NCBI RefSeq assembly: GCF_002846575.1
Contig: NZ_PJND01000010.1
Location: 1-64,000 of the forward strand
Origin: Flavobacterium lindanitolerans
GTDB lineage: Bacteria > Bacteroidota > Bacteroidia > Flavobacteriales > Flavobacteriaceae
Direction of reading: 5' to 3'
Length of the DNA: 64,000 bases
Under the pieces are notes generated by a model. The model was not told where the DNA came from. It saw nothing but the letters and a program-made list of their open reading frames with translations, and did no database searches. How positions within the stretch are numbered: position 1 is the first letter of the stretch; each line of letters opens with the position of its first letter. This document shows, piece by piece, positions 1-64,000 of this stretch. The position numbers and the translations under genes are program-made.

Positions 1-3000
1 GTAAAATCCATAGGGAATGGCGTGCCGGGATGCTGGGAAACGTAGTCGTCGATGTTAAGGTCTGCGGTGCTGCCTACCGTGGCCCCGCTGCCGTCGGTCC
101 AGACATAGGTGCCCGATCCCGAAGGGGTGGCCTTAAGCCAAAGCGTCTGCCCGGTGCATTCCCTGGCTATCGAAACCTCGGGACCTTCGGAAACCGTTAC
201 CGTGAAGCTGCCACTACCGCCAAGGCTGCACGCTGCCGCGTTCCCGTCTATATCGTAGGTCACAAGGTAGGTGCCAGGGGTACTCTGCGATAGCGAGATC
301 TCTCCAGTGCCCGTGTTGATGGACAGTCCGGCAGGCGCGCCGAAGCGACCTCCAGGGGTAAAGCCTGCCGAAAGGTTCGGCAACAGGTTAGCATCGTTCT
401 GGCAGACCGGCGTGTCGTAGGTAAAGCCAACCGTTGGCGTCGTGCCTGCATTGACCGTGATAGTCGCGGTATGTTCATCCCCGTCGGTACATGTACCTAT
501 GTTTTGCGCCAAGGTATATTTAATCTGGTGTGTTCCTACAGTAGCTCCGGCCAGATTAATTTCTCCAGTTGTTGGATTTACCGTAATCGTAGCAGAAGTA
601 AAAGTACCTCCCTGGGTGAATCCTGCCGGCAATACCGGTAAAGGATTCGTCCCTGAATTTGCACAAACATTCGTATAACTAAATGTTACTTGTGGAGTTT
701 GCAAAGCATTGATTGTAACATTTTCGGTATGGATTCCACCTGAGTTACAACCTGATTGTTCAACCTTATACGTAATCGTATAAACTCCGGCCGGGCTGCT
801 CCCCAAATTAATTTCTCCGGTTGTTGCATTAATAACCAAACCTCCGGTTGCCTCAAAAGTACCTCCCGTATAGAAGTCCTGAGCCAATGTAGGTAATGGA
901 TTTGTTCCTGCTTTGCAATAAGAAGGCTGGTAAGTAAATCCTGTTACCGGATTGATTCCATTTTCTAATACAATAGTTGCAGTAAATTGTCCATCATCAG
1001 TACAAGTTATGTTATCACCAACTAACGTATACGTAATTTGATGAGTGCCCGGAGTAACTCCAGCAAGGTTAATCTCTCCTGTTGTAGGGTTTATTGTAAG
1101 GGTATTAGAAGCAAATGACCCTCCGGAAGTAAATCCTGCTGGCAATACCGGCAAAGGATTCGTACCTGAATTTGTACAGGCATTAGTATAGCTAAATGCT
1201 ACTTGCGGAGTTTGCAAAGCATTGATTGTAATGCTTTCTGTATGGGTTCCTCCTACATTACAGCCTGATTGCGTAACAGTATATGTAATATCATATTCTC
1301 CGGCCGGGCTATTCGCCAAATCAATTTCTCCGGTTGTTGCATTAATAATTAAACCTCCGGTTGCTTCAAAAGTACCTCCTGTGTAGAAGTCCTGAGCCAG
1401 TGTTGGCAATGGATTAACTTCAGCCTTACAATACGAAGTCTGATAAGCAAATCCTGTTACAGGCACAATATTCTGGTCTATCTGAATCTGGAAAGTCTGA
1501 CTTCCTGCATTTATACATGCAGTTGCATTCGCGTCCAGATTATAGGTTATTGTATGAAGCCCGACAGTTGCCGTTGCCATATCTATTTCTCCAGTCTGTG
1601 CATTTACAGAAAGAGTCCCGGATGAAAATTCACCACCAGTAGTAAAGCCAGAAGGCAATTGCGGTAAAAGATTAGCATTGTTCGAACATACAGGAGTTTC
1701 GTAGGTAAAACCTACCGTTGGTGCCGTTCCTGAATTAATTGTGATGGTCACCTCATGGTTTCCGCCATCTATACATCCAACATTCCCTACAACATATTTT
1801 ACCGTATAGGTTCCTGCTGTACTTGCACTTAGGTCAATTTCTCCTGTTGTCGTATCAATTCCTAGTCCGTTTGGCGTCGCCTCAAAAGTTCCTCCTATTG
1901 CAAAGCCAGGATTTTTTGTGATTACCGGATTCGTTCCTAAAGTACAGTAAGTACCATTATCATAACTGAAGCCTACTTCTGCAGTAGTTCTTTCATTTAC
2001 TGTTACGGTTATTGCTACTCTAGGTCCTTCACAGCCGTTTACATCCACATTGCTTACGTAGTATGTTGTTGTTCCTACTGTAGTTGTTTCCAGAGTTGGA
2101 GCTGTTGTTGTTCCTGTTCCGCCTACTTCGTCTGTATACCATTTTAACGTATAGTTTTCTGTTGGTGTAGCTGCCAAAGGTTGTGCTACTGCGTTACGGC
2201 AGTATTCCACAGGAGTGACAACTGTTGGTACATCACTGAATCCGTTGTAAGTAACTGTTACGCTTTTCTCACAGTATCTTGTTTTCCATTTGAAAGTGTA
2301 TACCCCTGGTGTATTGAATCCTGAAATTGCTGTGGATTTGCTGTTCGGACTCGCAATAATCACTTGTGCCGGGTTGTTTTCGTCAGCTACCCATGTTCCA
2401 ACACCTTCTGCTTCAAGCTGCGTAGCTGTTTCATGGCATGCAAGTATAACAGGTTCTGTGTTTATGGCCGTATTGGCGACAATAGATACCGCATCCAAAA
2501 GATTACCTCCGGCATTGTCTTTCGATCTGAAAACAAAACGGGTTACGTTCTGTCCTGCAGGGACATTATAGGTTCCTTCATAGAAGTTCCATGTAAGTAT
2601 ACCCGGATGTTGTTCAAGCAATACGAATGGTCCCGAAGGTGGGCCTGCCAATAGTTCTAACGTAACGTTGCTGCCCCTTGTTGCATGGGCATAGCTGTAT
2701 TTGAACTGTGTAATCTCTGAACTGTCAAGATCCTGATAGATACCTCTCACATTGTCAAGTGTGGTCGGTGCAGGGTCAGGGGAAAGCGTTTGAACGACCT
2801 GTCCTCCTTCATAAGGCATGTAGCCGTCAATTCCTGTTGCATTTCCAAAGAAAAATTCGTCGTAAAGCGATGATGCCGTGTCTTCTATGGCATTGGTTCT
2901 CCAACCCGGAACTATATTCTGTGGAATGAAGTTACCCAATCCAAAATCTGCTTCCGGTCTTTCAAAACTGCCGTTCACAATATCTAAATTACAAAGATCC

Positions 3001-6000
3001 TGTGGCGTAGTAATACACACATCAAACGTACAGATATTTGGAGCCGTATCGTTCAGGGTCATCCTTACCTTATAGGTAGCTCCCGGTTCTACTTCAGCCC
3101 TATACGACATTACAATGGCATTATTGTATGTACAGGCTAGCTGTTCTAAAGATGTTCCATTGACTTTGTATAGTGTCAGGGTAATTTTTGGTGCCACCAC
3201 ATCTGGTGTATAGCCTTGCTGGTACCTTCCTTTTGCAGAGAAGTTACCCAATTCCAATACGTGTACTTTTGAAGCGGCAACAAATTCAAACCAGATGTCT
3301 CCATTGTTAACTCCTGTACAGGCCATAGCTTCGGTTGAAGCCGTTGCTCCTATAAAGCTTGCTTTGGTAGCAGGCTGCTCACAGGATGTGCCTGCATTTA
3401 CAGGTACCACCACTGCTTTGGAAGCATCGTCATTTCTAACAAATTTGTGAGGTCCCGACCAGTAGCTGGTGTTATTCGTGCCACAGACAGCCCTTACAAA
3501 GAATTCATAAGTTCCTGCTTTCAAATCTGCAAAATCAGAAGCCTGCGGCGTATAGGAATTAGTGCTTACAAGCGTTCCGGACTGTGGCAAGGTATTGTTA
3601 TCCATTGGCTGTACGGCTACTTCCCATTGGGTTTCACTGCCTCCTGCCGTCCAGGAAAGTACTCCCGTAGAGTTTACCGTTAAGTTGGTTGGTTGCGGAC
3701 AAGTAACCGGTCCGCATGTTGCTACTCCCGTATAAATTCTCGAGTCAGATAGTCCTATGCCTCCAATCCATACCTCATTTCCTGAGTCATCCTTAATTTG
3801 TACACGCGCAGTAGTAAACTGCCACTCATTTCCTGCATCATTCCATAACGAAAATTCCACTCCCGTACATAAGAATACCGTAAAATCTACCGGAGGAGGA
3901 ACCTGACCAAAAGGTCCGGATGGAAAGACCATACTTTGGACTATTACTCCGTTCTGTACCAGATTTATTCCACCACCAACTCCTGATGAAGTACCGCCAC
4001 TTAGGGTAATCGTATATTCACAAAGGTTTTCAAAACTGCATCTTGTAGTGAATTCAAATGGCCCTACCCATTCGCTGTCTTGTGAAGCGCTACAAACCGC
4101 CCTTACGTAATATTCGTATCGTATGGCAGGCGTAAGGCCCGTCACGGTGTATGGATTCGTTGTCGTATTGTGCAGGTATTGCGCATCGCCATCTCCAACA
4201 GGAGCAGGCAATTCTGCCGGCTGTACGTAAACGTCCCATGAAGTTTCTGTTCCGTTTGCATCCCATGAAATTTTGGCCGATGTATCGATAATATCAGTTA
4301 CTGCAAGATTATTAGGAACAGGGCATGTTGGTATGTCTTCTATGACTACCTTATCTATCACTAATAATTGTCCTCTATAACCCCATGCATTAGGAGTTTT
4401 TTGTGGGATATGCCAAGCTATATTGATATCTCCTGTAACACCTGCAGGAAGGTTGATTACTTTTTCCTTCCATTCCGAATTGTTCAAAGGCGGTACACTT
4501 TCATAACTGACATCATATAATATAGTTGTGAATTGACTAAGTTCATTTCCGTTTGTAGACAATTTTACTGTAAGATCTTCCTTGAAATCTTCGCCCCAAA
4601 GTACCCTGTAGTAGTAGCGCAGGCGCTGGCCTGGCCTTACGGTTATGGTTGGTGAAATCAACCAGTCGTCATTATTACCGTTAGAACCCGTAAATATCAT
4701 TGCCGCATGCTCCCCTTCGTATGGATTTAGCGTGTTATTCAGGTTCCATGCAAAAGTATCACTATTACGATTGACAACTCTCCAACATTCTTCTGATATG
4801 GATCCGGGATCGAATGTCTCAACAAACGGTGTCGTAAAGGCATTACATAATGTGGTGAATTTGAAAGGCCCTACCCATTGGCTCTGTTCTGAAGCACTGC
4901 AATAGGCTCTTACATAATATTCGTATTGTGTGTTTGGTTGTAGCATTGTCCCTGTAGCATAAGCCGTATTGGTGCTTGTCAGCTGGCCATTTCCGGTAGG
5001 GATTCCCGAACCTGCATTCTGTACCACGACCTGCCATTGGGTTTCCAGATATCCTTTGGTCCAGGACAGTACGGCCGAGGTTTGCGTAATATTAGCAGCC
5101 TTAAGTTCAGATGGATTCGGACATGCCGGAGCATCTTCAACCTTCACATCATCAATCTGTAAAACGGACGTACCTCCGGCTGTCGAAAAGGATGGCGGTA
5201 CCCTAAAGGCAATATAAACCGGTCCGTTGGCATTGATATAAAGTGATTTCTCAATAAAATCGGTATTGGTAAAATCCATCAGCGGCATGATGACGCTGAA
5301 GCTTGCCGGATTCCTATCTGTAGTAGACATCAGGACTTCCACCCCAAATCTAGGATTTGGGAACATAGCTCCCAAAGCTGCTCTATATTTGAATTTTAAG
5401 GTTTTTGTCCCTACTACATTGATAGCAGGAGAAATGAGCCAGTCGTTGTAGGACGCTGTAGGAAAAGGAAAAGTCCTGCCCTGAATTGCCGCAAACGTAG
5501 GATCTAAACGCCAAGTAGTTCCATCAGCATTCGCATCCGTAATGGTCCAACATGATCTGTGATTGTTCACATCTGCAGTATCAAAATTCTCATGGAAAGG
5601 CGTATCAAAAACACCACAAACCGTTGTAAAATAGAATGGTCCTACCCAATTGCTCTGCTGTGTGGACGAGCAGTAGGCTCTTACATAATATTCGTATTGG
5701 GTGGCATGGGTTAGCTGGTCTGCTGTATATTGAGGTGTATTGACAAGCACTCCGCTTCCTGTTGGAATACCTGTATCCTTGCGCTGTACTACAACCTGCC
5801 ATTGCGATTCCGTATCTCCTGCAGTCCATGACAATTGGGCTTGCGAGGTAGTAACATTGTTCGCCGCAAGTGCTAACGGGTCAGGACATGCCGGTTTGTC
5901 TTCAATAAACACATCGTCAATTGAGATTCTGGTTGCAGTATGCCCTGAGCCGGGAACGACAACCCATGCAATATTTACATTGCCTGTTATGTTCGCCGGA

Positions 6001-8051
6001 ATATTGATTATTTTCTCTTGCCAGGCCGTATTCGTAATTGGTGTATCCGGAAGTAGTACTGTTGTAAAGTTATCTGCTCCTACACCTGTAGTCGAAATTT
6101 TAATTCCATAACTGGCAACTCCACTGGTCACCTGATGCTTGTATCGTAGTCGTTTCTGAGTTCCGTTGAAATTAATCTGTGGAGAAACAAACATATCATT
6201 ATTATTATTTTGGAAGGTATTTGTCTGCATAGTAGCATAACCTGCCAAATAAGACCATCTTTGTCCATCTCTGTTCACATCAATAGCTGTCCAGCATGGT
6301 TCTGAAACTGTTGCCGATGTTCCATTAAATGCTGTAGAGTAAGGCGTATTAAAAACGGCACATTGTGTCGTAAATCGATACGGTATTCCCCATTCTCCTG
6401 TTGTAGCTCCACATACGGATCGAACATACAGGTCATACGATTGACCGGCTGCCAATCCTGTATTGATTAAATTATCAATATTGGTATTGGTAATTGTTCC
6501 GGGACCTGTTGGAACACCCGCTCCTGCAGGCTGTACCACATATTCCCATGAGCTTGCCAGATTGGCCACATTATCCCAGGAAAATGTAACACTATTCTGA
6601 AGTAGGTTTTTATAGGTGAATACACCCGGTGCCCCACAGCTTGAAAAACTCAATTCAAAATTAAAGCAGATACTTGTTGATGCGGCTAATGTTGACGAAA
6701 TGACAATTATATAGGTATGACCTGCCTGAACATATAAATTAGTTATATATTTTGGCACACTCGTAGCTGTTGTATTTAATCCTGCAAGGCAACTCACCCC
6801 TACAGTACTACAATTGTCATAAACAAATACGCCAGTAATAGCATTACCAAAACATCCGGAACCCGGTGAAGACGGAAGCGTCATCTGTTTGATATTCAGC
6901 AATCCGTTTTGTGTAGGCGTATAAGAGAAAAAGGCTTTGGCTCCATTCAGAAAATTACCCGTAACCCCTGCTGGGAGACACCCCGAACCCTGAGTCGTAT
7001 AGCTCGTCGGGTTGTCTGCAAAAAGGTTAAGGTTGCTCGACAGAACATAAGGTGTCGTAGTCACCGGAATTACGATTGGAGAAGCGCATGACAATCCCAT
7101 TTTTTTTGTCCTGAATGGAAAGGGTCCTGCCCATTCGCTCGCCGTATCGGCATCACATACCGTTTTGATATATACGTCATAAGCGGTATCCGCATCAAGC
7201 GAACCCGCTGCATAAGAATTCTGTACGCTGATGCCCGTAGCTGCCGGTGCCGTTCCCTGCGTTACAACCTGAATCTGAAAATCAAATGCCGTTGGGTGTG
7301 TCCAGGCTAGGTTGGCACCACTTGACGTGATATTGTTTGCTGAAAAATTAGTCTGACTTACTTTCTGGCAGGATTCCATAACCCTGATGTTGTCCAGAAA
7401 CCAGGCATCTCCGCTTGGCGACGCACCGGCTTGGGTGTTGATGACCACAAACGCGATATGGACATTCAGTCCGACTGGAATGTTTGAAGGGATAGGGACT
7501 ATCTTTTCTTCATAGGCCGTCTGCGAACCCACATTAAGGTCTGCTTCTGTCCAGGACTTTAATATTACGGTATATCCTGCCGGGTCTGTCTGTCCTGCTG
7601 TAGACATCCTGATTTGGTAGATGGCCCCGTTATTGGCACTGGTTGCCTGTTTTGAATAAAAGCGGATTTCCCCATTCTGAGGAATCGGGACAATAGGCGT
7701 TGCCAGAAAATACTGTGCGGTATTTCCGGCACCAATGTTTTCTGCACCTGGATTCAGAAAGGCAGCACCGGTTCCTCTGTAACTGTCAGGAGAAATTCCC
7801 CAGTTCAGGGTTCCAACATTATTTCTAAAGGATGCCCATGTAGCGGGAATACCGCTTTCAAATGTTTCCAAAGCCATTTGCGCATGGGCGCTGATGGAAA
7901 TGAAAAGCAAAAACAAGGGGATGACAATTCTTTTCCTGACACATTTATGTATCAGTCTGTCATGAATTGTTGAGAATCGATAAAAACAGGTCAGTAAGAG
8001 CCTGCCCATTATCGAAGCAAATGGTAATTCTTTTCTCATAAAGTCATACAT
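1..8051 (-). CDS. Giant secreted multidomain adhesin-like protein, 3' end outside window
   Basis: An uninterrupted minus-strand frame runs from an ATG at 8051 (or 8039) to the window edge, 2683 codons without a stop. Visible order: a basic leader ending in a hydrophobic segment and AHAQ (residues 35-54), a cleaved-adhesin/choice-of-anchor-J module (about 60-220), then alternating fibronectin III domains and three more modules of the type CWxxxDxNxDG...W...DDWLISP (about 560-1235), further FN3 domains, a DUF642-like module with NGSFERPE (about 1690-1865), an Ig-like domain (about 1940-2020), and seven tandem 85-residue repeats. Such proteins in this family are exported by Sec and the T9SS and often end in a gliding-motility-associated C-terminal domain. 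That end is not visible here, so T9SS export is inferred. A role in surface adhesion is likely but unproven. Confidence 0.9.
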   Translation of the reverse strand, partial: MYDFMRKELPFASIMGRLLLTCFYRFSTIHDRLIHKCVRKRIVIPLFLLFISISAHAQMALETFESGIPATWASFRNNVGTLNWGISPDSYRGTGAAFLNPGAENIGAGNTAQYFLATPIVPIPQNGEIRFYSKQATSANNGAIYQIRMSTAGQTDPAGYTVILKSWTEADLNVGSQTAYEEKIVPIPSNIPVGLNVHIAFVVINTQAGASPSGDAWFLDNIRVMESCQKVSQTNFSANNITSSGANLAWTHPTAFDFQIQVVTQGTAPAATGISVQNSYAAGSLDADTAYDVYIKTVCDADTASEWAGPFPFRTKKMGLSCASPIVIPVTTTPYVLSSNLNLFADNPTSYTTQGSGCLPAGVTGNFLNGAKAFFSYTPTQNGLLNIKQMTLPSSPGSGCFGNAITGVFVYDNCSTVGVSCLAGLNTTATSVPKYITNLYVQAGHTYIIVISSTLAASTSICFNFELSFSSCGAPGVFTYKNLLQNSVTFSWDNVANLASSWEYVVQPAGAGVPTGPGTITNTNIDNLINTGLAAGQSYDLYVRSVCGATTGEWGIPYRFTTQCAVFNTPYSTAFNGTSATVSEPCWTAIDVNRDGQRWSYLAGYATMQTNTFQNNNNDMFVSPQINFNGTQKRLRYKHQVTSGVASYGIKISTTGVGADNFTTVLLPDTPITNTAWQEKIINIPANITGNVNIAWVVVPGSGHTATRISIDDVFIEDKPACPDPLALAANNVTTSQAQLSWTAGDTESQWQVVVQRKDTGIPTGSGVLVNTPQYTADQLTHATQYEYYVRAYCSSTQQSNWVGPFYFTTVCGVFDTPFHENFDTADVNNHRSCWTITDANADGTTWRLDPTFAAIQGRTFPFPTASYNDWLISPAINVVGTKTLKFKYRAALGAMFPNPRFGVEVLMSTTDRNPASFSVIMPLMDFTNTDFIEKSLYINANGPVYIAFRVPPSFSTAGGTSVLQIDDVKVEDAPACPNPSELKAANITQTSAVLSWTKGYLETQWQVVVQNAGSGIPTGNGQLTSTNTAYATGTMLQPNTQYEYYVRAYCSASEQSQWVGPFKFTTLCNAFTTPFVETFDPGSISEECWRVVNRNSDTFAWNLNNTLNPYEGEHAAMIFTGSNGNNDDWLISPTITVRPGQRLRYYYRVLWGEDFKEDLTVKLSTNGNELSQFTTILYDVSYESVPPLNNSEWKEKVINLPAGVTGDINIAWHIPQKTPNAWGYRGQLLVIDKVVIEDIPTCPVPNNLAVTDIIDTSAKISWDANGTETSWDVYVQPAELPAPVGDGDAQYLHNTTTNPYTVTGLTPAIRYEYYVRAVCSASQDSEWVGPFEFTTRCSFENLCEYTITLSGGTSSGVGGGINLVQNGVIVQSMVFPSGPFGQVPPPVDFTVFLCTGVEFSLWNDAGNEWQFTTARVQIKDDSGNEVWIGGIGLSDSRIYTGVATCGPVTCPQPTNLTVNSTGVLSWTAGGSETQWEVAVQPMDNNTLPQSGTLVSTNSYTPQASDFADLKAGTYEFFVRAVCGTNNTSYWSGPHKFVRNDDASKAVVVPVNAGTSCEQPATKASFIGATASTEAMACTGVNNGDIWFEFVAASKVHVLELGNFSAKGRYQQGYTPDVVAPKITLTLYKVNGTSLEQLACTYNNAIVMSYRAEVEPGATYKVRMTLNDTAPNICTFDVCITTPQDLCNLDIVNGSFERPEADFGLGNFIPQNIVPGWRTNAIEDTASSLYDEFFFGNATGIDGYMPYEGGQVVQTLSPDPAPTTLDNVRGIYQDLDSSEITQFKYSYAHATRGSNVTLELLAGPPSGPFVLLEQHPGILTWNFYEGTYNVPAGQNVTRFVFRSKDNAGGNLLDAVSIVANTAINTEPVILACHETATQLEAEGVGTWVADENNPAQVIIASPNSKSTAISGFNTPGVYTFKWKTRYCEKSVTVTYNGFSDVPTVVTPVEYCRNAVAQPLAATPTENYTLKWYTDEVGGTGTTTAPTLETTTVGTTTYYVSNVDVNGCEGPRVAITVTVNERTTAEVGFSYDNGTYCTLGTNPVITKNPGFAIGGTFEATPNGLGIDTTTGEIDLSASTAGTYTVKYVVGNVGCIDGGNHEVTITINSGTAPTVGFTYETPVCSNNANLLPQLPSGFTTGGEFSSGTLSVNAQTGEIDMATATVGLHTITYNLDANATACINAGSQTFQIQIDQNIVPVTGFAYQTSYCKAEVNPLPTLAQDFYTGGTFEATGGLIINATTGEIDLANSPAGEYDITYTVTQSGCNVGGTHTESITINALQTPQVAFSYTNACTNSGTNPLPVLPAGFTSGGSFASNTLTINPTTGEINLAGVTPGTHQITYTLVGDNITCTDDGQFTATIVLENGINPVTGFTYQPSYCKAGTNPLPTLAQDFYTGGTFEATGGLVINATTGEINLGSSPAGVYTITYKVEQSGCNSGGIHTENVTINALQTPQVTFSYTNVCANSGTNPLPVLPAGFTQGGTFTSATITVNPTTGEINLAGATVGTHQIKYTLAQNIGTCTDGDEHTATITVNAGTTPTVGFTYDTPVCQNDANLLPNLSAGFTPGGRFGAPAGLSINTGTGEISLSQSTPGTYLVTYDIDGNAAACSLGGSGSFTVTVSEGPEVSIARECTGQTLWLKATPSGSGTYVWTDGSGATVGSTADLNIDDYVSQHPGTPFPMDF
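185..1990 (-). repeat. Seven tandem Ig-like repeat units inside the adhesin
   Basis: Seven units of about 85 codons share the plan P-x-V-x-F-x-Y, C, NPLP or NLLP, GG-x-F, TGEI-x-L, G-x-Y/H-x-I-x-Y, C. Units sit near 1726-1990, 1476-1725, 1214-1475, 955-1213, 703-954, 441-702 and 185-440. The pair 955-1475 is a close copy of the pair 441-954, with a period of 513 bp measured from a shared block at 694 and 1207. Each unit has two cysteines that could form one disulfide. The copies suggest expansion by duplication or unequal recombination. Confidence 0.85.
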
Positions 8052-8199
8052 TTTTCAGTTAGTGTTTCGTCATAAAAATAGAAACTACTACTAACCTTTT
8101 TTAAAGTATGCCTTTACTATTTACTGAAATTTGAAAATCTAAATATTATGTTAAAATATTAAAAATCAAACCATTACCTCTTAAATAAAACAAAAAAAA

Positions 8200-9354
8200 T
8201 CAATTGGGTTTTTCTCTGTTATTTTGGAGATTTTCAATAATATCATTTAATTTTAATATATTTTTTTCACTTTTCTTAATTAATACATAGAAAAATATAA
8301 CAACCACAATTATTAAGATTAAAGTTGTTAGGATGTAATAATTGTATTTAGAAATTTCCGTTTTAAGATTTTTATTTTGAGTTTTATAGCCTTCATTAAT
8401 CAAGTTATTGATTGATTTTCTTTCGGACTCTTTTACCTTCAATTGAGTTTCCAAAAAGCGGGCATGAAATTTTTCATAATTGCTCCAATCATTCACCGCC
8501 AGGTAATTTTCCAAAAGACCATTATAAATACCTCGGTTTAAAACAAGATCGCCCACACTATTTGAAACAGCCAATGCTTCTTCTAGTTCTTTTATGGCGT
8601 CACGATATCTTCCTTCTAACGTATAAACTTCTGCCAAACCTTTTTGGGCAAATGCCTGAAGACTGCTGGCATGGATTCCTTTCGTAATTTCGATGGCTTC
8701 AAAAAAACTTTTCTTTGCCGATTCATAATCCGATAAAAGAATATAGCAATTGCCTTTATTATAAAGTGCAATACTTATGTTGGTCTTTACCATGGTATTA
8801 TCTACTCTGGCGAGTTCTGCTATTCCTTTGTTAAAAAAATTGATTGCTATATCGCAGTTTAGTTTTTCCTTATAGATAAATCCTCTCACTATATGATTCC
8901 TTCCCAAATGATACATCACAGAGTCTTTTACAGGATAGGCCATACAGAGTTTTTCTGCCTCATTAAGGTATTGTATGGCTTCATCATATATTTTCATCTG
9001 CTGATATTGAATTCCCATTTTATTGGCAATCTTAATCTTTAGAATCGGGTCATCTATATGGTTGGAGAGCTTATTGGCCATGATGACATATTCCAGCGAT
9101 TTTTGGTAGTCCCTTTTTACCGAATAAGCATCAGCAACAAGCATAAGCCCCCTAATTTTAATCTGGGCATCATCCTTAGCGTTGGCAATAATATACTTGC
9201 CCGCCTCTATTGCTTTTTCAGGCTTTTCATAAATTTCCATACCGCTGGCCCTGATAATGCTATCCGCCTTCTTCATGGATTGCGCAAAAGAGGCATTGCC
9301 GAAGAGCATGACAAAACCTAAAAAAGCTGAGAAAAAATAGCGATTATACTGCAT
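8200..9354 (-). CDS. TPR-repeat membrane protein, paralogue of the neighbouring regulator without its HTH
   Basis: The 384-residue protein has a signal peptide ending in SFAQ, helical TPR-like repeats over about residues 40-320, and one membrane helix at about 339-361 followed by a short charged tail. This is the architecture of the upstream gene at 9344-10939, except that the AraC DNA-binding domain is missing. It begins inside the upstream gene (11-bp overlap), so the two are very likely co-transcribed and translationally coupled. It could be a partner or modulator of the full-length regulator. That is inference. No terminator hairpin is evident downstream. Confidence 0.85.
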   Translation of the reverse strand: MQYNRYFFSAFLGFVMLFGNASFAQSMKKADSIIRASGMEIYEKPEKAIEAGKYIIANAKDDAQIKIRGLMLVADAYSVKRDYQKSLEYVIMANKLSNHIDDPILKIKIANKMGIQYQQMKIYDEAIQYLNEAEKLCMAYPVKDSVMYHLGRNHIVRGFIYKEKLNCDIAINFFNKGIAELARVDNTMVKTNISIALYNKGNCYILLSDYESAKKSFFEAIEITKGIHASSLQAFAQKGLAEVYTLEGRYRDAIKELEEALAVSNSVGDLVLNRGIYNGLLENYLAVNDWSNYEKFHARFLETQLKVKESERKSINNLINEGYKTQNKNLKTEISKYNYYILTTLILIIVVVIFFYVLIKKSEKNILKLNDIIENLQNNREKPN

Positions 9355-10939
9355 GGCTGTTCACTTTTTCTTGTTTAAGGGCTTCCGTTTCTTCTTTCAG
9401 CAGGTCAATAAATGTACCCGGCGCAATTCCTGTTATCGATTTGAAAACCGTAGCAAAGCTGCTATGGGATGAAAAACCGCTCTTTTCAGCCAGATAGCTG
9501 ATTTTATAGTGCATATAATTCGGGTCTTCTTTCAATTTCCCTATAATAAAGGTAATACGCAGTTTGTTGATATAGGTATTAAAATTATCCTGATAATGCT
9601 TGTTTATTATTTCAGACAGGTATTTTGTATTGGTATCAAATTGCCCTGCCAAGACTGCCAGCGACATTTCTTTATTGGTAAATCGGGTCGAGTTTTCAAA
9701 ACGTTTCAATTTGGCAAGTATCACCTGTTCTGTTTCTGCCGGAATTGCTATTTTTTTATGGGTTTCCCGTTTTTCAGGTTGTAACCTTACAGGATTATTG
9801 GTTCTTATTTCCAGATAGCTGATAATTTCTTTCAAACGTTTTTTCTTCAGGTAATTTTTCAGCCAAAGCAAAAAACCCGCAACCAACACAAAAAACAATA
9901 CCCCAACAGCCACATAAAAATAATCGGCATAACGCGTTTTTGCTTTCTGGAAATCGGCCTCCTGTTCCTGGCTGATTAAATTATACGCTGAATTAACCGC
10001 ATCCTGCTCTGATTCTTCAACCGTATCATAGGCTTTAAGAAACTTATTATCAAACAATTGGTAGTTTTTCTTGTCGTTCAAGGCAAGATAATTGATTCCC
10101 AACTGCTTGTTGATTACTTTTAAAAGCGCTTCATTTTTAAGTTGGGTTGCCATTTTCATAGATACCAGTAAAGTATCAATAGCTCTGGTATGTTGCTTTT
10201 CATGAAAATAGACGGCACTTAACTCATTTAAAAGTGCTATTTCATTGAGGAAATCAAAATTTTTCTGGTTTTTGGTGAGTTTTTGCGCCTTTGCCAAATA
10301 ATAATTTGCAGAGTCAATTTTTGCAAGACCAACTAATGCTCTGGCTTTGGTAATATAAAATTCTTGACGGAGCAAGGCATTTTTGCTAAAAGCAGGTTCA
10401 TATTTTTTATCCGCTTTTTGTAATAGCTCAAAAGCCTTTTGGTAATTCTGCCTGTCCAGATACATGCCCGAATTACCGATTAAGATTTTGGCTTCAAAGA
10501 AGTTCTGGTCTTCTTTCGATTTGAGTTCCGAAATTTTAGCGGCCGCATCTTCAAGGCATCTTTTTGACTGATTGTCCAAATATATAGCCCTGAAAAGCTG
10601 TGATTTGAGAAGCAGAATTTTTATTTTTTCTTCCTCTTTAGCACCATCGGCAAACTTTCCTGCCTCAAAAACATTAATAACAGAATTATTGTAATCGCCT
10701 TTTGCCCAATAACTTTCTGCCAGCAACAGGTAAAATTTTGTTTTCTGAGTATCTGACGGATTATTCTTTAGCAAATATTGGCCGATTTTTACTGCTTCAT
10801 CAGGATTTGAGCGTACAAGCTCATAGGCCTTGACCAGCAGTGACTCGTTGGGAGTTGCAGATTGCCCATAAGCAGGGCTTTTCAATAAGCAAACTGCCAT
10901 GAGAATTAACCAACATATATAATGGCGACAGGGTTTCAT
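9344..10939 (-). CDS. Membrane-anchored TPR sensor with C-terminal AraC-type HTH domain
   Basis: The 531-residue protein has an N-terminal signal (ends AYGQ), TPR-like helical repeats (about 40-320) that would lie in the periplasm, one transmembrane helix (about 338-363), and a cytoplasmic AraC-type domain in the last 110 residues. The second helix-turn-helix shows ISYLAEKSGFSSHSSFATVF followed by GxxPG. This one-component type is common in Bacteroidota: the TPR region senses a signal or partner and the HTH acts on DNA across the membrane. The downstream overlapping gene is its HTH-less paralogue. The next gene on the same strand is the giant adhesin, a possible target, although nothing in the sequence proves that. 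Confidence 0.9.
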   Translation of the reverse strand: MKPCRHYICWLILMAVCLLKSPAYGQSATPNESLLVKAYELVRSNPDEAVKIGQYLLKNNPSDTQKTKFYLLLAESYWAKGDYNNSVINVFEAGKFADGAKEEEKIKILLLKSQLFRAIYLDNQSKRCLEDAAAKISELKSKEDQNFFEAKILIGNSGMYLDRQNYQKAFELLQKADKKYEPAFSKNALLRQEFYITKARALVGLAKIDSANYYLAKAQKLTKNQKNFDFLNEIALLNELSAVYFHEKQHTRAIDTLLVSMKMATQLKNEALLKVINKQLGINYLALNDKKNYQLFDNKFLKAYDTVEESEQDAVNSAYNLISQEQEADFQKAKTRYADYFYVAVGVLFFVLVAGFLLWLKNYLKKKRLKEIISYLEIRTNNPVRLQPEKRETHKKIAIPAETEQVILAKLKRFENSTRFTNKEMSLAVLAGQFDTNTKYLSEIINKHYQDNFNTYINKLRITFIIGKLKEDPNYMHYKISYLAEKSGFSSHSSFATVFKSITGIAPGTFIDLLKEETEALKQEKVNSHAV

Positions 10940-10986
10940 TTTTTTGGTAATTCTAAATTATGGTTTTCCGTAAAAAACTGTTTTTA

Positions 10987-10994
10987 CAAATATA
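10987..10994 (-). promoter_or_regulatory. -7 promoter element of the TPR/AraC operon
   Basis: Read on the minus strand this is TATATTTG, a match to the Bacteroidota -7 consensus TAnnTTTG, 48 bases before the ATG at 10939. The -33 TTTG is not well conserved. Confidence 0.45.
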
Positions 10995-11060
10995 TCCCCT
11001 TTTCTTGTATTTTAAGAAATATACCTACAGAATAATACATTTCCCGTGAAATTAATATAA

Positions 11061-11088
11061 AAAAACCGCCAGAGTGTCTGGCGGTTTT
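11061..11088 (-). terminator. Rho-independent terminator after the GlmU-like gene
   Basis: A perfect GC-rich stem AAAACCGCCAG / CTGGCGGTTTT with a short loop lies just after the stop codon at 11091. Its flanking A/T runs allow action on either strand. Confidence 0.85.
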
Positions 11089-11090
11089 CC

Positions 11091-12266
11091 TTAATCTTTT
11101 CTCCATTTTTTAGTTTCCTCAAAAACATGTTCCAATATGCGGGCCTCCTTTTCGTCAAATTCGACATTTCTTCTGGACATGACTATTCTGGCAGTTTCAA
11201 AAGCCTTTTTGGTGACATAGGTTGTAAATCCTGCGGCACCGCCCCATGAAAAACTTGGCACAAAATTACGAGGGAATCCGCTTCCGAAAATATTCGTACT
11301 AACTCCTACTACTGTTCCGGTATTAAACATAGTGTTGATACCACATTTGCTATGGTCTCCCATCATCAAACCGCAAAATTGCAGGCCGGTTTTAGCAAAA
11401 CTTTCGGTTTCATAGCTCCACAATTTCACTTCTTCATAATTATTTTTCAGGTTTGAATTATTACTGTCAGCTCCAATATTACACCATTCACCCAAAACGG
11501 AATTTCCTAAAAACCCGTCGTGCCCTTTATTGGAATAGGCAAAAAGTACAGAATTACTAACCTCTCCTCCTACTCTTGAAAAAGGACCAACTGTTGTAGC
11601 ACCATATATTTTAGCCGCCAGTTTTACCTGTGCTCCTTCACAAAGTGCAAAAGGTCCCCTGATTACGGAACCTTCCATAATTTCAGAATTTTTCCCAATA
11701 TAAATAGGACCTGTTGAAGCATTCAGGGTTACGAATTCCAGCTTAGCGCCTTCTTCAATAAAAATATTTTCGGGAGCAATGACATTGACACTTTTAGGAA
11801 TTGGTTGTGAAACCCTGTCTTCTGTCAAAAGCTCAAAATCTTCACGGAGGGCTGCATCATTTTTTTGAAAAATATCCCATGTATGTTCAATTGTAATACA
11901 ATCGTCGTTGTATTCCAGAATTTCATAGTTTTCGAAATCGACTTCTTCCTGGCTTTCTTCAGAGAAAAAAGCAATTACTTCTTCTCCTTTGAAAATAGCC
12001 TGATTTTTCTCCAGTGACTTCACCATTTCAGCCAATACTTCATTAGGTAAAAAAGAAGCATTAATCATAATATTTTCAGGCATTTCTACCATGGGAAATT
12101 TTTCCATAAGGTATTCTTCCGTCAGGCTCGTGGTTGTATAACCAAGATATTTTTCCCACTTTTCGCGGATAGTAAGAATCCCCACACGAATATCTGCCAC
12201 TGGTCTGGTAAATGTAAAAGGTAATAAGGCATTCCGGACGGTTCCGTCAAAAAGTATATAGTTCAT
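11091..12266 (-). CDS. GlmU-like sugar nucleotidyltransferase family protein with left-handed beta-helix
   Basis: The 391-residue protein begins MNYILFDGTVRNALLPFTF, characteristic of a Bacteroidota GlmU-like family. Its N-terminal nucleotidyltransferase fold lacks the usual LAAGxGTRM signature. The second half (about residue 170 on) carries hexapeptide repeats (IYIGKNSEIMEGSVIRGPF and onward) expected to form a left-handed beta-helix. In the family it is predicted to act in UDP-GlcNAc or related sugar-nucleotide synthesis in the cytoplasm. Its substrate is not fixed by sequence alone. It is transcribed alone, ending in the hairpin at 11061, and preceded by a repeat-filled spacer. Confidence 0.85.
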   Translation of the reverse strand: MNYILFDGTVRNALLPFTFTRPVADIRVGILTIREKWEKYLGYTTTSLTEEYLMEKFPMVEMPENIMINASFLPNEVLAEMVKSLEKNQAIFKGEEVIAFFSEESQEEVDFENYEILEYNDDCITIEHTWDIFQKNDAALREDFELLTEDRVSQPIPKSVNVIAPENIFIEEGAKLEFVTLNASTGPIYIGKNSEIMEGSVIRGPFALCEGAQVKLAAKIYGATTVGPFSRVGGEVSNSVLFAYSNKGHDGFLGNSVLGEWCNIGADSNNSNLKNNYEEVKLWSYETESFAKTGLQFCGLMMGDHSKCGINTMFNTGTVVGVSTNIFGSGFPRNFVPSFSWGGAAGFTTYVTKKAFETARIVMSRRNVEFDEKEARILEHVFEETKKWRKD

Positions 12267-12534
12267 CTTGTTTAGTTTATAATTGATAGTTGATAGTTTT
12301 GGATTGTGGATTTATGATTTTAGATTTTAGATTTAGGCTTTGGACTTTAGACTTTGGACTTTAGACTTTAGATTTATGATTTTGACCTAGAAATTCAAAA
12401 CCTCAAAACCTCAGAACCTCAGAACCTCAGAACCTCAGAACCTCAGAACCTCAGAACCTTAGAACCTTAGAACCTTAGAACCTTAATCATCCCAAAGTTA
12501 CAAAGTAAAAGTATAAAAAGAATACCTTCCAAAT
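12267..12534. repeat. Intergenic short tandem repeat arrays
   Basis: This spacer upstream of the GlmU-like gene holds no gene. From about 12313 to 12376 it has degenerate 7-8 bp units of the type GACTTTA/GATTTTA. From about 12397 to 12485 it has about eleven copies of an 8-bp unit AACCTCAG, drifting to AACCTTAG in the last copies. There are no unique spacers, so this is a simple-sequence array. Confidence 0.85.
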
Positions 12535-12566
12535 AAAAAAGCCCTCCAAAATCTGGAAGGCTTTTC
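12535..12566 (-). terminator. Terminator of rpmE2
   Basis: On the minus strand a 12-bp stem AAAAGCCTTCCA / TGGAGGGCTTTT is followed by a T-rich run, about 25 bases after the L31 stop codon. Confidence 0.8.
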
Positions 12567-12588
12567 TGTTATCTTGAACCTGCAAAAA

Positions 12589-12840
12589 TTATTTTGCGTG
12601 TTTAGCGTATTTCGTTTTGAATTTGTCGATACGTCCTGCAGTATCAATCAATTTAGACTTACCTGTGTAGAAAGGGTGAGATGTTCTTGAAATCTCCATT
12701 TTTACAACCGGATATTCAACTCCTTCGTGAATGATTGTTTCTTTTGTTTCTGCTGTAGATTTAGTAATGAAAACATCGTCGTTTGACATGTCTTTGAAAG
12801 CAACTAATCTGTAATTCTCTGGGTGAATTCCTTTTTTCAT
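12589..12840 (-). CDS. rpmE2: 50S ribosomal protein L31 type B
   Basis: The protein of 83 residues starts [13 protein letters not shown], the standard start of type B L31, and contains [11 protein letters not shown], also typical. It lacks the zinc-binding cysteines of type A L31, as expected for type B. An upstream in-frame ATG at 12861 would add seven residues, but the family start at 12840 is preferred. It is part of the large ribosomal subunit. Type B L31 often replaces the zinc form when zinc is scarce. It is transcribed alone from a promoter about 110 bases upstream and has its own terminator. Confidence 0.97.
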
Positions 12841-12953
12841 CTTATTTGATTTTTTATTCAATTGGCTATAAGCTGTTCTGAAGCTTTTCGTATTGAAAAG
12901 GTATAAACCTCCTATAACTTTTTAATTTTTAAACTTTTATTGTTTTGAGTCTG

Positions 12954-12983
12954 CAAATTTACAATTATTTTTTAATTTGCAAA
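12954..12983 (-). promoter_or_regulatory. Promoter of rpmE2
   Basis: On the minus strand TTTG (12980-12983), 18 bases, then TAAATTTG (12954-12961) match the Bacteroidota -33/-7 consensus. The predicted start of transcription leaves a leader of about 105 bases before the ATG, long for this organism. Confidence 0.65.
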
Positions 12984-13049
12984 TCTTTATTGCTCTTTTT
13001 TTTCCGGCATTCCACATTGATTTTTATCCCACTGTAATTACGGATTTCT

Positions 13050-13057
13050 TATATTTG
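13050..13057 (+). promoter_or_regulatory. -7 promoter element of the envelope-glycan operon
   Basis: TATATTTG lies 26 bases before the ATG at 13084 and matches TAnnTTTG. No convincing -33 box is seen. Confidence 0.5.
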
Positions 13058-13083
13058 TAGATTAATTCTTAAAAACAGATAAA

Positions 13084-13626
13084 ATGAGCGAAATTACATC
13101 TCCTGCCAAGTCAGCAGTTCAATACGGAGTATTTTTTGGAGTAATTATGGTTTTAGAATTTGTCATCCTGTACATAATCGGGATAGATACTATAACAAAT
13201 CCAGCGGTCGGGATTGTAATCAACCTGCTTAATTTTTTCGTATTGCCTATTCTGTTCATTACTCTTGCCTGCAATAATTTCAAGAAAAACATAAACAACG
13301 GAGTTATTTCTTTTAGCCAATGTCTAAAAGCCGGAGTAACAACTGCTTTCATTGCAGCATTAATTTATGCCATTTTTACGGTTATCTTTAATCTTATTTT
13401 TCCGGAATTCACACAGGAAATGCTGGAAAAGACAAGAACAATGATGACAGAAACAAATCCAAACATGTCACAAGAACAGCTGGATATGGCTTTATCATGG
13501 TCAGAAAAATTCTCAAGCCCATTTATAGTGGTTCCTTTTACATTGGCCTTTTATTCTTTTGTAGGGTTTATATATTCACTAATTATTGGTGCCATTTTAA
13601 AAAACGATAGACCACAAGGTTATTAA
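13084..13626 (+). CDS. DUF4199 family membrane protein
   Basis: The 180-residue protein has four hydrophobic helices (about 12-35, 42-62, 82-108 and 150-172). A polar loop rich in Met, Glu and Thr sits between the third and fourth. The pattern matches the DUF4199 family of Bacteroidota inner-membrane proteins, whose function is unknown. In many relatives it sits directly before a family 2 glycosyltransferase, as here (3-base gap), which suggests a shared role with that enzyme at the membrane. It opens a five-gene plus-strand operon. Confidence 0.85.
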   Translation: MSEITSPAKSAVQYGVFFGVIMVLEFVILYIIGIDTITNPAVGIVINLLNFFVLPILFITLACNNFKKNINNGVISFSQCLKAGVTTAFIAALIYAIFTVIFNLIFPEFTQEMLEKTRTMMTETNPNMSQEQLDMALSWSEKFSSPFIVVPFTLAFYSFVGFIYSLIIGAILKNDRPQGY

Positions 13627-13629
13627 TAA

Positions 13630-14586
13630 ATGAATCTATCCATTATTATACCTCTTCTCAACGAAGAAGAGTCCTTAAAAGAATTACAGCAGTGGATTGA
13701 AAAAGTCATGACTGCCAATAATTTTTCCTATGAAGTCATATTCATAGATGATGGCAGTACCGATAATTCCTGGTCAATTATTGAAGGACTGTCACAACAA
13801 AATCCAAACATAAAGGGAATCCGTTTTTTGAGAAACTACGGAAAATCTCAGGCATTGCATGCCGGCTTTGCCAAAGCTCAGGGCGATGTTATCATAACTA
13901 TGGATGCCGATTTGCAAGACAGTCCGGATGAAATTCCGGAATTGTACTCCATGATTGTTAATCAGAAATACGACCTGGTTTCAGGCTGGAAGAAAAAACG
14001 CTTTGACTCAGTCGTATCTAAAAACCTACCGTCAAAATTATTCAATTGGGCCGCACGGAAAACTTCCGGAGTTCAGCTAAACGATTTTAATTGCGGGTTA
14101 AAGGCCTACAAAAATATAGTTGTCAAAAACATAGAGGTCTCCGGCGAAATGCACCGCTATATCCCGGTATTGGCGAAAAACGCCGGGTTTGCGAAAATTG
14201 GAGAGAAAATCGTAGTACACCAGGCCCGAAAATATGGCTCTACAAAATTTGGAATGGAGCGGTTCATTAACGGTTTCCTGGATTTGATTACCATCTGGTT
14301 TCTTTCCCGATTTGGAAAAAGACCAATGCACCTGTTTGGCGCCTGGGGCGTCCTGATGTTTATCATCGGGTTCTTATCTGCCGGCTACATCGGATTCATG
14401 AAGCTTTACAGATTATATGACAAACAGACCACCATATTAGTCACAGACAATCCGTGGTTTTATATCGCCCTGACGACCATGATTATAGGAACCCAGTTGT
14501 TCCTTGCCGGTTTTTTGGGAGAAATCATCCTCAGAACTAAAAATAACGAAGAACGATATAAAGTTTCTAAAGAAATAAATCTTTAA
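13630..14586 (+). CDS. Family 2 glycosyltransferase, polyprenyl-phosphate sugar synthase type
   Basis: The 318-residue enzyme has a GT-A domain with the nucleotide-sugar motifs DDGSTDNSW (about 40) and DADLQDSPDEIPE (about 95), then a conserved region YGSTKFGMERFINGFLDL, and two C-terminal membrane helices (about 235-260 and 275-300). This is the layout of dolichyl/undecaprenyl-phosphate mannose or glucose synthases (DPMS, GtrB, ArnC group). These transfer a sugar from a nucleotide donor to a polyprenyl phosphate at the inner leaflet. The sugar cannot be told from sequence. It follows the DUF4199 gene by 3 bases and is followed by a phosphohexomutase that could help supply the donor. Confidence 0.92.
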   Translation: MNLSIIIPLLNEEESLKELQQWIEKVMTANNFSYEVIFIDDGSTDNSWSIIEGLSQQNPNIKGIRFLRNYGKSQALHAGFAKAQGDVIITMDADLQDSPDEIPELYSMIVNQKYDLVSGWKKKRFDSVVSKNLPSKLFNWAARKTSGVQLNDFNCGLKAYKNIVVKNIEVSGEMHRYIPVLAKNAGFAKIGEKIVVHQARKYGSTKFGMERFINGFLDLITIWFLSRFGKRPMHLFGAWGVLMFIIGFLSAGYIGFMKLYRLYDKQTTILVTDNPWFYIALTTMIIGTQLFLAGFLGEIILRTKNNEERYKVSKEINL

Positions 14587-14618
14587 ATTTAAAGTTCAAT
14601 TTAAATTTTAAATCCGAA

Positions 14619-16346
14619 ATGCACATCGAACAAAATATATTAGACAAAGTAAATGTTTGGCTATCGCCAATTTTTGACGAAAAGACACATAAGGAAATTA
14701 CCGAAATGATGACTTCTTCCCCAAAAGAACTGGAAGAAAGTTTCTATAAGAATCTCGAATTCGGAACCGGAGGCATGAGAGGAATTATGGGCGTGGGAAC
14801 CAATCGTATCAACAAATACACACTTGGAAAAAACACTCAGGGAATTTCGGATTACATGAAAAAAGTATTCCCTAATGAACAACTGAAAGTAGCCATTGCT
14901 TACGATTGCCGCCACAACAGCGACACGCTTGCAAAAGTTGTAGCCGATGTTTTTTCTGCTAACGGAATCAAAGTATACCTGTTTTCAGAATTACGCCCTA
15001 CGCCTGAATTGTCTTTCGCTGTAAAACACCTGAAATGTCATGCCGGTATTGTCCTTACGGCTTCTCATAACCCGCCTGAATACAACGGCTACAAAGTATA
15101 CTGGCAGGACGGCGGCCAATTGGTTCCGCCTCAGGATGTTGAAATCATACAGGTTATTGAAGATCTGGGTTATGACCAGATTAATTTCCAGGCTAACGAA
15201 AAGCTGATTGAATATGTCGATAAAAAAATTGACGAGGCTTTTATCAATTCAACCATTGAAAATGCCAGTTTCAATACGCCTGCCGAAGCTAAAAAGAACC
15301 TGAATGTTGTCTATACTTCATTACACGGAACTTCCATAAAATTGATTCCTGAAGTTTTATCAAAAGCAGGCTATACCAATGTCAATATTGTTCCGGAACA
15401 GGCCGTTCCAGACGGAAACTTCCCTACCGTAAAGTCTCCAAACCCGGAAGAACCGGAGGCGTTGACCATGGCTTTGGCTTTGGCTGACAAGCTGAATGCT
15501 GATATTGTTGTGGGAACCGACCCTGATTCTGATCGCCTTGGCGTTGCTGTTCGTGACAATGATGGCAAAATGGTTCTTTTGAACGGAAACCAGACTATGG
15601 TACTGATGACTGCCTATCTGTTACAACAATGGGAAAAGGCAGGTAAGATTACCGGAAAAGAATTTATTGGCTCTACTATTGTTTCTACTCCAATGATGCT
15701 GGAACTGGCTTCTGCCTATAATGTAGAATGCAAAGTAGGATTAACCGGATTCAAATGGATCGCCAAAATGATTAAGGACTTCCCGAACCAGAAATTTATT
15801 GGTGGCGGTGAAGAAAGCTTCGGATTTATGGTGGGCGATGCAGTTCGTGATAAAGATGCTGTTGCAGCCACATTATTGGTTTGCGAAATTGCAGCACAGG
15901 CAAAAGCCAATGGAAGTTCACTTTATAAAGAATTACTAAACCTGTATGTAGACTTCGGGTTTTATAAAGAATACCTGATTTCCATCACCAAAAAAGGAAT
16001 TGAAGGTGCGGCAGAAATCCAGACCATGATGTTTGAATTACGACAAAATCCTTTAAAAGAAATCAACGGCCAAAGAGTGCTGATGGTTGAAGATTACCAG
16101 AATTCGACCGCATTAAATTTATTTACGGGCGAAACCGAAGAATTAAAAGTCCCGAAATCAAACGTTTTGATTTACTATCTGGAAGACGGAACAAAAATAT
16201 GTGCCAGACCAAGCGGTACGGAGCCTAAAATAAAATTCTATTTCAGCGTAAACGAGCCTTTGGATGCTGTTGAACACGCCAAAGAAGTCGAAAAAAATCT
16301 TGACCAAAAAATAAAAAATATTGTTGCTGAAATGCAATTGCAATAA
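14619..16346 (+). CDS. Phosphoglucomutase/phosphomannomutase family enzyme
   Basis: The 575-residue enzyme belongs to the alpha-D-phosphohexomutase superfamily and interconverts sugar 1- and 6-phosphates. All four signature loops are present: the phosphoserine loop TASHNPPEYNGYK (serine about 147), the magnesium loop GTDPDSDRLG (about 300), the sugar-binding loop GGGEESFGF (about 395), and the phosphate loop RPSGTEPKIKF (about 529). Length and the N-terminal KNLEFGTGGMRG motif fit the phosphoglucomutase (PgcA-like) branch. It would feed hexose phosphates into nucleotide-sugar synthesis for the upstream glycosyltransferase. Substrate preference (glucose or mannose) is not settled. Confidence 0.93.
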   Translation: MHIEQNILDKVNVWLSPIFDEKTHKEITEMMTSSPKELEESFYKNLEFGTGGMRGIMGVGTNRINKYTLGKNTQGISDYMKKVFPNEQLKVAIAYDCRHNSDTLAKVVADVFSANGIKVYLFSELRPTPELSFAVKHLKCHAGIVLTASHNPPEYNGYKVYWQDGGQLVPPQDVEIIQVIEDLGYDQINFQANEKLIEYVDKKIDEAFINSTIENASFNTPAEAKKNLNVVYTSLHGTSIKLIPEVLSKAGYTNVNIVPEQAVPDGNFPTVKSPNPEEPEALTMALALADKLNADIVVGTDPDSDRLGVAVRDNDGKMVLLNGNQTMVLMTAYLLQQWEKAGKITGKEFIGSTIVSTPMMLELASAYNVECKVGLTGFKWIAKMIKDFPNQKFIGGGEESFGFMVGDAVRDKDAVAATLLVCEIAAQAKANGSSLYKELLNLYVDFGFYKEYLISITKKGIEGAAEIQTMMFELRQNPLKEINGQRVLMVEDYQNSTALNLFTGETEELKVPKSNVLIYYLEDGTKICARPSGTEPKIKFYFSVNEPLDAVEHAKEVEKNLDQKIKNIVAEMQLQ

Positions 16347-16366
16347 TTTCAAGCAAATCCAATTCG

Positions 16367-18193
16367 ATGAGCAATTTTAAAAAAATAATTCCCTTTGTCC
16401 TGCCCTATAAAAAATATGCCTATCTGAACATATTTTTTAATATTCTATACGCCCTTTTCAGCACACTGTCATTTATCTCACTGATTCCGATGATGCAGGT
16501 GCTTTTTGACCAGACAAAGAGAAATACAACCAAGCCGGAATTTGAAAGCATTTTCAAAATAACCGATTACCTTGAAAGCTACATGAGCTATAAAATCACG
16601 ACATTGACAGACAATCATGGCGTGCAGACTACGCTTGCTTTTATGGTAGCAATTATCATCTCCATATTTCTGCTGAAAAACCTGTTTGATTATCTGGCCA
16701 TGTTTTTCATCACTTTCCTAAGAAACGGGATTTTAAAGGACATCAGGAATGCCATGTATAAAAAAACACTTGAACTGCCACTTTCTTTTTTCTCCGAAAA
16801 ACGTAAAGGAGACGTAATTTCAAGAATTTCGGGCGATGTTTATGAAGTACAGACTTCTTTCCTATCCATATTGGAACTCATCGTTAAAGAACCTCTTACG
16901 ATAGTTTTTACGATTGTGGCCATGTTCACAATAAGCACCAAGCTTACAATATTCGTATTTGTTTTCATCCCTATTTCAGGCTATATCATTTCAATTATTG
17001 GTAAACAGCTCAAGAAAAAATCTACCCGTGCACAGGAAGAACAAGGCGTGTTTCTTTCTACGGTAGAAGAAACATTAGGAGGATTAAAAGTCGTGAAAGG
17101 CTATAATGCAGAGAAATACTTTAATAATGTTTTTCAGAAATCAACTTCCCGGTTTTTTAATCTGTCCAACAATATTGGTAACAGGCAAAATCTGGCATCT
17201 CCTGTAAGTGAATTTATGGGGATTACAGTAATTGCCGTTTTGTTATGGTATGGCGGAAACATGGTGCTTATTGACAAAACATTAGAAGGCGCAGCTTTTA
17301 TTGCTTATATGGGATTGGCATACAACATCCTTACACCTGCAAAAGCCATTTCTAAAGCTTCCTACAGCATCAAACGAGGAAACGCGGCAGCAGAACGTGT
17401 TATGGAAATCCTGGAACAGGAAAATACAATTACGGACATTCCGAATGCTGTAGAAAAAGAATCCTTTGAAGAACATATCGATATAAAAAATATCAACTTC
17501 AGGTATGAAGAAGAAAACGTTCTGAAAAACTTTTCTTTAGAGGTACAAAAAGGGCAAACCGTAGCTTTGGTCGGGCAATCCGGCAGCGGAAAAAGTACGA
17601 TTGCCAATCTTCTGACACGTTTCTATGATGTTCAGGAAGGTGAAATAAAAATTGATGACACCAACATCAAAGATTTAAAATTAAATTCTTTAAGAGGCCT
17701 GATGGGCCTGGTGACTCAGGACAGCATCTTATTTAACGATACTATAAAAAACAACATCCTGTTAGGCAAACAGGACGCTACTGATGAGGAAATCATCACC
17801 GCCCTGAAAATTGCCAACGCCTACGAATTCGTAAAAGACCTGCCAAACGGCATCAATACAAACGTGGGAGACAGCGGTAACAAATTGTCTGGCGGACAAA
17901 AACAACGATTGAGCATAGCACGTGCTGTCCTGAAAAATCCGCCAATCATGATTCTGGACGAAGCAACTTCTGCTTTGGATACGGAAAGCGAAAGACTGGT
18001 TCAGGTAGCCCTGGAAAATATGATGCAGAACAGGACATCGATTGTTATTGCCCATAGATTGTCAACCATCCAAAAAGCAGACAAAATTGTGGTAATGCAA
18101 AAAGGTGAAATCGTAGAACAGGGAAACCATGACGAACTGCTTGCCAGAAACGGAGTGTATAAAAAACTCGTAATGATGCAATCATTCGAATAA
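16367..18193 (+). CDS. MsbA-like ABC exporter, fused permease and ATPase
   Basis: The 608-residue protein has an N-terminal type I exporter membrane domain with six helices (about 20-320) and a C-terminal ATPase. The ATPase shows Walker A GQSGSGKST (about 403), signature LSGGQKQR (about 508), Walker B IMILDEATSALD (about 525) and the H-loop IAHRLST. It matches lipid or lipid-linked glycan flippases of the MsbA group working as homodimers in the inner membrane. Following a glycosyltransferase and phosphohexomutase in one operon (20-base gap), it plausibly exports a glycolipid or lipid A precursor. The exact cargo is inference. Confidence 0.93.
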   Translation: MSNFKKIIPFVLPYKKYAYLNIFFNILYALFSTLSFISLIPMMQVLFDQTKRNTTKPEFESIFKITDYLESYMSYKITTLTDNHGVQTTLAFMVAIIISIFLLKNLFDYLAMFFITFLRNGILKDIRNAMYKKTLELPLSFFSEKRKGDVISRISGDVYEVQTSFLSILELIVKEPLTIVFTIVAMFTISTKLTIFVFVFIPISGYIISIIGKQLKKKSTRAQEEQGVFLSTVEETLGGLKVVKGYNAEKYFNNVFQKSTSRFFNLSNNIGNRQNLASPVSEFMGITVIAVLLWYGGNMVLIDKTLEGAAFIAYMGLAYNILTPAKAISKASYSIKRGNAAAERVMEILEQENTITDIPNAVEKESFEEHIDIKNINFRYEEENVLKNFSLEVQKGQTVALVGQSGSGKSTIANLLTRFYDVQEGEIKIDDTNIKDLKLNSLRGLMGLVTQDSILFNDTIKNNILLGKQDATDEEIITALKIANAYEFVKDLPNGINTNVGDSGNKLSGGQKQRLSIARAVLKNPPIMILDEATSALDTESERLVQVALENMMQNRTSIVIAHRLSTIQKADKIVVMQKGEIVEQGNHDELLARNGVYKKLVMMQSFE

Positions 18194-18203
18194 AAAGCCA
18201 AAC

Positions 18204-18905
18204 ATGTATCAGAACAATCCAAATATCAGTCTTCCGGAAAATCTCGACACCGTAGTCTGGAAATATTTGGATTTGTCAAAATTCCTCGACCTTCTTTTAT
18301 CGAGAAAGCTCTTCATGTCGCGGTCGGATAAATTTGAAGACCAGTATGAAGGTACATTCAGCGAACCAACTTTTGAAGAAATCCGGAAGATTTCAGAGAA
18401 CAATCCGGAGTTTTTGGATGCCTACAAAACACAGCGAAAGAATGTCGTCATTAGCAGCTGGCATATCAATGAATACGAGTCTTTTGCCATGTGGCAGATT
18501 TTCACCCAAAACAGTGAAGGACTTGCAATACAATCTACTATTCGAAGAATACAGGAATCTTTGGATTTAGAGAAACAATATGTTCAGCATATCGGGGAAG
18601 TCAATTACATTGATTATAAAAAAGAATACATTCCTTTTAACGATGACTTCTTCCCTTTTCTTTTCAAGCGAAAAAGTTTCCAATACGAAAGAGAAGTTCG
18701 GATTATTTCCAATCTTTCTTCCCACAACCTGACTATAAATGAAGGTGTAAAGATTGATGTGGACATCAATAAAATGATTGAAAAGATATACATTCACCCG
18801 AAGTCCGAAAACTGGTACAAAAATCTTGTCATCCAATTAGTAGGCCAGCTTGGCTTTGATTTTACTATCGAAAAATCCGATTTGGAAAGCGACATATTAA
18901 TCTAA
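18204..18905 (+). CDS. DUF2971 family protein
   Basis: The 233-residue soluble protein shows the DUF2971 layout: WKYLDLSKFLDLLLSRKLFM near the start, SRSDKFEDQYEG (about 40), VVISSWHINEYESFAMWQIF (about 75-95), SEGLAIQST, and a late FQYEREVRII segment. The family is widespread, with no established biochemical role. The gene starts 10 bases after the exporter and ends at a shared terminator, so it is the last gene of the operon or a passenger in it. No signal peptide or membrane helix is present. Confidence 0.75.
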   Translation: MYQNNPNISLPENLDTVVWKYLDLSKFLDLLLSRKLFMSRSDKFEDQYEGTFSEPTFEEIRKISENNPEFLDAYKTQRKNVVISSWHINEYESFAMWQIFTQNSEGLAIQSTIRRIQESLDLEKQYVQHIGEVNYIDYKKEYIPFNDDFFPFLFKRKSFQYEREVRIISNLSSHNLTINEGVKIDVDINKMIEKIYIHPKSENWYKNLVIQLVGQLGFDFTIEKSDLESDILI

Positions 18906-18908
18906 AAA

Positions 18909-18938
18909 AAATCCCCGGACAATGCCGGGGATTTTTTT
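18909..18938. terminator. Bidirectional terminator between convergent genes
   Basis: Stem ATCCCCGG / CCGGGGAT (18911-18918 with 18925-18932) is flanked by A and T runs on both sides, and serves the operon on plus and the lipoprotein gene on minus. Confidence 0.9.
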
Positions 18939-19671
18939 AGGCTCCGTTTCCGTTTCCTATCGGGTCATATTTTTCCGTTTTCCAGTCCGGAGAAAGCAGC
19001 TCTACATAATAGTAATGCACTGCATCGTTCTTATCAAAGGCTCCGTTCTTATTAATATCTTCAATGGTTCTGTAATAAAGCCTGTTTTGGGCTTCAACTA
19101 TATTCCAATCAATCAGTTCCTGGTAATCTTCAGAAAGTTTCTGGAAATGCTTGCCGTTAATTTCGCTGATGTAAAGACATTTGATATCGTTTGCATCTAA
19201 TTTCCCGTCCTTATTCGTATCCATATCTACCAATGAATACACCAGAATCTGCTTTTTGGTTTTATCAGAAATCGTGTTCAGGAAAGTCACGGTCTGCATC
19301 TGTATTTTTTTATCCGTTAGCGGTTTCAGCGCTGTAGAATCGATATGCTGGAATTTCAGGTTTTCAAAATATCCCGTAAGCTCAAACCTATTGTAATTGG
19401 AAATGGCATAGCTCACTGAATTGGTCTTGCTTGAACCATACGTCCTTGAGTTCCCGTCATACACTCGCACATCGCCAATAGCATGAATAAGGTATTTTGT
19501 GCCCTCCATGTGAATTGGAAGGTCGGCAATTTTTATTTGCGAAGAATCCGGCTTGGTCACCACTTTTTCCGGCTTTGAGTCATAAATTACCTTTGGAGTT
19601 TCCTCCTTTTCTTTACAACTGGCCAAACAGGCCACTGCCGCTACGAGTATATAGGTTTGAAATTTTCTCAT
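18937..19671 (-). CDS. Lipoprotein with two EF-hand/dockerin-like calcium motifs
   Basis: The 244-residue protein has a lipoprotein signal with lipobox LASC (Cys 19). It carries two calcium-loop motifs, DTNKDGKLDANDI (about 152) and DINKNGAFDKNDA (about 208), each followed by a tyrosine-rich strand (KCLYISEI and VHYYYVEL). DxNxDGxxxxxD loops of this kind bind calcium in EF-hands and dockerins. Here they are about 55 residues apart, unlike a true dockerin pair. Location is the outer membrane or periplasmic face. I do not recognise a named family. A promoter lies between this gene and the TonB receptor gene, so it is probably a separate unit. Confidence 0.8.
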   Translation of the reverse strand: MRKFQTYILVAAVACLASCKEKEETPKVIYDSKPEKVVTKPDSSQIKIADLPIHMEGTKYLIHAIGDVRVYDGNSRTYGSSKTNSVSYAISNYNRFELTGYFENLKFQHIDSTALKPLTDKKIQMQTVTFLNTISDKTKKQILVYSLVDMDTNKDGKLDANDIKCLYISEINGKHFQKLSEDYQELIDWNIVEAQNRLYYRTIEDINKNGAFDKNDAVHYYYVELLSPDWKTEKYDPIGNGNGA

Positions 19672-19692
19672 TTCATCAGCTTAAAAGTCATT

Positions 19693-19724
19693 CAAATATA
19701 AAGATAAAACTTCAGAATTTCAAT
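19693..19724 (-). promoter_or_regulatory. Promoter of the calcium-motif lipoprotein gene
   Basis: On the minus strand TTG (19722-19724), 21 bases, then TATATTTG (19693-19700), 22 bases before the ATG at 19671. It fits the Bacteroidota consensus and abuts the stop codon of the TonB receptor gene. Confidence 0.6.
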
Positions 19725-22187
19725 TTATAATCTTGCAGTAAGCTTAACATTGAAAACCCTCGTTGTCATATAGTTCGGAATTCCGTACTGAACTTTAGTA
19801 TAAACATCTCTCACCCAGGTATTTGTTATCGCATTTTGGTTATTAAACATGTTGAATATTTCAAAACCAAGCGACAAATCCTTAAAGCGTTTCAACCAGT
19901 GCCCGTCAGGTCTTAACTCATTTTTTTCTGTGAAAACATAAGAAAATCCTACGTCTGCCCTGCGGTAATCACGAAGGCGGCTCTGGTATATATACGGGTC
20001 AGCATACGAAGGTGAACCGCCCGGCAGACCTGTGTTGTACACCAAATTCAGATATAACTTCAGGTTAGGAATATTTTTAACATAATCCTGGAACAGTATC
20101 CCAAACTTCAATCTCTGGTCTGTTGGCCTGGCAATATAACCCCGGTTGTTGATGTTTTCTTCCGTTTTCATATACCCAAAACTGAACCAGGATTCTGTGC
20201 CCGGAACAAACTCTCCATTCAATCGGGCATCAAAACCGGCTGCATAGGCTTTGGCATCATTGTTTGCACTATAACGAATCCTTACGTTATCAAGTGTATA
20301 GGTATTTACATCCGACATTGATTTATAATAGGCCTCCGTAACCAATTTAAACGGTCGTTGCCACATCTGAAAGCTATAGTCGTTGCTCAATACAACATGG
20401 ATGGACTGCTGTGCCTTAACGTCCGGATTTACTTTTCCGTCAGCACCACGAAGTTCTCTGTAAAATGGCGGCTGGTGATACAACCCTCCGGAAAGACGGA
20501 ACACCATATCGCTATCCCAATCCGGCTTGATGGCAAACTGACCTCTAGGACTGAAAGTTGTTTGGTTTTTTCCATCCAGATTATCACCAGACACTTGCCA
20601 GTTATGGGCTCTTACCCCGAAATTATACCATACATCATGGCTTCCGATAAGGCTCTTTTTGCTCCATTGTACATATCCGGAAAGCCTGTCGATTTTTGTA
20701 AAGTTCAATGCCCTTACGTTTTGATATGGAACCAATGGACCTGTATACGGAGTATAAGGCTGGTCACGGATTGGCAGGTCAATAACCGGCGGATTTAATG
20801 AAAATCCTGCCGAGTCAATCACTTCCCATTCTACTATTCTGTCACGAATGTCTTCACGGGTATATTTGAAACCCCACTCTATTTTATTTTCTTTGATATT
20901 GTGAAATCCTTTTACTTCTGCATTCACAATCAGGGCATCCAGATCATTTCTGGCATGGTTTAACTGCGAACCTATTTCCTGCGTATATACGATATTTCCA
21001 AGACTTCCGGAACCAATGTTAGTATCCAATTCTCCAAAGCTGTAATCAGCCTTAATATCAAAATATTCCTGCTCCTGTGTCAGATAGGCCGATGCGATAA
21101 ATTTCAACGTAAAATCTTCGCTTGCCTTGTAGGTCGTTTTTAAAGCCCCGAAATAGGTTTCATATCTGTCCTTTTCCTGTCCTTCATAAAAAACCAGCAA
21201 TGCTTTCGGGTCATCAATCGTTCCGAAATTGGTCTGTCTCGTCAGGGGTTCATAGTTATAACGGTTCTGCGAGATATTTCCAAGAAAACTCCATTCCCAT
21301 TTGTTATTTGGGTTGAATGTGACATTGGTTTGTATATCGGCAAAAGTAGGCCTGAAATTCGTTTCTGTTTCCTGGCTGTTTACCAAAAGGCTGTTGTCTC
21401 TGTATCGCACTCCGGTAATGGCAGCCCATTTTTGGTTTTTAGATGTCGTTTCCACCATTAAACTTCCACCCAATAAACTTGCTTCAAGAGAAGCTCCAAA
21501 ACTTTTTGGTCTTCTGTAGGTAATATCCAATACAGAAGATAATTTATCTCCATACTTGGCCTGAAATCCTCCGGCAGAAAAGTCAACATTCTGAATCATG
21601 TCGGTATTCGTAAAACTCAAACCTTCCTGCTGACCTGAACGTATCAAAAACGGACGGTACACTTCCACTTCATTTACATACACCAGGTTTTCATCATAGT
21701 TACCTCCTCTTACGTTGTAGCCACTACTCAAATCGCTGTTGTTGTTTACTCCGGGAAGTGTTTTCAAAAGGTTTTCCACACCTGCGTTGGCACCGGGAAT
21801 TAATTTGATGTCTCTTGGAGAAATATTGGTAATTCCTTCAATTCTTTTTCGGTTATCATAGATTTCAACAACACCAATCATTTCGATTTTTTTGCTCAAT
21901 ACCGGATTGAATTCAAAATCTTCATTAGGCTTCAGCTCAATATCCAAAGAGGCACTTTTGTTTGAAAGGTGGGAGAAAATAATTGTGATTTTTTGATTGG
22001 CCGGGACGGTCAGAATATAAAATCCATTTTTATTAGAAGTAGCAGATGTATTCTTATAGCTGATATCCGCATCCTCAACCGGTTGGTTGTTTTCATCTAA
22101 AATAACACCCTTAATTCTGGCAGTTTGTGCAAATGCGGCGACGCTTATAAAGAAAAAAAGAACTGCAGCTAAATTTTTTGTTTTCAA
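19725..22187 (-). CDS. TonB-dependent outer-membrane receptor with carboxypeptidase-like N-terminal domain
   Basis: The 820-residue protein has a signal peptide (ends AAFAQ), a carboxypeptidase-regulatory-like beta domain (about 22-105, GVILDENNQPVEDADISYKN), a TonB plug (about 120-225, with VRGGNYDENLVYVNEVEVY), and a C-terminal beta-barrel ending in an aromatic-poor NVKLTARL strand. It would import a ligand across the outer membrane using TonB energy. The plug is of the Bacteroidota non-SusC kind and no SusD partner is adjacent, so a polysaccharide-uptake role is not supported. The gene starts 11 bases after the M23 peptidase gene, so the two share an operon. The ligand is unknown. Confidence 0.92.
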   Translation of the reverse strand: MKTKNLAAVLFFFISVAAFAQTARIKGVILDENNQPVEDADISYKNTSATSNKNGFYILTVPANQKITIIFSHLSNKSASLDIELKPNEDFEFNPVLSKKIEMIGVVEIYDNRKRIEGITNISPRDIKLIPGANAGVENLLKTLPGVNNNSDLSSGYNVRGGNYDENLVYVNEVEVYRPFLIRSGQQEGLSFTNTDMIQNVDFSAGGFQAKYGDKLSSVLDITYRRPKSFGASLEASLLGGSLMVETTSKNQKWAAITGVRYRDNSLLVNSQETETNFRPTFADIQTNVTFNPNNKWEWSFLGNISQNRYNYEPLTRQTNFGTIDDPKALLVFYEGQEKDRYETYFGALKTTYKASEDFTLKFIASAYLTQEQEYFDIKADYSFGELDTNIGSGSLGNIVYTQEIGSQLNHARNDLDALIVNAEVKGFHNIKENKIEWGFKYTREDIRDRIVEWEVIDSAGFSLNPPVIDLPIRDQPYTPYTGPLVPYQNVRALNFTKIDRLSGYVQWSKKSLIGSHDVWYNFGVRAHNWQVSGDNLDGKNQTTFSPRGQFAIKPDWDSDMVFRLSGGLYHQPPFYRELRGADGKVNPDVKAQQSIHVVLSNDYSFQMWQRPFKLVTEAYYKSMSDVNTYTLDNVRIRYSANNDAKAYAAGFDARLNGEFVPGTESWFSFGYMKTEENINNRGYIARPTDQRLKFGILFQDYVKNIPNLKLYLNLVYNTGLPGGSPSYADPYIYQSRLRDYRRADVGFSYVFTEKNELRPDGHWLKRFKDLSLGFEIFNMFNNQNAITNTWVRDVYTKVQYGIPNYMTTRVFNVKLTARL

Positions 22188-22198
22188 ATTATACTTTT

Positions 22199-23896
22199 TT
22201 ATTGTTGTTGACTTCTAAAAAAATGCGACTCAAAGGTAGCAGAATTTCCCATATTATCAGACACAACTATTTTTAAATCATTTCTTCCTTCGTCAGAAAT
22301 ATTGTCTTCAAAATTATAGGAAAGTTTTCTGGTTTTGTAATCGTATTCCAACAGAATCCATTTTCCGTTCAGATATCCGTTATATTCTGCTATACCAGAC
22401 ATATTATCCGAAATATAGATTTCCAAAAATGGCTGCTTACTAATCCATTTTCCTTCAACAAAATTAGGATTGCTGATTTTGGGAGCAATCGTGTCCTTTG
22501 CTAAAACGAATTGTCCTAAATCTTTAGTATATGTTGTAAAAACATTTCCTTTTCTTGTGGTTTTATTAAACCCGAGGCGTTTGCCTTGTTTTGACGCTAT
22601 AAACATCTTTGACTTATCAGCTTCGGATGAAACCTTATCCTCAAACGTAATGGTCATATTGTTATGTACCGGAACGGTTTCGTTGTGAAGGTACAGTATG
22701 GAATCTTTTACATCAAAATCAATATAAAAATCTTCATAGAAAGTACCGGCAGGAATAAAAACCGTTACATTATCCTTAGTATAGCTGTTGTCTTTTCTTG
22801 ACTTTAAAAGAAACCCGGAACGTTTTTCTTCTTTAGCTACTTTTACAGGCAATGCAGAATATTCAATCGGGATATTGATGACGCTTTTGTTTTTATTAAA
22901 ATCTGAAACTTCCACCTGAAAATTCTGATACAGGTTTGGAACAACATCAATCATCCCATAGGTATTGTTAGAAGTAATAATACTTAAAAGATAAGGTTCT
23001 ACCATAAAGAGCTTCTGTACACGCTGTCCGGTTCTCTTGTATCTTGGATAATCAATCAGCGCGTTAATGTAACGACCTTCGTCAAAAGCAAAAGTGTCAA
23101 ACTGATAGCCGAAGAAAGGTTTTCCATTGCACAAACCTTCCACTTTAAATACGCCATTTTTGTTATAGCTGTTATCAAAAAGGTCATAAGTATTGACACC
23201 AAATCCTATTTTTCCTTTAGCCATAAGCTTCTCGGCAATATAACTTCCGTCTTTTTGTTGCGAAAGGTTGAGTTCGATAGGTTTTTGTATCTGGTTAACA
23301 CTGGAACTATCGCCAATAGGATAAACGACCAGGCTGTTGATAACCGGCGGTTTTGTATCTTTTATCTGTATATCAAATCCAAAAAGCATCGGATTGATTA
23401 TTTTTTCGGTTTTGGAATCCCGAAATTCAAAATGCAGGTGCGGCCCACCAGATCCACCGGAATTTCCGGACAATGCAATTATATCACCTTTTTTCACCAC
23501 AAGCTCATTTTCTGCAGGAAACATTTCTACTTCAAACGATTTTTGTTCATACTGCTTCTTTTTGATATAGGCTTCAATTACAGGAGACGCTTTTTGAAGA
23601 TGCCCGTAAACCGTGGTGTAGCCATTAGGATGTGTGATATATATTGCTTTTCCGTAGCCCCAGGTAGAGATTTTAATACGCGATACGTACCCGTCTGCCG
23701 CGGCATACACATTCAATCCTTCTTTTTGCTGTGTTTTAAAATCAAGACCCGTATGAAAGTGATTTCCTCTTAATTCTCCAAAAGTCCCGGATAAATAAAG
23801 CGGTATGTCCAAAGGCGAACGGAAATAATCTTTTGGATAGTCATTCTGGCCAAAAACCGAAATTGTAAACAGTAAAAATAACAGGCTAAATCGCAT
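22199..23896 (-). CDS. M23 family cell-wall metallopeptidase
   Basis: The 565-residue protein has a signal peptide (ends SVFGQ) and an N-terminal LytM/M23 domain (about 35-180) with zinc-site motifs HFHTGLDFK (about 47) and HLHFEFRD (about 155). The remaining 380 residues are beta-rich. Enzymes of this family cut peptide cross-links in peptidoglycan in the periplasm. In most M23 proteins the catalytic domain is at the C-terminus. Here it is N-terminal with a long C-terminal extension, a layout seen repeatedly in Bacteroidota. It is the first gene of an operon with the TonB receptor. Confidence 0.92.
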   Translation of the reverse strand: MRFSLLFLLFTISVFGQNDYPKDYFRSPLDIPLYLSGTFGELRGNHFHTGLDFKTQQKEGLNVYAAADGYVSRIKISTWGYGKAIYITHPNGYTTVYGHLQKASPVIEAYIKKKQYEQKSFEVEMFPAENELVVKKGDIIALSGNSGGSGGPHLHFEFRDSKTEKIINPMLFGFDIQIKDTKPPVINSLVVYPIGDSSSVNQIQKPIELNLSQQKDGSYIAEKLMAKGKIGFGVNTYDLFDNSYNKNGVFKVEGLCNGKPFFGYQFDTFAFDEGRYINALIDYPRYKRTGQRVQKLFMVEPYLLSIITSNNTYGMIDVVPNLYQNFQVEVSDFNKNKSVINIPIEYSALPVKVAKEEKRSGFLLKSRKDNSYTKDNVTVFIPAGTFYEDFYIDFDVKDSILYLHNETVPVHNNMTITFEDKVSSEADKSKMFIASKQGKRLGFNKTTRKGNVFTTYTKDLGQFVLAKDTIAPKISNPNFVEGKWISKQPFLEIYISDNMSGIAEYNGYLNGKWILLEYDYKTRKLSYNFEDNISDEGRNDLKIVVSDNMGNSATFESHFFRSQQQ

Positions 23897-24025
23897 AGTA
23901 AAGGTTTTTGCTAATATAAAAAAAAGACTAATTAAACCGGGAAGAAAAACCGAAAATTATAACTCCCTACTTCACAAATTATTACATGAAAAGCTACAGT
24001 AAAAAAGAGAATTTAAGGAAAAATA

Positions 24026-24056
24026 TTGCAATATTTAATTAGGAATAGTAACTTTG
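24026..24056 (+). promoter_or_regulatory. Promoter of the coiled-coil/zapA operon
   Basis: TTG (24026-24028), 20 bases, then TAACTTTG (24049-24056) fit the Bacteroidota consensus. The predicted transcription start is near 24062, which supports the ATG at 24084 over the one at 24075. Confidence 0.6.
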
Positions 24057-24083
24057 TAAATTATGTAATGAATATTGACCCCG

Positions 24084-24374
24084 ATGAGTGAAATTGCGCA
24101 AATCATTGATACTCTTGAAAGCAGGCTTGAAAAACTTATCGCAAAAATTGAGGGTTTGGAAAAAACATCGCGTGAATTGCAGCAGGAATTGGATAGAGCC
24201 GCAGTCGTGATGCAGAAGCAATCGAAAGAGATTGAAACATTAAAAACGCAGCAGGAGACGCTCAGAATGGCGAATTCATTACTAGGCAGTGAAGAAAATA
24301 AAAGAGATACAAAGCTTAAGATAAATTCATTAATCCGTGAAATTGATTACTGTATAGCACAGCTTTCTGATTAA
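24084..24374 (+). CDS. Small coiled-coil protein upstream of ZapA
   Basis: The product of 96 residues (MSEIAQIIDTLESRLEKLI...) is almost wholly heptad-patterned coiled coil from residue 5 to about 65, followed by a short basic C-terminal helix. It has no signal or membrane segment. Directly upstream of zapA (5-base gap), genes like this are conserved in Flavobacteria. By position and shape it may be a division-ring factor in the manner of ZapB, but sequence identity to ZapB is not evident and the role is inferred. The start at 24084 fits the promoter better than 24075. Confidence 0.8.
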   Translation: MSEIAQIIDTLESRLEKLIAKIEGLEKTSRELQQELDRAAVVMQKQSKEIETLKTQQETLRMANSLLGSEENKRDTKLKINSLIREIDYCIAQLSD

Positions 24375-24379
24375 TAATT

Positions 24380-24673
24380 ATGGACGAAAAGCTTAAAATT
24401 AAAATATCAATCGCAGACAGGGTCTATCCTTTAACAGTAGACATGTCACAGGAAGAAGGACTGCGAAGCGCTTCTAAAAAGATTGATATGATGATAAAGC
24501 AATTCGAAGAAAATTATGCTGTTCGTGACAAACAGGATGTTTTGGCCATGTGTGCCCTGCAATTCGCATCACAATTGGAGCAAAAACAAATTGATTCTTC
24601 AGCAGACAATGTTGAGGCCAATGAAAGACTGAAAAAGATTAATGACCTGCTAGCAAGTTATCTCGACAAATAA
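24380..24673 (+). CDS. zapA: Cell division protein ZapA
   Basis: The 97-residue protein has the ZapA plan: an N-terminal beta-strand pair (KLKIKISIADRVYPLTVDMS) with the conserved EEGLRSASKKID motif, followed by a C-terminal coiled coil. ZapA binds FtsZ filaments and promotes their bundling at the division site. The preceding 96-residue coiled-coil gene is 5 bases away. The following 200 bases encode a 6S-type RNA, giving the order zapA then 6S RNA, which is also the order in Escherichia coli. Confidence 0.92.
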   Translation: MDEKLKIKISIADRVYPLTVDMSQEEGLRSASKKIDMMIKQFEENYAVRDKQDVLAMCALQFASQLEQKQIDSSADNVEANERLKKINDLLASYLDK

Positions 24674-24699
24674 TAAAAAGACGTTCTTTAACATAGACT

Positions 24700-24868
24700 A
24701 AAAATACTGCCTACATTAGTTCATATTTGATAAACTCAACACTAACAAATTAGAATGAGCAAATCGTCGCTACTAAAGCAAGCTGCCCCGAGCAGATCCT
24801 TGAACAGCGAGTTAGCTCAAAACTTGTCTTAACGAGTTTATACAAGCAACCTAATGTAGGCTTTTTTT
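24700..24868 (+). ncRNA. ssrS: 6S RNA, 6S-Flavo type
   Basis: A rod of nested helices is visible: 24709-24719 with 24851-24861 (11 bp, perfect), 24730-24737 with 24834-24841 (8 bp, perfect), 24767-24771 with 24806-24810, and an apical hairpin 24783-24786 with 24792-24795. A large asymmetric open region (24738-24766 and 24811-24833) lies between the second and third helices, and a run of seven T follows at 24862. A long hairpin with a central bubble is the hallmark of 6S RNA, which mimics an open promoter and holds the housekeeping RNA polymerase in stationary phase. Position between zapA and rny supports it. Exact 5' and 3' ends are approximate. Confidence 0.8.
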
Positions 24869-24889
24869 ATATATAAACATTCAACAAAC

Positions 24890-26455
24890 ATGGACAGTAC
24901 ATTAGTTATAATTATTTCAGGAATCGTAGGCATCGCGGTAGGTTTTGCAGTTGCAAAAATCATGGAGAGGAGCAACGTTTCCAACTTAATAAAAAATGCC
25001 AAAAAAGAAGCCGCATCTATTTTAAAGGATGCCAAAGCAGAAGCAGAAACCAACAAACAGCACAAAATACTGCAAGCAAAAGAAAAATTTATTGAACTTA
25101 AGGCAGAGCACGAACAGGTGATTCTGGCAAGAGACAAGAAAATAGCAGAAGCAGAAAAAAGAACAAGAGACAAGGAATCTCAGGTTTCTAACGAGTTGGC
25201 AAAAACTAAAAAAGCGACAGAAGACCTTGAGGCAAAAATCAACGATTATTCTAACAGAATCGAGACTCTTGAGAAGAGACAGGCCGAAGTAGACCGTCTG
25301 CACAAAAGCCAGGTAGAGCAATTGGAAGTTATTTCCGGATTATCTGCCGAAGAAGCCAAAAACCAATTGGTTGAAAGCCTTAGAGCCGAAGCCAAAAGTG
25401 GTGCCATGTCTTATATTCAGGAAACCCTTGAAGAGGCTAAGCTTACAGCACAACAGGAAGCTAAAAAAATCATTATTAATACTATCCAAAGAGTGGGTAC
25501 AGAAGAAGCGGTGGAAAACTGCGTTTCTGTCTTCAACATTGAGTCTGATGACGTAAAAGGTAGAATTATTGGCCGTGAAGGTAGAAACATCAGGGCCTTG
25601 GAAGCTGCTACCGGAGTTGAAATTATTGTTGATGATACTCCAGAAGCAATCATCCTTTCCTGCTTTGACCCTGTTCGTAGAGAAATTGCCCGTTTGGCAT
25701 TACATAAATTAGTAACCGACGGCCGTATTCATCCGGCAAGAATCGAAGAAGTTGTTGCTAAAACAGCCAAACAGATTGACGATGAAATTATTGAAGTTGG
25801 TAAACGTACCGTAATTGACTTAGGAATCCACGGATTGCACCCTGAATTGATTAAAGTTGTAGGTAGAATGAAATACCGTTCTTCTTACGGTCAAAACCTG
25901 TTGCAACACTCCCGCGAGGTTTCCAAACTTTGTGGAATCATGGCAGCAGAATTGGGCTTGAACGTAAAACTGGCAAAAAGAGCCGGATTATTACACGATA
26001 TAGGGAAAGTGCCGGATACGGAAAGCGACCTTCCACACGCTTTATTGGGTATGCAGTGGGCTGAAAAATATGGTGAGAAAGAAGAAGTATGCAATGCTAT
26101 TGGAGCCCACCACGATGAAATCGAGATGAAATCGCTTCTATCTCCTATCGTTCAGGTTTGTGACGCTATTTCAGGAGCCAGACCAGGAGCCAGAAGACAG
26201 GTTCTTGATTCCTACATCCAGAGATTAAAAGACCTTGAAGATATTGCTTACGGATTCCAGGGAGTAAAAAGTGCTTATGCCATTCAGGCTGGTAGAGAGC
26301 TTCGTGTTATTGTAGAAAGCGAAAAAGTTTCTGACGATAATGCAGCCAACCTGTCTTTCGATATCTCGCAAAAGATTCAGACAGAAATGACCTATCCGGG
26401 ACAAGTAAAAATTACGGTTATCAGAGAAACCAGAGCCGTAAATATTGCAAAATAA
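24890..26455 (+). CDS. rny: Ribonuclease Y
   Basis: The 521-residue protein has an N-terminal membrane helix (about 2-24), a long coiled coil (about 30-200), a KH RNA-binding domain with [15 protein letters not shown] (about 225) and [15 protein letters not shown], and an HD domain with LLQHSREVS (about 340) and the HD pair in GLLHDIGKV (about 367). This is the full RNase Y plan. The enzyme is a membrane-anchored endoribonuclease that starts mRNA decay. It follows the 6S RNA by about 20 bases and has its own terminator. Confidence 0.97.
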
Positions 26456-26470
26456 ATAACAATCAGACAT

Positions 26471-26503
26471 AAAAAAAGCTCCTCAAATGAGGAGCTTTTT
26501 TTT
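26471..26503. terminator. Bidirectional terminator between rny and the response regulator
   Basis: Stem AAAAAGCTCCTC / GAGGAGCTTTTT with loop AAAT and T/A runs on both sides separates two convergent genes. Confidence 0.9.
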
Positions 26504-26511
26504 ATAAGTAT

Positions 26512-26910
26512 TTAGTTTAAAAATATTCTGCAGATGTCTTCCAGACAGACAGGCTTCAGGAAATAGTCTTTTATTTCATTAGGAAAATCTTTTGCCTTAT
26601 CCAAATCAAAAGGACTGTTGGAGGAACTCACCATATAGATTACGGTTTCTTTATTCAGCGAACCTTTTATTTTTCGAAACTCTTCCAGAAACTGCCATCC
26701 GTCCATAACCGGCATATTGATATCCAAAAGAATCAAATCCGGGAGTGTAGTACCGTTTTTAGAATTTTCCTTCAGGCCTTCTATCGCATCGTGACCGTTT
26801 TCGAAAAATCTTGAGTTGACTTCAATATTATTTCTCTTCAGTAAATTTTTTAATATAAAATGATAAACTTTATCATCATCAACTACAAAAACATCATTAA
26901 ACTTTTTCAT
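26512..26910 (-). CDS. Single-domain response regulator (CheY-like)
   Basis: The 132-residue protein is a lone receiver domain: acidic pair in FVVDDDKV (about 10-13), phospho-acceptor Asp in LLDINMPVMDGW (about 63), Ser/Thr switch in VSSSNSP (about 96) and a Lys in FLKPV (about 120). No output domain is present. Its start lies inside the end of the histidine kinase gene (14-bp overlap), so the pair is translated together and the receiver is the probable direct target of that kinase. Such lone receivers pass the signal by protein contact. Confidence 0.92.
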   Translation of the reverse strand: MKKFNDVFVVDDDKVYHFILKNLLKRNNIEVNSRFFENGHDAIEGLKENSKNGTTLPDLILLDINMPVMDGWQFLEEFRKIKGSLNKETVIYMVSSSNSPFDLDKAKDFPNEIKDYFLKPVCLEDICRIFLN

Positions 26911-28420
26911 TAAAATATATTTTAAATGCGGTACCTTCTCCTACTTTACTCTTAACTTCTATTTTACCTCCCATAGCCTCTACCTGATTTTTTGTAATGA
27001 AAAGGCCAATTCCTCTGGAATCCGGATGCTGGTGAAATGTTTTATACATTCCAAAAAGCGAATCTTTATATTTTTCCAAATCTATACCAAGCCCGTTGTC
27101 AGAAATCGTCAATACCTTTTTACCTTTTTCATAAGTAAGCTGGTAGGTAATTTCCAATCTCCTGTCCGGATGGGAATATTTTATTGCATTGGTTGTAAAA
27201 TTCAAAAGTATGCTTTCCAGATAAGCCGGGTTGTAATTGATTTGAACATCATCCGGAATCAGACTGATAATTTTTACGTCATGTTTGTTTATCTTCTCGC
27301 TCAAAACATTTAAAGTTCGTTGAAAAAACTCATGAAGATTTAAGTTTTCGCGAGCAATTTTTATTTCGGTGTGTATGTTGACCAATTCATTCAAATGTTC
27401 GATTGTTTGGGTCAAATCATTAGAAATAGTTCTTAAATGTTGTAAGGTTTCCTCCCTTTCACCGGAATCCTGAATATCATCTACCAAATCCAAAAGCATG
27501 GTAAAATTTCCGGCATGCGAGCGCAGATTATGCGAAACGATATGGGCAAAATTCAAGAGCCTGCTGTTTTGTTCACTCACAATATCCAGTGTCTTTTTCA
27601 GCTCGTCTTCTCTCTCCTTCTGTGAAGAAATATCCGTATGCGTTCCTATAATTCTTAACGGCTTGCCTGATTTGTCGCGTTCGATTACTTTACCACGGTC
27701 AAGAATCCATTTATAGGTTCCTTTTCTGCCTTTAACCCTATGCAGGTTTTCGTATACATCTGTTATTCCTTTGAGGTGCATGTCGATATCGGTCAGATAT
27801 TCTTTCTGGTCGTCAGGATGTACTTTAGAAATGCAATTTTCAAAAGAATTAATTCCTTCGGCTTCATCCAAATCCAAAATCTTCATGGATTGTTCGGAAT
27901 AGAAAACAGTATTGTTTACAAGATTCCAATCCCAGACACCTCCCATAGAAGCTTCCAGTGCAAATTCAAAGCGTTTTTCTGATAATACTAACCTCAACTC
28001 CTGTTCCTTATTTGCCGTTATATCGGTAATGCGGCCATAAAACACAACACTTCCATCTTTCATGGCTTCCGGTTTGGCTGAACCTTTCAGCCAACGGACT
28101 CCTTTTTTTGGAAGCTGAACCCTGTATTCATGGTTCCATCTTGTTAATGTATCCCTTGATTTAAGTACTGATTTTAAAAATCCTTTCACATCCTCTTTAA
28201 GAATGCGTTCCGTGATGATCGGACCGGCATCGTGCTCCAGAAAGTCTTTGTCAAAACCATAAATTTCCATGGCGGAATGACTTACAAACGGCATGCTGTA
28301 AGTGTTGTCTTTCTCAATTTTAAACTGAAAAATCAAATCCGGGATTTCTCTCAGAAGTTTTTCATAAAATTGATTCGAAGTGTACGATTCATTTGAATTA
28401 ACGTAATTCTCGAACGCCAT
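26897..28420 (-). CDS. PAS-domain sensor histidine kinase, cytoplasmic
   Basis: The 507-residue protein has two PAS/PAC modules (about 20-140 and 145-275), a dimerisation helix with the phospho-accepting His in FAHIVSHNLRSHAGN (about 300), and an ATPase domain with N-box FTTNAIKYSHP (about 405), G1 box DNGLGIDL and a G2 box SRGIGLFITKNQ. There are no membrane helices, so the signal is sensed inside the cell. The SHNLRS H-box variant is shared with the CHASE3 kinase at 42401. It overlaps the response regulator gene downstream. Confidence 0.93.
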   Translation of the reverse strand: MAFENYVNSNESYTSNQFYEKLLREIPDLIFQFKIEKDNTYSMPFVSHSAMEIYGFDKDFLEHDAGPIITERILKEDVKGFLKSVLKSRDTLTRWNHEYRVQLPKKGVRWLKGSAKPEAMKDGSVVFYGRITDITANKEQELRLVLSEKRFEFALEASMGGVWDWNLVNNTVFYSEQSMKILDLDEAEGINSFENCISKVHPDDQKEYLTDIDMHLKGITDVYENLHRVKGRKGTYKWILDRGKVIERDKSGKPLRIIGTHTDISSQKEREDELKKTLDIVSEQNSRLLNFAHIVSHNLRSHAGNFTMLLDLVDDIQDSGEREETLQHLRTISNDLTQTIEHLNELVNIHTEIKIARENLNLHEFFQRTLNVLSEKINKHDVKIISLIPDDVQINYNPAYLESILLNFTTNAIKYSHPDRRLEITYQLTYEKGKKVLTISDNGLGIDLEKYKDSLFGMYKTFHQHPDSRGIGLFITKNQVEAMGGKIEVKSKVGEGTAFKIYFNEKV

Positions 28421-28506
28421 TAAGGGTTAACATATTGGTTAGGTGCAACAAAAGTATACACCAAAATGTCAAATCTTCCTTAGAAAAACACAAAATCGTT
28501 TAACGG

Positions 28507-29406
28507 TTATTTTCTTGGATGAAATGCATTCATAACATCGGTAAGATGCCTTCTGTCGAGGTGGACATAGATTTCTGTTGTGGTAATTGATTCATGTCCG
28601 AGCATGAGTTGGATGGAACGCAGATCGGCACCATTTTCAAGAAGATGTGTGGCAAAAGAATGCCTGAAGGTATGCGGACTGATTGTCTTTTTAAGATTTA
28701 TTTTTACCGCCAGGTCTTTGATTATCGTAAAAACCATCGCCCGGGTAAGCTGTTTACCTCTCCTGTTAAGAAACAGCGTGTCTTCATGTCCTTTTTGAAT
28801 ATCGAGATGTGACCGTACAGTCGTTTTGTATATGTCGATATATTTTTGTGTAAGATTTCCAATAGGCACGAAACGCTGCTTGTCGCCTTTCCCTTTTACT
28901 TTTATAAATCCTTCTTCAAAGAACAAATCGGAAATACGCAGCGATATCAATTCTGAAACCCTAAGACCACAGCCATACAGGGTTTCCAACATGGCGCGGT
29001 TTCTTTCGCCCTGGTCTGTATTGAGTTCAATGGCACCAATAATTTTATCTATTTCATCTGTAGACAAAGTATCGGGGAGTTTTCGTCCTATTTTGGGGAT
29101 TTCCACAAGTTCCATCGGATTATCATTTCTGTAATCTTCAAAAATCATATAATTGAAAAAACTCCTTAATCCGGAAATTATCCTGGCTTGCGAGCGGGGA
29201 TTTATGGTTTTAGAAACTTCATAAATAAATTGCTGTATCGTTTCATCAGAAACCGAAACAGGGCTTTCATTTATCTGATTTTCAGATAAATAAAAAACCA
29301 TCTTTTCAATATCAAAAGTATAATTGTCAATCGTATTTTGTGACAATCCTCTTTCTATCTTCAGGAAAGACTGAAAATTTTTAATGTAAGTTGCCCAATT
29401 TGCCAT
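28507..29406 (-). CDS. Tyrosine recombinase of the XerC/XerD type
   Basis: The 299-residue protein has an N-terminal SAM-like core-binding domain (about 5-90) and a catalytic domain with the six-residue set: Arg in YGCGLRVSELISL (about 149), Lys in VKGKGDKQRFVPI (about 173), HTFRHSFATHLLENGAD (about 244-247), His in LMLGHESITTTEIYVHLD (about 270) and nucleophile Tyr (about 279). The length equals XerD and no integrase-type extra domain is seen. Xer enzymes resolve chromosome dimers at dif. Flanking genes are housekeeping and no attachment repeats are seen, so it is probably the chromosomal Xer recombinase and not a mobile element. Confidence 0.88.
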   Translation of the reverse strand: MANWATYIKNFQSFLKIERGLSQNTIDNYTFDIEKMVFYLSENQINESPVSVSDETIQQFIYEVSKTINPRSQARIISGLRSFFNYMIFEDYRNDNPMELVEIPKIGRKLPDTLSTDEIDKIIGAIELNTDQGERNRAMLETLYGCGLRVSELISLRISDLFFEEGFIKVKGKGDKQRFVPIGNLTQKYIDIYKTTVRSHLDIQKGHEDTLFLNRRGKQLTRAMVFTIIKDLAVKINLKKTISPHTFRHSFATHLLENGADLRSIQLMLGHESITTTEIYVHLDRRHLTDVMNAFHPRK

Positions 29407-29488
29407 CTGTCAAAGTTATGTTAATAGTACTATGCTGGCATAATAAATGTCGTAATTTAACATAAGAACTAACAAAAATAATTTAATT

Positions 29489-30109
29489 ATGAAGCTATTA
29501 AAAATTATTTCGACTAATGTGTTATTACTTGCCGGGATGGCAACTTATGCGCAAACTACACAATCTTCAGGTTCATTTAATGAGGCAGGATTTGGAGTAA
29601 AAGCCGGTTTAAATTATTCTACAGTTACAAAAGGTGATTTTGACGAAGGCCCTGACGCAAGAACAAGTTTTTATGTGGGTGCCATAGCCGAAATTCCGCT
29701 TATTGATGATTCCTTCTCTATCCAGCCGGAGGTGATTTATTCGCGACAAGGTTTTGAAAGGGATTATTCCTTTTTAGGAAACAATTATACTGCTGAGTAC
29801 CAATTGGACTATATTAATGTTCCTATATTGGCAAAGCTTTATATCGTGAAAGGATTTAGTATCGAAGCCGGTCCGCAGTTCGGATTTAAGATTAACGAAA
29901 AAATCGACCTGGACAATAATGATGGAAACGCCGGAGAAGAGCTAGACGAGGTCAATGATTTTGACATGAGTTTGGCAGCCGGACTTACCTTCCAGTTTGA
30001 CGGGGGTTTATTCATCAACGGTAGATACAACCATAGTTTTAATGAGGTTATTAAGGATACCGACGCAAAAAATTCCGTATTCCAGGTTGGTTTAGGATTT
30101 AAATTCTAA
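29489..30109 (+). CDS. Outer-membrane beta-barrel protein, PorT-like family
   Basis: The 206-residue protein has a signal peptide ending in ATYAQ and a series of amphipathic strands typical of the outer-membrane beta-barrel domain of Bacteroidota (GFGVKAGLNYSTV at the start, FSIQPEVIYSRQGF, FSIEAGPQFGFKI, and a final strand VFQVGLGFKF with a C-terminal Phe). An acidic loop (DLDNNDGNAGEELDEVND) may bind divalent ions. It would form a small 8-strand barrel in the outer membrane. Function is unknown. It is transcribed alone. Confidence 0.85.
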   Translation: MKLLKIISTNVLLLAGMATYAQTTQSSGSFNEAGFGVKAGLNYSTVTKGDFDEGPDARTSFYVGAIAEIPLIDDSFSIQPEVIYSRQGFERDYSFLGNNYTAEYQLDYINVPILAKLYIVKGFSIEAGPQFGFKINEKIDLDNNDGNAGEELDEVNDFDMSLAAGLTFQFDGGLFINGRYNHSFNEVIKDTDAKNSVFQVGLGFKF

Positions 30110-30130
30110 TCTGACTCAAATTACAAACAA

Positions 30131-30166
30131 AACAGCCTTTGGGAAAATTTCTCAAAGGCTGTTTCT
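30131..30166. terminator. Terminator between convergent barrel and T9SS cargo genes
   Basis: Stem AACAGCCTTTG / CAAAGGCTGTT with an 11-base loop lies 20 bases after the barrel stop codon and before the stop of the next gene on the other strand. Confidence 0.75.
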
Positions 30167-30185
30167 ATTGAATGCGGGTACAGTT

Positions 30186-33100
30186 CTAATAAAGTATTTT
30201 CCGGGAAATTCGTATTCCCACTGTTGTGACAACCTGAACAATCAATACCTGGTCTGTTGGAGGCAGGCTCTTGATTACTTTTTCAGAAGCATTGATTTTC
30301 TGTCCGTCAAACAATAATCTTCCCTGAATGTCAAAAACCTTTACTCCTTCTATGGTTGCCGTTCCGGAGGTAACAACAACATCCTTATCTTTTTTATAGA
30401 TTACGATACTTTCTGGATTAAATTCCGGTATTCCCAAAGCCTCATTTCTGTAAACTATCTGGAATCGGTTTTCAAATGTTCCTATCCCTGTCGTAAAGCT
30501 GTAAGGCCCTGATTTGAGATTATGGATAGCGTTCTGAAGATTATCTTTCAAGTAAATATCCTGATTTACAAACAGTCCGTCCAGCATATCCAGGCTGATG
30601 GTAAAGGCTCCGGCAATGGTAGTTTTGATTCCTAAATTAACCACATCTGAATTATCAAAAGGAAGTGCACGTCCCTGTATTGCCAGTTTTTGTGAATCGT
30701 TTATAGAATAAATAGTAACATGATTACCTCCAAAAAGACTACCGTCAAAACCTCTGTCCAAACCATTGGTAGCACCTTCTATATATCCAACCAGTGTTTG
30801 GTTAAAAGCACCCTGATTATTTCTAAGATTGAGCCAGAACCTGTTTTTTTCAATTCCTGAGTTGGCAGCATTCCGTTTAACAGGATTCATATTTCTGAAG
30901 AATCGGTTGTTTTCATCCTGAATTCGCATATCATTGGTAAATCTTGCGGGAAGATTTCCAAGACCTCTCACAAAAAATGCCTGTCCTGAAGCCAAATGTT
31001 TCGTTGGTATAGCTCCGTTGAAGTTATCGCTGATTTCAGGATTTAAAGGGTCAGGAGTTGCCGGTGATGTGGCCACACCTCCGGACAAATTGTAAGTTGC
31101 ATAGTCATTTGCTGTATAATTATAGGTTTGGTCACCCGGAACGGCATTACTTGGCGCTGAATTGTGCGTCCACAAATAGATTGTCCCATCTAATGCAGCA
31201 ACATTGTTGGCATAAGAAAGAAATTCGTCCAAATCTACTGCTGACGGATACGGATTACCTATCAGGTTCCACTTATAATCTGCCGGCAAAGTGCTGGTGT
31301 TTCCATAAACCGGAATACTGATATCGCCATTATTCGGCACTCCTTGAAAAATGGCCTCGTATTGTACTGCCGATGTAGTAGAAAAGCTCTGAGGCGCTCT
31401 CACAATATAACCTTTTGCATCTGTCATGGTTACATTTCCATTCATGTGCGTCACCCATGCCTGGCTGACCGGATTCCAGCTATAATATTTATCTGCCATT
31501 GTTGCTGGCGACAAATTATACAATGTTTGTCCGGCAACAGGAGAAGACCAATATGTAAAATCGAGCCTTTTTACCGGTTGCGTTCTGCGTTTTGACCTGA
31601 TGATGCCAATATTGGTATTGGTTGTTCCCGCAGTTTGCAGAAGGCTGGCTGTATCTTCCAATGTGAATGTAGCCGCAGGATTTATTCTCACCTGATTTGC
31701 AACAGTAACGGTATTGTCTGCATTAATTACCACATTACCGCTGTTTACCTGAAGCAGGCATCCTGAAATATCGCCTGTAGAGCTATAATTTCCGTTAAAG
31801 ATTATCTTTTCGGTTCCGGCTACCGGTGCTGTTCCCGAACTCCAGGATGTCCCGTTCCAAATGTTAGAACTTCCGGAAATAACTGCCGTATCGGTTGCCT
31901 GGCATCCTGAACCGTTTGTTACAGTGGCTGTATAGGTTTGGGCTGCATCCGGATAGGCATACACCGTTGCAATATTTCCACCTGTGTAAGGAATTGTTAA
32001 AGCGGAATCAGTATACAGTCCGGCAATTGGAGTCCATGCTACAGGGGAAGGAACTGAAGTTCCTGTAATTCTGATATCGTCAACATTCCAGCCATAATTC
32101 CAGCCTGAATAATACCTGAAGCGGACTCTCAGGTTAGGCTGATTTATGTAAGCTGAAAGGTTAATATTAACCGTAGCGAAGTTGGTCGCTGTGCCCTGAG
32201 TACTGGTATAGGTTTGTATGGCCGTCCAGACACCATCCAAATCACCATCTGTATTTACTTCTATAATAGCCCTGTCTGGGGCATCAAAATTGTAATATCT
32301 GTAATATTGTCTGAAACTAAGTGCGAGCGAGGTGTAATTATAAGTATTGATTGCTGCACTCATAGTCAGAGCATTATTTGAGAAACCATTATTGTCGTAA
32401 TTAGAATCAATGGCTCCAAAACTGCTTCCTGAATTCACCGTTTCATAACTGACATATTCGCTAGGGCTTTCTTCAATATACCAGTATCCATAAGTTGATG
32501 AGCCATAATCCTGTAACATCATTAACGTAGATGTAGACACTTCAAAGTCTTCGTAGAAAAGCGTATCTGTAGTTCCGGAATTGCTTCCTGTTGCTACCAG
32601 TTCAATTACCCCATCGCACAAACTCGCGGCAGCCGGGGTTACAGATGATGAAGGAGCAGGATATACAAAAGCGTTGACAGGAAATCTCGGACTTTCACAA
32701 ACGCCGTTATAGGCTGTTACATAATAGGTTTTTGTAACACTTAATGATGGTGTCACAAACGAGCCTGTTGGTGTAACCGCAACCGGACTTCCGCTGCTTA
32801 TATATTCATACCACCTGTATTCTGTAGTTCCGGTGCCGCCTATAGCTGTTAAGGTTACCGTTCCCGGTCCGCAACTTCTTCCCGGAGTAGCCGTAACCGT
32901 ATGCGAACATGACTGAATTACGGTAATTAGATAATCTTCTACTTCGCCATTGGCGAATGTAGCCTGGCAAGGATTATTATTTGCATTACGAGATAATTTT
33001 ATTCTGATTCGGGTTGTACCAAGAGTTGCACCGGCCGGTACTGTAACGGTCAGAGTGTAAGTACCGCTTCCAGATGCGGCAATCGGGCCTGTCACAACTT

Positions 33101-34397
33101 CACCCGTATCACCAAAATCGCCATCCTGATTCCAATCGGCAAAAAGATAAATACCATCATTAACATGTCCGTTAGCAGTTGTCACTCTAATGGTCGAGGT
33201 AGCTGTTCCCTGCATTACAGAAGCAATTGAACCCAACCCTGTATAATTAGCATAGTTTGACTGCGTACTCGTATTTGAAAATCCGCCTGAAACAACCCTG
33301 GAAATATATTCATTATTGCTTGTGGATATGGTTGGGCAATAACAAAGTGTAGTAGACACTAAAAGCGGTGTTGAAATCGTAGTATTGCCGCTACAAGTTA
33401 TTCTTGCCCTATAATATTTATTGGAAGTCTGGCTAACTATCTGTGTACTGGATGTACCAAGATTTGTCAACCCTGTAGTAAACGAAGCATTATCTGCACT
33501 TTGCCATTGATAGGTTATTCCTGTTCCAGTATAGGTAGTTCCAAGGGACAGTGTAAAATTAGCACCAGAACAAACCGGATTTGCAGAACTTACAGTTGTT
33601 GAAGCTGCAGGGGCACCAGAACATACCGGTGGTGGTGTCCATGTGAAAGTTGTCCCTAATGATGGATAAGTATTATTTCTGGTTCTGCAAGCATGCGTGT
33701 TTAGTGTTCCAGCTGTCGTATTATTATACCAATCGAGGCCATTTGTCTGTAAAAGCCTGTTATTGAAATCGCCATTGGTTGCACCTCTCAATCCAACCTG
33801 AACATTAAAATTAGTATTGGTCGCGGGAGTACAGTTGCCATATCTCATTTCAACAACGTTGGTGGTTTCATACAATCGTATCTGAAAATTAAAATCTCCA
33901 TTTATTATACCAGCACTGTATCGCCTCGTATTATTCCATTGAACTACAAATACCCTGTTTGGGCTCGAACCGGTAGTTCCATAAACAATGGTTGAACTGT
34001 TGGATGTTAAATCTCCTCCTAAGGCGCTAACAGCTCCTGAATAGGCATTTCCCTGTGAAATAGGATTATAATCTGTCGTTCCGGATGCCGTTCCTCCAAA
34101 AGTCACATAACCGTTTGAATTTACAGAACATGAAGTATAGCCAGTTCCGTTAAATGTAAAAGTAAATGGAATAGTTACGGAAGCTACATTATCATCCCAA
34201 CCTGAAGCATGCACTACAGTTGATGTTGGTAGAGAAGTATAAGTGCCGGACGATTGGGAAAAAGTATAAGCACTAACCTGTCCAAAACTTTCATATGCTG
34301 TCAAAGAGACAAACAGCATCAAAATCAATTGAAGAATTTTTGCACGGGGAATGCTTCCAAATTCATCATTTGATAAATTTTTGTAATTATTTTTCAT
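30186..34397 (-). CDS. Large T9SS-secreted protein with GEVEDY, Ig-like and jelly-roll modules
   Basis: The 1403-residue protein has an N-terminal signal (about 20-40, ends SFGQ), an N-terminal beta domain (about 45-255), an Ig-like region, a GEVEDY module with WNQDGDFGDTGE and GEVEDYLITV (about 360-500), more Ig-like domains, a cleaved-adhesin-like jelly roll with YEDFEVS and NVDDIRITG (about 620-790), an autotransporter-like middle part (about 850-1250), and a C-terminal domain of about 95 residues with VKVFDIQGRLLFDG and RISRKILY. That tail resembles a T9SS sorting signal (type A or the longer type C). It would be secreted or surface-attached. No enzyme domain is recognised, so an adhesive or structural role is likely. 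Confidence 0.9.
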   Translation of the reverse strand: MKNNYKNLSNDEFGSIPRAKILQLILMLFVSLTAYESFGQVSAYTFSQSSGTYTSLPTSTVVHASGWDDNVASVTIPFTFTFNGTGYTSCSVNSNGYVTFGGTASGTTDYNPISQGNAYSGAVSALGGDLTSNSSTIVYGTTGSSPNRVFVVQWNNTRRYSAGIINGDFNFQIRLYETTNVVEMRYGNCTPATNTNFNVQVGLRGATNGDFNNRLLQTNGLDWYNNTTAGTLNTHACRTRNNTYPSLGTTFTWTPPPVCSGAPAASTTVSSANPVCSGANFTLSLGTTYTGTGITYQWQSADNASFTTGLTNLGTSSTQIVSQTSNKYYRARITCSGNTTISTPLLVSTTLCYCPTISTSNNEYISRVVSGGFSNTSTQSNYANYTGLGSIASVMQGTATSTIRVTTANGHVNDGIYLFADWNQDGDFGDTGEVVTGPIAASGSGTYTLTVTVPAGATLGTTRIRIKLSRNANNNPCQATFANGEVEDYLITVIQSCSHTVTATPGRSCGPGTVTLTAIGGTGTTEYRWYEYISSGSPVAVTPTGSFVTPSLSVTKTYYVTAYNGVCESPRFPVNAFVYPAPSSSVTPAAASLCDGVIELVATGSNSGTTDTLFYEDFEVSTSTLMMLQDYGSSTYGYWYIEESPSEYVSYETVNSGSSFGAIDSNYDNNGFSNNALTMSAAINTYNYTSLALSFRQYYRYYNFDAPDRAIIEVNTDGDLDGVWTAIQTYTSTQGTATNFATVNINLSAYINQPNLRVRFRYYSGWNYGWNVDDIRITGTSVPSPVAWTPIAGLYTDSALTIPYTGGNIATVYAYPDAAQTYTATVTNGSGCQATDTAVISGSSNIWNGTSWSSGTAPVAGTEKIIFNGNYSSTGDISGCLLQVNSGNVVINADNTVTVANQVRINPAATFTLEDTASLLQTAGTTNTNIGIIRSKRRTQPVKRLDFTYWSSPVAGQTLYNLSPATMADKYYSWNPVSQAWVTHMNGNVTMTDAKGYIVRAPQSFSTTSAVQYEAIFQGVPNNGDISIPVYGNTSTLPADYKWNLIGNPYPSAVDLDEFLSYANNVAALDGTIYLWTHNSAPSNAVPGDQTYNYTANDYATYNLSGGVATSPATPDPLNPEISDNFNGAIPTKHLASGQAFFVRGLGNLPARFTNDMRIQDENNRFFRNMNPVKRNAANSGIEKNRFWLNLRNNQGAFNQTLVGYIEGATNGLDRGFDGSLFGGNHVTIYSINDSQKLAIQGRALPFDNSDVVNLGIKTTIAGAFTISLDMLDGLFVNQDIYLKDNLQNAIHNLKSGPYSFTTGIGTFENRFQIVYRNEALGIPEFNPESIVIYKKDKDVVVTSGTATIEGVKVFDIQGRLLFDGQKINASEKVIKSLPPTDQVLIVQVVTTVGIRISRKILY

Positions 34398-34662
34398 AGT
34401 CTAGGGGTTTAACATCGAAATTTATGATAAAACCAAATTGTTTTAACATAATTTCAGACTAGGAAAAGTATTTTAAGAATAATGACGACTAACTACATTT
34501 CCGTATCGTCGAACTACAATATTTGACTCTTTGTGTTGATAAGTTTTTTTAATTATGGGAGAGAAAAAGAATAAAAAAAGTAAGTTTAATCTTTCTTTTT
34601 GTTATTAAAATCATCTAATCAACACATTAGGGTGATAAAAAGTTACATTTTTTCATAAAAAA
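34398..34662. other. AT-rich intergenic region without recognised features
   Basis: Upstream region of the large T9SS cargo gene. I see no open frame of note, no clear TAnnTTTG promoter and no repeat. It is followed by the terminator of the ABC1 kinase gene. Confidence 0.6.
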
Positions 34663-34696
34663 TAAGAGCGATTTTCACGTATGAAAACCGCTCTTA
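34663..34696 (-). terminator. Terminator of the TetR/ABC1-kinase operon
   Basis: Long hairpin TAAGAGCG...CGCTCTTA with an inner TTTTCA/TGAAAA stem, followed on the minus strand by a T-rich tract, 29 bases after the kinase stop codon. Confidence 0.85.
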
Positions 34697-34724
34697 CAAC
34701 CTAACCAACCATTAAAAACAAAAA

Positions 34725-36038
34725 TTAATCTTTCATGTATTTTTTATAATTTTCTGTACTGATTCTTGCTTTCAAATCATGCAACAGGCTGTACAATCCG
34801 AAGAAAGTCCTGTTGATGTACAAAAAGTGTTTTGACCCTCTATTGCCATTCATTTTTCTAAGCTTTGAATCTTTGCTGTATTCTTCGCTAAGCTGCGCCA
34901 TCTCACCAAAAAAGGCTTCGTCAGAAAAATCAAAAGCATCCGTTTGATAGGGTTTTGTAAACAAACGCAAAAGCCTGTTGAATAGTTCTGAAAAATAGGC
35001 TACTTCTTCATCCGTATCATCTTTGCGTAAAATCTCCAGCTCATATAATTTCTCAAGGAAAAGCTTTTGATTATCCATAATTTCAGGTCGGGCCAATTCA
35101 AAATACGGTATATAAAAATCTTCCGGCACCTGTTTTATGCAACCAAAATCAATCGCTATCAGGTTTCCTTCCTTATCAATTAAAAAATTGCCCGGATGCG
35201 GGTCTGCATGAACCTGTCTTAACTGATGCATCTGGAACATATAAAAGTCCCATAGAGCTTGGCCAATGCTATCGCCTTTTGCCCTGTTTTCATTGTGGGC
35301 TACAAATTCAGACAAGTGTTCACCGTCCATCCAATCCATCGTAATAATCTTTTTAGAAGACAATTCCGGATAGTATTTCGGGAATTTCAGATTGGCAATC
35401 CCGCTGCACGCCTCTGCTATGGCAACACCTTGTCTTAATTCCAGTTCATAATCGGTCTCTTCTAACAACTTGTTTTCGACTTCCTTAAAATAGCGTTCAG
35501 AATCCTTCCCCTGAAGGTTAAACATCTTGATGGCAAAAGGCTTGACTATAGCCAAATCAGAACTAATACTGTCTGCCACTCCCGGATACTGGATTTTTAC
35601 AGCCAAATTTTTTCCGTTTTTGGTTGCTTTATGGACTTGTCCAATGCTTGCTGCATTTACAGAATCGGCCGTAAAGGAATCGTATATTTCTTCGGGAAAC
35701 ATGCCCAGGTATTTTTTGAACGTCTTTCTGACCAAGGGTGCTGACAAGGGTGGAACTGAAAATTGTGCCAGTGAAAATTTTTCTACATAAGCCCGCGGCA
35801 TGATATTTTTATCCATGCTTAGCATTTGGGCTACTTTTAAAGCACTGCCTTTTAAGTTTTTCAATCCGTCATAGATATCTTCGGCATTATTTTCATTCAG
35901 CTTTTCTTTTGTCAGGGACGGATTGACAATTTTTTCACCATAATAGGCTATATAATTACCTCCTACTTTGATTCCGGTCTTTACCAGTTGGCCTGCCCTT
36001 TCAATTTTATTTACGGGTATTTTATCTAATGTCTTCAT
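34725..36038 (-). CDS. ABC1/AarF (UbiB-like) atypical kinase family protein
   Basis: The 437-residue protein carries the ABC1 kinase-like signatures: KGSALKVAQMLSM (about 45, the KxGQ-type motif), the Ala-rich loop AASIGQVHKA (about 130), lysine in LAVKIQYPG, catalytic loop VHADPHPGNFLI (about 275) and metal site AIDFGCIK (about 295). Members act as ATPases or kinases tied to quinone and lipid metabolism. Flavobacteria use menaquinone, so a ubiquinone-specific role is not implied. It follows the TetR-type gene by 12 bases, so its transcription is probably under that regulator. Confidence 0.9.
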   Translation of the reverse strand: MKTLDKIPVNKIERAGQLVKTGIKVGGNYIAYYGEKIVNPSLTKEKLNENNAEDIYDGLKNLKGSALKVAQMLSMDKNIMPRAYVEKFSLAQFSVPPLSAPLVRKTFKKYLGMFPEEIYDSFTADSVNAASIGQVHKATKNGKNLAVKIQYPGVADSISSDLAIVKPFAIKMFNLQGKDSERYFKEVENKLLEETDYELELRQGVAIAEACSGIANLKFPKYYPELSSKKIITMDWMDGEHLSEFVAHNENRAKGDSIGQALWDFYMFQMHQLRQVHADPHPGNFLIDKEGNLIAIDFGCIKQVPEDFYIPYFELARPEIMDNQKLFLEKLYELEILRKDDTDEEVAYFSELFNRLLRLFTKPYQTDAFDFSDEAFFGEMAQLSEEYSKDSKLRKMNGNRGSKHFLYINRTFFGLYSLLHDLKARISTENYKKYMKD

Positions 36039-36050
36039 CTCGTCCTCAAC

Positions 36051-36719
36051 TTATACTCTTTCTTTCCAAATGAACTTACCCAGGTCAAACAGGCTTTCCA
36101 ACGGTGTGGTATCCAAAATATCAAAAGTGGCCTTTACGGCTTTCTCAATCATAACATCCGTTTTCTCAAATCCCTTTGACCTGTCGTCCAGCCAAAACTT
36201 CAATATGAATAAGAACTGAAGCCAGGCTCCTTCAGAAAACAAAGGTGTCGTGACTTTTTTAATCTTGCTGTCTTTTTCAGTTTCAGCAGATTTTAATATA
36301 TCTACGATATAATCCTTAAAATGGTTTCGTAGCGATGTCAATTGTTTGAGATTACGAAGCCATTCCTTATTATCCTTCAGGGCATAATAGACATACGTCC
36401 TGTTTAAGGTTAAGATTTCAAAGAATGTAAAATACAGCGACAATAGCTTGTTTCTGTTTTCATAACCTGCATAATTTGTATCCTTATGTAAGGTATTTAT
36501 AGTATTTTCAAAAAATTTGACCCAAATTGTTTCTTTCAGTGCATCCAGTGAATTAAAGAAGGAGTAAAAATCAGCTTCTTCAACGGTGTTTTCTTTGCAA
36601 AAAAGATAGACGTTTTTGGGAGCTTCATTTTTTTCGAGAACAGTATTCATATACATTTCAATTAGCTTGTCGTCATCAATTAGCTGTTTTTTTGACTTTG
36701 AATTCTTTGCTGTTGCCAT
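36051..36719 (-). CDS. TetR-family transcriptional regulator
   Basis: The 222-residue helical protein has an N-terminal TetR-like HTH (about 12-70; the recognition region around CKENTVEEADFYSFFNSLDA is divergent) and a C-terminal ligand-domain of the kind annotated in Flavobacteria as TetR C-terminal (about 90-215). It begins with a lysine-rich tail. The ABC1 kinase gene follows 12 bases later. A 17-bp palindrome sits 20 bases before its ATG (36740-36756), suggesting autoregulation. The ligand is unknown. Confidence 0.75.
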   Translation of the reverse strand: MATAKNSKSKKQLIDDDKLIEMYMNTVLEKNEAPKNVYLFCKENTVEEADFYSFFNSLDALKETIWVKFFENTINTLHKDTNYAGYENRNKLLSLYFTFFEILTLNRTYVYYALKDNKEWLRNLKQLTSLRNHFKDYIVDILKSAETEKDSKIKKVTTPLFSEGAWLQFLFILKFWLDDRSKGFEKTDVMIEKAVKATFDILDTTPLESLFDLGKFIWKERV

Positions 36720-36739
36720 GATAAACCTCTTTTTTAGAT

Positions 36740-36756
36740 TGTACAGTAAAGGTACA
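36740..36756. promoter_or_regulatory. Candidate TetR operator palindrome
   Basis: TGTAC, seven bases, GTACA forms a perfect 5+5 palindrome between the ATG of the TetR-type gene and its presumed upstream promoter. On the minus strand its centre includes TACCTTTA, close to the -7 consensus, so a bound repressor would cover the promoter. Function is inferred from position and symmetry. Confidence 0.5.
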
Positions 36757-36759
36757 TTT

Positions 36760-37030
36760 CAATTATTTCTGAAACATATAAACATCTGTTAAATATCTTT
36801 CAAAAAATTTGAACTAAAACTCTAGAAACCACTATTGAGAATTTTGTGTCAATTTGAAAAAGTGAATTTTGGTTGTTTTTTATTTAGCCGCAGATTAGAG
36901 TGATTACACAGATTACAGAAGTTTATGTATAGCGAAAGAGCATCCAAAAAAACTGCGGCTTTGCGAGCAATTACTTTTACGCTAAGACGCTAAGAACATC
37001 ACGGATTTAAACTTTATTTATAGGCACAAA
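36760..37030. repeat. Intergenic region with inverted repeat AGCCGCAG/CTGCGGCT
   Basis: No gene is present. A perfect 8-bp inverted repeat (36886-36893 and 36953-36960) bounds 59 bases, and the following stretch contains the tandem words ACGCTAAG ACGCTAAG (around 36970-36990). I recall similar texts scattered between genes in Flavobacterium genomes, but could not check. It may be a dispersed non-coding repeat. Confidence 0.45.
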
Positions 37031-37056
37031 AAAAGGCCGTCTTTTCAGACGGCCTT
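37031..37056 (-). terminator. Terminator of the lipocalin/OmpA operon
   Basis: Perfect stem AAGGCCGTCT / AGACGGCCTT with loop TTTC, followed on the minus strand by a T run. Confidence 0.9.
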
Positions 37057-37078
37057 AGCAACTATATTATTGTATAAT

Positions 37079-37774
37079 TTAGTTTTTCACTTCTTTTTGG
37101 GCATCCTGTACCATTTTCTCATTTGCCGTAATTGCAAATTCAACACGACGGTTTTGAGACCTTCCTTCAGGAGTATCGTTTGTTGCGATTGGGTCAGCAA
37201 TTCCTAAACCTGTTGTATTGAATCGGGAAGCATTGATACCTTTGCTAACCAAATAATTCTTTACAGAAGCTGCTCTTTCACCAGACAATTTCAGGTTATA
37301 GTCAGCCGGACCAGTACTGTCTGTATATCCGTATATCTGAATGTTAGTATCAGGATAAGAATTAAACACAGTAACCAGTTTATCCAGATTCGCTTTAGCC
37401 GTAGCTGTCAGAGTTGATTTGTTAGTATCAAAACGCACCGCATTTTCATTTAATGTCAATTTGATTCCTTCTCCTACTCTTTCTACTTCGGCTCCCGGAA
37501 GCGCATTATCAATTTCTCTGGCCTGTTTGTCCATCTTGTTCCCAATAACACCTCCAACGGTTCCACCAACAACACCTCCAAGAACAGCACCTAAAGCAGT
37601 ATTACCGCCTTTACCTATATTGTTACCCAAAATACCACCAATTACAGCACCTGCCGCAGCACCAATACCGGCTCCTTTTTGAGTATTATTCATATTTTTT
37701 GCAGACTCACAGCCTGTAAAAAACGTACCTATAGCAAATAAACATGCTAATGAATATATTCCAATTCTTTTCAT
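37079..37774 (-). CDS. OmpA-family lipoprotein with glycine zipper
   Basis: The 231-residue protein has a lipoprotein signal with lipobox FTGC (Cys 22), a glycine-zipper region (about 35-80, GAAAGAVIGGILGNNIGKGG), and a C-terminal OmpA domain (about 105-220) with NIQIYGYTDSTG (the peptidoglycan-binding Asp) and RRVEFAI. It anchors the outer membrane to peptidoglycan. The glycine zipper may insert into or pack against the membrane. It lies 19 bases after the lipocalin-like gene and shares its promoter. Confidence 0.93.
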   Translation of the reverse strand: MKRIGIYSLACLFAIGTFFTGCESAKNMNNTQKGAGIGAAAGAVIGGILGNNIGKGGNTALGAVLGGVVGGTVGGVIGNKMDKQAREIDNALPGAEVERVGEGIKLTLNENAVRFDTNKSTLTATAKANLDKLVTVFNSYPDTNIQIYGYTDSTGPADYNLKLSGERAASVKNYLVSKGINASRFNTTGLGIADPIATNDTPEGRSQNRRVEFAITANEKMVQDAQKEVKN

Positions 37775-37793
37775 ATCGATTATTGTTTTTGGA

Positions 37794-38270
37794 TTAGTTT
37801 ACTTTTGTGAATTGATATACAACATCTGTCAGTTTTCCACCTACGTCAATTTTGTCAATCAACTGGAATGAGTTTTCTGACTGGTTAGCTACGCCTAATA
37901 CATAACCATCTCTAACTCTTTTTGCTTTTTCACCCGCATCAAGAACTTTTAGGACAAATTGTCCGTCTTTGTTGACAAACCACGTAATTGGTGAGCTAAA
38001 TGCAGGACATCCCATTTTGGTCAATGCCATTTCTCCCTTGTTGTTGTTTGAAATGAATTTCCACGTACTTCCTACAAAACATTGCGAATCGGCAAGCTGA
38101 AAGGAATTTACTTTAATGTATTCAGAACCGGGATAACTAACAGAACTGATAACCCAGTTTCCTTTAATTGCAACCTGTGAAGACCTATCCGTCTTTGTGT
38201 TAGTTATTGATGAAGTTTTACACGATGCAAATAGTAATGCAAAAACTCCAAATAAGATTAATTTTTTCAT
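37794..38270 (-). CDS. Lipocalin-like lipoprotein
   Basis: The 158-residue protein has a lipobox FASC (Cys 17). The mature part opens with IKGNWVISSVSYPG, typical of the lipocalin-like fold in Bacteroidota (GxW near the start), and continues as a beta-barrel with the CFVGSTWKFISNN and FQLIDKI strands. Two extra cysteines (about 64 and 88) could form a disulfide. It probably sits in the outer membrane facing the periplasm. It is the first gene of a two-gene unit with the OmpA protein. Ligand unknown. Confidence 0.8.
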   Translation of the reverse strand: MKKLILFGVFALLFASCKTSSITNTKTDRSSQVAIKGNWVISSVSYPGSEYIKVNSFQLADSQCFVGSTWKFISNNNKGEMALTKMGCPAFSSPITWFVNKDGQFVLKVLDAGEKAKRVRDGYVLGVANQSENSFQLIDKIDVGGKLTDVVYQFTKVN

Positions 38271-38301
38271 AGATTGGTATTTTTAAAGTTTATTTACACT
38301 A

Positions 38302-38309
38302 CAAATATA
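38302..38309 (-). promoter_or_regulatory. -7 promoter element of the lipocalin/OmpA operon
   Basis: On the minus strand TATATTTG lies 32 bases before the ATG at 38270 and matches the Bacteroidota consensus. The -33 element is weak. Confidence 0.5.
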
Positions 38310-38455
38310 CAATGGATTGATTTTGAAATGTTAAAATTTCAATTTTATTATCTTAAAATTAACAATTCAGCCAATTTGTCATTTTAATAATATTTGGTAT
38401 TCTATTTGAAAATAATAATACCGAAAATAATTAACAATATTAATATCAATAGTTT

Positions 38456-40342
38456 ATGACAACAGGAAAAATTAATGTTTCGGTAGAAAACATTTTCCCG
38501 CTTATCAAAAAGTTCTTATACAGCGACCATGAAATTTTCTTACGTGAGTTGGTTTCCAATGCTACAGACGCTACTTTAAAACTAAAGCATCTTGCTAATA
38601 TTGGCGAGGCAAAAGTAGAATATGGAAATCCGATTATCGAGGTAAAGGTTGACAAGGATGGCAAGAAAATCCATATTATTGACCAGGGCTTGGGTATGAC
38701 GGCAGAAGAAGTAGAAAAGTACATCAACCAGGTGGCTTTCTCCGGGGCGGAGGAATTTCTTGAAAAATATAAAGATTCTGCCAAAGATTCAGGAATTATT
38801 GGACATTTTGGTCTTGGTTTCTATTCTGCATTTATGGTAGCAGAAAAAGTTGAAATCATTACTAAATCCTATAAAGACGAACCGGCTGCTCATTGGACGT
38901 GTGACGGAAGTCCTGAATTTACATTGGAACCATCCGACAAAACTTCACGCGGAACCGAAATCATACTGCATATTGCAGAAGATTCTCTCGAATTTCTTGA
39001 AGAAGGAAGAATTTCAGGATTGTTGCAGAAATACAACAAATTTATGCCTGTTCCAATTAAATTCGGAACAAGAACTGAAACGCTTCCAAAACCGGAAAAT
39101 GCTCCGGATGATTATGTAGCCGAGACTATTGAAGTGGATAACATCATCAATAATCCTAATCCGGCATGGACCAAACAACCGTCTGACCTTACGGATGAAG
39201 ATTATAAGAATTTCTACAGAGAATTGTATCCGATGCAGTTTGAAGAACCGCTTTTCAATATCCATTTGAATGTTGATTATCCTTTTAACCTGACCGGTAT
39301 TCTGTATTTCCCAAAAATGACAGGCGACCTGCAGATACAAAAAGACAAAATCCAACTGTATCAGAATCAGGTTTTCGTAACCGACAATGTAGAAGGAATC
39401 GTGCCTGAATTCCTGACCATGCTGAAAGGAGTTATCGATTCTCCGGATATCCCGTTAAACGTTTCACGTTCGTACCTGCAAGCTGACGGTGCCGTGAAAA
39501 AGATTTCCAATTACATTACCCGAAAAGTAGCCGACAAGCTAAAATCACTTTTTACTGAAAACCGTGAAGATTTTGAGCAAAAATGGAACGATATCAAAAT
39601 TGTATTGGAATACGGAATGCTGTCTGAGCCTAAGTTTTACGAAAAAGCAGGCGCATTTGCATTATATCCAACCGTTGACGGCAAATATTATACGCTGGAG
39701 GAATTAAAAGAGAAAACAAAAGAAACGCAAACCGACAAAAATGGCAATCTTGTCATTTTATATGCTTCTAACACAGATGCTCAGCACAGTTATATAGCCG
39801 AAGCTCAGGCCAAAGGCTATGAAGTATTGCTTTTGGATTCGCCAATCATTTCACACCTTATCCAAAAATTGGAGGCTGATAATGAAAAGCTGACATTTGC
39901 GCGTGTTGATGCCGACCATATTAATAACCTAATCAAGAAAGAAGAAGAAACGATTTCCAAACTTTCTGATGAGGAAAAAGAAAAGCTTAAAACCGAACTG
40001 GAGGGCGTTATTTCGGATAAGAAATATTCTATCCAATTGGAAGCGTTAGACAGCCAGTCGGCGCCATTTGTGATTACACAACCCGAATTTCTTCGCCGTA
40101 TGAAAGAAATGAGCCAGACCGGAGGTGGCGGTATGTTTGGAATGGGCAACATGCCGGAAATGTACAATCTGGTGGTTAACACCAACCATGAATTGGCTTC
40201 CAACATATTGAATTCTAAAGACAAGTCACATCAGGAAGCCTTGGTTAAACAAGCACTTGATTTGGCAAAACTGTCTCAAAACCTATTAAAAGGTGAAGAA
40301 CTGACTGCTTTTGTAAAGAGAAGCTTTGAGTTGATTAAGTAA
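38456..40342 (+). CDS. htpG: Molecular chaperone HtpG (Hsp90 family)
   Basis: The 628-residue protein has the GHKL ATPase domain with RELVSNATDATLKL (about 30), DQGLGMT (about 78) and GHFGLGFYSAFMV (about 120), the middle domain with FPKMTGDLQIQKDKIQLYQ and SRSYLQADGAV, and a C-terminal dimerisation domain. Bacterial Hsp90 helps fold and remodel client proteins in the cytoplasm under stress. A short glycine/methionine stretch GGGGMFGMGNMPEM (about 560) is the usual Bacteroidota variation. It is transcribed alone and ends at the shared terminator near 40531. Confidence 0.97.
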   Translation: MTTGKINVSVENIFPLIKKFLYSDHEIFLRELVSNATDATLKLKHLANIGEAKVEYGNPIIEVKVDKDGKKIHIIDQGLGMTAEEVEKYINQVAFSGAEEFLEKYKDSAKDSGIIGHFGLGFYSAFMVAEKVEIITKSYKDEPAAHWTCDGSPEFTLEPSDKTSRGTEIILHIAEDSLEFLEEGRISGLLQKYNKFMPVPIKFGTRTETLPKPENAPDDYVAETIEVDNIINNPNPAWTKQPSDLTDEDYKNFYRELYPMQFEEPLFNIHLNVDYPFNLTGILYFPKMTGDLQIQKDKIQLYQNQVFVTDNVEGIVPEFLTMLKGVIDSPDIPLNVSRSYLQADGAVKKISNYITRKVADKLKSLFTENREDFEQKWNDIKIVLEYGMLSEPKFYEKAGAFALYPTVDGKYYTLEELKEKTKETQTDKNGNLVILYASNTDAQHSYIAEAQAKGYEVLLLDSPIISHLIQKLEADNEKLTFARVDADHINNLIKKEEETISKLSDEEKEKLKTELEGVISDKKYSIQLEALDSQSAPFVITQPEFLRRMKEMSQTGGGGMFGMGNMPEMYNLVVNTNHELASNILNSKDKSHQEALVKQALDLAKLSQNLLKGEELTAFVKRSFELIK

Positions 40343-40523
40343 GATTTGGGATTTGAGATTGCAGATTTAAGATTGCAGATTTAAGATTGCAGATTCAAGA
40401 TTGTAGGTTTAAGATTTAAGATTTGAGACTGCAGATTTCTGTTTCTCTGAATTTTCTATCATCTATTGTCTCTTCTCTATCATCTGCCACCTGCTATCTG
40501 CTATCTACCACCTGCTATCTAAC
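40343..40523. repeat. Intergenic short repeat arrays after htpG
   Basis: Two arrays are visible: about 40345-40440 with a 14-bp unit GATTGCAGATTTAA and relatives, and about 40447-40523 with CTGCTATCT / CTATCATCT words. No gene. The style matches the arrays near 12313 and 51727. Confidence 0.8.
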
Positions 40524-40526
40524 TTT

Positions 40527-40561
40527 AAAAAAAACCTGCGAGATTTTCGCAGGTTTTTTTA
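40527..40561. terminator. Bidirectional terminator between htpG and the L,D-transpeptidase gene
   Basis: Stem AAAACCTGCGA / TCGCAGGTTTT (40531-40541 with 40547-40557) between A and T runs. Confidence 0.9.
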
Positions 40562-40576
40562 TTAATCACTTGTCAC

Positions 40577-41182
40577 TCAATCAATAATCCATAACAGTAC
40601 CGGCTTGTTTGTTTTTTGAAGCTTTTTATCAAGAACTTTCATAAAATCATCCGATACCGCCGGACAGCCCCAACTCAGGGGTGTATATTTCGGGAAGATT
40701 TCCGTATTGGAAATGGCACTCCAGGAATGCAGCACAATTATCCTGTCTACTGCATTGCTGTTTGTTTCTTCCAATCCATGCAGCCAATATTTTATCTTGA
40801 TGCCCCAGGTACTGGAATCTCTCTTCCCTATCTTGTATTTTCCTTTTGACGAGCAGTGGCTATTGTCTTTATTGCTGAATTTCACCTTCTCCCATTTGGT
40901 ATCGTTTACCTGACCTGCGTCGCAACTTCCATGTGTCACAAGTTTTTCATCACTAATTTTACCGGTTTTGAAATCATAAATGTAAAATCTGTTTTTACCG
41001 GAATGAACACTCAGATCGACCAGAAAATAATAGTCTTCGTTAAATTTCTCTTTTTTACAAAATGCCTTTGCTTCCTTGTGGAATGTCGCATAGTCGCGTT
41101 TTTTATTGTTCTTAACAGCAGCAGGTCCTTCACCACAACTAATTAAGTATAAGGACACAAACAGGAGGGTTCTTTGAATCAT
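40577..41182 (-). CDS. L,D-transpeptidase catalytic-domain lipoprotein
   Basis: The 201-residue protein has a lipoprotein-like signal with lipobox LISC (Cys 17). The catalytic motif is split as usual: His in IIVLHSWSAIS (about 150) and the nucleophile Cys in LSWGCPAVSDDF (about 173). It matches the murein L,D-transpeptidase catalytic-domain family found in Bacteroidota, with HSGKNRFYIYD near residue 57. Such enzymes form 3-3 cross-links or attach proteins to peptidoglycan. The length is short for the classical family, and no LysM or binding domain is present. It is transcribed alone. Confidence 0.88.
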   Translation of the reverse strand: MIQRTLLFVSLYLISCGEGPAAVKNNKKRDYATFHKEAKAFCKKEKFNEDYYFLVDLSVHSGKNRFYIYDFKTGKISDEKLVTHGSCDAGQVNDTKWEKVKFSNKDNSHCSSKGKYKIGKRDSSTWGIKIKYWLHGLEETNSNAVDRIIVLHSWSAISNTEIFPKYTPLSWGCPAVSDDFMKVLDKKLQKTNKPVLLWIID

Positions 41183-41271
41183 ACTATTCTAATGGATTTT
41201 AATACAGCTATTGGCTATTACTTATTAACTATAATCCTGTTAAAATAGTATTATTTAATGACAAAAAAGCA

Positions 41272-41299
41272 TTTGCAAAAAAACTATGCCTTATCTTTG
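41272..41299 (+). promoter_or_regulatory. Promoter of the EamA transporter gene
   Basis: TTTG (41272-41275), 16 bases, TATCTTTG (41292-41299). It lies 23 bases before the ATG at 41322 and overlaps the more distal ATG at 41286, so translation must start at 41322. Confidence 0.65.
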
Positions 41300-41321
41300 C
41301 CCGCTTTTTAAAAATGAAAAA

Positions 41322-42221
41322 ATGTTAGGAAATAGAGTACTAAAAGGAGTTCTTCTTGTAGGCTTAGGCGCTACAAGTTATGGAATGCTGGCCACTTTTG
41401 TAAAGATGGCTTATGGCGAAGGCTATACAACAGCCGAAGTCACTTCATCGCAGTTTTTGTTCGGAATTATAGGGATACTTCTCATCAATGCTTTTCAAAA
41501 ATCGAGAAAAGACAACGTGGTGATTAAAGCCTCCAAAAAGAACATCACACATTTGATGATTGCCGGTACATCTACCGGGTTGACCAGTATCTTTTATTAT
41601 CTTGCCGTTCGTTACATTCCTGTTTCTATAGGAATCGTATTGCTCATGCAGACCGTCTGGATGGGTGTTCTTTTAGAAATGTTTCTTGAAAAAAAGCTTC
41701 CTTCTGCTACAAAGATTGTTGCGGTTGTTATTGTATTGATTGGCACAGCTTTGGCCACAAACCTTATCAATACTGAAGCAGACTTAGACTGGCGCGGAAT
41801 TGCCTGGGGATTAATGGCCGCGGCTTCTTTTACAACTACTATGTTTACGGCTAACAGAATTGCTGTTGGAATTTCATCGGCACAAAGAAGCCTTTATATG
41901 CTTTTGGGAGGCGGAATCATTGTACTTACGTTTGCACTGATTACCCAAAACACACCTTTTGATACGAGCATTTTCTTAAAATGGGGAATCGTACTTTCTC
42001 TATTTGGAACTATCATACCTCCAATGCTTTTAAATGCAGGATTTCCGCTTACAGGCATTGGATTAGGAAGTATTGTTTCTTCACTCGAACTTCCTGTTTC
42101 CGTGCTTATGGCCTTCTTTCTGCTTAATGAAGAAGTCGTATTTCTGCAATGGGTGGGCATTGTACTTATTATCCTCGCCATTGTCATTATGAATGTCAAA
42201 TTCAGGAAACAAAAATCTTAA
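41322..42221 (+). CDS. DMT-superfamily EamA transporter
   Basis: The protein of 299 residues (from MLGNRVLKGVLLVGLGAT) has ten predicted membrane helices in two homologous EamA halves, with the typical PVSIGIVLLMQTVWMGVLLE in the first half and GSIVSSLELPVSVLMAF in the second. Such carriers export amino acids, purines or other metabolites across the inner membrane. The substrate is not deducible. The start at 41322 is chosen because a good promoter overlaps the upstream ATG at 41286. Confidence 0.9.
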   Translation: MLGNRVLKGVLLVGLGATSYGMLATFVKMAYGEGYTTAEVTSSQFLFGIIGILLINAFQKSRKDNVVIKASKKNITHLMIAGTSTGLTSIFYYLAVRYIPVSIGIVLLMQTVWMGVLLEMFLEKKLPSATKIVAVVIVLIGTALATNLINTEADLDWRGIAWGLMAAASFTTTMFTANRIAVGISSAQRSLYMLLGGGIIVLTFALITQNTPFDTSIFLKWGIVLSLFGTIIPPMLLNAGFPLTGIGLGSIVSSLELPVSVLMAFFLLNEEVVFLQWVGIVLIILAIVIMNVKFRKQKS

Positions 42222-42242
42222 TTATAATTTTATTATTTTCAT

Positions 42243-42274
42243 AAACTGCCCGGATTTCGGGCAGTTTTTTTTTA
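42243..42274 (+). terminator. Terminator of the EamA gene
   Basis: Stem AAACTGCCCG / CGGGCAGTTT with loop GATTT, followed by nine T. Confidence 0.9.
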
Positions 42275-42400
42275 TTGTTTATCAGATTTCCTGCATTCCA
42301 AAAACCTTGCTTTATTTTTAAACGTATACAAAAAAATAATTGCATTACTTTGCATTGTCCTGAAAAGGCGCCCCAAAACAAATAATACCGCAAAATACTA

Positions 42401-43750
42401 ATGGGAAAAATATCTCTAAAAACCACTATTGACATAACCTTCATTGTTATTGTCGCTTCTTTTGCAATTCTTGCCTACTCCATTCACAGCCGTTCACAAT
42501 CTGTAAAGCAAAACAGGATGATTGTTAACCATACGAGCAACATCAACAGCGTTCTTGAAAAAGTGCTTTCCAGCACTATCGATATCGAAACAGGAGCACG
42601 CGGCTATACGATTACCGGAGATGAAAACTATCTGGAAGTATACAACCACGGCCATAAAAATCTTGAAATCTGGATTGATTCACTTCGTTCTATGAACGAA
42701 ACCGATGAATACCAGAGCAAAAAACTTGATACGTTAGAAAAGCTAATCGAATCTAAGCAAAAAGTGAGCGCTATGGTAATCAAGACACGAAGGGAATATG
42801 GCATGGAAGAAGCCGCCGCTTTGATTAAAAAAGGCCGTGGTAAAGAAGTTATGGACTCCATAAGAAGGTCAATCCGTGATTATCAAAAACAGGCTGTACT
42901 CATCTTATCAGACAATCTTGCCCAGACAGAAGAAAATGTACAGGCACGAAACAACCGTTTCTTCTTGTTTATTTTTGTCACCTTTGGAATACTGATTTTT
43001 GCATATATAAAAATCAGACAAAACACCCAACGCCTGCTATTGGATAAAATCATTCAGGAAAATCTGATGGATGAGCTTACCATACAAAACCAACAGCTTA
43101 ATGATTTCGCCAACATTACTTCACACAATCTTCGTTCGCCTGCTTCAAACATTACAGCCTTGATTGCCACTATTGAAAAGGACAGCCCAATTGAAGAGTA
43201 TAAGACGATTTTTGAAATGCTTAGAAAGGTTGCGCAGAACCTGAACGACTCGCTAAACCAGTTGATGGAAGTACTACATATCAAAAAAAATAAAGTTGAA
43301 AAAGAACTATTGTCATTCCAACAGATTTATTCCAAGACAATTGAATCGCTGCAAGGTGAAATACTAAAATCCGGCGCAATTATTAAGGCCGATTTTAAAG
43401 AGGTAGCGGAAATAGCCTATTCCAGAATTTATCTGGAAAGCATTTTCCATAACCTTATCAGCAATGCTTTAAAATACAGGGCGCTGGAAAGAACACCGGA
43501 AATTACAATTCGTTCTGAAAGGAAAAATAATATTGTTTATCTTTATGTTATCGATAACGGACTTGGAATCGACCTGAACAAAAACGGTCACAAGATTTTT
43601 GGCATGAACCAGATTTTCCATAATCACCCGGAAGCCAAGGGCATCGGGCTTTTTATGACGAAAACACAAATCGAAAGCATGAAAGGAAAAATCACTGTAG
43701 CCAGCGAAGTCAATATCGGGACCACATTTACGGTCATGTTTGGAACATAA
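42401..43750 (+). CDS. CHASE3-domain sensor histidine kinase
   Basis: The 449-residue protein has a membrane helix near 8-28, a periplasmic CHASE3 four-helix domain (about 30-170) with the hallmark DIETGARGYTITGDENYLE, a second membrane helix (about 182-202), an H-box ANITSHNLRSPASN (about 240), and an ATPase domain with N-box LISNALKYR, G1 DNGLGIDL and G2 KGIGLFMTKTQI. CHASE3 senses extracellular cues that are not yet defined. No response regulator adjoins it. Its H-box matches that of the PAS kinase at 26897, so they may share lone receivers. The stop is 17 bases from the next gene. Confidence 0.93.
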   Translation: MGKISLKTTIDITFIVIVASFAILAYSIHSRSQSVKQNRMIVNHTSNINSVLEKVLSSTIDIETGARGYTITGDENYLEVYNHGHKNLEIWIDSLRSMNETDEYQSKKLDTLEKLIESKQKVSAMVIKTRREYGMEEAAALIKKGRGKEVMDSIRRSIRDYQKQAVLILSDNLAQTEENVQARNNRFFLFIFVTFGILIFAYIKIRQNTQRLLLDKIIQENLMDELTIQNQQLNDFANITSHNLRSPASNITALIATIEKDSPIEEYKTIFEMLRKVAQNLNDSLNQLMEVLHIKKNKVEKELLSFQQIYSKTIESLQGEILKSGAIIKADFKEVAEIAYSRIYLESIFHNLISNALKYRALERTPEITIRSERKNNIVYLYVIDNGLGIDLNKNGHKIFGMNQIFHNHPEAKGIGLFMTKTQIESMKGKITVASEVNIGTTFTVMFGT

Positions 43751-43766
43751 ACTAAAATTGCAGGAT

Positions 43767-44609
43767 ATGAATGATATTGTCGATTATTTCTCAACCATTC
43801 CTTCACTCCATAGAGGACTTATATTGGTTGGTGGCATTGCAATCTTTTGGATGATTGAAAATGCATTTCCATTATTCCGGTTTAATTATAAAAAATGGAA
43901 TCATGCGGGAATCAATATCTTTTTCACCCTGACTACCATAATCGTAAATTTCATTTTGGCTTTTATCCTGCTTCTGGCTTCGGAATGGGCATTGAAAAAT
44001 AATTTCGGAGTCCTGGAATGGCTGCCGGAACTTCCCTTATGGCTTTACACGTTAACAGGATTATTGCTTCTTGACCTGATAGGGGCTTATCTGGCACATC
44101 TTGTACAGCATAAAACCCGTTGGCTCTGGCATTTCCACCTCATTCATCATACGGATACCTGGGTAGATACAACTACCGCAAACAGGCACCATCCGGGAGA
44201 AAGTGTTGTCCGTTTTGTATTTACGGCAGCAGCAGTATTAATAACAGGCGCTCCAATGTGGCTTGCTTTTTTATACCAATCACTGTCGGTTGTGTTTTCC
44301 CAATTCAATCATGCCAATATTTCGCTTCCGGAAAAACTTGACAAATACATCAGCTACATTATCGTTTCTCCTAATATGCATAAAGTACACCATCATTATG
44401 TCTTGCCTTATACTGACTCTAATTATGGCAACATCTTCTCTATATGGGACAGGCTTTTTGGTACGTTTTTGACACTCCCGAAAGAAAAAATTGTTTATGG
44501 TGTTGACACTCACATGGAAGCTTCTGAAAACAACCGATTGTCTAATTTAGTAGCTATCCCTTTTCAAAAACACCGGTCACCCCAGGTTCTTCCCGAAGAA
44601 AAAATTTAA
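43767..44609 (+). CDS. Fatty acid hydroxylase/sterol desaturase family membrane enzyme
   Basis: The 280-residue protein has four membrane helices and the di-iron histidine boxes of this family: HLVQH, then HFHLIHH with NRHHPGE, and NMHKVHHHY. These bind two irons and support hydroxylation or desaturation of lipids in the inner membrane. A candidate role is hydroxylation of carotenoid or fatty acyl chains. The substrate is not fixed. The ATG at 43767 is chosen over 43740, because the latter overlaps the kinase gene and lies outside the conserved start. Confidence 0.88.
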   Translation: MNDIVDYFSTIPSLHRGLILVGGIAIFWMIENAFPLFRFNYKKWNHAGINIFFTLTTIIVNFILAFILLLASEWALKNNFGVLEWLPELPLWLYTLTGLLLLDLIGAYLAHLVQHKTRWLWHFHLIHHTDTWVDTTTANRHHPGESVVRFVFTAAAVLITGAPMWLAFLYQSLSVVFSQFNHANISLPEKLDKYISYIIVSPNMHKVHHHYVLPYTDSNYGNIFSIWDRLFGTFLTLPKEKIVYGVDTHMEASENNRLSNLVAIPFQKHRSPQVLPEEKI

Positions 44610-44701
44610 GACCGCTTGAAAAAGTAATTATTTTTTTTATTAATATTGAGTAACAATTAAAAAACGTACAATTACTATTTATCTGAATTAATTTTCATGT
44701 A

Positions 44702-44980
44702 ATGAAAAAAGGCAAAAACATTGAGCTGACTCGAGAGGAAAATGAAAAGCTTGTTACCTTGGCTTTGGAAGAAAGAAATCCTTTTGAGATTATTAAAAAA
44801 GAGTTAGGATTAGCCGAAAAGGATGTAATCGAAATAATGAAGAAAAGACTTACCGCAGATAAATTTGAGCTGTGGAAGAAAAAAGCAATGGCCAGCAAGC
44901 CAAAACCAAAACCGCCAAAGATTGATGATTTTGATGAAGATTTGGACGGAAAATACTACATCAAGAATAAATTTGATTAA
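44702..44980 (+). CDS. DUF2805 (TIGR03643) family small protein
   Basis: The 92-residue protein matches a small family with the plan LTxEExxxLVxLAxEExxPFExIxxxxGLxExxVIxxMxxxLxxxxFxxWKKK, here from residue 9 to 60, with a lysine/proline-rich linker and an acidic C-terminal tail. A helix-turn-helix is plausible in the first 50 residues, but function is unknown. It stands alone with a terminator just downstream. Confidence 0.85.
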   Translation: MKKGKNIELTREENEKLVTLALEERNPFEIIKKELGLAEKDVIEIMKKRLTADKFELWKKKAMASKPKPKPPKIDDFDEDLDGKYYIKNKFD

Positions 44981-44991
44981 CATAAATACTT

Positions 44992-45020
44992 AAAAATATT
45001 CCTTCGTGGAATATTTTTTT
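44992..45020 (+). terminator. Terminator of the DUF2805 gene
   Basis: Stem AAAATATTCC / GGAATATTTT with a TTCG-type loop and a T run. Confidence 0.8.
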
Positions 45021-45111
45021 TGCCTTTTCTCACAATAAAACAAAAACTAAAATTAATTTTATTTAAGTTTGTATAAACTTTATTAATATTTAATTAAATT
45101 AATTTTAGTTC

Positions 45112-45393
45112 ATGACACCAAAACTCCCAATTCATTGCCCCAGTTGCAGTGACTCACTTTCCGTATCACAGTTGAAGTGCGGAAACTGCCAGACTACCGT
45201 TTCCGGTAACTATTCACTACCCTTTTATCTTCAGCTTTCTGAAGAGGAGCAGAATTTTATTCTTCAATTTTTTCTTAGCAGCGGCAGCCTTAAAGAAATG
45301 GCCGTTCAGATGGGCAATAGCTACCCAACTGTCAGGAACAAACTGGACGATATTATCGAAAAAATAAAAAAACTCAAATCCGGAAACCAATGA
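45112..45393 (+). CDS. DUF2089-like zinc-ribbon and HTH regulator
   Basis: The 93-residue protein starts with a zinc ribbon, CPSCSDSLSVSQLKCGNC (residues 9-26), followed by a sigma-70 region 4-like helix-turn-helix (about 50-85, SGSLKEMAVQMGNSYPTVRN). This is the DUF2089 plan, found upstream of membrane-protein genes in many bacteria. It probably binds DNA and controls the genes that follow. Its stop overlaps the next start (ATGA), so the operon is tightly coupled. Confidence 0.85.
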   Translation: MTPKLPIHCPSCSDSLSVSQLKCGNCQTTVSGNYSLPFYLQLSEEEQNFILQFFLSSGSLKEMAVQMGNSYPTVRNKLDDIIEKIKKLKSGNQ

Positions 45394-45983
45394 AGAAACT
45401 CCTACTCAACCCTTTTGAAAAAAATCCTGAAACCAGACTTTTTATTTTTGGGCTGGCAGTCACAGCAATCGGAAGTTATCTGGCCTATCTTTTTAACGGA
45501 AGATATGACGGCGTTATAGATTTACATTTTACAAAAAGTGTGACACTTGCTCAGCCATTTATTGACAACCTGATTAATATTGTTTGCTTGTTTGTGACAC
45601 TTTTTTTTGTGGGAAAGCTCATCAATTCCAAAACCAGGATAATCGATATTGTAAATCCAATTCTTATCTGCCGGATTCCTTTTTACCTGCTGACTTTTTC
45701 CAACTTCAGAAATTATATTTCAGATATCTCGGTCAGCCTGCTTGAAAATTTCAATCCAAAAGCAATGCCCAGCGAAATGAACCTGTCTCCCATCAGTATG
45801 ATTGTACTTGGTTTTTTCGCCATAATAAGCATACTCTGCCTAATATGGTTTGTAATTCTTCTCTATAACGGATTCAAAATAGCAACCAACAGTAAGACGG
45901 GCATGCACAAACTATATTTCGCACTTGCCATTTTAGTGGCAGAAATCATTTCCGGAATTCTTATTTCATTTCTAAACTATTAA
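45390..45983 (+). CDS. Multi-pass membrane protein of unknown function
   Basis: The 197-residue protein has about five hydrophobic segments (about 20-38, 52-75, 88-105, 130-155 and 168-190). I do not recognise the family for certain; the length and pattern recall Yip1-like membrane proteins. It overlaps the DUF2089 regulator gene by 4 bases and is followed by an alpha/beta hydrolase gene 4 bases later, so it belongs to that operon and may be a partner of the hydrolase at the membrane. Confidence 0.75.
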   Translation: MKKLLLNPFEKNPETRLFIFGLAVTAIGSYLAYLFNGRYDGVIDLHFTKSVTLAQPFIDNLINIVCLFVTLFFVGKLINSKTRIIDIVNPILICRIPFYLLTFSNFRNYISDISVSLLENFNPKAMPSEMNLSPISMIVLGFFAIISILCLIWFVILLYNGFKIATNSKTGMHKLYFALAILVAEIISGILISFLNY

Positions 45984-45987
45984 CATC

Positions 45988-46926
45988 ATGATAAAAAAAA
46001 TAATCTTCCTAAGCTTTGTCTTATTTTCAACAATGGTCACTTTTTCTCAGGAAAGCAAATTTTCTACAGAAGAAATAAATGTAAATGCTCTTATCCCAGG
46101 AACTCTTTATACTCCAAATACCTCTAAAAAAACAGACCTCATCATCCTGATTGCAGGCTCGGGACCTACAGATAGAAATGGTAACCAGCCGGGAGTTTCC
46201 AATAACAGTTTAAAATTTTTGGCAGAAGGACTGGCCAAAAATAATTACGCTGTTTACAATTATGACAAAAGGCCTGTTGTTGAAATGCGCTCCGGAGAAA
46301 TAGACGAATCCAAATTAAGCTTTGACATTTTAATACAGGATGTAAAAGATATCGTTAGCTATTTCAAGGCAAAAAAACAATTCAACAAAATTGTTATTGC
46401 CGGACACAGTGAAGGTTCTTTAATTGGCATGAATGCGGCCGTACCGGATGCAAACGCCTTTATTTCGCTGGCGGGAGCCGGCAGACCTATTGATGAAATT
46501 TTGATAGAACAGATCAGCAGCAGGGCACCCATGCTGAAAGAAGAAACTGCCAAAGGCCTTGAATCTCTCAAAAAAGGACAAACCTTTGAGCTAAAAAACC
46601 CAATGCTGGCAAGTCTTTTCAGAGCAAGCGTCCAACCTTATATAATTTCATGGCTGAAACACAATCCGCAGGAAGAAATCAAAAAACTGCAAATACCGAT
46701 TCTTATTGTCAACGGTACAAAAGACATACAAATTTCGACACAGGATGCTGAATTGCTACACAAAGCCAATCCCAAATCAGAATTAGTTCTTATCCAAAAC
46801 ATGAATCACATTTTCAAAGAAATTAAAGGAGACGATGCCGAAAACATGGCTACCTATACCAATCCGAACCTGCCGGTAATGCCGGAACTTATCGAAAAAA
46901 TTACTACCTTTCTCAAAAAAATATAA
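45988..46926 (+). CDS. Secreted alpha/beta hydrolase
   Basis: The 312-residue protein has a signal peptide (ends TFSQ) and an alpha/beta hydrolase fold: oxyanion region LIAGSGPTDRNGN (about 52), nucleophile elbow IAGHSEGSLIG (serine about 145), Asp in NGTKDIQIS (about 251) and His in QNMNHIFKE (about 272). It matches the dienelactone-hydrolase/serine aminopeptidase-like group of Bacteroidota. It is last in the operon with the DUF2089 regulator and the membrane protein. Substrate unknown. Confidence 0.9.
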   Translation: MIKKIIFLSFVLFSTMVTFSQESKFSTEEINVNALIPGTLYTPNTSKKTDLIILIAGSGPTDRNGNQPGVSNNSLKFLAEGLAKNNYAVYNYDKRPVVEMRSGEIDESKLSFDILIQDVKDIVSYFKAKKQFNKIVIAGHSEGSLIGMNAAVPDANAFISLAGAGRPIDEILIEQISSRAPMLKEETAKGLESLKKGQTFELKNPMLASLFRASVQPYIISWLKHNPQEEIKKLQIPILIVNGTKDIQISTQDAELLHKANPKSELVLIQNMNHIFKEIKGDDAENMATYTNPNLPVMPELIEKITTFLKKI

Positions 46927-47002
46927 TTCTTTCTTAAAAAAAACGGGGAGTCTGTAACAAAAAATCAGTTCGGCGAACCTATTGGGATAAAACAAAAAAA
47001 TA

Positions 47003-48850
47003 ATGAGAAAAATAATTTATTCACTGGCATTTGCAGCATTGTTATGGAGTTGCAAACCTTCCGAAAATGTAGTATCAGTAACTGCAAAAAATGAAGTACA
47101 GGTAGAAATCGACCTTAACGGTATCAAAGACGATAAAGTAATGGTTACGGTTTTACCGCCAGCGATTAAATCCGAAAAAATAACGTACCATATCCCTAAA
47201 ATAATACCGGGAACTTATTCTGAAGACGATTACGGTAAATTTTTAGAAAACGTAAAAGCCTATGACGCCAAAGGCAATTCATTGGTAGTTGCTAAAATAG
47301 ATGACAATTCATGGACTATCAGTGATGCAAAAAAACTTGCAAAACTTACCTATTGGGTAAATGACACTTATGATGTTGAAGGAACACACGATATTTTTTC
47401 TCCGGCAGGCAGCAATATTGAAGCGGGAAAAAACATCATGCTGAATACCCATGCCTTTGTGGGCTATTTCAAAGAATTTCTTGACACTCCATATCAGGTA
47501 AATATCGCGCATCCTGCGACACTTTGGGGAGCAACATCTATGACAGATACGGATGCTTCAGATACGAAAGACACTTTCACCGTCTCTAAATATTCCGAAT
47601 TGGTTGAAAACCCGATTATGTATTCCAAACCGGATTATACTACTTTTACCGTAAACGGGATGGAAATACTGATTGCTGTTTATTCTCCAAACGGCATCGT
47701 TACCGCTGAAAGCATTACCCCGGAAATGAAAACCATGATGACTGCCCAAAAGAATTTCTTAGGCAAATTCAACTCGACAAAAAAATACAGTGTTCTTATC
47801 TATCTGTCTGACACATCCCGAAATGATGCCAAAGGCTTTGGAGCTTTGGAACACCCAACAGCAACAACGGTAGTAATGCCGGAAGCTATGCCAAAAGAAC
47901 AGTTGGCTGAACAGTTTAAGGACGTTGTTTCGCATGAGTTCTTCCACATTGTAACACCGCTCACCATCCATTCTAAGGAAATCCAATTCTTTGATTACAA
48001 CAAACCAAAGATGTCTGAACATTTATGGATGTATGAAGGCGTAACGGAATATTTTGCAAATCTTTTCCAGGTCAACCAGGATTTAATTACGGAAGACGAA
48101 TTCTACGAAAGAATGGCTACCAAAATAGCTAACGCTTCAACTATGGATGACACGATGCCATTCACAAAAATGAGTTCAATGGTGTTGCAAAAACCATACA
48201 AAGACCAATACCAAAACGTTTATGAAAAAGGCGCCCTGATAGCCATGTGTCTTGACATACAGATTCGCGAAGACAGTAACGGACAAAGAGGCATTCTTGA
48301 CCTGATGCAGAAGCTCTCAAATGAATATGGCACTAAAAAAGCTTTTGATGATTCCGAACTTTTTGACAAAATTGAATCCCTGACTTCTCCAACAGTAAGA
48401 AAGTTTCTTGACACTTATGTTGCCGGGCCAACTCCAATTCCTTATGATGTTTATTTTGCCAAAATGGGTGTCACAAAAGGAAAGACTACGGTTGCAGGAA
48501 ATGCTTTTCTGAAAGGAATGGAACCTAATTTTTCAATCAATCCGGCTACAAAAGAAATTTTTATACTGCCAGGCAGCGGAAATATTGATTTCTACAAGAG
48601 CCTTGGCATAAAAGATGGCGATATACTTCTTGAAATCAACGGCACAAAATACAACCTTGACAATGTGTATGACATGATTATGGGTAGTCTGACGTGGAAA
48701 GAAAATGACCCTATCACGGCAAAAGTAAAACGCAACGGAAAGGAAATCCAATTAAAAGGAGTTATAAAACTTCCAAGTGAAGAAATCGAAGGATATCAGG
48801 CTACTGATGCAAGCAAGGCCAAACTAAGAGAAGCCTGGCTGAAAGGATAA
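47003..48850 (+). CDS. M61 family metallopeptidase (glycyl aminopeptidase type)
   Basis: The 615-residue protein is a lipoprotein (lipobox LWSC, Cys 17) with an N-terminal beta domain, the gluzincin zinc site HEFFH (about 313-317) with third ligand in MYEGVTEYFA (about 345), and a C-terminal PDZ domain (about 510-590, LGIKDGDILLEINGTKY). M61 enzymes are aminopeptidases with a preference for Gly and Ala. Here it would work in the periplasm or at the cell surface. It has no operon partner and is followed by a terminator. Confidence 0.93.
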   Translation: MRKIIYSLAFAALLWSCKPSENVVSVTAKNEVQVEIDLNGIKDDKVMVTVLPPAIKSEKITYHIPKIIPGTYSEDDYGKFLENVKAYDAKGNSLVVAKIDDNSWTISDAKKLAKLTYWVNDTYDVEGTHDIFSPAGSNIEAGKNIMLNTHAFVGYFKEFLDTPYQVNIAHPATLWGATSMTDTDASDTKDTFTVSKYSELVENPIMYSKPDYTTFTVNGMEILIAVYSPNGIVTAESITPEMKTMMTAQKNFLGKFNSTKKYSVLIYLSDTSRNDAKGFGALEHPTATTVVMPEAMPKEQLAEQFKDVVSHEFFHIVTPLTIHSKEIQFFDYNKPKMSEHLWMYEGVTEYFANLFQVNQDLITEDEFYERMATKIANASTMDDTMPFTKMSSMVLQKPYKDQYQNVYEKGALIAMCLDIQIREDSNGQRGILDLMQKLSNEYGTKKAFDDSELFDKIESLTSPTVRKFLDTYVAGPTPIPYDVYFAKMGVTKGKTTVAGNAFLKGMEPNFSINPATKEIFILPGSGNIDFYKSLGIKDGDILLEINGTKYNLDNVYDMIMGSLTWKENDPITAKVKRNGKEIQLKGVIKLPSEEIEGYQATDASKAKLREAWLKG

Positions 48851-48868
48851 TCAATATTCCATAAAACT

Positions 48869-48907
48869 AATCCCCAATTTAAAATCTAAATTGGGGATTT
48901 TTTTATT
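48869..48907 (+). terminator. Terminator of the M61 peptidase gene
   Basis: Stem ATCCCCAATTT / AAATTGGGGAT with loop AAAATCT and a T run. Confidence 0.9.
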
Positions 48908-48977
48908 ATTTTGCCGCGAATTAAAATCAGGGGCTGTCAGATAATTGAAACCGCCCGCAAAAACACCAGCAACAATT

Positions 48978-49691
48978 ATGAGAAAAATAGTGTTTGCTTT
49001 TGCAGCATTAGCAATGATTTCCTGTAAGGAAGAAAAGAAAGAAGGAAATCTCCATATCAAAGGAAATGTAGAAGGTCTGAAACAAGGCACGCTCTACATT
49101 CAAAAAATTGTAGATACGGCATTAGTTGCTGTTGATACGATTGTTATCAAAGGAAATTCGAACTTTGAAAGCCATCTGACTATCGATTCTCCGGAAATGC
49201 TTTACCTGTTTTTGGACAGAGGTGAAACCAACAGCATCGATAACAATCTGATGTTTTTTGCCGAACCCGGAAATATGACAATCGACACTAGGCTGGATTC
49301 TTTTTTTGCTGCCGCAAAAATAACAGGTTCTGAAAATCAAAAACTGTTTGAAGAGTATCGAAAAATTATGTCAAGATACAAAAACACGCAATTGAGCCTT
49401 ACAGAAGAGAAGTTAAGAGCCCTGCAATTCAACAGAGATGTATCTTCTGATTTTGACAAGAAAAACAGCGATAATCTGAAAAGAAAATATCTGATGGCCA
49501 TCAACTTTGCCTTGAACAATAAAGACCATGATATAGCTCCTTATATTGCCTTAGCCGACATTTATAATGCCAATATTAAATATTTGGACACTATTGACAA
49601 ATCCATGTCACCAAAAGTAGCTCAATCCAAATACGGAAAAATGCTTACGAAGTTTGTAGCCGACAGAAAACAGGCAGAACAGAAGCAGTAA
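48978..49691 (+). CDS. DUF4369-domain lipoprotein
   Basis: The 237-residue protein (MRKIVFAFAALAMISCKEE) has a lipobox MISC (Cys 16) and an N-terminal DUF4369 beta-domain (about 25-115, LHIKGNVEGLKQGTLYIQKI), followed by a helical part. In most relatives a thioredoxin domain follows DUF4369. Here it is absent, so this is the short form with unknown function. The ATG at 48978 places the signal correctly. The in-frame ATG at 48945 would add 11 residues before the signal and is rejected. Confidence 0.88.
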   Translation: MRKIVFAFAALAMISCKEEKKEGNLHIKGNVEGLKQGTLYIQKIVDTALVAVDTIVIKGNSNFESHLTIDSPEMLYLFLDRGETNSIDNNLMFFAEPGNMTIDTRLDSFFAAAKITGSENQKLFEEYRKIMSRYKNTQLSLTEEKLRALQFNRDVSSDFDKKNSDNLKRKYLMAINFALNNKDHDIAPYIALADIYNANIKYLDTIDKSMSPKVAQSKYGKMLTKFVADRKQAEQKQ

Positions 49692-49692
49692 T

Positions 49693-49727
49693 AAAAAAAC
49701 GCCTTGAAAATTCAAGGCGTTTTTTTA
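49693..49727 (+). terminator. Terminator of the DUF4369 gene
   Basis: Stem AAACGCCTTGAA / TTCAAGGCGTTT with a two-base loop and a T run. Confidence 0.9.
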
Positions 49728-49751
49728 TGATAATTCCAAATCTTTATAAAA

Positions 49752-49783
49752 CAAAAAAACCATCCGAAAGGATGGTTTTTCTT
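49752..49783 (-). terminator. Terminator of tRNA-Thr
   Basis: Stem AAAAACCATCC / GGATGGTTTTT with loop GAAA, just 3' of the tRNA on its strand. Confidence 0.85.
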
Positions 49784-49787
49784 ATTG

Positions 49788-49861
49788 AGCCGATAGAGGG
49801 ACTCGAACCCACGACCTGCTGATTACAAATCAGCTGCTCTAGCCAGCTGAGCTACACCGGC
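49788..49861 (-). tRNA. tRNA-Thr (anticodon TGT)
   Basis: Read on the minus strand, the acceptor GCCGGTG pairs with TATCGGC (two G-T pairs), the D arm is AGCTCAGCTGGCTAGAGC, the anticodon arm is GCTGA-TTTGTAA-TCAGC with anticodon TGT (reads ACA), and the T arm has GTTCGAGTC. The discriminator base is T and CCA is not encoded (CAA follows), as is usual in this group. Length 74 bases. Confidence 0.95.
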
Positions 49862-49939
49862 ATCTCAATACGGGTGCAAATATAGTTCTGAATTTTAATT
49901 TTCCAAAAAAAATCTGCACTTTTTTTATCTTTTTTTAGA

Positions 49940-50206
49940 CTATAAAGCGTTTATTTTAGCAACCAATTGATTAGCAGTTTGTTCTAATTCTGCATTGATT
50001 TGCTTGAAATGTGCTTTTTTGTTTTCTACATTTTTAGCATTCACTTTTGCGATCAAAGAATCAAAAGCAACAATTGCTTCATCAATCAAAGCTTCAGAAG
50101 CTTCAGTTGGTTTTCCTGTTGTAGACATTTCCCAGATGTATACTGCTTCAATAATGTCTCCCAATACGTAATTGATGTCTTTCTTTAAATTCCTAACGTT
50201 TGCCAT
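49940..50206 (-). CDS. Small conserved helical protein of unknown function
   Basis: The 88-residue protein is acidic and predicted all-helical (MANVRNLKKDINYVLGDIIE then two long helices to the end), with no signal or membrane segment. I recognise it as a recurrent small flavobacterial protein but not a function. A -7 box TAATTTTG on the minus strand at 50232-50239 lies 26 bases upstream of the ATG, so it is its own unit upstream of the tRNA. Confidence 0.75.
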   Translation of the reverse strand: MANVRNLKKDINYVLGDIIEAVYIWEMSTTGKPTEASEALIDEAIVAFDSLIAKVNAKNVENKKAHFKQINAELEQTANQLVAKINAL

Positions 50207-50264
50207 TTTTTTAAATTTTAATTTGCGTCTGCAAAATTAAGCATAATCTTTCTATTTGAGGCTA

Positions 50265-51230
50265 TTAAATATAAATTTCTAAAAGTACCGCCTCACCTTC
50301 TAAACGATATTCCCGCATTGCGGCTGGCAATAATACTGTATTTCCTTTTTTATAATTCCATTCCATTCCATTGTACTTTATCGTAAAATTACCTTCCATA
50401 CACATATACACAGTAAACGATTCTTGCTGCTTCTTTATTTCCACCTCACCATCAAGCGGAAAGTAATTGGTAATAAAATAAGGACATGTTACTACCGGAT
50501 TACTTTTATTTTTTTCCTGTGTGTAGGTTCTTTCCGTATCTGTAGTATTATAATTGATGGCATCAAGCGCCAAGTCTATGTGAAGCTCTCTTGATTTTCC
50601 TTCGGCATCAACCCTATCCCAATCGTATACTCTATAGGTAATATCTGAAGTTTGCTGGATTTCCGCAATCACAATTCCGGCTCCAATGGCGTGGATTGTT
50701 CCTGTTTCTAAGAAAAAGACATCTCCTTTTTTTACTGGGACTTCCTGTAAGATTGACAATAGCGTCTTATCTTCCAGATTTTTCAAATACTCTTCCCTGC
50801 TTGACTTTTCTTTAAAACCTACTACAATCCTGGCATTCTCATCTGCCTGCATCACATACCACATTTCTGTTTTTCCGAAAGAATTATGGCGCTTTTTGGC
50901 AAGCTCATCATTGGGATGCACCTGAATTGAAAGGTCTTCTTTGGCATCAATAAATTTAAACAGTAAAGGGAATTCTGTCCCGAATTTCTTATGCACTGCC
51001 TCACCCAGAATTTCTTCCGGAAACTGTGAAATCAAGTCCGAAAGTAATTTTCCCTGATATTCTCCTTCTGCAATGCGGCTGATGTCTCCCGCCACTGTGG
51101 ATAATTCCCAACTTTCGCCTGTACTATCTGACTGTATTGGCTTATTAAAAACGGTTTTAAGTTTTGTCCCGCCCCAGATTCGTTCTTTTAGTATTGGTTC
51201 GAAAACCAGCGGGTATAGTTGTAGACTCAT
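50265..51230 (-). CDS. manA: Class I mannose-6-phosphate isomerase
   Basis: The 321-residue enzyme has the type I phosphomannose isomerase cupin fold with zinc ligands in LSIQVHPNDELA (Gln and His, about 99-101), Glu in FGKTEMWYV (about 118) and His in ETGTIHAIGAG (about 179). It interconverts mannose 6-phosphate and fructose 6-phosphate, feeding GDP-mannose for glycans. The short form of about 320 residues without a C-terminal extension is the Bacteroidota/Firmicutes type. It is transcribed from its own or a shared upstream region after queD. Confidence 0.95.
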   Translation of the reverse strand: MSLQLYPLVFEPILKERIWGGTKLKTVFNKPIQSDSTGESWELSTVAGDISRIAEGEYQGKLLSDLISQFPEEILGEAVHKKFGTEFPLLFKFIDAKEDLSIQVHPNDELAKKRHNSFGKTEMWYVMQADENARIVVGFKEKSSREEYLKNLEDKTLLSILQEVPVKKGDVFFLETGTIHAIGAGIVIAEIQQTSDITYRVYDWDRVDAEGKSRELHIDLALDAINYNTTDTERTYTQEKNKSNPVVTCPYFITNYFPLDGEVEIKKQQESFTVYMCMEGNFTIKYNGMEWNYKKGNTVLLPAAMREYRLEGEAVLLEIYI

Positions 51231-51304
51231 ATTTTTTTGAAAACAAATTACAGAAATTTACAATCTGGCTTGTACCATTATTTCTGAAATAACTTATATG
51301 ATTT

Positions 51305-51724
51305 TTAGTTGGCGCTTTCTCCTTTATAACTTACGAAATTTCGCGGCGTTTCATAAAGAATAACTTCCAGATCCTTATCGGCTTCTATCCTTTTTCTGAT
51401 CTTATTCCAAATAACAACAGCAATATTTTCGGCTGTCGGGTTCAAATCTGAAAATTCAGGCACATCCAGATTCAGGTTTTTATGGTCAAAAGGTCTTTCA
51501 ACCTCTTCGAGAATAATATCGGCCAAATCCTTGATATCAATCACATAGCCCGTATCAGGATTGATTTTTCCTGTCACGCTAACAATCAATTCATAATTAT
51601 GGCCGTGAAAATTAGGATTGTTGCATTTCCCAAAAACCAAATCGTTTTTCTCATCCGACCAGTCTTTGCGATACAGGCGGTGTGCGGCATTAAAATGGGC
51701 TTTTCTACTGACAGTTACTCTCAT
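51305..51724 (-). CDS. queD: 6-carboxy-5,6,7,8-tetrahydropterin synthase family protein
   Basis: The 139-residue protein has the PTPS/QueD fold with zinc histidines in FNAAHRLYR (about 15) and FHGHNYEL (about 40-42) and the catalytic cysteine in GKCNNPNFHG (about 34). QueD makes carboxytetrahydropterin from dihydroneopterin triphosphate for queuosine and other deazaguanines. Some members have other pterin roles. It lies 97 bases after the idi gene on the same strand, across a repeat array. Confidence 0.92.
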   Translation of the reverse strand: MRVTVSRKAHFNAAHRLYRKDWSDEKNDLVFGKCNNPNFHGHNYELIVSVTGKINPDTGYVIDIKDLADIILEEVERPFDHKNLNLDVPEFSDLNPTAENIAVVIWNKIRKRIEADKDLEVILYETPRNFVSYKGESAN

Positions 51725-51726
51725 TT

Positions 51727-51821
51727 TTGATTTGTGGTTTTTGATTTTCGACTTTCAACTTACGACTTTAAAACTTACGACTTTAAGACTTTATGACTTT
51801 ATGACTTTATGACTCTCAACT
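51727..51821. repeat. Intergenic short tandem repeats between queD and idi
   Basis: Degenerate 9-bp units of the GACTTTATG / GACTTTAAA / ACTTACGAC type (clear copies GACTTTATG at about 51787-51812). No gene. Same style as arrays near 12313 and 40345. Confidence 0.8.
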
Positions 51822-52349
51822 TCACAACTTATGCTCTTCTAAAAAGTGATAAAATTCATCAAAAATAATCTTGAACCATACCGTATATTTTTCCGGATGC
51901 AGCTGCATGTCCTCCTTGATTGCATCAATATCCATCCATTTCCAATCTTCCACTTCTTCCGGATTGATGACTGGTTCACCATCAAAATAGCCAACCATTA
52001 CATGATCCAATTCATGTTCTGTCAATCCATTATCAAAAGGCGCTTTATAGATAAAATGAAACAGTTCTTTCAGCTCTGTTGAAAACCCCATTTCCTCCAT
52101 AAGTCGGCGGTTTCCTGCCTGAATATTGCTTTCACCTTCACGCTGATGGCTACAACAGGTGTTAGTCCACAGCAATGGTGAATGGTATTTTTGTGAAGCA
52201 CGCTGCTGGAGCATTACTTCATTTTTTGAATTCAGTATAAAAATTGAAAAGGCCCTGTGAAGTTCTGCCTTTTCATGAGCTTCCAGCTTTGGCATCAATC
52301 CAATCTGCTCATCGCGCTCATTAACCAATATTACTTTTTCTTCTGTCAT
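51822..52349 (-). CDS. idi: Isopentenyl-diphosphate delta-isomerase, type I
   Basis: The protein of 175 residues starts MTEEKVILVNERDEQIG and has a Nudix-like fold with the catalytic cysteine in WTNTCCSHQ (about 65), the Nudix-type RRLMEEMGF, and Glu in LTEHELDHV (about 115). It interconverts isopentenyl and dimethylallyl diphosphate in the cytoplasm. The upstream ATG at 52376 lies within the promoter -7 box (52366-52373), so 52349 is the true start. Confidence 0.95.
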   Translation of the reverse strand: MTEEKVILVNERDEQIGLMPKLEAHEKAELHRAFSIFILNSKNEVMLQQRASQKYHSPLLWTNTCCSHQREGESNIQAGNRRLMEEMGFSTELKELFHFIYKAPFDNGLTEHELDHVMVGYFDGEPVINPEEVEDWKWMDIDAIKEDMQLHPEKYTVWFKIIFDEFYHFLEEHKL

Positions 52350-52365
52350 AATTTTGTGTACTTTA

Positions 52366-52373
52366 CAAAAATA
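52366..52373 (-). promoter_or_regulatory. -7 promoter element of idi
   Basis: On the minus strand TATTTTTG, 16 bases before the ATG at 52349, matches TAnnTTTG. Confidence 0.5.
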
Positions 52374-52440
52374 CAAAAAAGAAACGTCCTTGTGAAATCA
52401 ATAATTATTAGAGCTTTTTCAATAGTCATGTGATTTTGAA

Positions 52441-52448
52441 TATATTTG
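52441..52448 (+). promoter_or_regulatory. -7 promoter element of the 52467 gene
   Basis: TATATTTG lies 18 bases before the ATG at 52467 and matches the Bacteroidota consensus. The -33 region is weak. Confidence 0.45.
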
Positions 52449-52466
52449 AAATAAAAACAATTACAT

Positions 52467-53450
52467 ATGAAACAAAGACTGTTTATCTACACAGTATTTT
52501 TGGTATTCTCAAATAATATCTTTGCTCATAAAGATATTTTTTTTGTAAAAACTTATGGTAATGTCAAAATTTACCTGAAAACTGGTTTTGAATATTCCGA
52601 AATCGAAAAAATGAAGGTTATAGGAGTACTGTCTGAAAAACTGTCAAAAAAACTCAATTGTAAGGATACTTTATTAATCGAATACGTGAACGATTATGCA
52701 GAACGTTTCCCAGAAGAAATTTATTCGTTTGAAAACAACAATACAAACCTTAAATTCATTAATGATGAAAGGAACGATTTTAGATCTGCCGCATATATCC
52801 AAGCGCAACAGGGATATTATGATACAGATGAAATAGATTTAAAGGAAAAAAATTATGGAATCTCTCTAAGAATAAATGCAGATAAAATTGATATTGGGCA
52901 AGTATTAAAACTAGTTGAGTATTCAATCCGAAACCGAAAATCCTTAAAACTTAAATTAGAGAAAAAACAAATTACCTTGCCCGATTGGGACAATGATAGT
53001 ACGTATGTTTATTCTGCCAATATTATCCCAAAAAAATTGTTTAATCTGATTACTTCAGGCAAATCTGATTTTGCAGAGGAAATAATAAAAGAAAAAACAA
53101 AAATAGAGACGGAAATGTATTCCAAAATTGATATTTATTGGAGTAACAATGAGTTTCTATTTGAGATAGGATCTCATTATAGTTCAAAAAAACGCCTATT
53201 TAAAATCAAAGATTATTACTATTATACTTATATTAATCCGATGTCATTACTGGTATTTGTAGATAAAGAGAATTTCTACTACTTACATAATGAAAATATT
53301 TCAGAAACATTAATTCATATAGACAATGGGACTTTTTGGCCATTTCAAGTTATTAGCAGATTTGGCAAACAGCTAATTCTTTTTAATAATTTTAATAAAA
53401 TAAACCTGTTTTTAATCGATAAGAACAAGGTCATATCTGAGTTTGAGTGA
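52467..53450 (+). CDS. Secreted protein of unknown function
   Basis: The 327-residue protein has a signal peptide (residues 1-20, ends IFAH). The mature part mixes helix and strand, is rich in Lys, Ile, Tyr and Asn, and contains no motif I recognise. The gene is more AT-rich than the housekeeping genes nearby. It ends 32 bases before a TPM-domain gene, so the two may be co-transcribed. Confidence 0.7.
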   Translation: MKQRLFIYTVFLVFSNNIFAHKDIFFVKTYGNVKIYLKTGFEYSEIEKMKVIGVLSEKLSKKLNCKDTLLIEYVNDYAERFPEEIYSFENNNTNLKFINDERNDFRSAAYIQAQQGYYDTDEIDLKEKNYGISLRINADKIDIGQVLKLVEYSIRNRKSLKLKLEKKQITLPDWDNDSTYVYSANIIPKKLFNLITSGKSDFAEEIIKEKTKIETEMYSKIDIYWSNNEFLFEIGSHYSSKKRLFKIKDYYYYTYINPMSLLVFVDKENFYYLHNENISETLIHIDNGTFWPFQVISRFGKQLILFNNFNKINLFLIDKNKVISEFE

Positions 53451-53481
53451 TTATTTTGGTCATTTAAAAGCATACTTTAAA

Positions 53482-54030
53482 ATGAGAAACACTCTTATCA
53501 TTATTGTTTTCTTGACATTTACAAATGTTTGGTCACAAGAGAAAACAGAAAACGTTGATTCGTTAAGAACAAAAAGTATTGAACTCGTTAGAAATATATT
53601 TTGGATGCATCCTCCCAGATATCAAAAATGGGTAAATGATTATGAAGATTTATACACTTTTGACCAAAAAGCAGAGCTTACTGCTCTGATTGATAATTTT
53701 GAAAAAGAAACTTCTTTCGAGATAGCAATTGTCACAATTGATACGATAATAGTTACAGAAGATAAATTTGAAGATCTATCGCTACATATCGCTAAAACTT
53801 GGGGCGTTGGAAAGCGCTTTAAGGACAATGGAATCTTAATTGCTATTTCAAAAGGATATAGGCGAATAAGGATACAAAACGGAAATGGAACTGAAATATT
53901 ATTTACAAACGAAGAAACACAATTGGTTATTGACAACTATTTTATCCCTTATTTCAAAAAAGAAGAATATTTCTATGGAACATTACTGGGCATAAAAGAA
54001 ATAACGCGAATTTTAAAAAGCAAAATGTAA
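53482..54030 (+). CDS. TPM-domain protein
   Basis: The protein of 182 residues starts MRNTLIIIVFLTFTNVWSQ (signal peptide) and has a TPM domain (about 55-175) with LTALIDNFEKETSFEIAIVT, LSLHIAKTWGVGKRFKDNGI and RIRIQNGNGTEILFT. TPM domains occur in membrane-linked proteins (photosystem repair phosphatases, flotillin-associated proteins) and form a phosphatase-like fold. No C-terminal membrane helix is present here, so the protein would be free in the periplasm. The upstream in-frame ATG at 53443 would overlap the previous gene and is rejected. Confidence 0.82.
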   Translation: MRNTLIIIVFLTFTNVWSQEKTENVDSLRTKSIELVRNIFWMHPPRYQKWVNDYEDLYTFDQKAELTALIDNFEKETSFEIAIVTIDTIIVTEDKFEDLSLHIAKTWGVGKRFKDNGILIAISKGYRRIRIQNGNGTEILFTNEETQLVIDNYFIPYFKKEEYFYGTLLGIKEITRILKSKM

Positions 54031-54090
54031 TACCAACTTAACAAAAAACGTTTAATAAAGAACAGGCAAAGCATACCTTAACCACCTCGT

Positions 54091-55496
54091 ATGAAATCAT
54101 ATAAATTTGAAATCTTTACTTCGTTTTTAGAAAAAAACATACGGGAAGGAATATACAAACCGGGACATAAACTACCTTCGGTACGTGAATTAAAAGACAA
54201 ATACCAGCTAAGCACCAATTCTGTTCAAAACGGTTATGAATACCTTATCATTCAGGGATTGGTTGAAAGCGTGCCCAAATCAGGATATTATGTGAATCGT
54301 CAATTTGGCAAATCTCACGAGCCCGTTAAAACAAACCGTTCGCCCATAATCAGGGATGCTTTCTTTGAAAACAGCCTTGCCTCCATTACATCTTTACGGA
54401 AAGGACGAAAACTTTCAGAATTTAATGTTGCCGCTCCCGGTGACCTCCTGATTCCACAAAAACTACTATTGCGCACTATGCAGCAGGTCGTAAGAGAACA
54501 GGGAGCAAATCTGTTACGGTATTATCCTTCTAACGGACTGCCAGATTTAAAAGACGCAATTGCCAGGCGTGCTGCCGGATACCAAACCCTTCTCAATCCT
54601 GATGAATTGATTGTCACAGACGGCGCATTACAGGCACTGTATATTGCGTTGGCTTCTGTATGTACTGCCGACGATGTAGTTGCTGTGGAAAGCCCATGTG
54701 TCTTTTCTATATTGGAAGTAATCCGGGTACTCCACCTAAAAGTTATAGAAATTCCAATAGATAGAGATAGTGGTTTTGACGTAGACTTTCTTAGAAAAGC
54801 ATGTGCAAAAAACAAGGTAAGCGCCGTGCTGCTAACGCCTAATTTCCATAATCCTACAGGTATCCTGCTGACAGATGAGAAAAAAAAGGCGGTGCTTTCT
54901 GTGGCGCAGGATTATGAAATTGCAGTTATCGAAAATGATATTTATGGTGACCTTAACTTTAATGGAACCCGGCCAACTACAATTAAAAGTTATGATGACA
55001 GCGGACTTGTTATGACCTATTCTTCCTATGCCAAGACTCTTGCTCCCGGTATCAGGCTCGGGTGGCTGTCGGCAGGAAAATTTACCCAAAAAGCAGAACA
55101 GATCAAATTTTCTCTGGGCAGCACCGTATCTCCAGTCTATCAGGAAACAGTCAACCGTTTGCTGTCTACAAGCAGTTATGAAAGACATCTTAAGGCATTC
55201 CGGAAGCAATTGGCAAAAAATGCCAATCTTACTTTACACCTGCTTAATGAAAACTTCCCGAGAGGCACTTCTATCACAGTTCCTGACGGCGGTTACTCTA
55301 TTTGGGTAAAAATGCCGGAAGCCACAAACATGGATTATTTTTATACCCAATGTGATAAAATTGGTGTACGATTTACACCCGGTATACTTTTTCGTTTTCA
55401 GATACTTTTTCCAGTTATTTCAGAATCGTATTTGCCGATGCCTATACGCCAAAAAGAATTGAAGCCATAAGGCAGGTCGGACAACTTATCCGCTGA
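54091..55496 (+). CDS. MocR-type GntR regulator with aminotransferase domain, frameshifted near its end
   Basis: The protein has an N-terminal GntR winged helix (about 1-70, ELKDKYQLSTNSVQNGYEYL) and a fold-type I aminotransferase domain (about 90-460) with PLP lysine in TYSSYAKTLAPGIRLG (about 314). MocR proteins use PLP as a sensor. Around 55388-55392 a run of five T causes a one-base shift. The given frame ends at 55470 with an unrelated tail (...RQKELKP), while inserting one T gives SDTFSSYFRIVFADAYTPKR and a stop at 55496, which fits the family C-terminus. A sequencing error in a homopolymer or a recent mutation could explain it. The gene is followed by direct repeats and a GNAT-like gene. 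Confidence 0.88.
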
Positions 55497-55498
55497 TC

Positions 55499-55530
55499 TG
55501 TACCGACAATTGTTTCCGATTGTGTACCGA
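55499..55530. promoter_or_regulatory. TGTACCGA direct repeats, candidate MocR binding site
   Basis: TGTACCGA occurs at 55499-55506 and 55523-55530, 24 bases apart, directly between the mocR stop and the promoter -7 box of the next gene (TAATTTTG, 55552-55559). MocR dimers commonly bind two direct repeats. Role inferred. Confidence 0.5.
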
Positions 55531-55551
55531 TATAAATCTCAAAACCCTCTC

Positions 55552-55559
55552 TAATTTTG
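55552..55559 (+). promoter_or_regulatory. -7 promoter element of the GNAT-like gene
   Basis: TAATTTTG, 23 bases before the ATG at 55583. There is no TTTG at the right distance upstream, so this promoter may need an activator. The MocR-type direct repeats lie just upstream. Confidence 0.5.
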
Positions 55560-55582
55560 CATATTTACCAACAGAAAGAGAG

Positions 55583-56101
55583 ATGGAAATCACTACAAAA
55601 TTCACAATCGCCACAGAGCAAGGCAGAAGCTTACTGGCAACGTTAGCTAAAGAAATAGCAACGGAAAAATTCACATCACTAATAGAGCCGCAACAGCTCG
55701 AAGATTATATCGAAAAGAAATTCAATGACAAAAACCTGATTGCTGAAATGAACAGCATGTCTAACCAATGGCTTGTTGTTTATATAAGAGATACGCCCGT
55801 GGGATATGCCTGTATTACATCAAACGGCAGAAAACCTAAAAATCAGGAAGAGGCACGAATAATGAGAATTGCAGATTTTGGAATACTCAAAAAGTACAAC
55901 GATACACTCATCAGGCAATCACTTCTCGAAAAATGTCTGGCTATCGGTAAATCTTATGACGGACTGTGGATTCATGAATATAAAGAAAATCCTTTGGTTG
56001 CTTTTTTTGAATCCGAAGGATTTGTGATGCAGGATGAGACTTGTCAGCATGAGGAACTTCCGTTGTCATCTGTATTTTTGGTAAAGAATAAACACAGCTA
56101 A
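55583..56101 (+). CDS. GNAT-like acetyltransferase
   Basis: The protein of 172 residues (MEITTKFTIATEQGRSLLAT) has the GNAT plan: strand/helix N-terminus, the middle strands QWLVVYIRDTPVGYACITS (about 61-79) and RIADFGILKKYNDTLIRQSL (about 95-114), and FFESEGFVMQDE near 145. The usual acetyl-CoA loop Q/RxxGxG/A is not clear. The N-terminal start at 55583 follows the promoter. The ATG at 55520 lies upstream of the -7 box and is rejected. It probably is regulated by the adjacent mocR. Confidence 0.75.
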   Translation: MEITTKFTIATEQGRSLLATLAKEIATEKFTSLIEPQQLEDYIEKKFNDKNLIAEMNSMSNQWLVVYIRDTPVGYACITSNGRKPKNQEEARIMRIADFGILKKYNDTLIRQSLLEKCLAIGKSYDGLWIHEYKENPLVAFFESEGFVMQDETCQHEELPLSSVFLVKNKHS

Positions 56102-56145
56102 GAAAGTGTAGGCAAATTATACAGATAAAACAGTAAATTGCCGCC

Positions 56146-56880
56146 ATGAAAATTTATTCAGCAATACAAATTGGAGATTATCATTTCAACAATTGTGAAG
56201 ATGCTCTTTATATAGGAAAATTCGGGAGAGACAAATTAATCTGTGCAGTTATGGATGGCTGTACAACGGCTATAGAAAGTCAGTTTGCTTCCCTGTTAGT
56301 ATGCAAAATACTAAAGAAAATTATAATTGAGAAAGGATATAAAGACATGGTTGATAAAAGTGAAGCTACTATGTCTTTAGAACAGCATTTGAAATCTATA
56401 CTAAAAGATCTGTTTTCAGAACTTAAAATAATTAAAAATCAATTATTATTAGACGCTAAAGAGCTGCTGACCACGTTGATTATCATGATTGTAGATAAAA
56501 ATTCAGATCAGGGAATTGTTCTTACTATTGGTGATGGCTTTGTAAATATCAATGGAAAAGTAACGGAATACGAGCAAGACAATAAACCTGATTATTTAGG
56601 ATTTCATATTTCCGAAGACTTTGAAAAATTCTACAGTCTACAAAATCAAAAAATTGTGTTTGATAAGATCAGCGATATAAGCATCGCAACAGATGGTATT
56701 TTTTCATTCACAAAAGTCCAAAAATCGACCGAAGAAATGGATGTGATTGATTTTTTATCACAAAATAAAGAGGGTAATGAAACTGAGGATATGCTAAACC
56801 TAAAACTCAAAATTTTGAAGAATGACTTTGGACTAAAACCAACCGATGATTTTTCTATGATACGGATTTTAAATAGTTAA
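56146..56880 (+). CDS. PP2C-family serine/threonine phosphatase
   Basis: The 244-residue protein shows the PP2C metal-site motifs in order: NCEDALYI (about 17), CAVMDGCTTAIES (about 36-48), IVLTIGDGFVNING (about 125), ISIATDGIFSF (about 178) and PTDDFSMIRI (about 233). All acidic metal ligands are present, so it should be active. It lacks a sensor domain or partner kinase and stands alone among accessory genes. Confidence 0.82.
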   Translation: MKIYSAIQIGDYHFNNCEDALYIGKFGRDKLICAVMDGCTTAIESQFASLLVCKILKKIIIEKGYKDMVDKSEATMSLEQHLKSILKDLFSELKIIKNQLLLDAKELLTTLIIMIVDKNSDQGIVLTIGDGFVNINGKVTEYEQDNKPDYLGFHISEDFEKFYSLQNQKIVFDKISDISIATDGIFSFTKVQKSTEEMDVIDFLSQNKEGNETEDMLNLKLKILKNDFGLKPTDDFSMIRILNS

Positions 56881-56924
56881 GACCTAAACAATGTAAATTA
56901 TCCAATTTTTTAATATTAATTGTA

Positions 56925-57308
56925 TTATTCTTTTTTTCTAGTGTAGCGAATCAATTCAATTATTTCTGCAGATTCTTCTTTATAATCTTTTGAGTTTATA
57001 TATAATTTATCTTGTTCAACTGTAAATTTATAAGTCCTGACTAATTTTGGATAATTTAACGTTATACTATCACCCTTGACTTTATAATTAAAATATTTTT
57101 TTTCTAATGGATTTGTGTAAGTGACAAATCCTTTATTTCTAGGTTGAAATACTAACTCTACTGAAATATCATCCCATTTTCCTTCCCATTTTCCCATAAA
57201 AGTATTAGCCTCATTCTTTTTAGACAATGAAGAAGAACATGAAATCATAATCAATGATATTACACCTATCAATCCAATTGCTTTTTTGAACATCATATCT
57301 TTTTTCAT
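56925..57308 (-). CDS. Small lipoprotein of unknown function
   Basis: The protein of 127 residues (MKKDMMFKKAIGLIGVISLI) has a lipobox MISC and a beta-rich mature part (GKWEGKWDDISVELVFQ and onward) like small lipocalin-type or immunity-like barrels. Function unknown. Alternative starts at 57317 and 57296 exist. 57308 places the signal best. It faces away from the pseudogene at 57420. Confidence 0.72.
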   Translation of the reverse strand: MKKDMMFKKAIGLIGVISLIMISCSSSLSKKNEANTFMGKWEGKWDDISVELVFQPRNKGFVTYTNPLEKKYFNYKVKGDSITLNYPKLVRTYKFTVEQDKLYINSKDYKEESAEIIELIRYTRKKE

Positions 57309-57419
57309 AACAAACAATCTAACTTTAAAAACAAATATAGCATATAATACAAACTATGTAATTTCAGAAATAACACAGATTTCAAATAATTTGTATTTTG
57401 CGTTAAGATAAAACAAACC

Positions 57420-57791
57420 ATGAAAAAGATTCTTAAACCAGTAATTATTACAATCGGAATTTTGTTAATCTGTGGCTTCTTTTTACGCGGAAAAATTTCA
57501 CATAAAAAATTTGATTCTGATAAATGGAAAAATTCAGATCTTAATTCAGAAGAAAATTGGAGTTTACGCTGAGATATGATGAATAGTATAAGAAACAATC
57601 ACGACTTAGTCGGAATGCAAAAAAACGAGATCATCAGCTTGCTTGGAAAACCAGATGACAGCATTTCTGGAAAAGAAAATCAAATGTATTATTATCTGGG
57701 TTTTAGCCATCAAGGAATTAATACGGGCGCCTTATATATAGATTTAAACAATAAAGGAATCGCAACAAAAATTAGTGTTATACAAGGATAA
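57420..57791 (+). pseudogene. Small membrane-anchored protein gene broken by an in-frame TGA
   Basis: The frame from ATG 57420 encodes a hydrophobic N-terminal helix (MKKILKPVIITIGILLICGF), then a charged part ending SLR, TGA (57570-57572), then continues in the same frame as DMMNSIRNNHDLVGMQKNEI and onward to 57791, about 123 residues in total. In relatives I recall, the sequence reads LRWDMM, so TGA replaces a Trp codon (TGG to TGA). The two halves are otherwise intact. A downstream reinitiation at 57576 could yield the C-terminal half only, without its membrane anchor. Confidence 0.75.
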
Positions 57792-57798
57792 AACATTT

Positions 57799-58173
57799 AT
57801 GCAGTTAAACTATATACTCCAACAAAAGCTCTATCTTATAGTCGCTATTATTTTAGCCATTTTCTGTCTCACTATCGATTTTAATTCATTAGGATTAAAC
57901 AAAACAGTTGGAATGGCTTATGATATAGATAGTATTGCTAAAATAATCTGCCTCGTTTCTCTGATATTATCTTTTATTGGCTATTCTATTTTGTCATCAT
58001 TGAGCTATCAAATCCAAAAAGTTTTATCATTACTCTATCTAAGCGATATCTTGCTTGCTATTATCTTAAGCTATACAAAACAATATGAAATTTCAATTGT
58101 TTTTGGTCTTATGTTAATAATGGTTTCTTGCATCAATATAATCCGTTCACTAAAAAATAAAACAAATAGTTGA
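57799..58173 (+). CDS. Small integral membrane protein of unknown function
   Basis: The protein of 124 residues (MQLNYILQQKLYLIVAIILA) has four hydrophobic helices (about 10-30, 44-66, 74-92 and 98-116) with short loops and a basic tail. I recognise no family. It starts 8 bases after the pseudogene stop, so it was probably co-transcribed with it. The upstream ATG at 57775 overlaps the previous gene and is not preferred. Confidence 0.7.
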   Translation: MQLNYILQQKLYLIVAIILAIFCLTIDFNSLGLNKTVGMAYDIDSIAKIICLVSLILSFIGYSILSSLSYQIQKVLSLLYLSDILLAIILSYTKQYEISIVFGLMLIMVSCINIIRSLKNKTNS

Positions 58174-58204
58174 AGTAAAAAAAGTATTATTATTCAATGC
58201 GTCT

Positions 58205-58720
58205 ATGAAATTTATAAATAAAAAGTTAGTCCTAATTTCAATCATTTCTGTTTTACTGATAATAGGCGTCTACATTTTTTCACATCCAATAATAGCGAAA
58301 CTAGCTACTGGAACAGCACGAATCATTGGTTCACAAACTAAAGCAGACATCTACATCAATGGCAAAAAGGATGCAAAAGCTAAACTTTTTGTATCCGCAT
58401 CCAATTTTGAAGAAAATCAAAAACATGATTTTCTTATACTTTATTTGAGAGATACTGATAAATTTTCAGATTTCCCTGTAGTAGTTATTGATAAAGAAAA
58501 AGCATCTGTAAACCGCCCAAATGCCAGTAAAAAAGATTATGACATTGTTCTAGGCCAATTGATTCAAAGTGAATCTGGTGCTCATACTATATTTTCCATT
58601 CAAGAGAAAATAAAAGGCTCTGAACAAAATCCGGATATAGTAATGACTCGAAAACAGATCAAATTTGTCATTACAGCTGAAAACCAAACACAACAAATAA
58701 TCATAAACTTTCCTCAATAA
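58205..58720 (+). CDS. Membrane-anchored protein of unknown function
   Basis: The 171-residue protein has one N-terminal membrane helix (about 7-27) and a beta-rich extracytoplasmic part (AKLFVSASNFEENQKHDFLI, DFPVVVIDKEKASVN, KIKGSEQNPDIV). I do not recognise it. It lies 31 bases after the small membrane protein gene and ends the AT-rich group 56925-58720. Confidence 0.68.
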   Translation: MKFINKKLVLISIISVLLIIGVYIFSHPIIAKLATGTARIIGSQTKADIYINGKKDAKAKLFVSASNFEENQKHDFLILYLRDTDKFSDFPVVVIDKEKASVNRPNASKKDYDIVLGQLIQSESGAHTIFSIQEKIKGSEQNPDIVMTRKQIKFVITAENQTQQIIINFPQ

Positions 58721-58803
58721 AAACCGGGCCAAGCCTTTAAAACATTATCCAACAGAATTTAAGACCTGCTTTTATCGATTCCGATCGGTTTTTTTTGCAA
58801 AAA

Positions 58804-58854
58804 TTTGCGTAGTCAAATGACTTCATATATATTTGTAGTCAAATAACTTCATAT
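58804..58854 (+). promoter_or_regulatory. Promoter and double operator of the ArsR-type cassette
   Basis: TTTG (58804-58807), 20 bases, TATATTTG (58828-58835) is a consensus Bacteroidota promoter. A 19-bp site TAGTCAAATGACTTCATAT (58810-58828) fills the spacer and recurs with one change at 58836-58854, right up to the ATG at 58853. The centre AGTCA-AA-TGACT of the first is palindromic. The layout is that of an autorepressor site that would block polymerase. The mRNA leader would be very short. Confidence 0.75.
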
Positions 58855-59176
58855 GAATCTAAGACGAGACGTATTTCAGGCCATAGCAGATCCTACCCGT
58901 AGGGCCATACTGCTACTATTATCAACCCAATCGATGACTGCCGGAGCCATCGCTTCCAATTTTGATACGGCACGGCCTACGGTATCAAAACATTTGCAGA
59001 TACTCACGGAGTGTGAATTACTTAACCAGGAGCAGAATGGCAGGGAAATGTATTACCATCTTAATCCGAACAAGCTAAAAGAAATAGCCGACTTTATCGA
59101 GCCATTCCAAAAAATGTGGGATGACAGGTTCAATAAACTGGAAGACATTATGAAAACTTATCAATCAAAAAAATAA
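58853..59176 (+). CDS. ArsR/SmtB-type winged-helix repressor
   Basis: The 107-residue protein begins [20 protein letters not shown], typical of the autorepressor/SdpR-like branch, with recognition helix in [20 protein letters not shown] (about 37-57) and a wing ([11 protein letters not shown]). No cysteine metal site is visible, so a non-metal signal is more likely. Its promoter is flanked by two near-identical 19-bp sites, suggesting autorepression of the four-gene cassette that follows with gaps of 3 to 11 bases. Confidence 0.9.
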
Positions 59177-59179
59177 GAA

Positions 59180-59647
59180 ATGGAACGAAAAACAAAAATC
59201 AATGCTGAAGAAGGCAAACAGGAATTACAGATTATCCGGGAATTTGACCTGCCTCTGGAACTGCTTTTCAAAGCCTATGAAGAAGCAGATATCGTAGCAA
59301 AATGGATGGGAACGAAAGTAGTAAAGCTTGAAAACAAAAAGCATGGCAGCTACCAGTTCGAAACATCAGACGCTCAAGGAAATGTAGTCTTTCGGTCTAA
59401 TGGAACTATCCATGAATTCATTCCGAATCACAAAATCACCCGCACCTTTGAAATGGAAAATACCCCTTTCCCTGTACAACTTGAATATCTGGAATTTGAA
59501 AAACTGACTGATACTACCAGTAAACTTACTATGCATGTTGTCTACAAATCTGTGGCTGTAAGAAATCAGATATTGCAGCTTCCTTTTGCACAGGGTATCA
59601 ATATGGCTCATAACCGACTTCAAGACGTAGTTTCCAATTTAAAATAA
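59180..59647 (+). CDS. SRPBCC (AHSA1-like) domain protein
   Basis: The 155-residue protein has the START-like SRPBCC fold of the Aha1-type: LQIIREFDLPLELLFKAYEE (about 15-33), KWMGTKVVKLE, GTIHEFIPNHKITRTFE, and a long C-terminal helix with QGINMAHNRLQDV. Such proteins bind hydrophobic ligands. In ArsR cassettes they are the commonest partner. The gene starts 3 bases after the ArsR gene. Confidence 0.9.
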   Translation: MERKTKINAEEGKQELQIIREFDLPLELLFKAYEEADIVAKWMGTKVVKLENKKHGSYQFETSDAQGNVVFRSNGTIHEFIPNHKITRTFEMENTPFPVQLEYLEFEKLTDTTSKLTMHVVYKSVAVRNQILQLPFAQGINMAHNRLQDVVSNLK

Positions 59648-59653
59648 CAGAAC

Positions 59654-60037
59654 ATGGAAAAGAGAAATAAAATTATTTACTGGATTTCAACACTATGGCT
59701 GGCATTAGGAATGGTTTCTACAGGAATTGTACAATTATCAGGCGTAAAGGAAGAAACTGAAATGATGGCCCATCTGGGTTATCCTGCTTACTTTTTGACC
59801 ATCATAGGCGTCTGGAAAATTTTGGGTGTTATTGCCGTACTTATTCCTAAATTTACAATACTAAAGGAATGGGCCTATGCAGGTTTCTTTTTCGCCATGT
59901 CGGGAGCAATCTTTTCTCACCTTGCGGCTCATGACCCCGTAAAAGATATTTTTCCTGCTTTATTGTTACTGGTACTTACCTTGGTATCCTGGTACTTTAG
60001 GCCGGCCAATAGAAAAACAATTACCGTCACATCGTAA
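59654..60037 (+). CDS. DoxX-like membrane protein
   Basis: The 127-residue protein has four membrane helices (about 9-28, 47-67, 75-95 and 100-120) and the DoxX-type features MAHLGYPAYFLTIIGVWKI and EWAYAGFFFAMSGAIFSHLA. DoxX-like proteins are inner-membrane proteins of unclear redox or transport function. It is third in the ArsR cassette, 6 bases after the SRPBCC gene. Confidence 0.88.
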   Translation: MEKRNKIIYWISTLWLALGMVSTGIVQLSGVKEETEMMAHLGYPAYFLTIIGVWKILGVIAVLIPKFTILKEWAYAGFFFAMSGAIFSHLAAHDPVKDIFPALLLLVLTLVSWYFRPANRKTITVTS

Positions 60038-60048
60038 AAAATCAAGAT

Positions 60049-60609
60049 ATGGATAAAAAGAAATTATCAGCATCACAAAGCGAGACACTAATGGGTATAT
60101 TAAGAACCCGTTTTGAGAAAAACGCAAACCGCCACAAAGGTTTGAAATGGTCCGACATACAGGCAAAATTAGAAGCCAATCCTGAGAAACTTTGGTCGTT
60201 AGACGAAATGGAAGAAACCGGCGGCGAACCTGACGTGGTAGGGTTTGATAAAAAAACCGGCGAATATATTTTTTATGACTGCACACCGGAAAGTCCAAAA
60301 GGCCGCCGAAGCATTTGCTATGACCCGCAAGCTTTAGAATCCAGAAAAGAGCACAAACCAAAAGACAGCGCCATAGCTATGGCAGATGCTATGGGAATCG
60401 AAATACTTACAGAAGAACAATATCGCGAACTTCAAAAACTGGGAGAGTTTGACCTCAAAACATCAAGCTGGGTAAAAACACCTACAGAAATCAGAAAACG
60501 TGGCGGCGCTCTCTTTTGTGACAGACGCTACGATACCGTTTTCCTCTATCATAATGGTGCCGAATCGTATTATGCAGCCAGAGGATTCAGGGGGTGTTTA
60601 AAGGTATAA
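60049..60609 (+). CDS. DUF4256 family protein
   Basis: The 186-residue soluble protein matches DUF4256: LMGILRTRFEKNANRHKGL (about 14-32), MEETGGEPDVVG (about 55), FYDCTPESPKGRRSICYD (about 80), and GGALFCDRRYDTVFLYHNGA (about 150). The family has no known function. It often accompanies ArsR/SRPBCC/DoxX genes in Bacteroidota and Firmicutes. It ends the cassette. Confidence 0.9.
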   Translation: MDKKKLSASQSETLMGILRTRFEKNANRHKGLKWSDIQAKLEANPEKLWSLDEMEETGGEPDVVGFDKKTGEYIFYDCTPESPKGRRSICYDPQALESRKEHKPKDSAIAMADAMGIEILTEEQYRELQKLGEFDLKTSSWVKTPTEIRKRGGALFCDRRYDTVFLYHNGAESYYAARGFRGCLKV

Positions 60610-60708
60610 AAACTTGTTTTTGATAAAGTTGGGTTGGTACCTCAGCAAAATATTTTATAACTTCGTTAAAACCAGAATTTTTGTTTCTACCAACATAAAA
60701 CAAGAACA

Positions 60709-61230
60709 ATGAATACATCAGAACTTATTACCCTATTTCACAATAACCATATTGAATTGGCTAATTATGTGAATGCACTACCGGACGACCAATTTCTCTA
60801 TAGCAAAAATGGCAAATGGACAGCCGGACAACAGCTTAGCCATGTCTATCTTTGCCTGTTGCCTATTTCAAAGGCATTGGCTTCTAAAGAATTCCTTATT
60901 CAAAAATTTGGAAAAATCGAACGTCCGCTTTGGGACTATGATACCGTACTGGCCAATTACAAAGTAGCTCTTGCCAATGGCGGAAAAGCTCCTGAAAAAT
61001 TCCTGCCGGAAGCTGTACAGCCGGAAGCCAAAAAAGAATTAACTGAAGAACTGCAGCAGATTTTGGATTCCATCCAACAACAATTAAGCGGGTATTCTGA
61101 AGAAGAACTGGATACGATTGTTATGCCGCATCCTTTATTGGGTATTATGACCGTTCGCGAAATGTTTTATCTCATGGCCTACCATGCTATTCACCACCTG
61201 AGACAGACAGAACAAAATCTTCCAGCTTAA
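60709..61230 (+). CDS. DinB-family protein
   Basis: The 173-residue protein is a four-helix DinB/YfiT-like bundle with three candidate metal histidines: His in TAGQQLSHVYLC (about 45) and two in YHAIHHLRQTE (about 161-164). The family covers thiol transferases and stress proteins. Function cannot be pinned down. It starts 99 bases after the DUF4256 gene, so it may have its own promoter. It is followed 12 bases later by the DUF1398 gene. Confidence 0.85.
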   Translation: MNTSELITLFHNNHIELANYVNALPDDQFLYSKNGKWTAGQQLSHVYLCLLPISKALASKEFLIQKFGKIERPLWDYDTVLANYKVALANGGKAPEKFLPEAVQPEAKKELTEELQQILDSIQQQLSGYSEEELDTIVMPHPLLGIMTVREMFYLMAYHAIHHLRQTEQNLPA

Positions 61231-61242
61231 AACATCAAAAAT

Positions 61243-61638
61243 ATGTTTACAGAAACGCAAATCAAACATGCCCATAGCAAAGTAAAATCAGGGGCAGACT
61301 TCCCAGCCTACATACAAGAAATCAAATCTCTGGGTGTAATCTCTTACGATGTATATGTTGCAGACGGTCATTCCGAATATCATGGAACCAATGAGTATGA
61401 AATTACAACTACAGCAAAATATGAAAATCTGTTTATAGCAGACAGCTGCGATACAATATCCTTTAAAGCAGGCTTAAAATCACACCAACAAGGCCAAACC
61501 GATTACAATGCTTTTATAGCCATGAGTGCAAAGTGCGGTATTGAAAAATGGGTGGTCGATACGCAGAAAATGTCCTGTAGTTATTATGACAAAACCGGAA
61601 ATGAAATATTGGTAGAACAGATACCCAATAGCAAATAA
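61243..61638 (+). CDS. DUF1398 family protein
   Basis: The 131-residue protein has the DUF1398 pattern: VKSGADFPAYIQEIKSLGV (about 12-30), DVYVADGHSEYHG (about 37), FKAGLKSHQQGQTDYNAFI (about 72) and CGIEKWVVDTQKMSCSYYD (about 97). No function is known for the family. It follows the DinB gene by 12 bases and ends at a terminator. Confidence 0.88.
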   Translation: MFTETQIKHAHSKVKSGADFPAYIQEIKSLGVISYDVYVADGHSEYHGTNEYEITTTAKYENLFIADSCDTISFKAGLKSHQQGQTDYNAFIAMSAKCGIEKWVVDTQKMSCSYYDKTGNEILVEQIPNSK

Positions 61639-61646
61639 GAAACCAC

Positions 61647-61680
61647 AAAGCCGAAGCCAACACTTTGGCTTTTTTATTGC
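61647..61680 (+). terminator. Terminator of the DinB/DUF1398 unit
   Basis: Stem AAAGCCGAAG / CTTTGGCTTT (one G-T pair) with a 6-base loop and a T run. Confidence 0.75.
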
Positions 61681-61689
61681 CTGATAAAC

Positions 61690-61730
61690 CGGACGTTTAA
61701 ACAAAGTAAGTTCGGACGTTTGAACAAAGT
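61690..61730. promoter_or_regulatory. Direct repeats upstream of the SDR gene, candidate AraC binding site
   Basis: CGGACGTTTAAACAAAGT (61690-61707) and CGGACGTTTGAACAAAGT (61713-61730) differ at one base and begin 23 bases apart, about two helical turns. The second ends 19 bases before the -7 box TAATTTTG (61750-61757), covering the -33 position where no TTTG is found. This is the layout of an AraC-type activator site, and an AraC-type gene follows the SDR gene. Confidence 0.7.
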
Positions 61731-61749
61731 TCTCCTGCACTAACCATCA

Positions 61750-61757
61750 TAATTTTG
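61750..61757 (+). promoter_or_regulatory. -7 promoter element of the SDR gene
   Basis: TAATTTTG, 30 bases before the ATG at 61788. It overlaps a possible TTG start at 61755, which is therefore rejected. Confidence 0.6.
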
Positions 61758-61787
61758 TCTCAACATAAATCATTAAATTTTATAAAA

Positions 61788-62786
61788 ATGAGACAGAACA
61801 ATTATCAGGGAGCATTGCAACAGCCAATCGGTTCAGGATTTGGCGCAACCTCTACAGCATCCGAAGTTATTAAGGGTATCGACCTTACAGGAAAAATCGC
61901 AATCGTAACGGGCGGCAACACAGGGATTGGACTTGAAACTGCGAAAGTACTGGCTGGCGCAGGAGCCACCGTAATTATCCCGGCAAGAGATATTGAAAAA
62001 GCAAAAAGAAATCTGGAAGGAATATCGAATATAGAGTTGGAAGCAATGGATTTGATGGATGCCACTTCTATTGATGCTTTTGCTGAAAGATTTTTGGCTT
62101 CCGGAAGGCCATTACACTTGCTTATCCATAATGCAGGAATCATGTGGGTACCGCTGCGTTGGGACAATCGCGGTTATGAATCGCAACTGGCTACCAACTA
62201 TCTCGCCCAATTTCAATTGACGGCCAGACTTTGGCCGACTCTTAAAAAAGCGCATGGTGCCCGGGTTGTAAATGTTTCTTCACAAGGTCACCAATTCGGA
62301 ACTTTTGATTTTGACGACCCAAATTTTTTAAATCGTGAATATGAAACCCTGCTAAGTTATGGGCAATCCAAAACAGCCAGTAATTTATTTGCACTGGAAC
62401 TCGATGAACGTGGCAAAGCATTTGGCATAAGAGCCTATTCGCTCCATCCGGGTTCCATAAATGGAACAGAATTGGCGAGAGAAGCACCCTTAGAATTATT
62501 CCAGAAACTAGGTTATTGTGATGCCAACGGAGTCCTATTTCCCGAAGTAGCTGCAGCATTAAAAACCATTCCGCAAGGAGCAGCCACAACTGTTTGGTGT
62601 GCTACAAGCCCAATGCTCAACACAATTGGAGGCGTATATTGCGAAGATTGCGATATAGCAGATTTAGCGTCGGAAGAAAGAATAACAAAAGGCGTCAGAC
62701 CTTATTCTGTTGATGAATCCAACGCCAAACGATTATGGACACTCAGTGAAACGATGACCGGCATTCCTTTCAATGCAGCAGAGTAA
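61788..62786 (+). CDS. Short-chain dehydrogenase/reductase
   Basis: The 332-residue protein is a classical-type SDR with the cofactor motif TGGNTGIGLE (about 38-47), DLMD, NAGIM (about 112), catalytic Ser in NVSSQGHQFG (about 155) and YGQSK (Tyr about 182, Lys about 186). The extra length and a proline-rich tail resemble retinol dehydrogenase/WWOX-like SDRs. Arg in PARD after the second strand suggests NADPH use. Substrate unknown. Direct repeats upstream and the AraC gene downstream suggest inducible control. Confidence 0.9.
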   Translation: MRQNNYQGALQQPIGSGFGATSTASEVIKGIDLTGKIAIVTGGNTGIGLETAKVLAGAGATVIIPARDIEKAKRNLEGISNIELEAMDLMDATSIDAFAERFLASGRPLHLLIHNAGIMWVPLRWDNRGYESQLATNYLAQFQLTARLWPTLKKAHGARVVNVSSQGHQFGTFDFDDPNFLNREYETLLSYGQSKTASNLFALELDERGKAFGIRAYSLHPGSINGTELAREAPLELFQKLGYCDANGVLFPEVAAALKTIPQGAATTVWCATSPMLNTIGGVYCEDCDIADLASEERITKGVRPYSVDESNAKRLWTLSETMTGIPFNAAE

Positions 62787-62822
62787 CAGTCCTAATTACG
62801 TTATAAAATGCACAATTCTTTT

Positions 62823-62830
62823 TATTTTTG
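62823..62830 (+). promoter_or_regulatory. -7 promoter element of the AraC-type gene
   Basis: TATTTTTG, 34 bases before the ATG at 62865. It lies inside a longer frame from an ATG at 62808, so the longer start is rejected. Confidence 0.5.
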
Positions 62831-62864
62831 TACAACATCGCCATCACAGGCAATACGGCTTCCT

Positions 62865-63680
62865 ATGGAATATCAGGCAAAATACATTACAGACGATATC
62901 AAACTTTCCTGTTATGAGGATAAGTTTTTCAAATCGGATATTATGTTTGACCATCATATGCTGGTTTGGTTTATCTCCGGCGAAACCAAAATCGTACAGG
63001 CTGATGCAACTTACTATTTCAAAAAAGGCGATATCTTTCTGATTCCAAGAAATCAGCTGGCCACCATTATCAATTATCCAAAAGACGGACAGCCACACAG
63101 AACAGTGGTAATGCATTTGTCTACCGAAAAACTGCGTGATTTTTATACCGGACTGCCTATTCAGCCAAAAGCGGTAGCATCTCAAAAAATACACAGTTAC
63201 AGCAATCATCCGCTACTTGAAAGCTGTCTGGCCTCGCTACTTCCTTATTTTGGCATGGAAACACTACCCGAAGATATTGCTTCATTAAAAATCAAGGAAG
63301 CCATAAGCATATTACGCACGATAGACAAAGGAATTGATGATGTACTCGCCAACTTTGAAGAGCCCGGAAAAATTGACCTGGCCGGTTATATGGAAAAGAA
63401 TTTCATGTTTAATCTTCCGTTAGAAAAATTCGGATACCTGACCGGTCGCAGCCTCACTACTTTCAAACGTGATTTTAGCAAGGCATTCCATACCACGCCA
63501 CAACGTTGGCTTACGCAAAAACGATTGGAACTGGCACATTACCAATTCATCGAAAAGAAAAAAAAGCCTATCGATGTGTGCTATGAAGTCGGCTTTGAGA
63601 ATCTGTCGCATTTTTCGCATGCCTTTAAAAAACAGTTTGGCTATTCGCCAACCGAGTTAACAAAACGGCAAAATGCCTGA
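62865..63680 (+). CDS. AraC-family transcriptional regulator, ExsA-like
   Basis: The 271-residue protein (MEYQAKYITDDIKLSCYEDK) has an N-terminal cupin-like domain (about 20-110, GETKIVQADATYYFKKGDIF) and a C-terminal AraC domain (about 175-268) with two helix-turn-helices, the second ending VGFENLSHFSHAFKKQFGYS then PTE. It has the organisation of ExsA-type activators. It probably activates the SDR gene just upstream through the two direct repeats. Stop is 7 bases from the convergent gene. Confidence 0.9.
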   Translation: MEYQAKYITDDIKLSCYEDKFFKSDIMFDHHMLVWFISGETKIVQADATYYFKKGDIFLIPRNQLATIINYPKDGQPHRTVVMHLSTEKLRDFYTGLPIQPKAVASQKIHSYSNHPLLESCLASLLPYFGMETLPEDIASLKIKEAISILRTIDKGIDDVLANFEEPGKIDLAGYMEKNFMFNLPLEKFGYLTGRSLTTFKRDFSKAFHTTPQRWLTQKRLELAHYQFIEKKKKPIDVCYEVGFENLSHFSHAFKKQFGYSPTELTKRQNA

Positions 63681-63687
63681 TATTTCT

Positions 63688-64000
63688 TTACAGGCTCTCT
63701 AAAAACTTCCTGTAATCAGGTACGCTCTTTTCAATCCACTCGTCAGTAGCATTGAGTTCTATTCCGTAATAGGCAAAAAAGTAGCGGTAATCTGCTTTGA
63801 TGTATTCAAAAGTCAGTTCAAAAGGAGTCGTCAGCTCTCGCAAAGTATATTTGTATTTGCCGTCGGCTCTATATTCTTCTTCGTCTACTCCTACAGATAG
63901 CACCATTGCTATTTTCTTACCACCCATCTTATAACCGCTTTTACTTCCATAGGCCCAACCATGCGTCAGCACTTCATCCAACCATTTTTTAAACAACGGC
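63688..64000 (-). CDS. NAD(P)H-dependent oxidoreductase of the flavodoxin fold, 5' end outside window
   Basis: The frame is open through the right edge. The visible 104 residues start PLFKKWLDEVLTHGWAYG, the signature of the MdaB/KefF/YwrO-type quinone reductases (PALLKKWFDEVLTxGWAYG in typical members), followed by GGKKIAMVLSVG. These FMN/FAD enzymes reduce quinones using NAD(P)H. A TTG at 63996 could be taken as a start but is internal by homology. Confidence 0.88.
   Translation of the reverse strand, partial: PLFKKWLDEVLTHGWAYGSKSGYKMGGKKIAMVLSVGVDEEEYRADGKYKYTLRELTTPFELTFEYIKADYRYFFAYYGIELNATDEWIEKSVPDYRKFLESL

Follow-up and report, generated by a model that had tools for sequence, protein, structure and literature searches.

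The closest described counterparts of the locus analyzed here are the T9SS type B adhesins (TIGR04131/PF13585) with sprF/porP (TIGR03519) and then an OmpA-family gene downstream. Among bacterial duplicates, concerted evolution is known from the tuf genes and the rRNA operons. GC-biased gene conversion in multi-copy genes is known from mammalian histones, and a biased-conversion hypothesis exists for bacteria. The GC bias of bacterial gene conversion is contested, because much of the evidence for it is a genome-wide correlation.

We analyzed a stretch of 64,000 nucleotides from Flavobacterium lindanitolerans (contig NZ_PJND01000010.1, hereafter the window), which begins inside a giant adhesin gene with a likeness to the SprB/RemA type. 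The orthologue of this gene in Flavobacterium microcysteis resembles the T9SS type B systems in domain plan, in sorting domain and in the order of the genes; unlike them, it has a 3' module that differs in base composition from the body. As with the tuf genes and rRNA operons, near-identity is confined to a module while the adhesin bodies diverge freely; here, unlike there, the module forms the constant end of cassettes whose adhesins are otherwise divergent, often with a GC shift. As in GC-biased conversion of multi-copy genes, homogenised copies are GC-richer at silent sites than single-copy relatives. Unlike the histone-type case, the pattern occurs in AT-rich bacteria, has edges within a gene and in tandem arrays, and is known here from sequence comparison. 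Within one gene, putatively converted and unconverted stretches meet at a sharp edge, against an AT-rich genomic background, and the pattern recurs in several lineages; the question of bias thus becomes directly testable.

A base composition switch within the adhesin gene

Bases 1-480 of the window have a GC content of 60.0% (70% at bases 61-120) and bases 481-600 of 43% (0.433), as a sequence-only reading had counted and our recount reproduced; the window mean is 38.2% (0.382). In the whole 64 kb, the 12 GC-richest 480-bp windows (step 20 bases) start at 1-221. That reading had also noted that the frame continues across the change and that the units on its two sides have the same plan with different codon use. 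Indeed, a single minus-strand ORF spans base ~480 (Table 1), and the unit of the GC-rich block is 52% identical in aa to one of the gene's AT-rich units (query residues 2-120 against residues 1473-1820).

The third-position GC (GC3) of the gene changes from 0.28 to 0.68, and the log-likelihood gain at the maximum-likelihood change point is 43.9, compared with at most 10.8 in 500 shuffles. GC is also raised at codon positions 1 and 2 of the tract, by less than GC3. Base 1 of the window is the end of contig C10 (G000:C10:1) of a draft genome of 15 contigs and the gene lies on the minus strand; the GC-rich block is therefore the 3' end of a truncated gene. By comparison with the F. microcysteis orthologue, the tract encodes the final Ig-like repeat together with the domain preceding the sorting domain. 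No type B sorting domain was found in the visible part of the window gene, whose 3' end lies past the contig cut, and the sorting domain of the orthologue maps beyond this cut.

Table 1. Coordinates of the adhesin gene and its parts in the window
Feature	Position	Strand
Giant T9SS-type adhesin gene, 2683 aa visible, cut by contig end	3..8051	-
GC-rich 3' tract, GC3 0.67-0.68, 91% identical to the C15 paralogue	3..488	-
GC3 change-point interval, best 488; high paralogue similarity ends at 492	461..533	no strand
AT-rich array repeat unit, copy 1, period 513 bp	511..810	-
AT-rich array repeat unit, copy 2, 77% identical to copy 1	1024..1323	-
Ig-like domain, CHU_C associated (PF19081), residues 1941-2019	1995..2231	-
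Choice-of-anchor J domain (NF038128), best of 4, residues 1076-1236	4344..4826	-

A paralogue with the same end

Contig C15 (7727 bp) of the same genome carries a second adhesin gene that is cut at the same place as the window gene; the first 34 bases of C10 are the first 34 of C15 and are found nowhere else in the readable genome. Bases 1-492 of the window and 1-489 of C15 are 91% identical, the identity of the next 240 bases is only 0.50-0.65, and the gene bodies are 83-85% alike in two long stretches. The C15 gene has a GC3 change point at its base 467 (interval 440-488). The pair thus shows the hallmark of concerted evolution, one tract more alike than its surroundings and bounded by sharp edges.

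The sequence-only reading had proposed recombination with a foreign homologue, in line with antigenic or adhesive variation. Recombination within the gene is supported, as the switch falls where high paralogue similarity ends; a foreign high-GC donor is not (see below). Antigenic variation finds no support either: homogenisation affects the constant secretion end, and the differences are in the adhesin body.

In our view, the GC-rich block is best explained, with a probability of about 0.6, by concerted evolution of a constant secretion module together with GC-biased gene conversion. The block would be the only part in sight of a 3' secretion module that sister adhesin cassettes may have in common and that consists of the last repeat, the type B sorting domain, sprF and ompA. 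Ectopic gene conversion would preserve the match of sorting domain, SprF and OmpA across cassettes, as the adhesin bodies diverge. Silent-site GC would climb in the converted stretch, and the rise would halt at the conversion edge near base 488, if heteroduplex mismatches were resolved in favour of G/C over A/T. The comparison supports a module that has probably been kept alike, a sharp edge and probable descent; the GC bias of conversion we infer from recurrence, and another force acting on repeats is conceivable.

Of the 41 differences between the two copies in the window's genome, F. microcysteis allows 34 to be polarised; 17 run from GC to AT and 6 from AT to GC. This lean is expected of raw, unconverted mutation, but it also fits a foreign piece drifting to AT. 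Where F. microcysteis differs from both own copies, these depart towards GC at 40 sites and towards AT at 25, the direction being unpolarised.

Judging by the gene order in F. microcysteis, the window gene would be followed by sprF and ompA, which would lie beyond the contig end; in the own genome, an OmpA gene end (GC3 0.76) is located upstream of the C15 gene. The 3' continuation of the C10 and C15 genes was not found in the readable contigs. Four short contigs (G000:C3-C6) read as N and might contain the missing continuation of the window gene. Contig C2 was ruled out as the continuation, because 95-bp overlaps tie it to the start of C12 and the end of C11, and so was the start of C8, which belongs with C9 (74 bp in common). 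It should be mentioned that C2 (L067, 1-4287) has a GC content of 60% over its entire length and that its single open frame, of 1428 aa, includes a type B sorting domain; the contig represents the 3' portion of another adhesin gene, and its start matches, by eye, the next adhesin gene of F. microcysteis. Assemblies break at these adhesin genes.

Orthologues and the search for a foreign donor

The orthologue of the window gene in F. microcysteis MaA-Y11 (G126) is 83% identical at the nucleotide level over 8980 bp. Its GC3 change point (L109:5548) corresponds to window base 488 in the alignment, and its GC-rich tract extends through the C-terminal type B sorting domain (TIGR04131) and the directly downstream sprF/porP (TIGR03519; GC3 0.69) and ompA (GC3 0.66). 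After ompA follows a second adhesin gene, which starts AT-rich and then itself becomes GC-rich; it corresponds, by eye, to the C12-C2 gene of the window's genome.

The block ends at a contig end, as would be expected if two strains had been joined at about base 480, which the sequence-only reading named as the main alternative. Since C15 also has the switch and F. microcysteis has it at the homologous base, an assembly join is rejected as extremely improbable; the contamination value of 0.03 also speaks against it.

The cassette of F. microcysteis is also present in Flavobacterium endophyticum (G349), with the gene order unchanged. Between these two species, aa identity is 91% for sprF, 85% for ompA and 75% and 87% for two flanking genes, which puts sprF and ompA within or above the flanking range; in the adhesin it is 69% in the N-terminal part and 54% in the tail. 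The OmpA tree places the two species as fully supported sister taxa inside a Flavobacterium group. High GC is not uniform among the close relatives, as had been considered, but graded: F. endophyticum is only moderately GC-rich (GC3 of sprF 0.40, of ompA 0.43), and the next orthologues (74% identity) are AT-rich (0.25-0.26).

Parsimony at four-fold sites of ompA (outgroups L185, L126) assigned 22 AT to GC changes and one GC to AT change uniquely to F. microcysteis, compared with four and three to F. endophyticum. At a control locus, the F. microcysteis counts (AT to GC against GC to AT) were 4:10, 2:7 or 1:5 depending on the outgroup, and 5:1 against the own copy. The ompA counts agree with a GC rise in F. 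microcysteis, but GC loss in F. endophyticum is also conceivable.

Such a loss is what one would expect if transfer from a high-GC relative had replaced the 3' end of the gene, perhaps together with sprF and ompA, in an ancestor shared with F. microcysteis, and GC had since fallen unevenly. The sharp boundary, the G/C-ending codons and the 17 to 6 lean of the own copies fit this scenario, as does the lower conservation of the tail, both between the two other species and between the window protein and F. microcysteis (72% in the tail, 80-90% in the body). Against it, ompA and sprF are placed as vertical descent predicts, both in the tree and in gene order, and their identities fit such descent.

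Searches with the tail protein in samples of each taxon (overlapping sets, with the own genome counted) revealed no closer GC-rich match in 40 relatives or in 299 genus, 397 family and 395 phylum genomes. In the 299 genus genomes, the best match after F. microcysteis (73%) was 51%. In the family sample, where the sequence-only reading had expected the donor lineage to appear, 11 genomes matched at E <= 1e-20 (own included), the others reaching only 37-40% by full-length match. Four genomes of the phylum sample matched at the same threshold: the own one, two of the genus and one of the family; this sole match outside the genus (38%) is also in the family sample. A plasmid search with the tail gave no match and a phage search gave one record, at 36%. 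Similarly, the F. microcysteis OmpA protein had nothing closer and GC-rich in 398 genus genomes, 397 family genomes and a scan of genome contigs.

Among the genomes sampled, the closest relatives are Flavobacterium species, AT-richer at 74% identity, and not members of a different, high-GC lineage. Together with the switches on the OmpA tree, the relation to copy number and the like behavior of arrays within other genes (see below), these results make transfer unlikely, though it is the least unlikely of the alternatives. The GC-rich block is most likely native rather than a foreign import, and composition-based detectors may flag such native tracts as foreign islands.

Copy number and silent-site GC in Flavobacteriaceae

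Mangrovimonas sp. ST2L15 has two cassettes in tandem whose near-identity is limited to the adhesin end, sprF and ompA; GC3 is ~0.6 in this part against 0.2 in the bodies. We therefore measured deltaGC3, the difference in GC3 between ompA and the upstream adhesin body (ompA minus body), across loci. In a first pass, the median was +0.125 for 14 loci with near-identical copies (93.6-100% at the nucleotide level), while the 62 loci taken as single had medians of 0.039 and 0.043 in two parts (p = 3e-5). The largest outlier among these "single" loci, in the complete genome G145, turned out to be one of five copies that are 98-100% alike, and G452 has four copies with ompA 98.5-99.5% alike and a GC3 of 0.73-0.74. 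Both were moved to the multi-copy set only after standing out; F. microcysteis was added to the singles and two identical rows (L188, L192) were removed, giving 16 loci against 60.

In this final set, the median deltaGC3 was +0.141 in the 16 multi-copy loci (chosen by near-equal scores among the matches listed, plus G145 and G452) and +0.041 in the 60 taken as single (Mann-Whitney p = 1e-5). Copies were checked by nucleotide search only in G126, G349, G332, G378, G568, G310, G145, G452 and G000; the other "singles" come from protein searches (best 3 candidates per genome), and some are single loci from named contigs. A deltaGC3 above 0.1 was found in 12/16 multi-copy loci and in 6/60 taken as single (Fisher p = 7.5e-7). 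Correlation with copy number was 0.51 (rho) overall and 0.60 inside the multi-copy set (p = 0.013). Across the family, homogenised tracts tend to be richer in silent-site GC than single-copy relatives.

On the OmpA tree, high deltaGC3 changes state at least 12 times; phylogenetically independent pairs gave averages of 5.2 in agreement, 0.0 in disagreement and 4.8 with no difference (median p 0.06). Raw GC3, taken without the local baseline in 14 multi-copy loci and 37 new singles, did not differ significantly (p = 0.12). Three multi-copy genomes were exceptions: G597 had no rise, G769 only +0.03 and G201 +0.06. The last 50 adhesin codons were at least 0.90 identical, with a far body of ~0.3-0.6, in 11 of 12 aligned copy pairs from 11 other genomes; in G597, the adhesin falls short of this.

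Cassettes at contig ends or with too short an upstream gene (G310, G773, G707, G300, G368, G110, G170; L193, L195, L208, L054, L300, L308) were excluded from the count, as were L123-L182 with their short flanks. The GC3 of excluded cassettes was 0.58 in G310, 0.49 and 0.41 in G773, 0.39 and 0.37 in G300, and 0.24 and 0.29 in G110.

The association between GC and homogenisation would also arise by the reverse route, if GC-rich stretches recombined more readily (through a stable heteroduplex or a hot-spot motif) and hence became homogenised. The G145 genome argues against this: of its five homogenised copies, the three measured (one over partial length) have an ompA GC3 of 0.60-0.63, and their 77%-identical relative is not GC-rich (0.34). 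Moreover, GC3 is strongly different in the F. endophyticum and F. microcysteis orthologues and the outgroups are AT-rich. We regard the reverse route as doubtful, slightly more so than transfer.

The five dispersed sprF-ompA copies of G145 (L322-L326) are 98-100% alike within one complete genome; in translation, two are without a long OmpA match and one has only a partial match, perhaps as a result of broken frames.

The high-GC ompA of F. microcysteis has only one assembled copy by nucleotide search. Another such case is G568 (C1:1794399; L251/L329), a one-contig genome in which an ompA with a GC3 of 0.54 and a GC-rich adhesin tail have no second near-identical copy. For both, an older duplicate has to be assumed if conversion is the explanation.

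Codon use

The tract encodes the secretion end of the protein and its first and second codon positions also rise in GC, as could be expected if selection on codons, mRNA or protein acted on a highly expressed constant module. Genes such as rpsA are of the highly expressed kind. At four-fold sites, C and G account for.37 and.30 in the GC-rich tract and for.01 and.05 in rpsA (named by NCBIfam) of the same genome; the codon use of the tract is thus unlike that of such a highly expressed gene, and translational selection was rejected as its cause. Other ompA genes in the same genomes are AT-richer, including the 77%-identical relative and another paralogue (0.28) in G145 and the gene at the C7 locus of the window's genome (0.33), and arrays in other genes show the GC rise too. 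Selection of this kind is improbable, more so than the reverse route.

Repeat arrays within other genes

Among 117 long ORFs in the DNA sampled, 11 arrays met our criteria, five of them from the window's genome, and 9/11 were GC-richer than their surroundings (p = 0.04). In nine long genes of the window's genome, similarity to other segments and GC3 were positively correlated in four (window, C15, C7 and C9), not significantly in four, and negatively in one (C8, rho -0.44). The array GC3 is 0.54 in the C7 gene, with 0.34 outside and edges where similarity stops, and 0.45 in the C9 gene, with 0.25 outside.

It can be hypothesized, at what we would call even odds, that strong GC-biased gene conversion operates in Flavobacteriaceae and leaves sharp-edged GC-rich islands at homogenised cassettes and tandem repeats; its strength would be set by copy number, and the adhesin secretion module would be its clearest natural experiment.

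The C7 gene (G000:C7:427053-442025) encodes 4991 aa and has its tandem array at about residues 3200-4400, where GC3 is 0.45-0.61, with ~0.28-0.36 in the neighbouring segments. On C9 (L077, 3-8021), the GC-rich array is composed of similar ~240-bp units, and its end is common to the start of C8.
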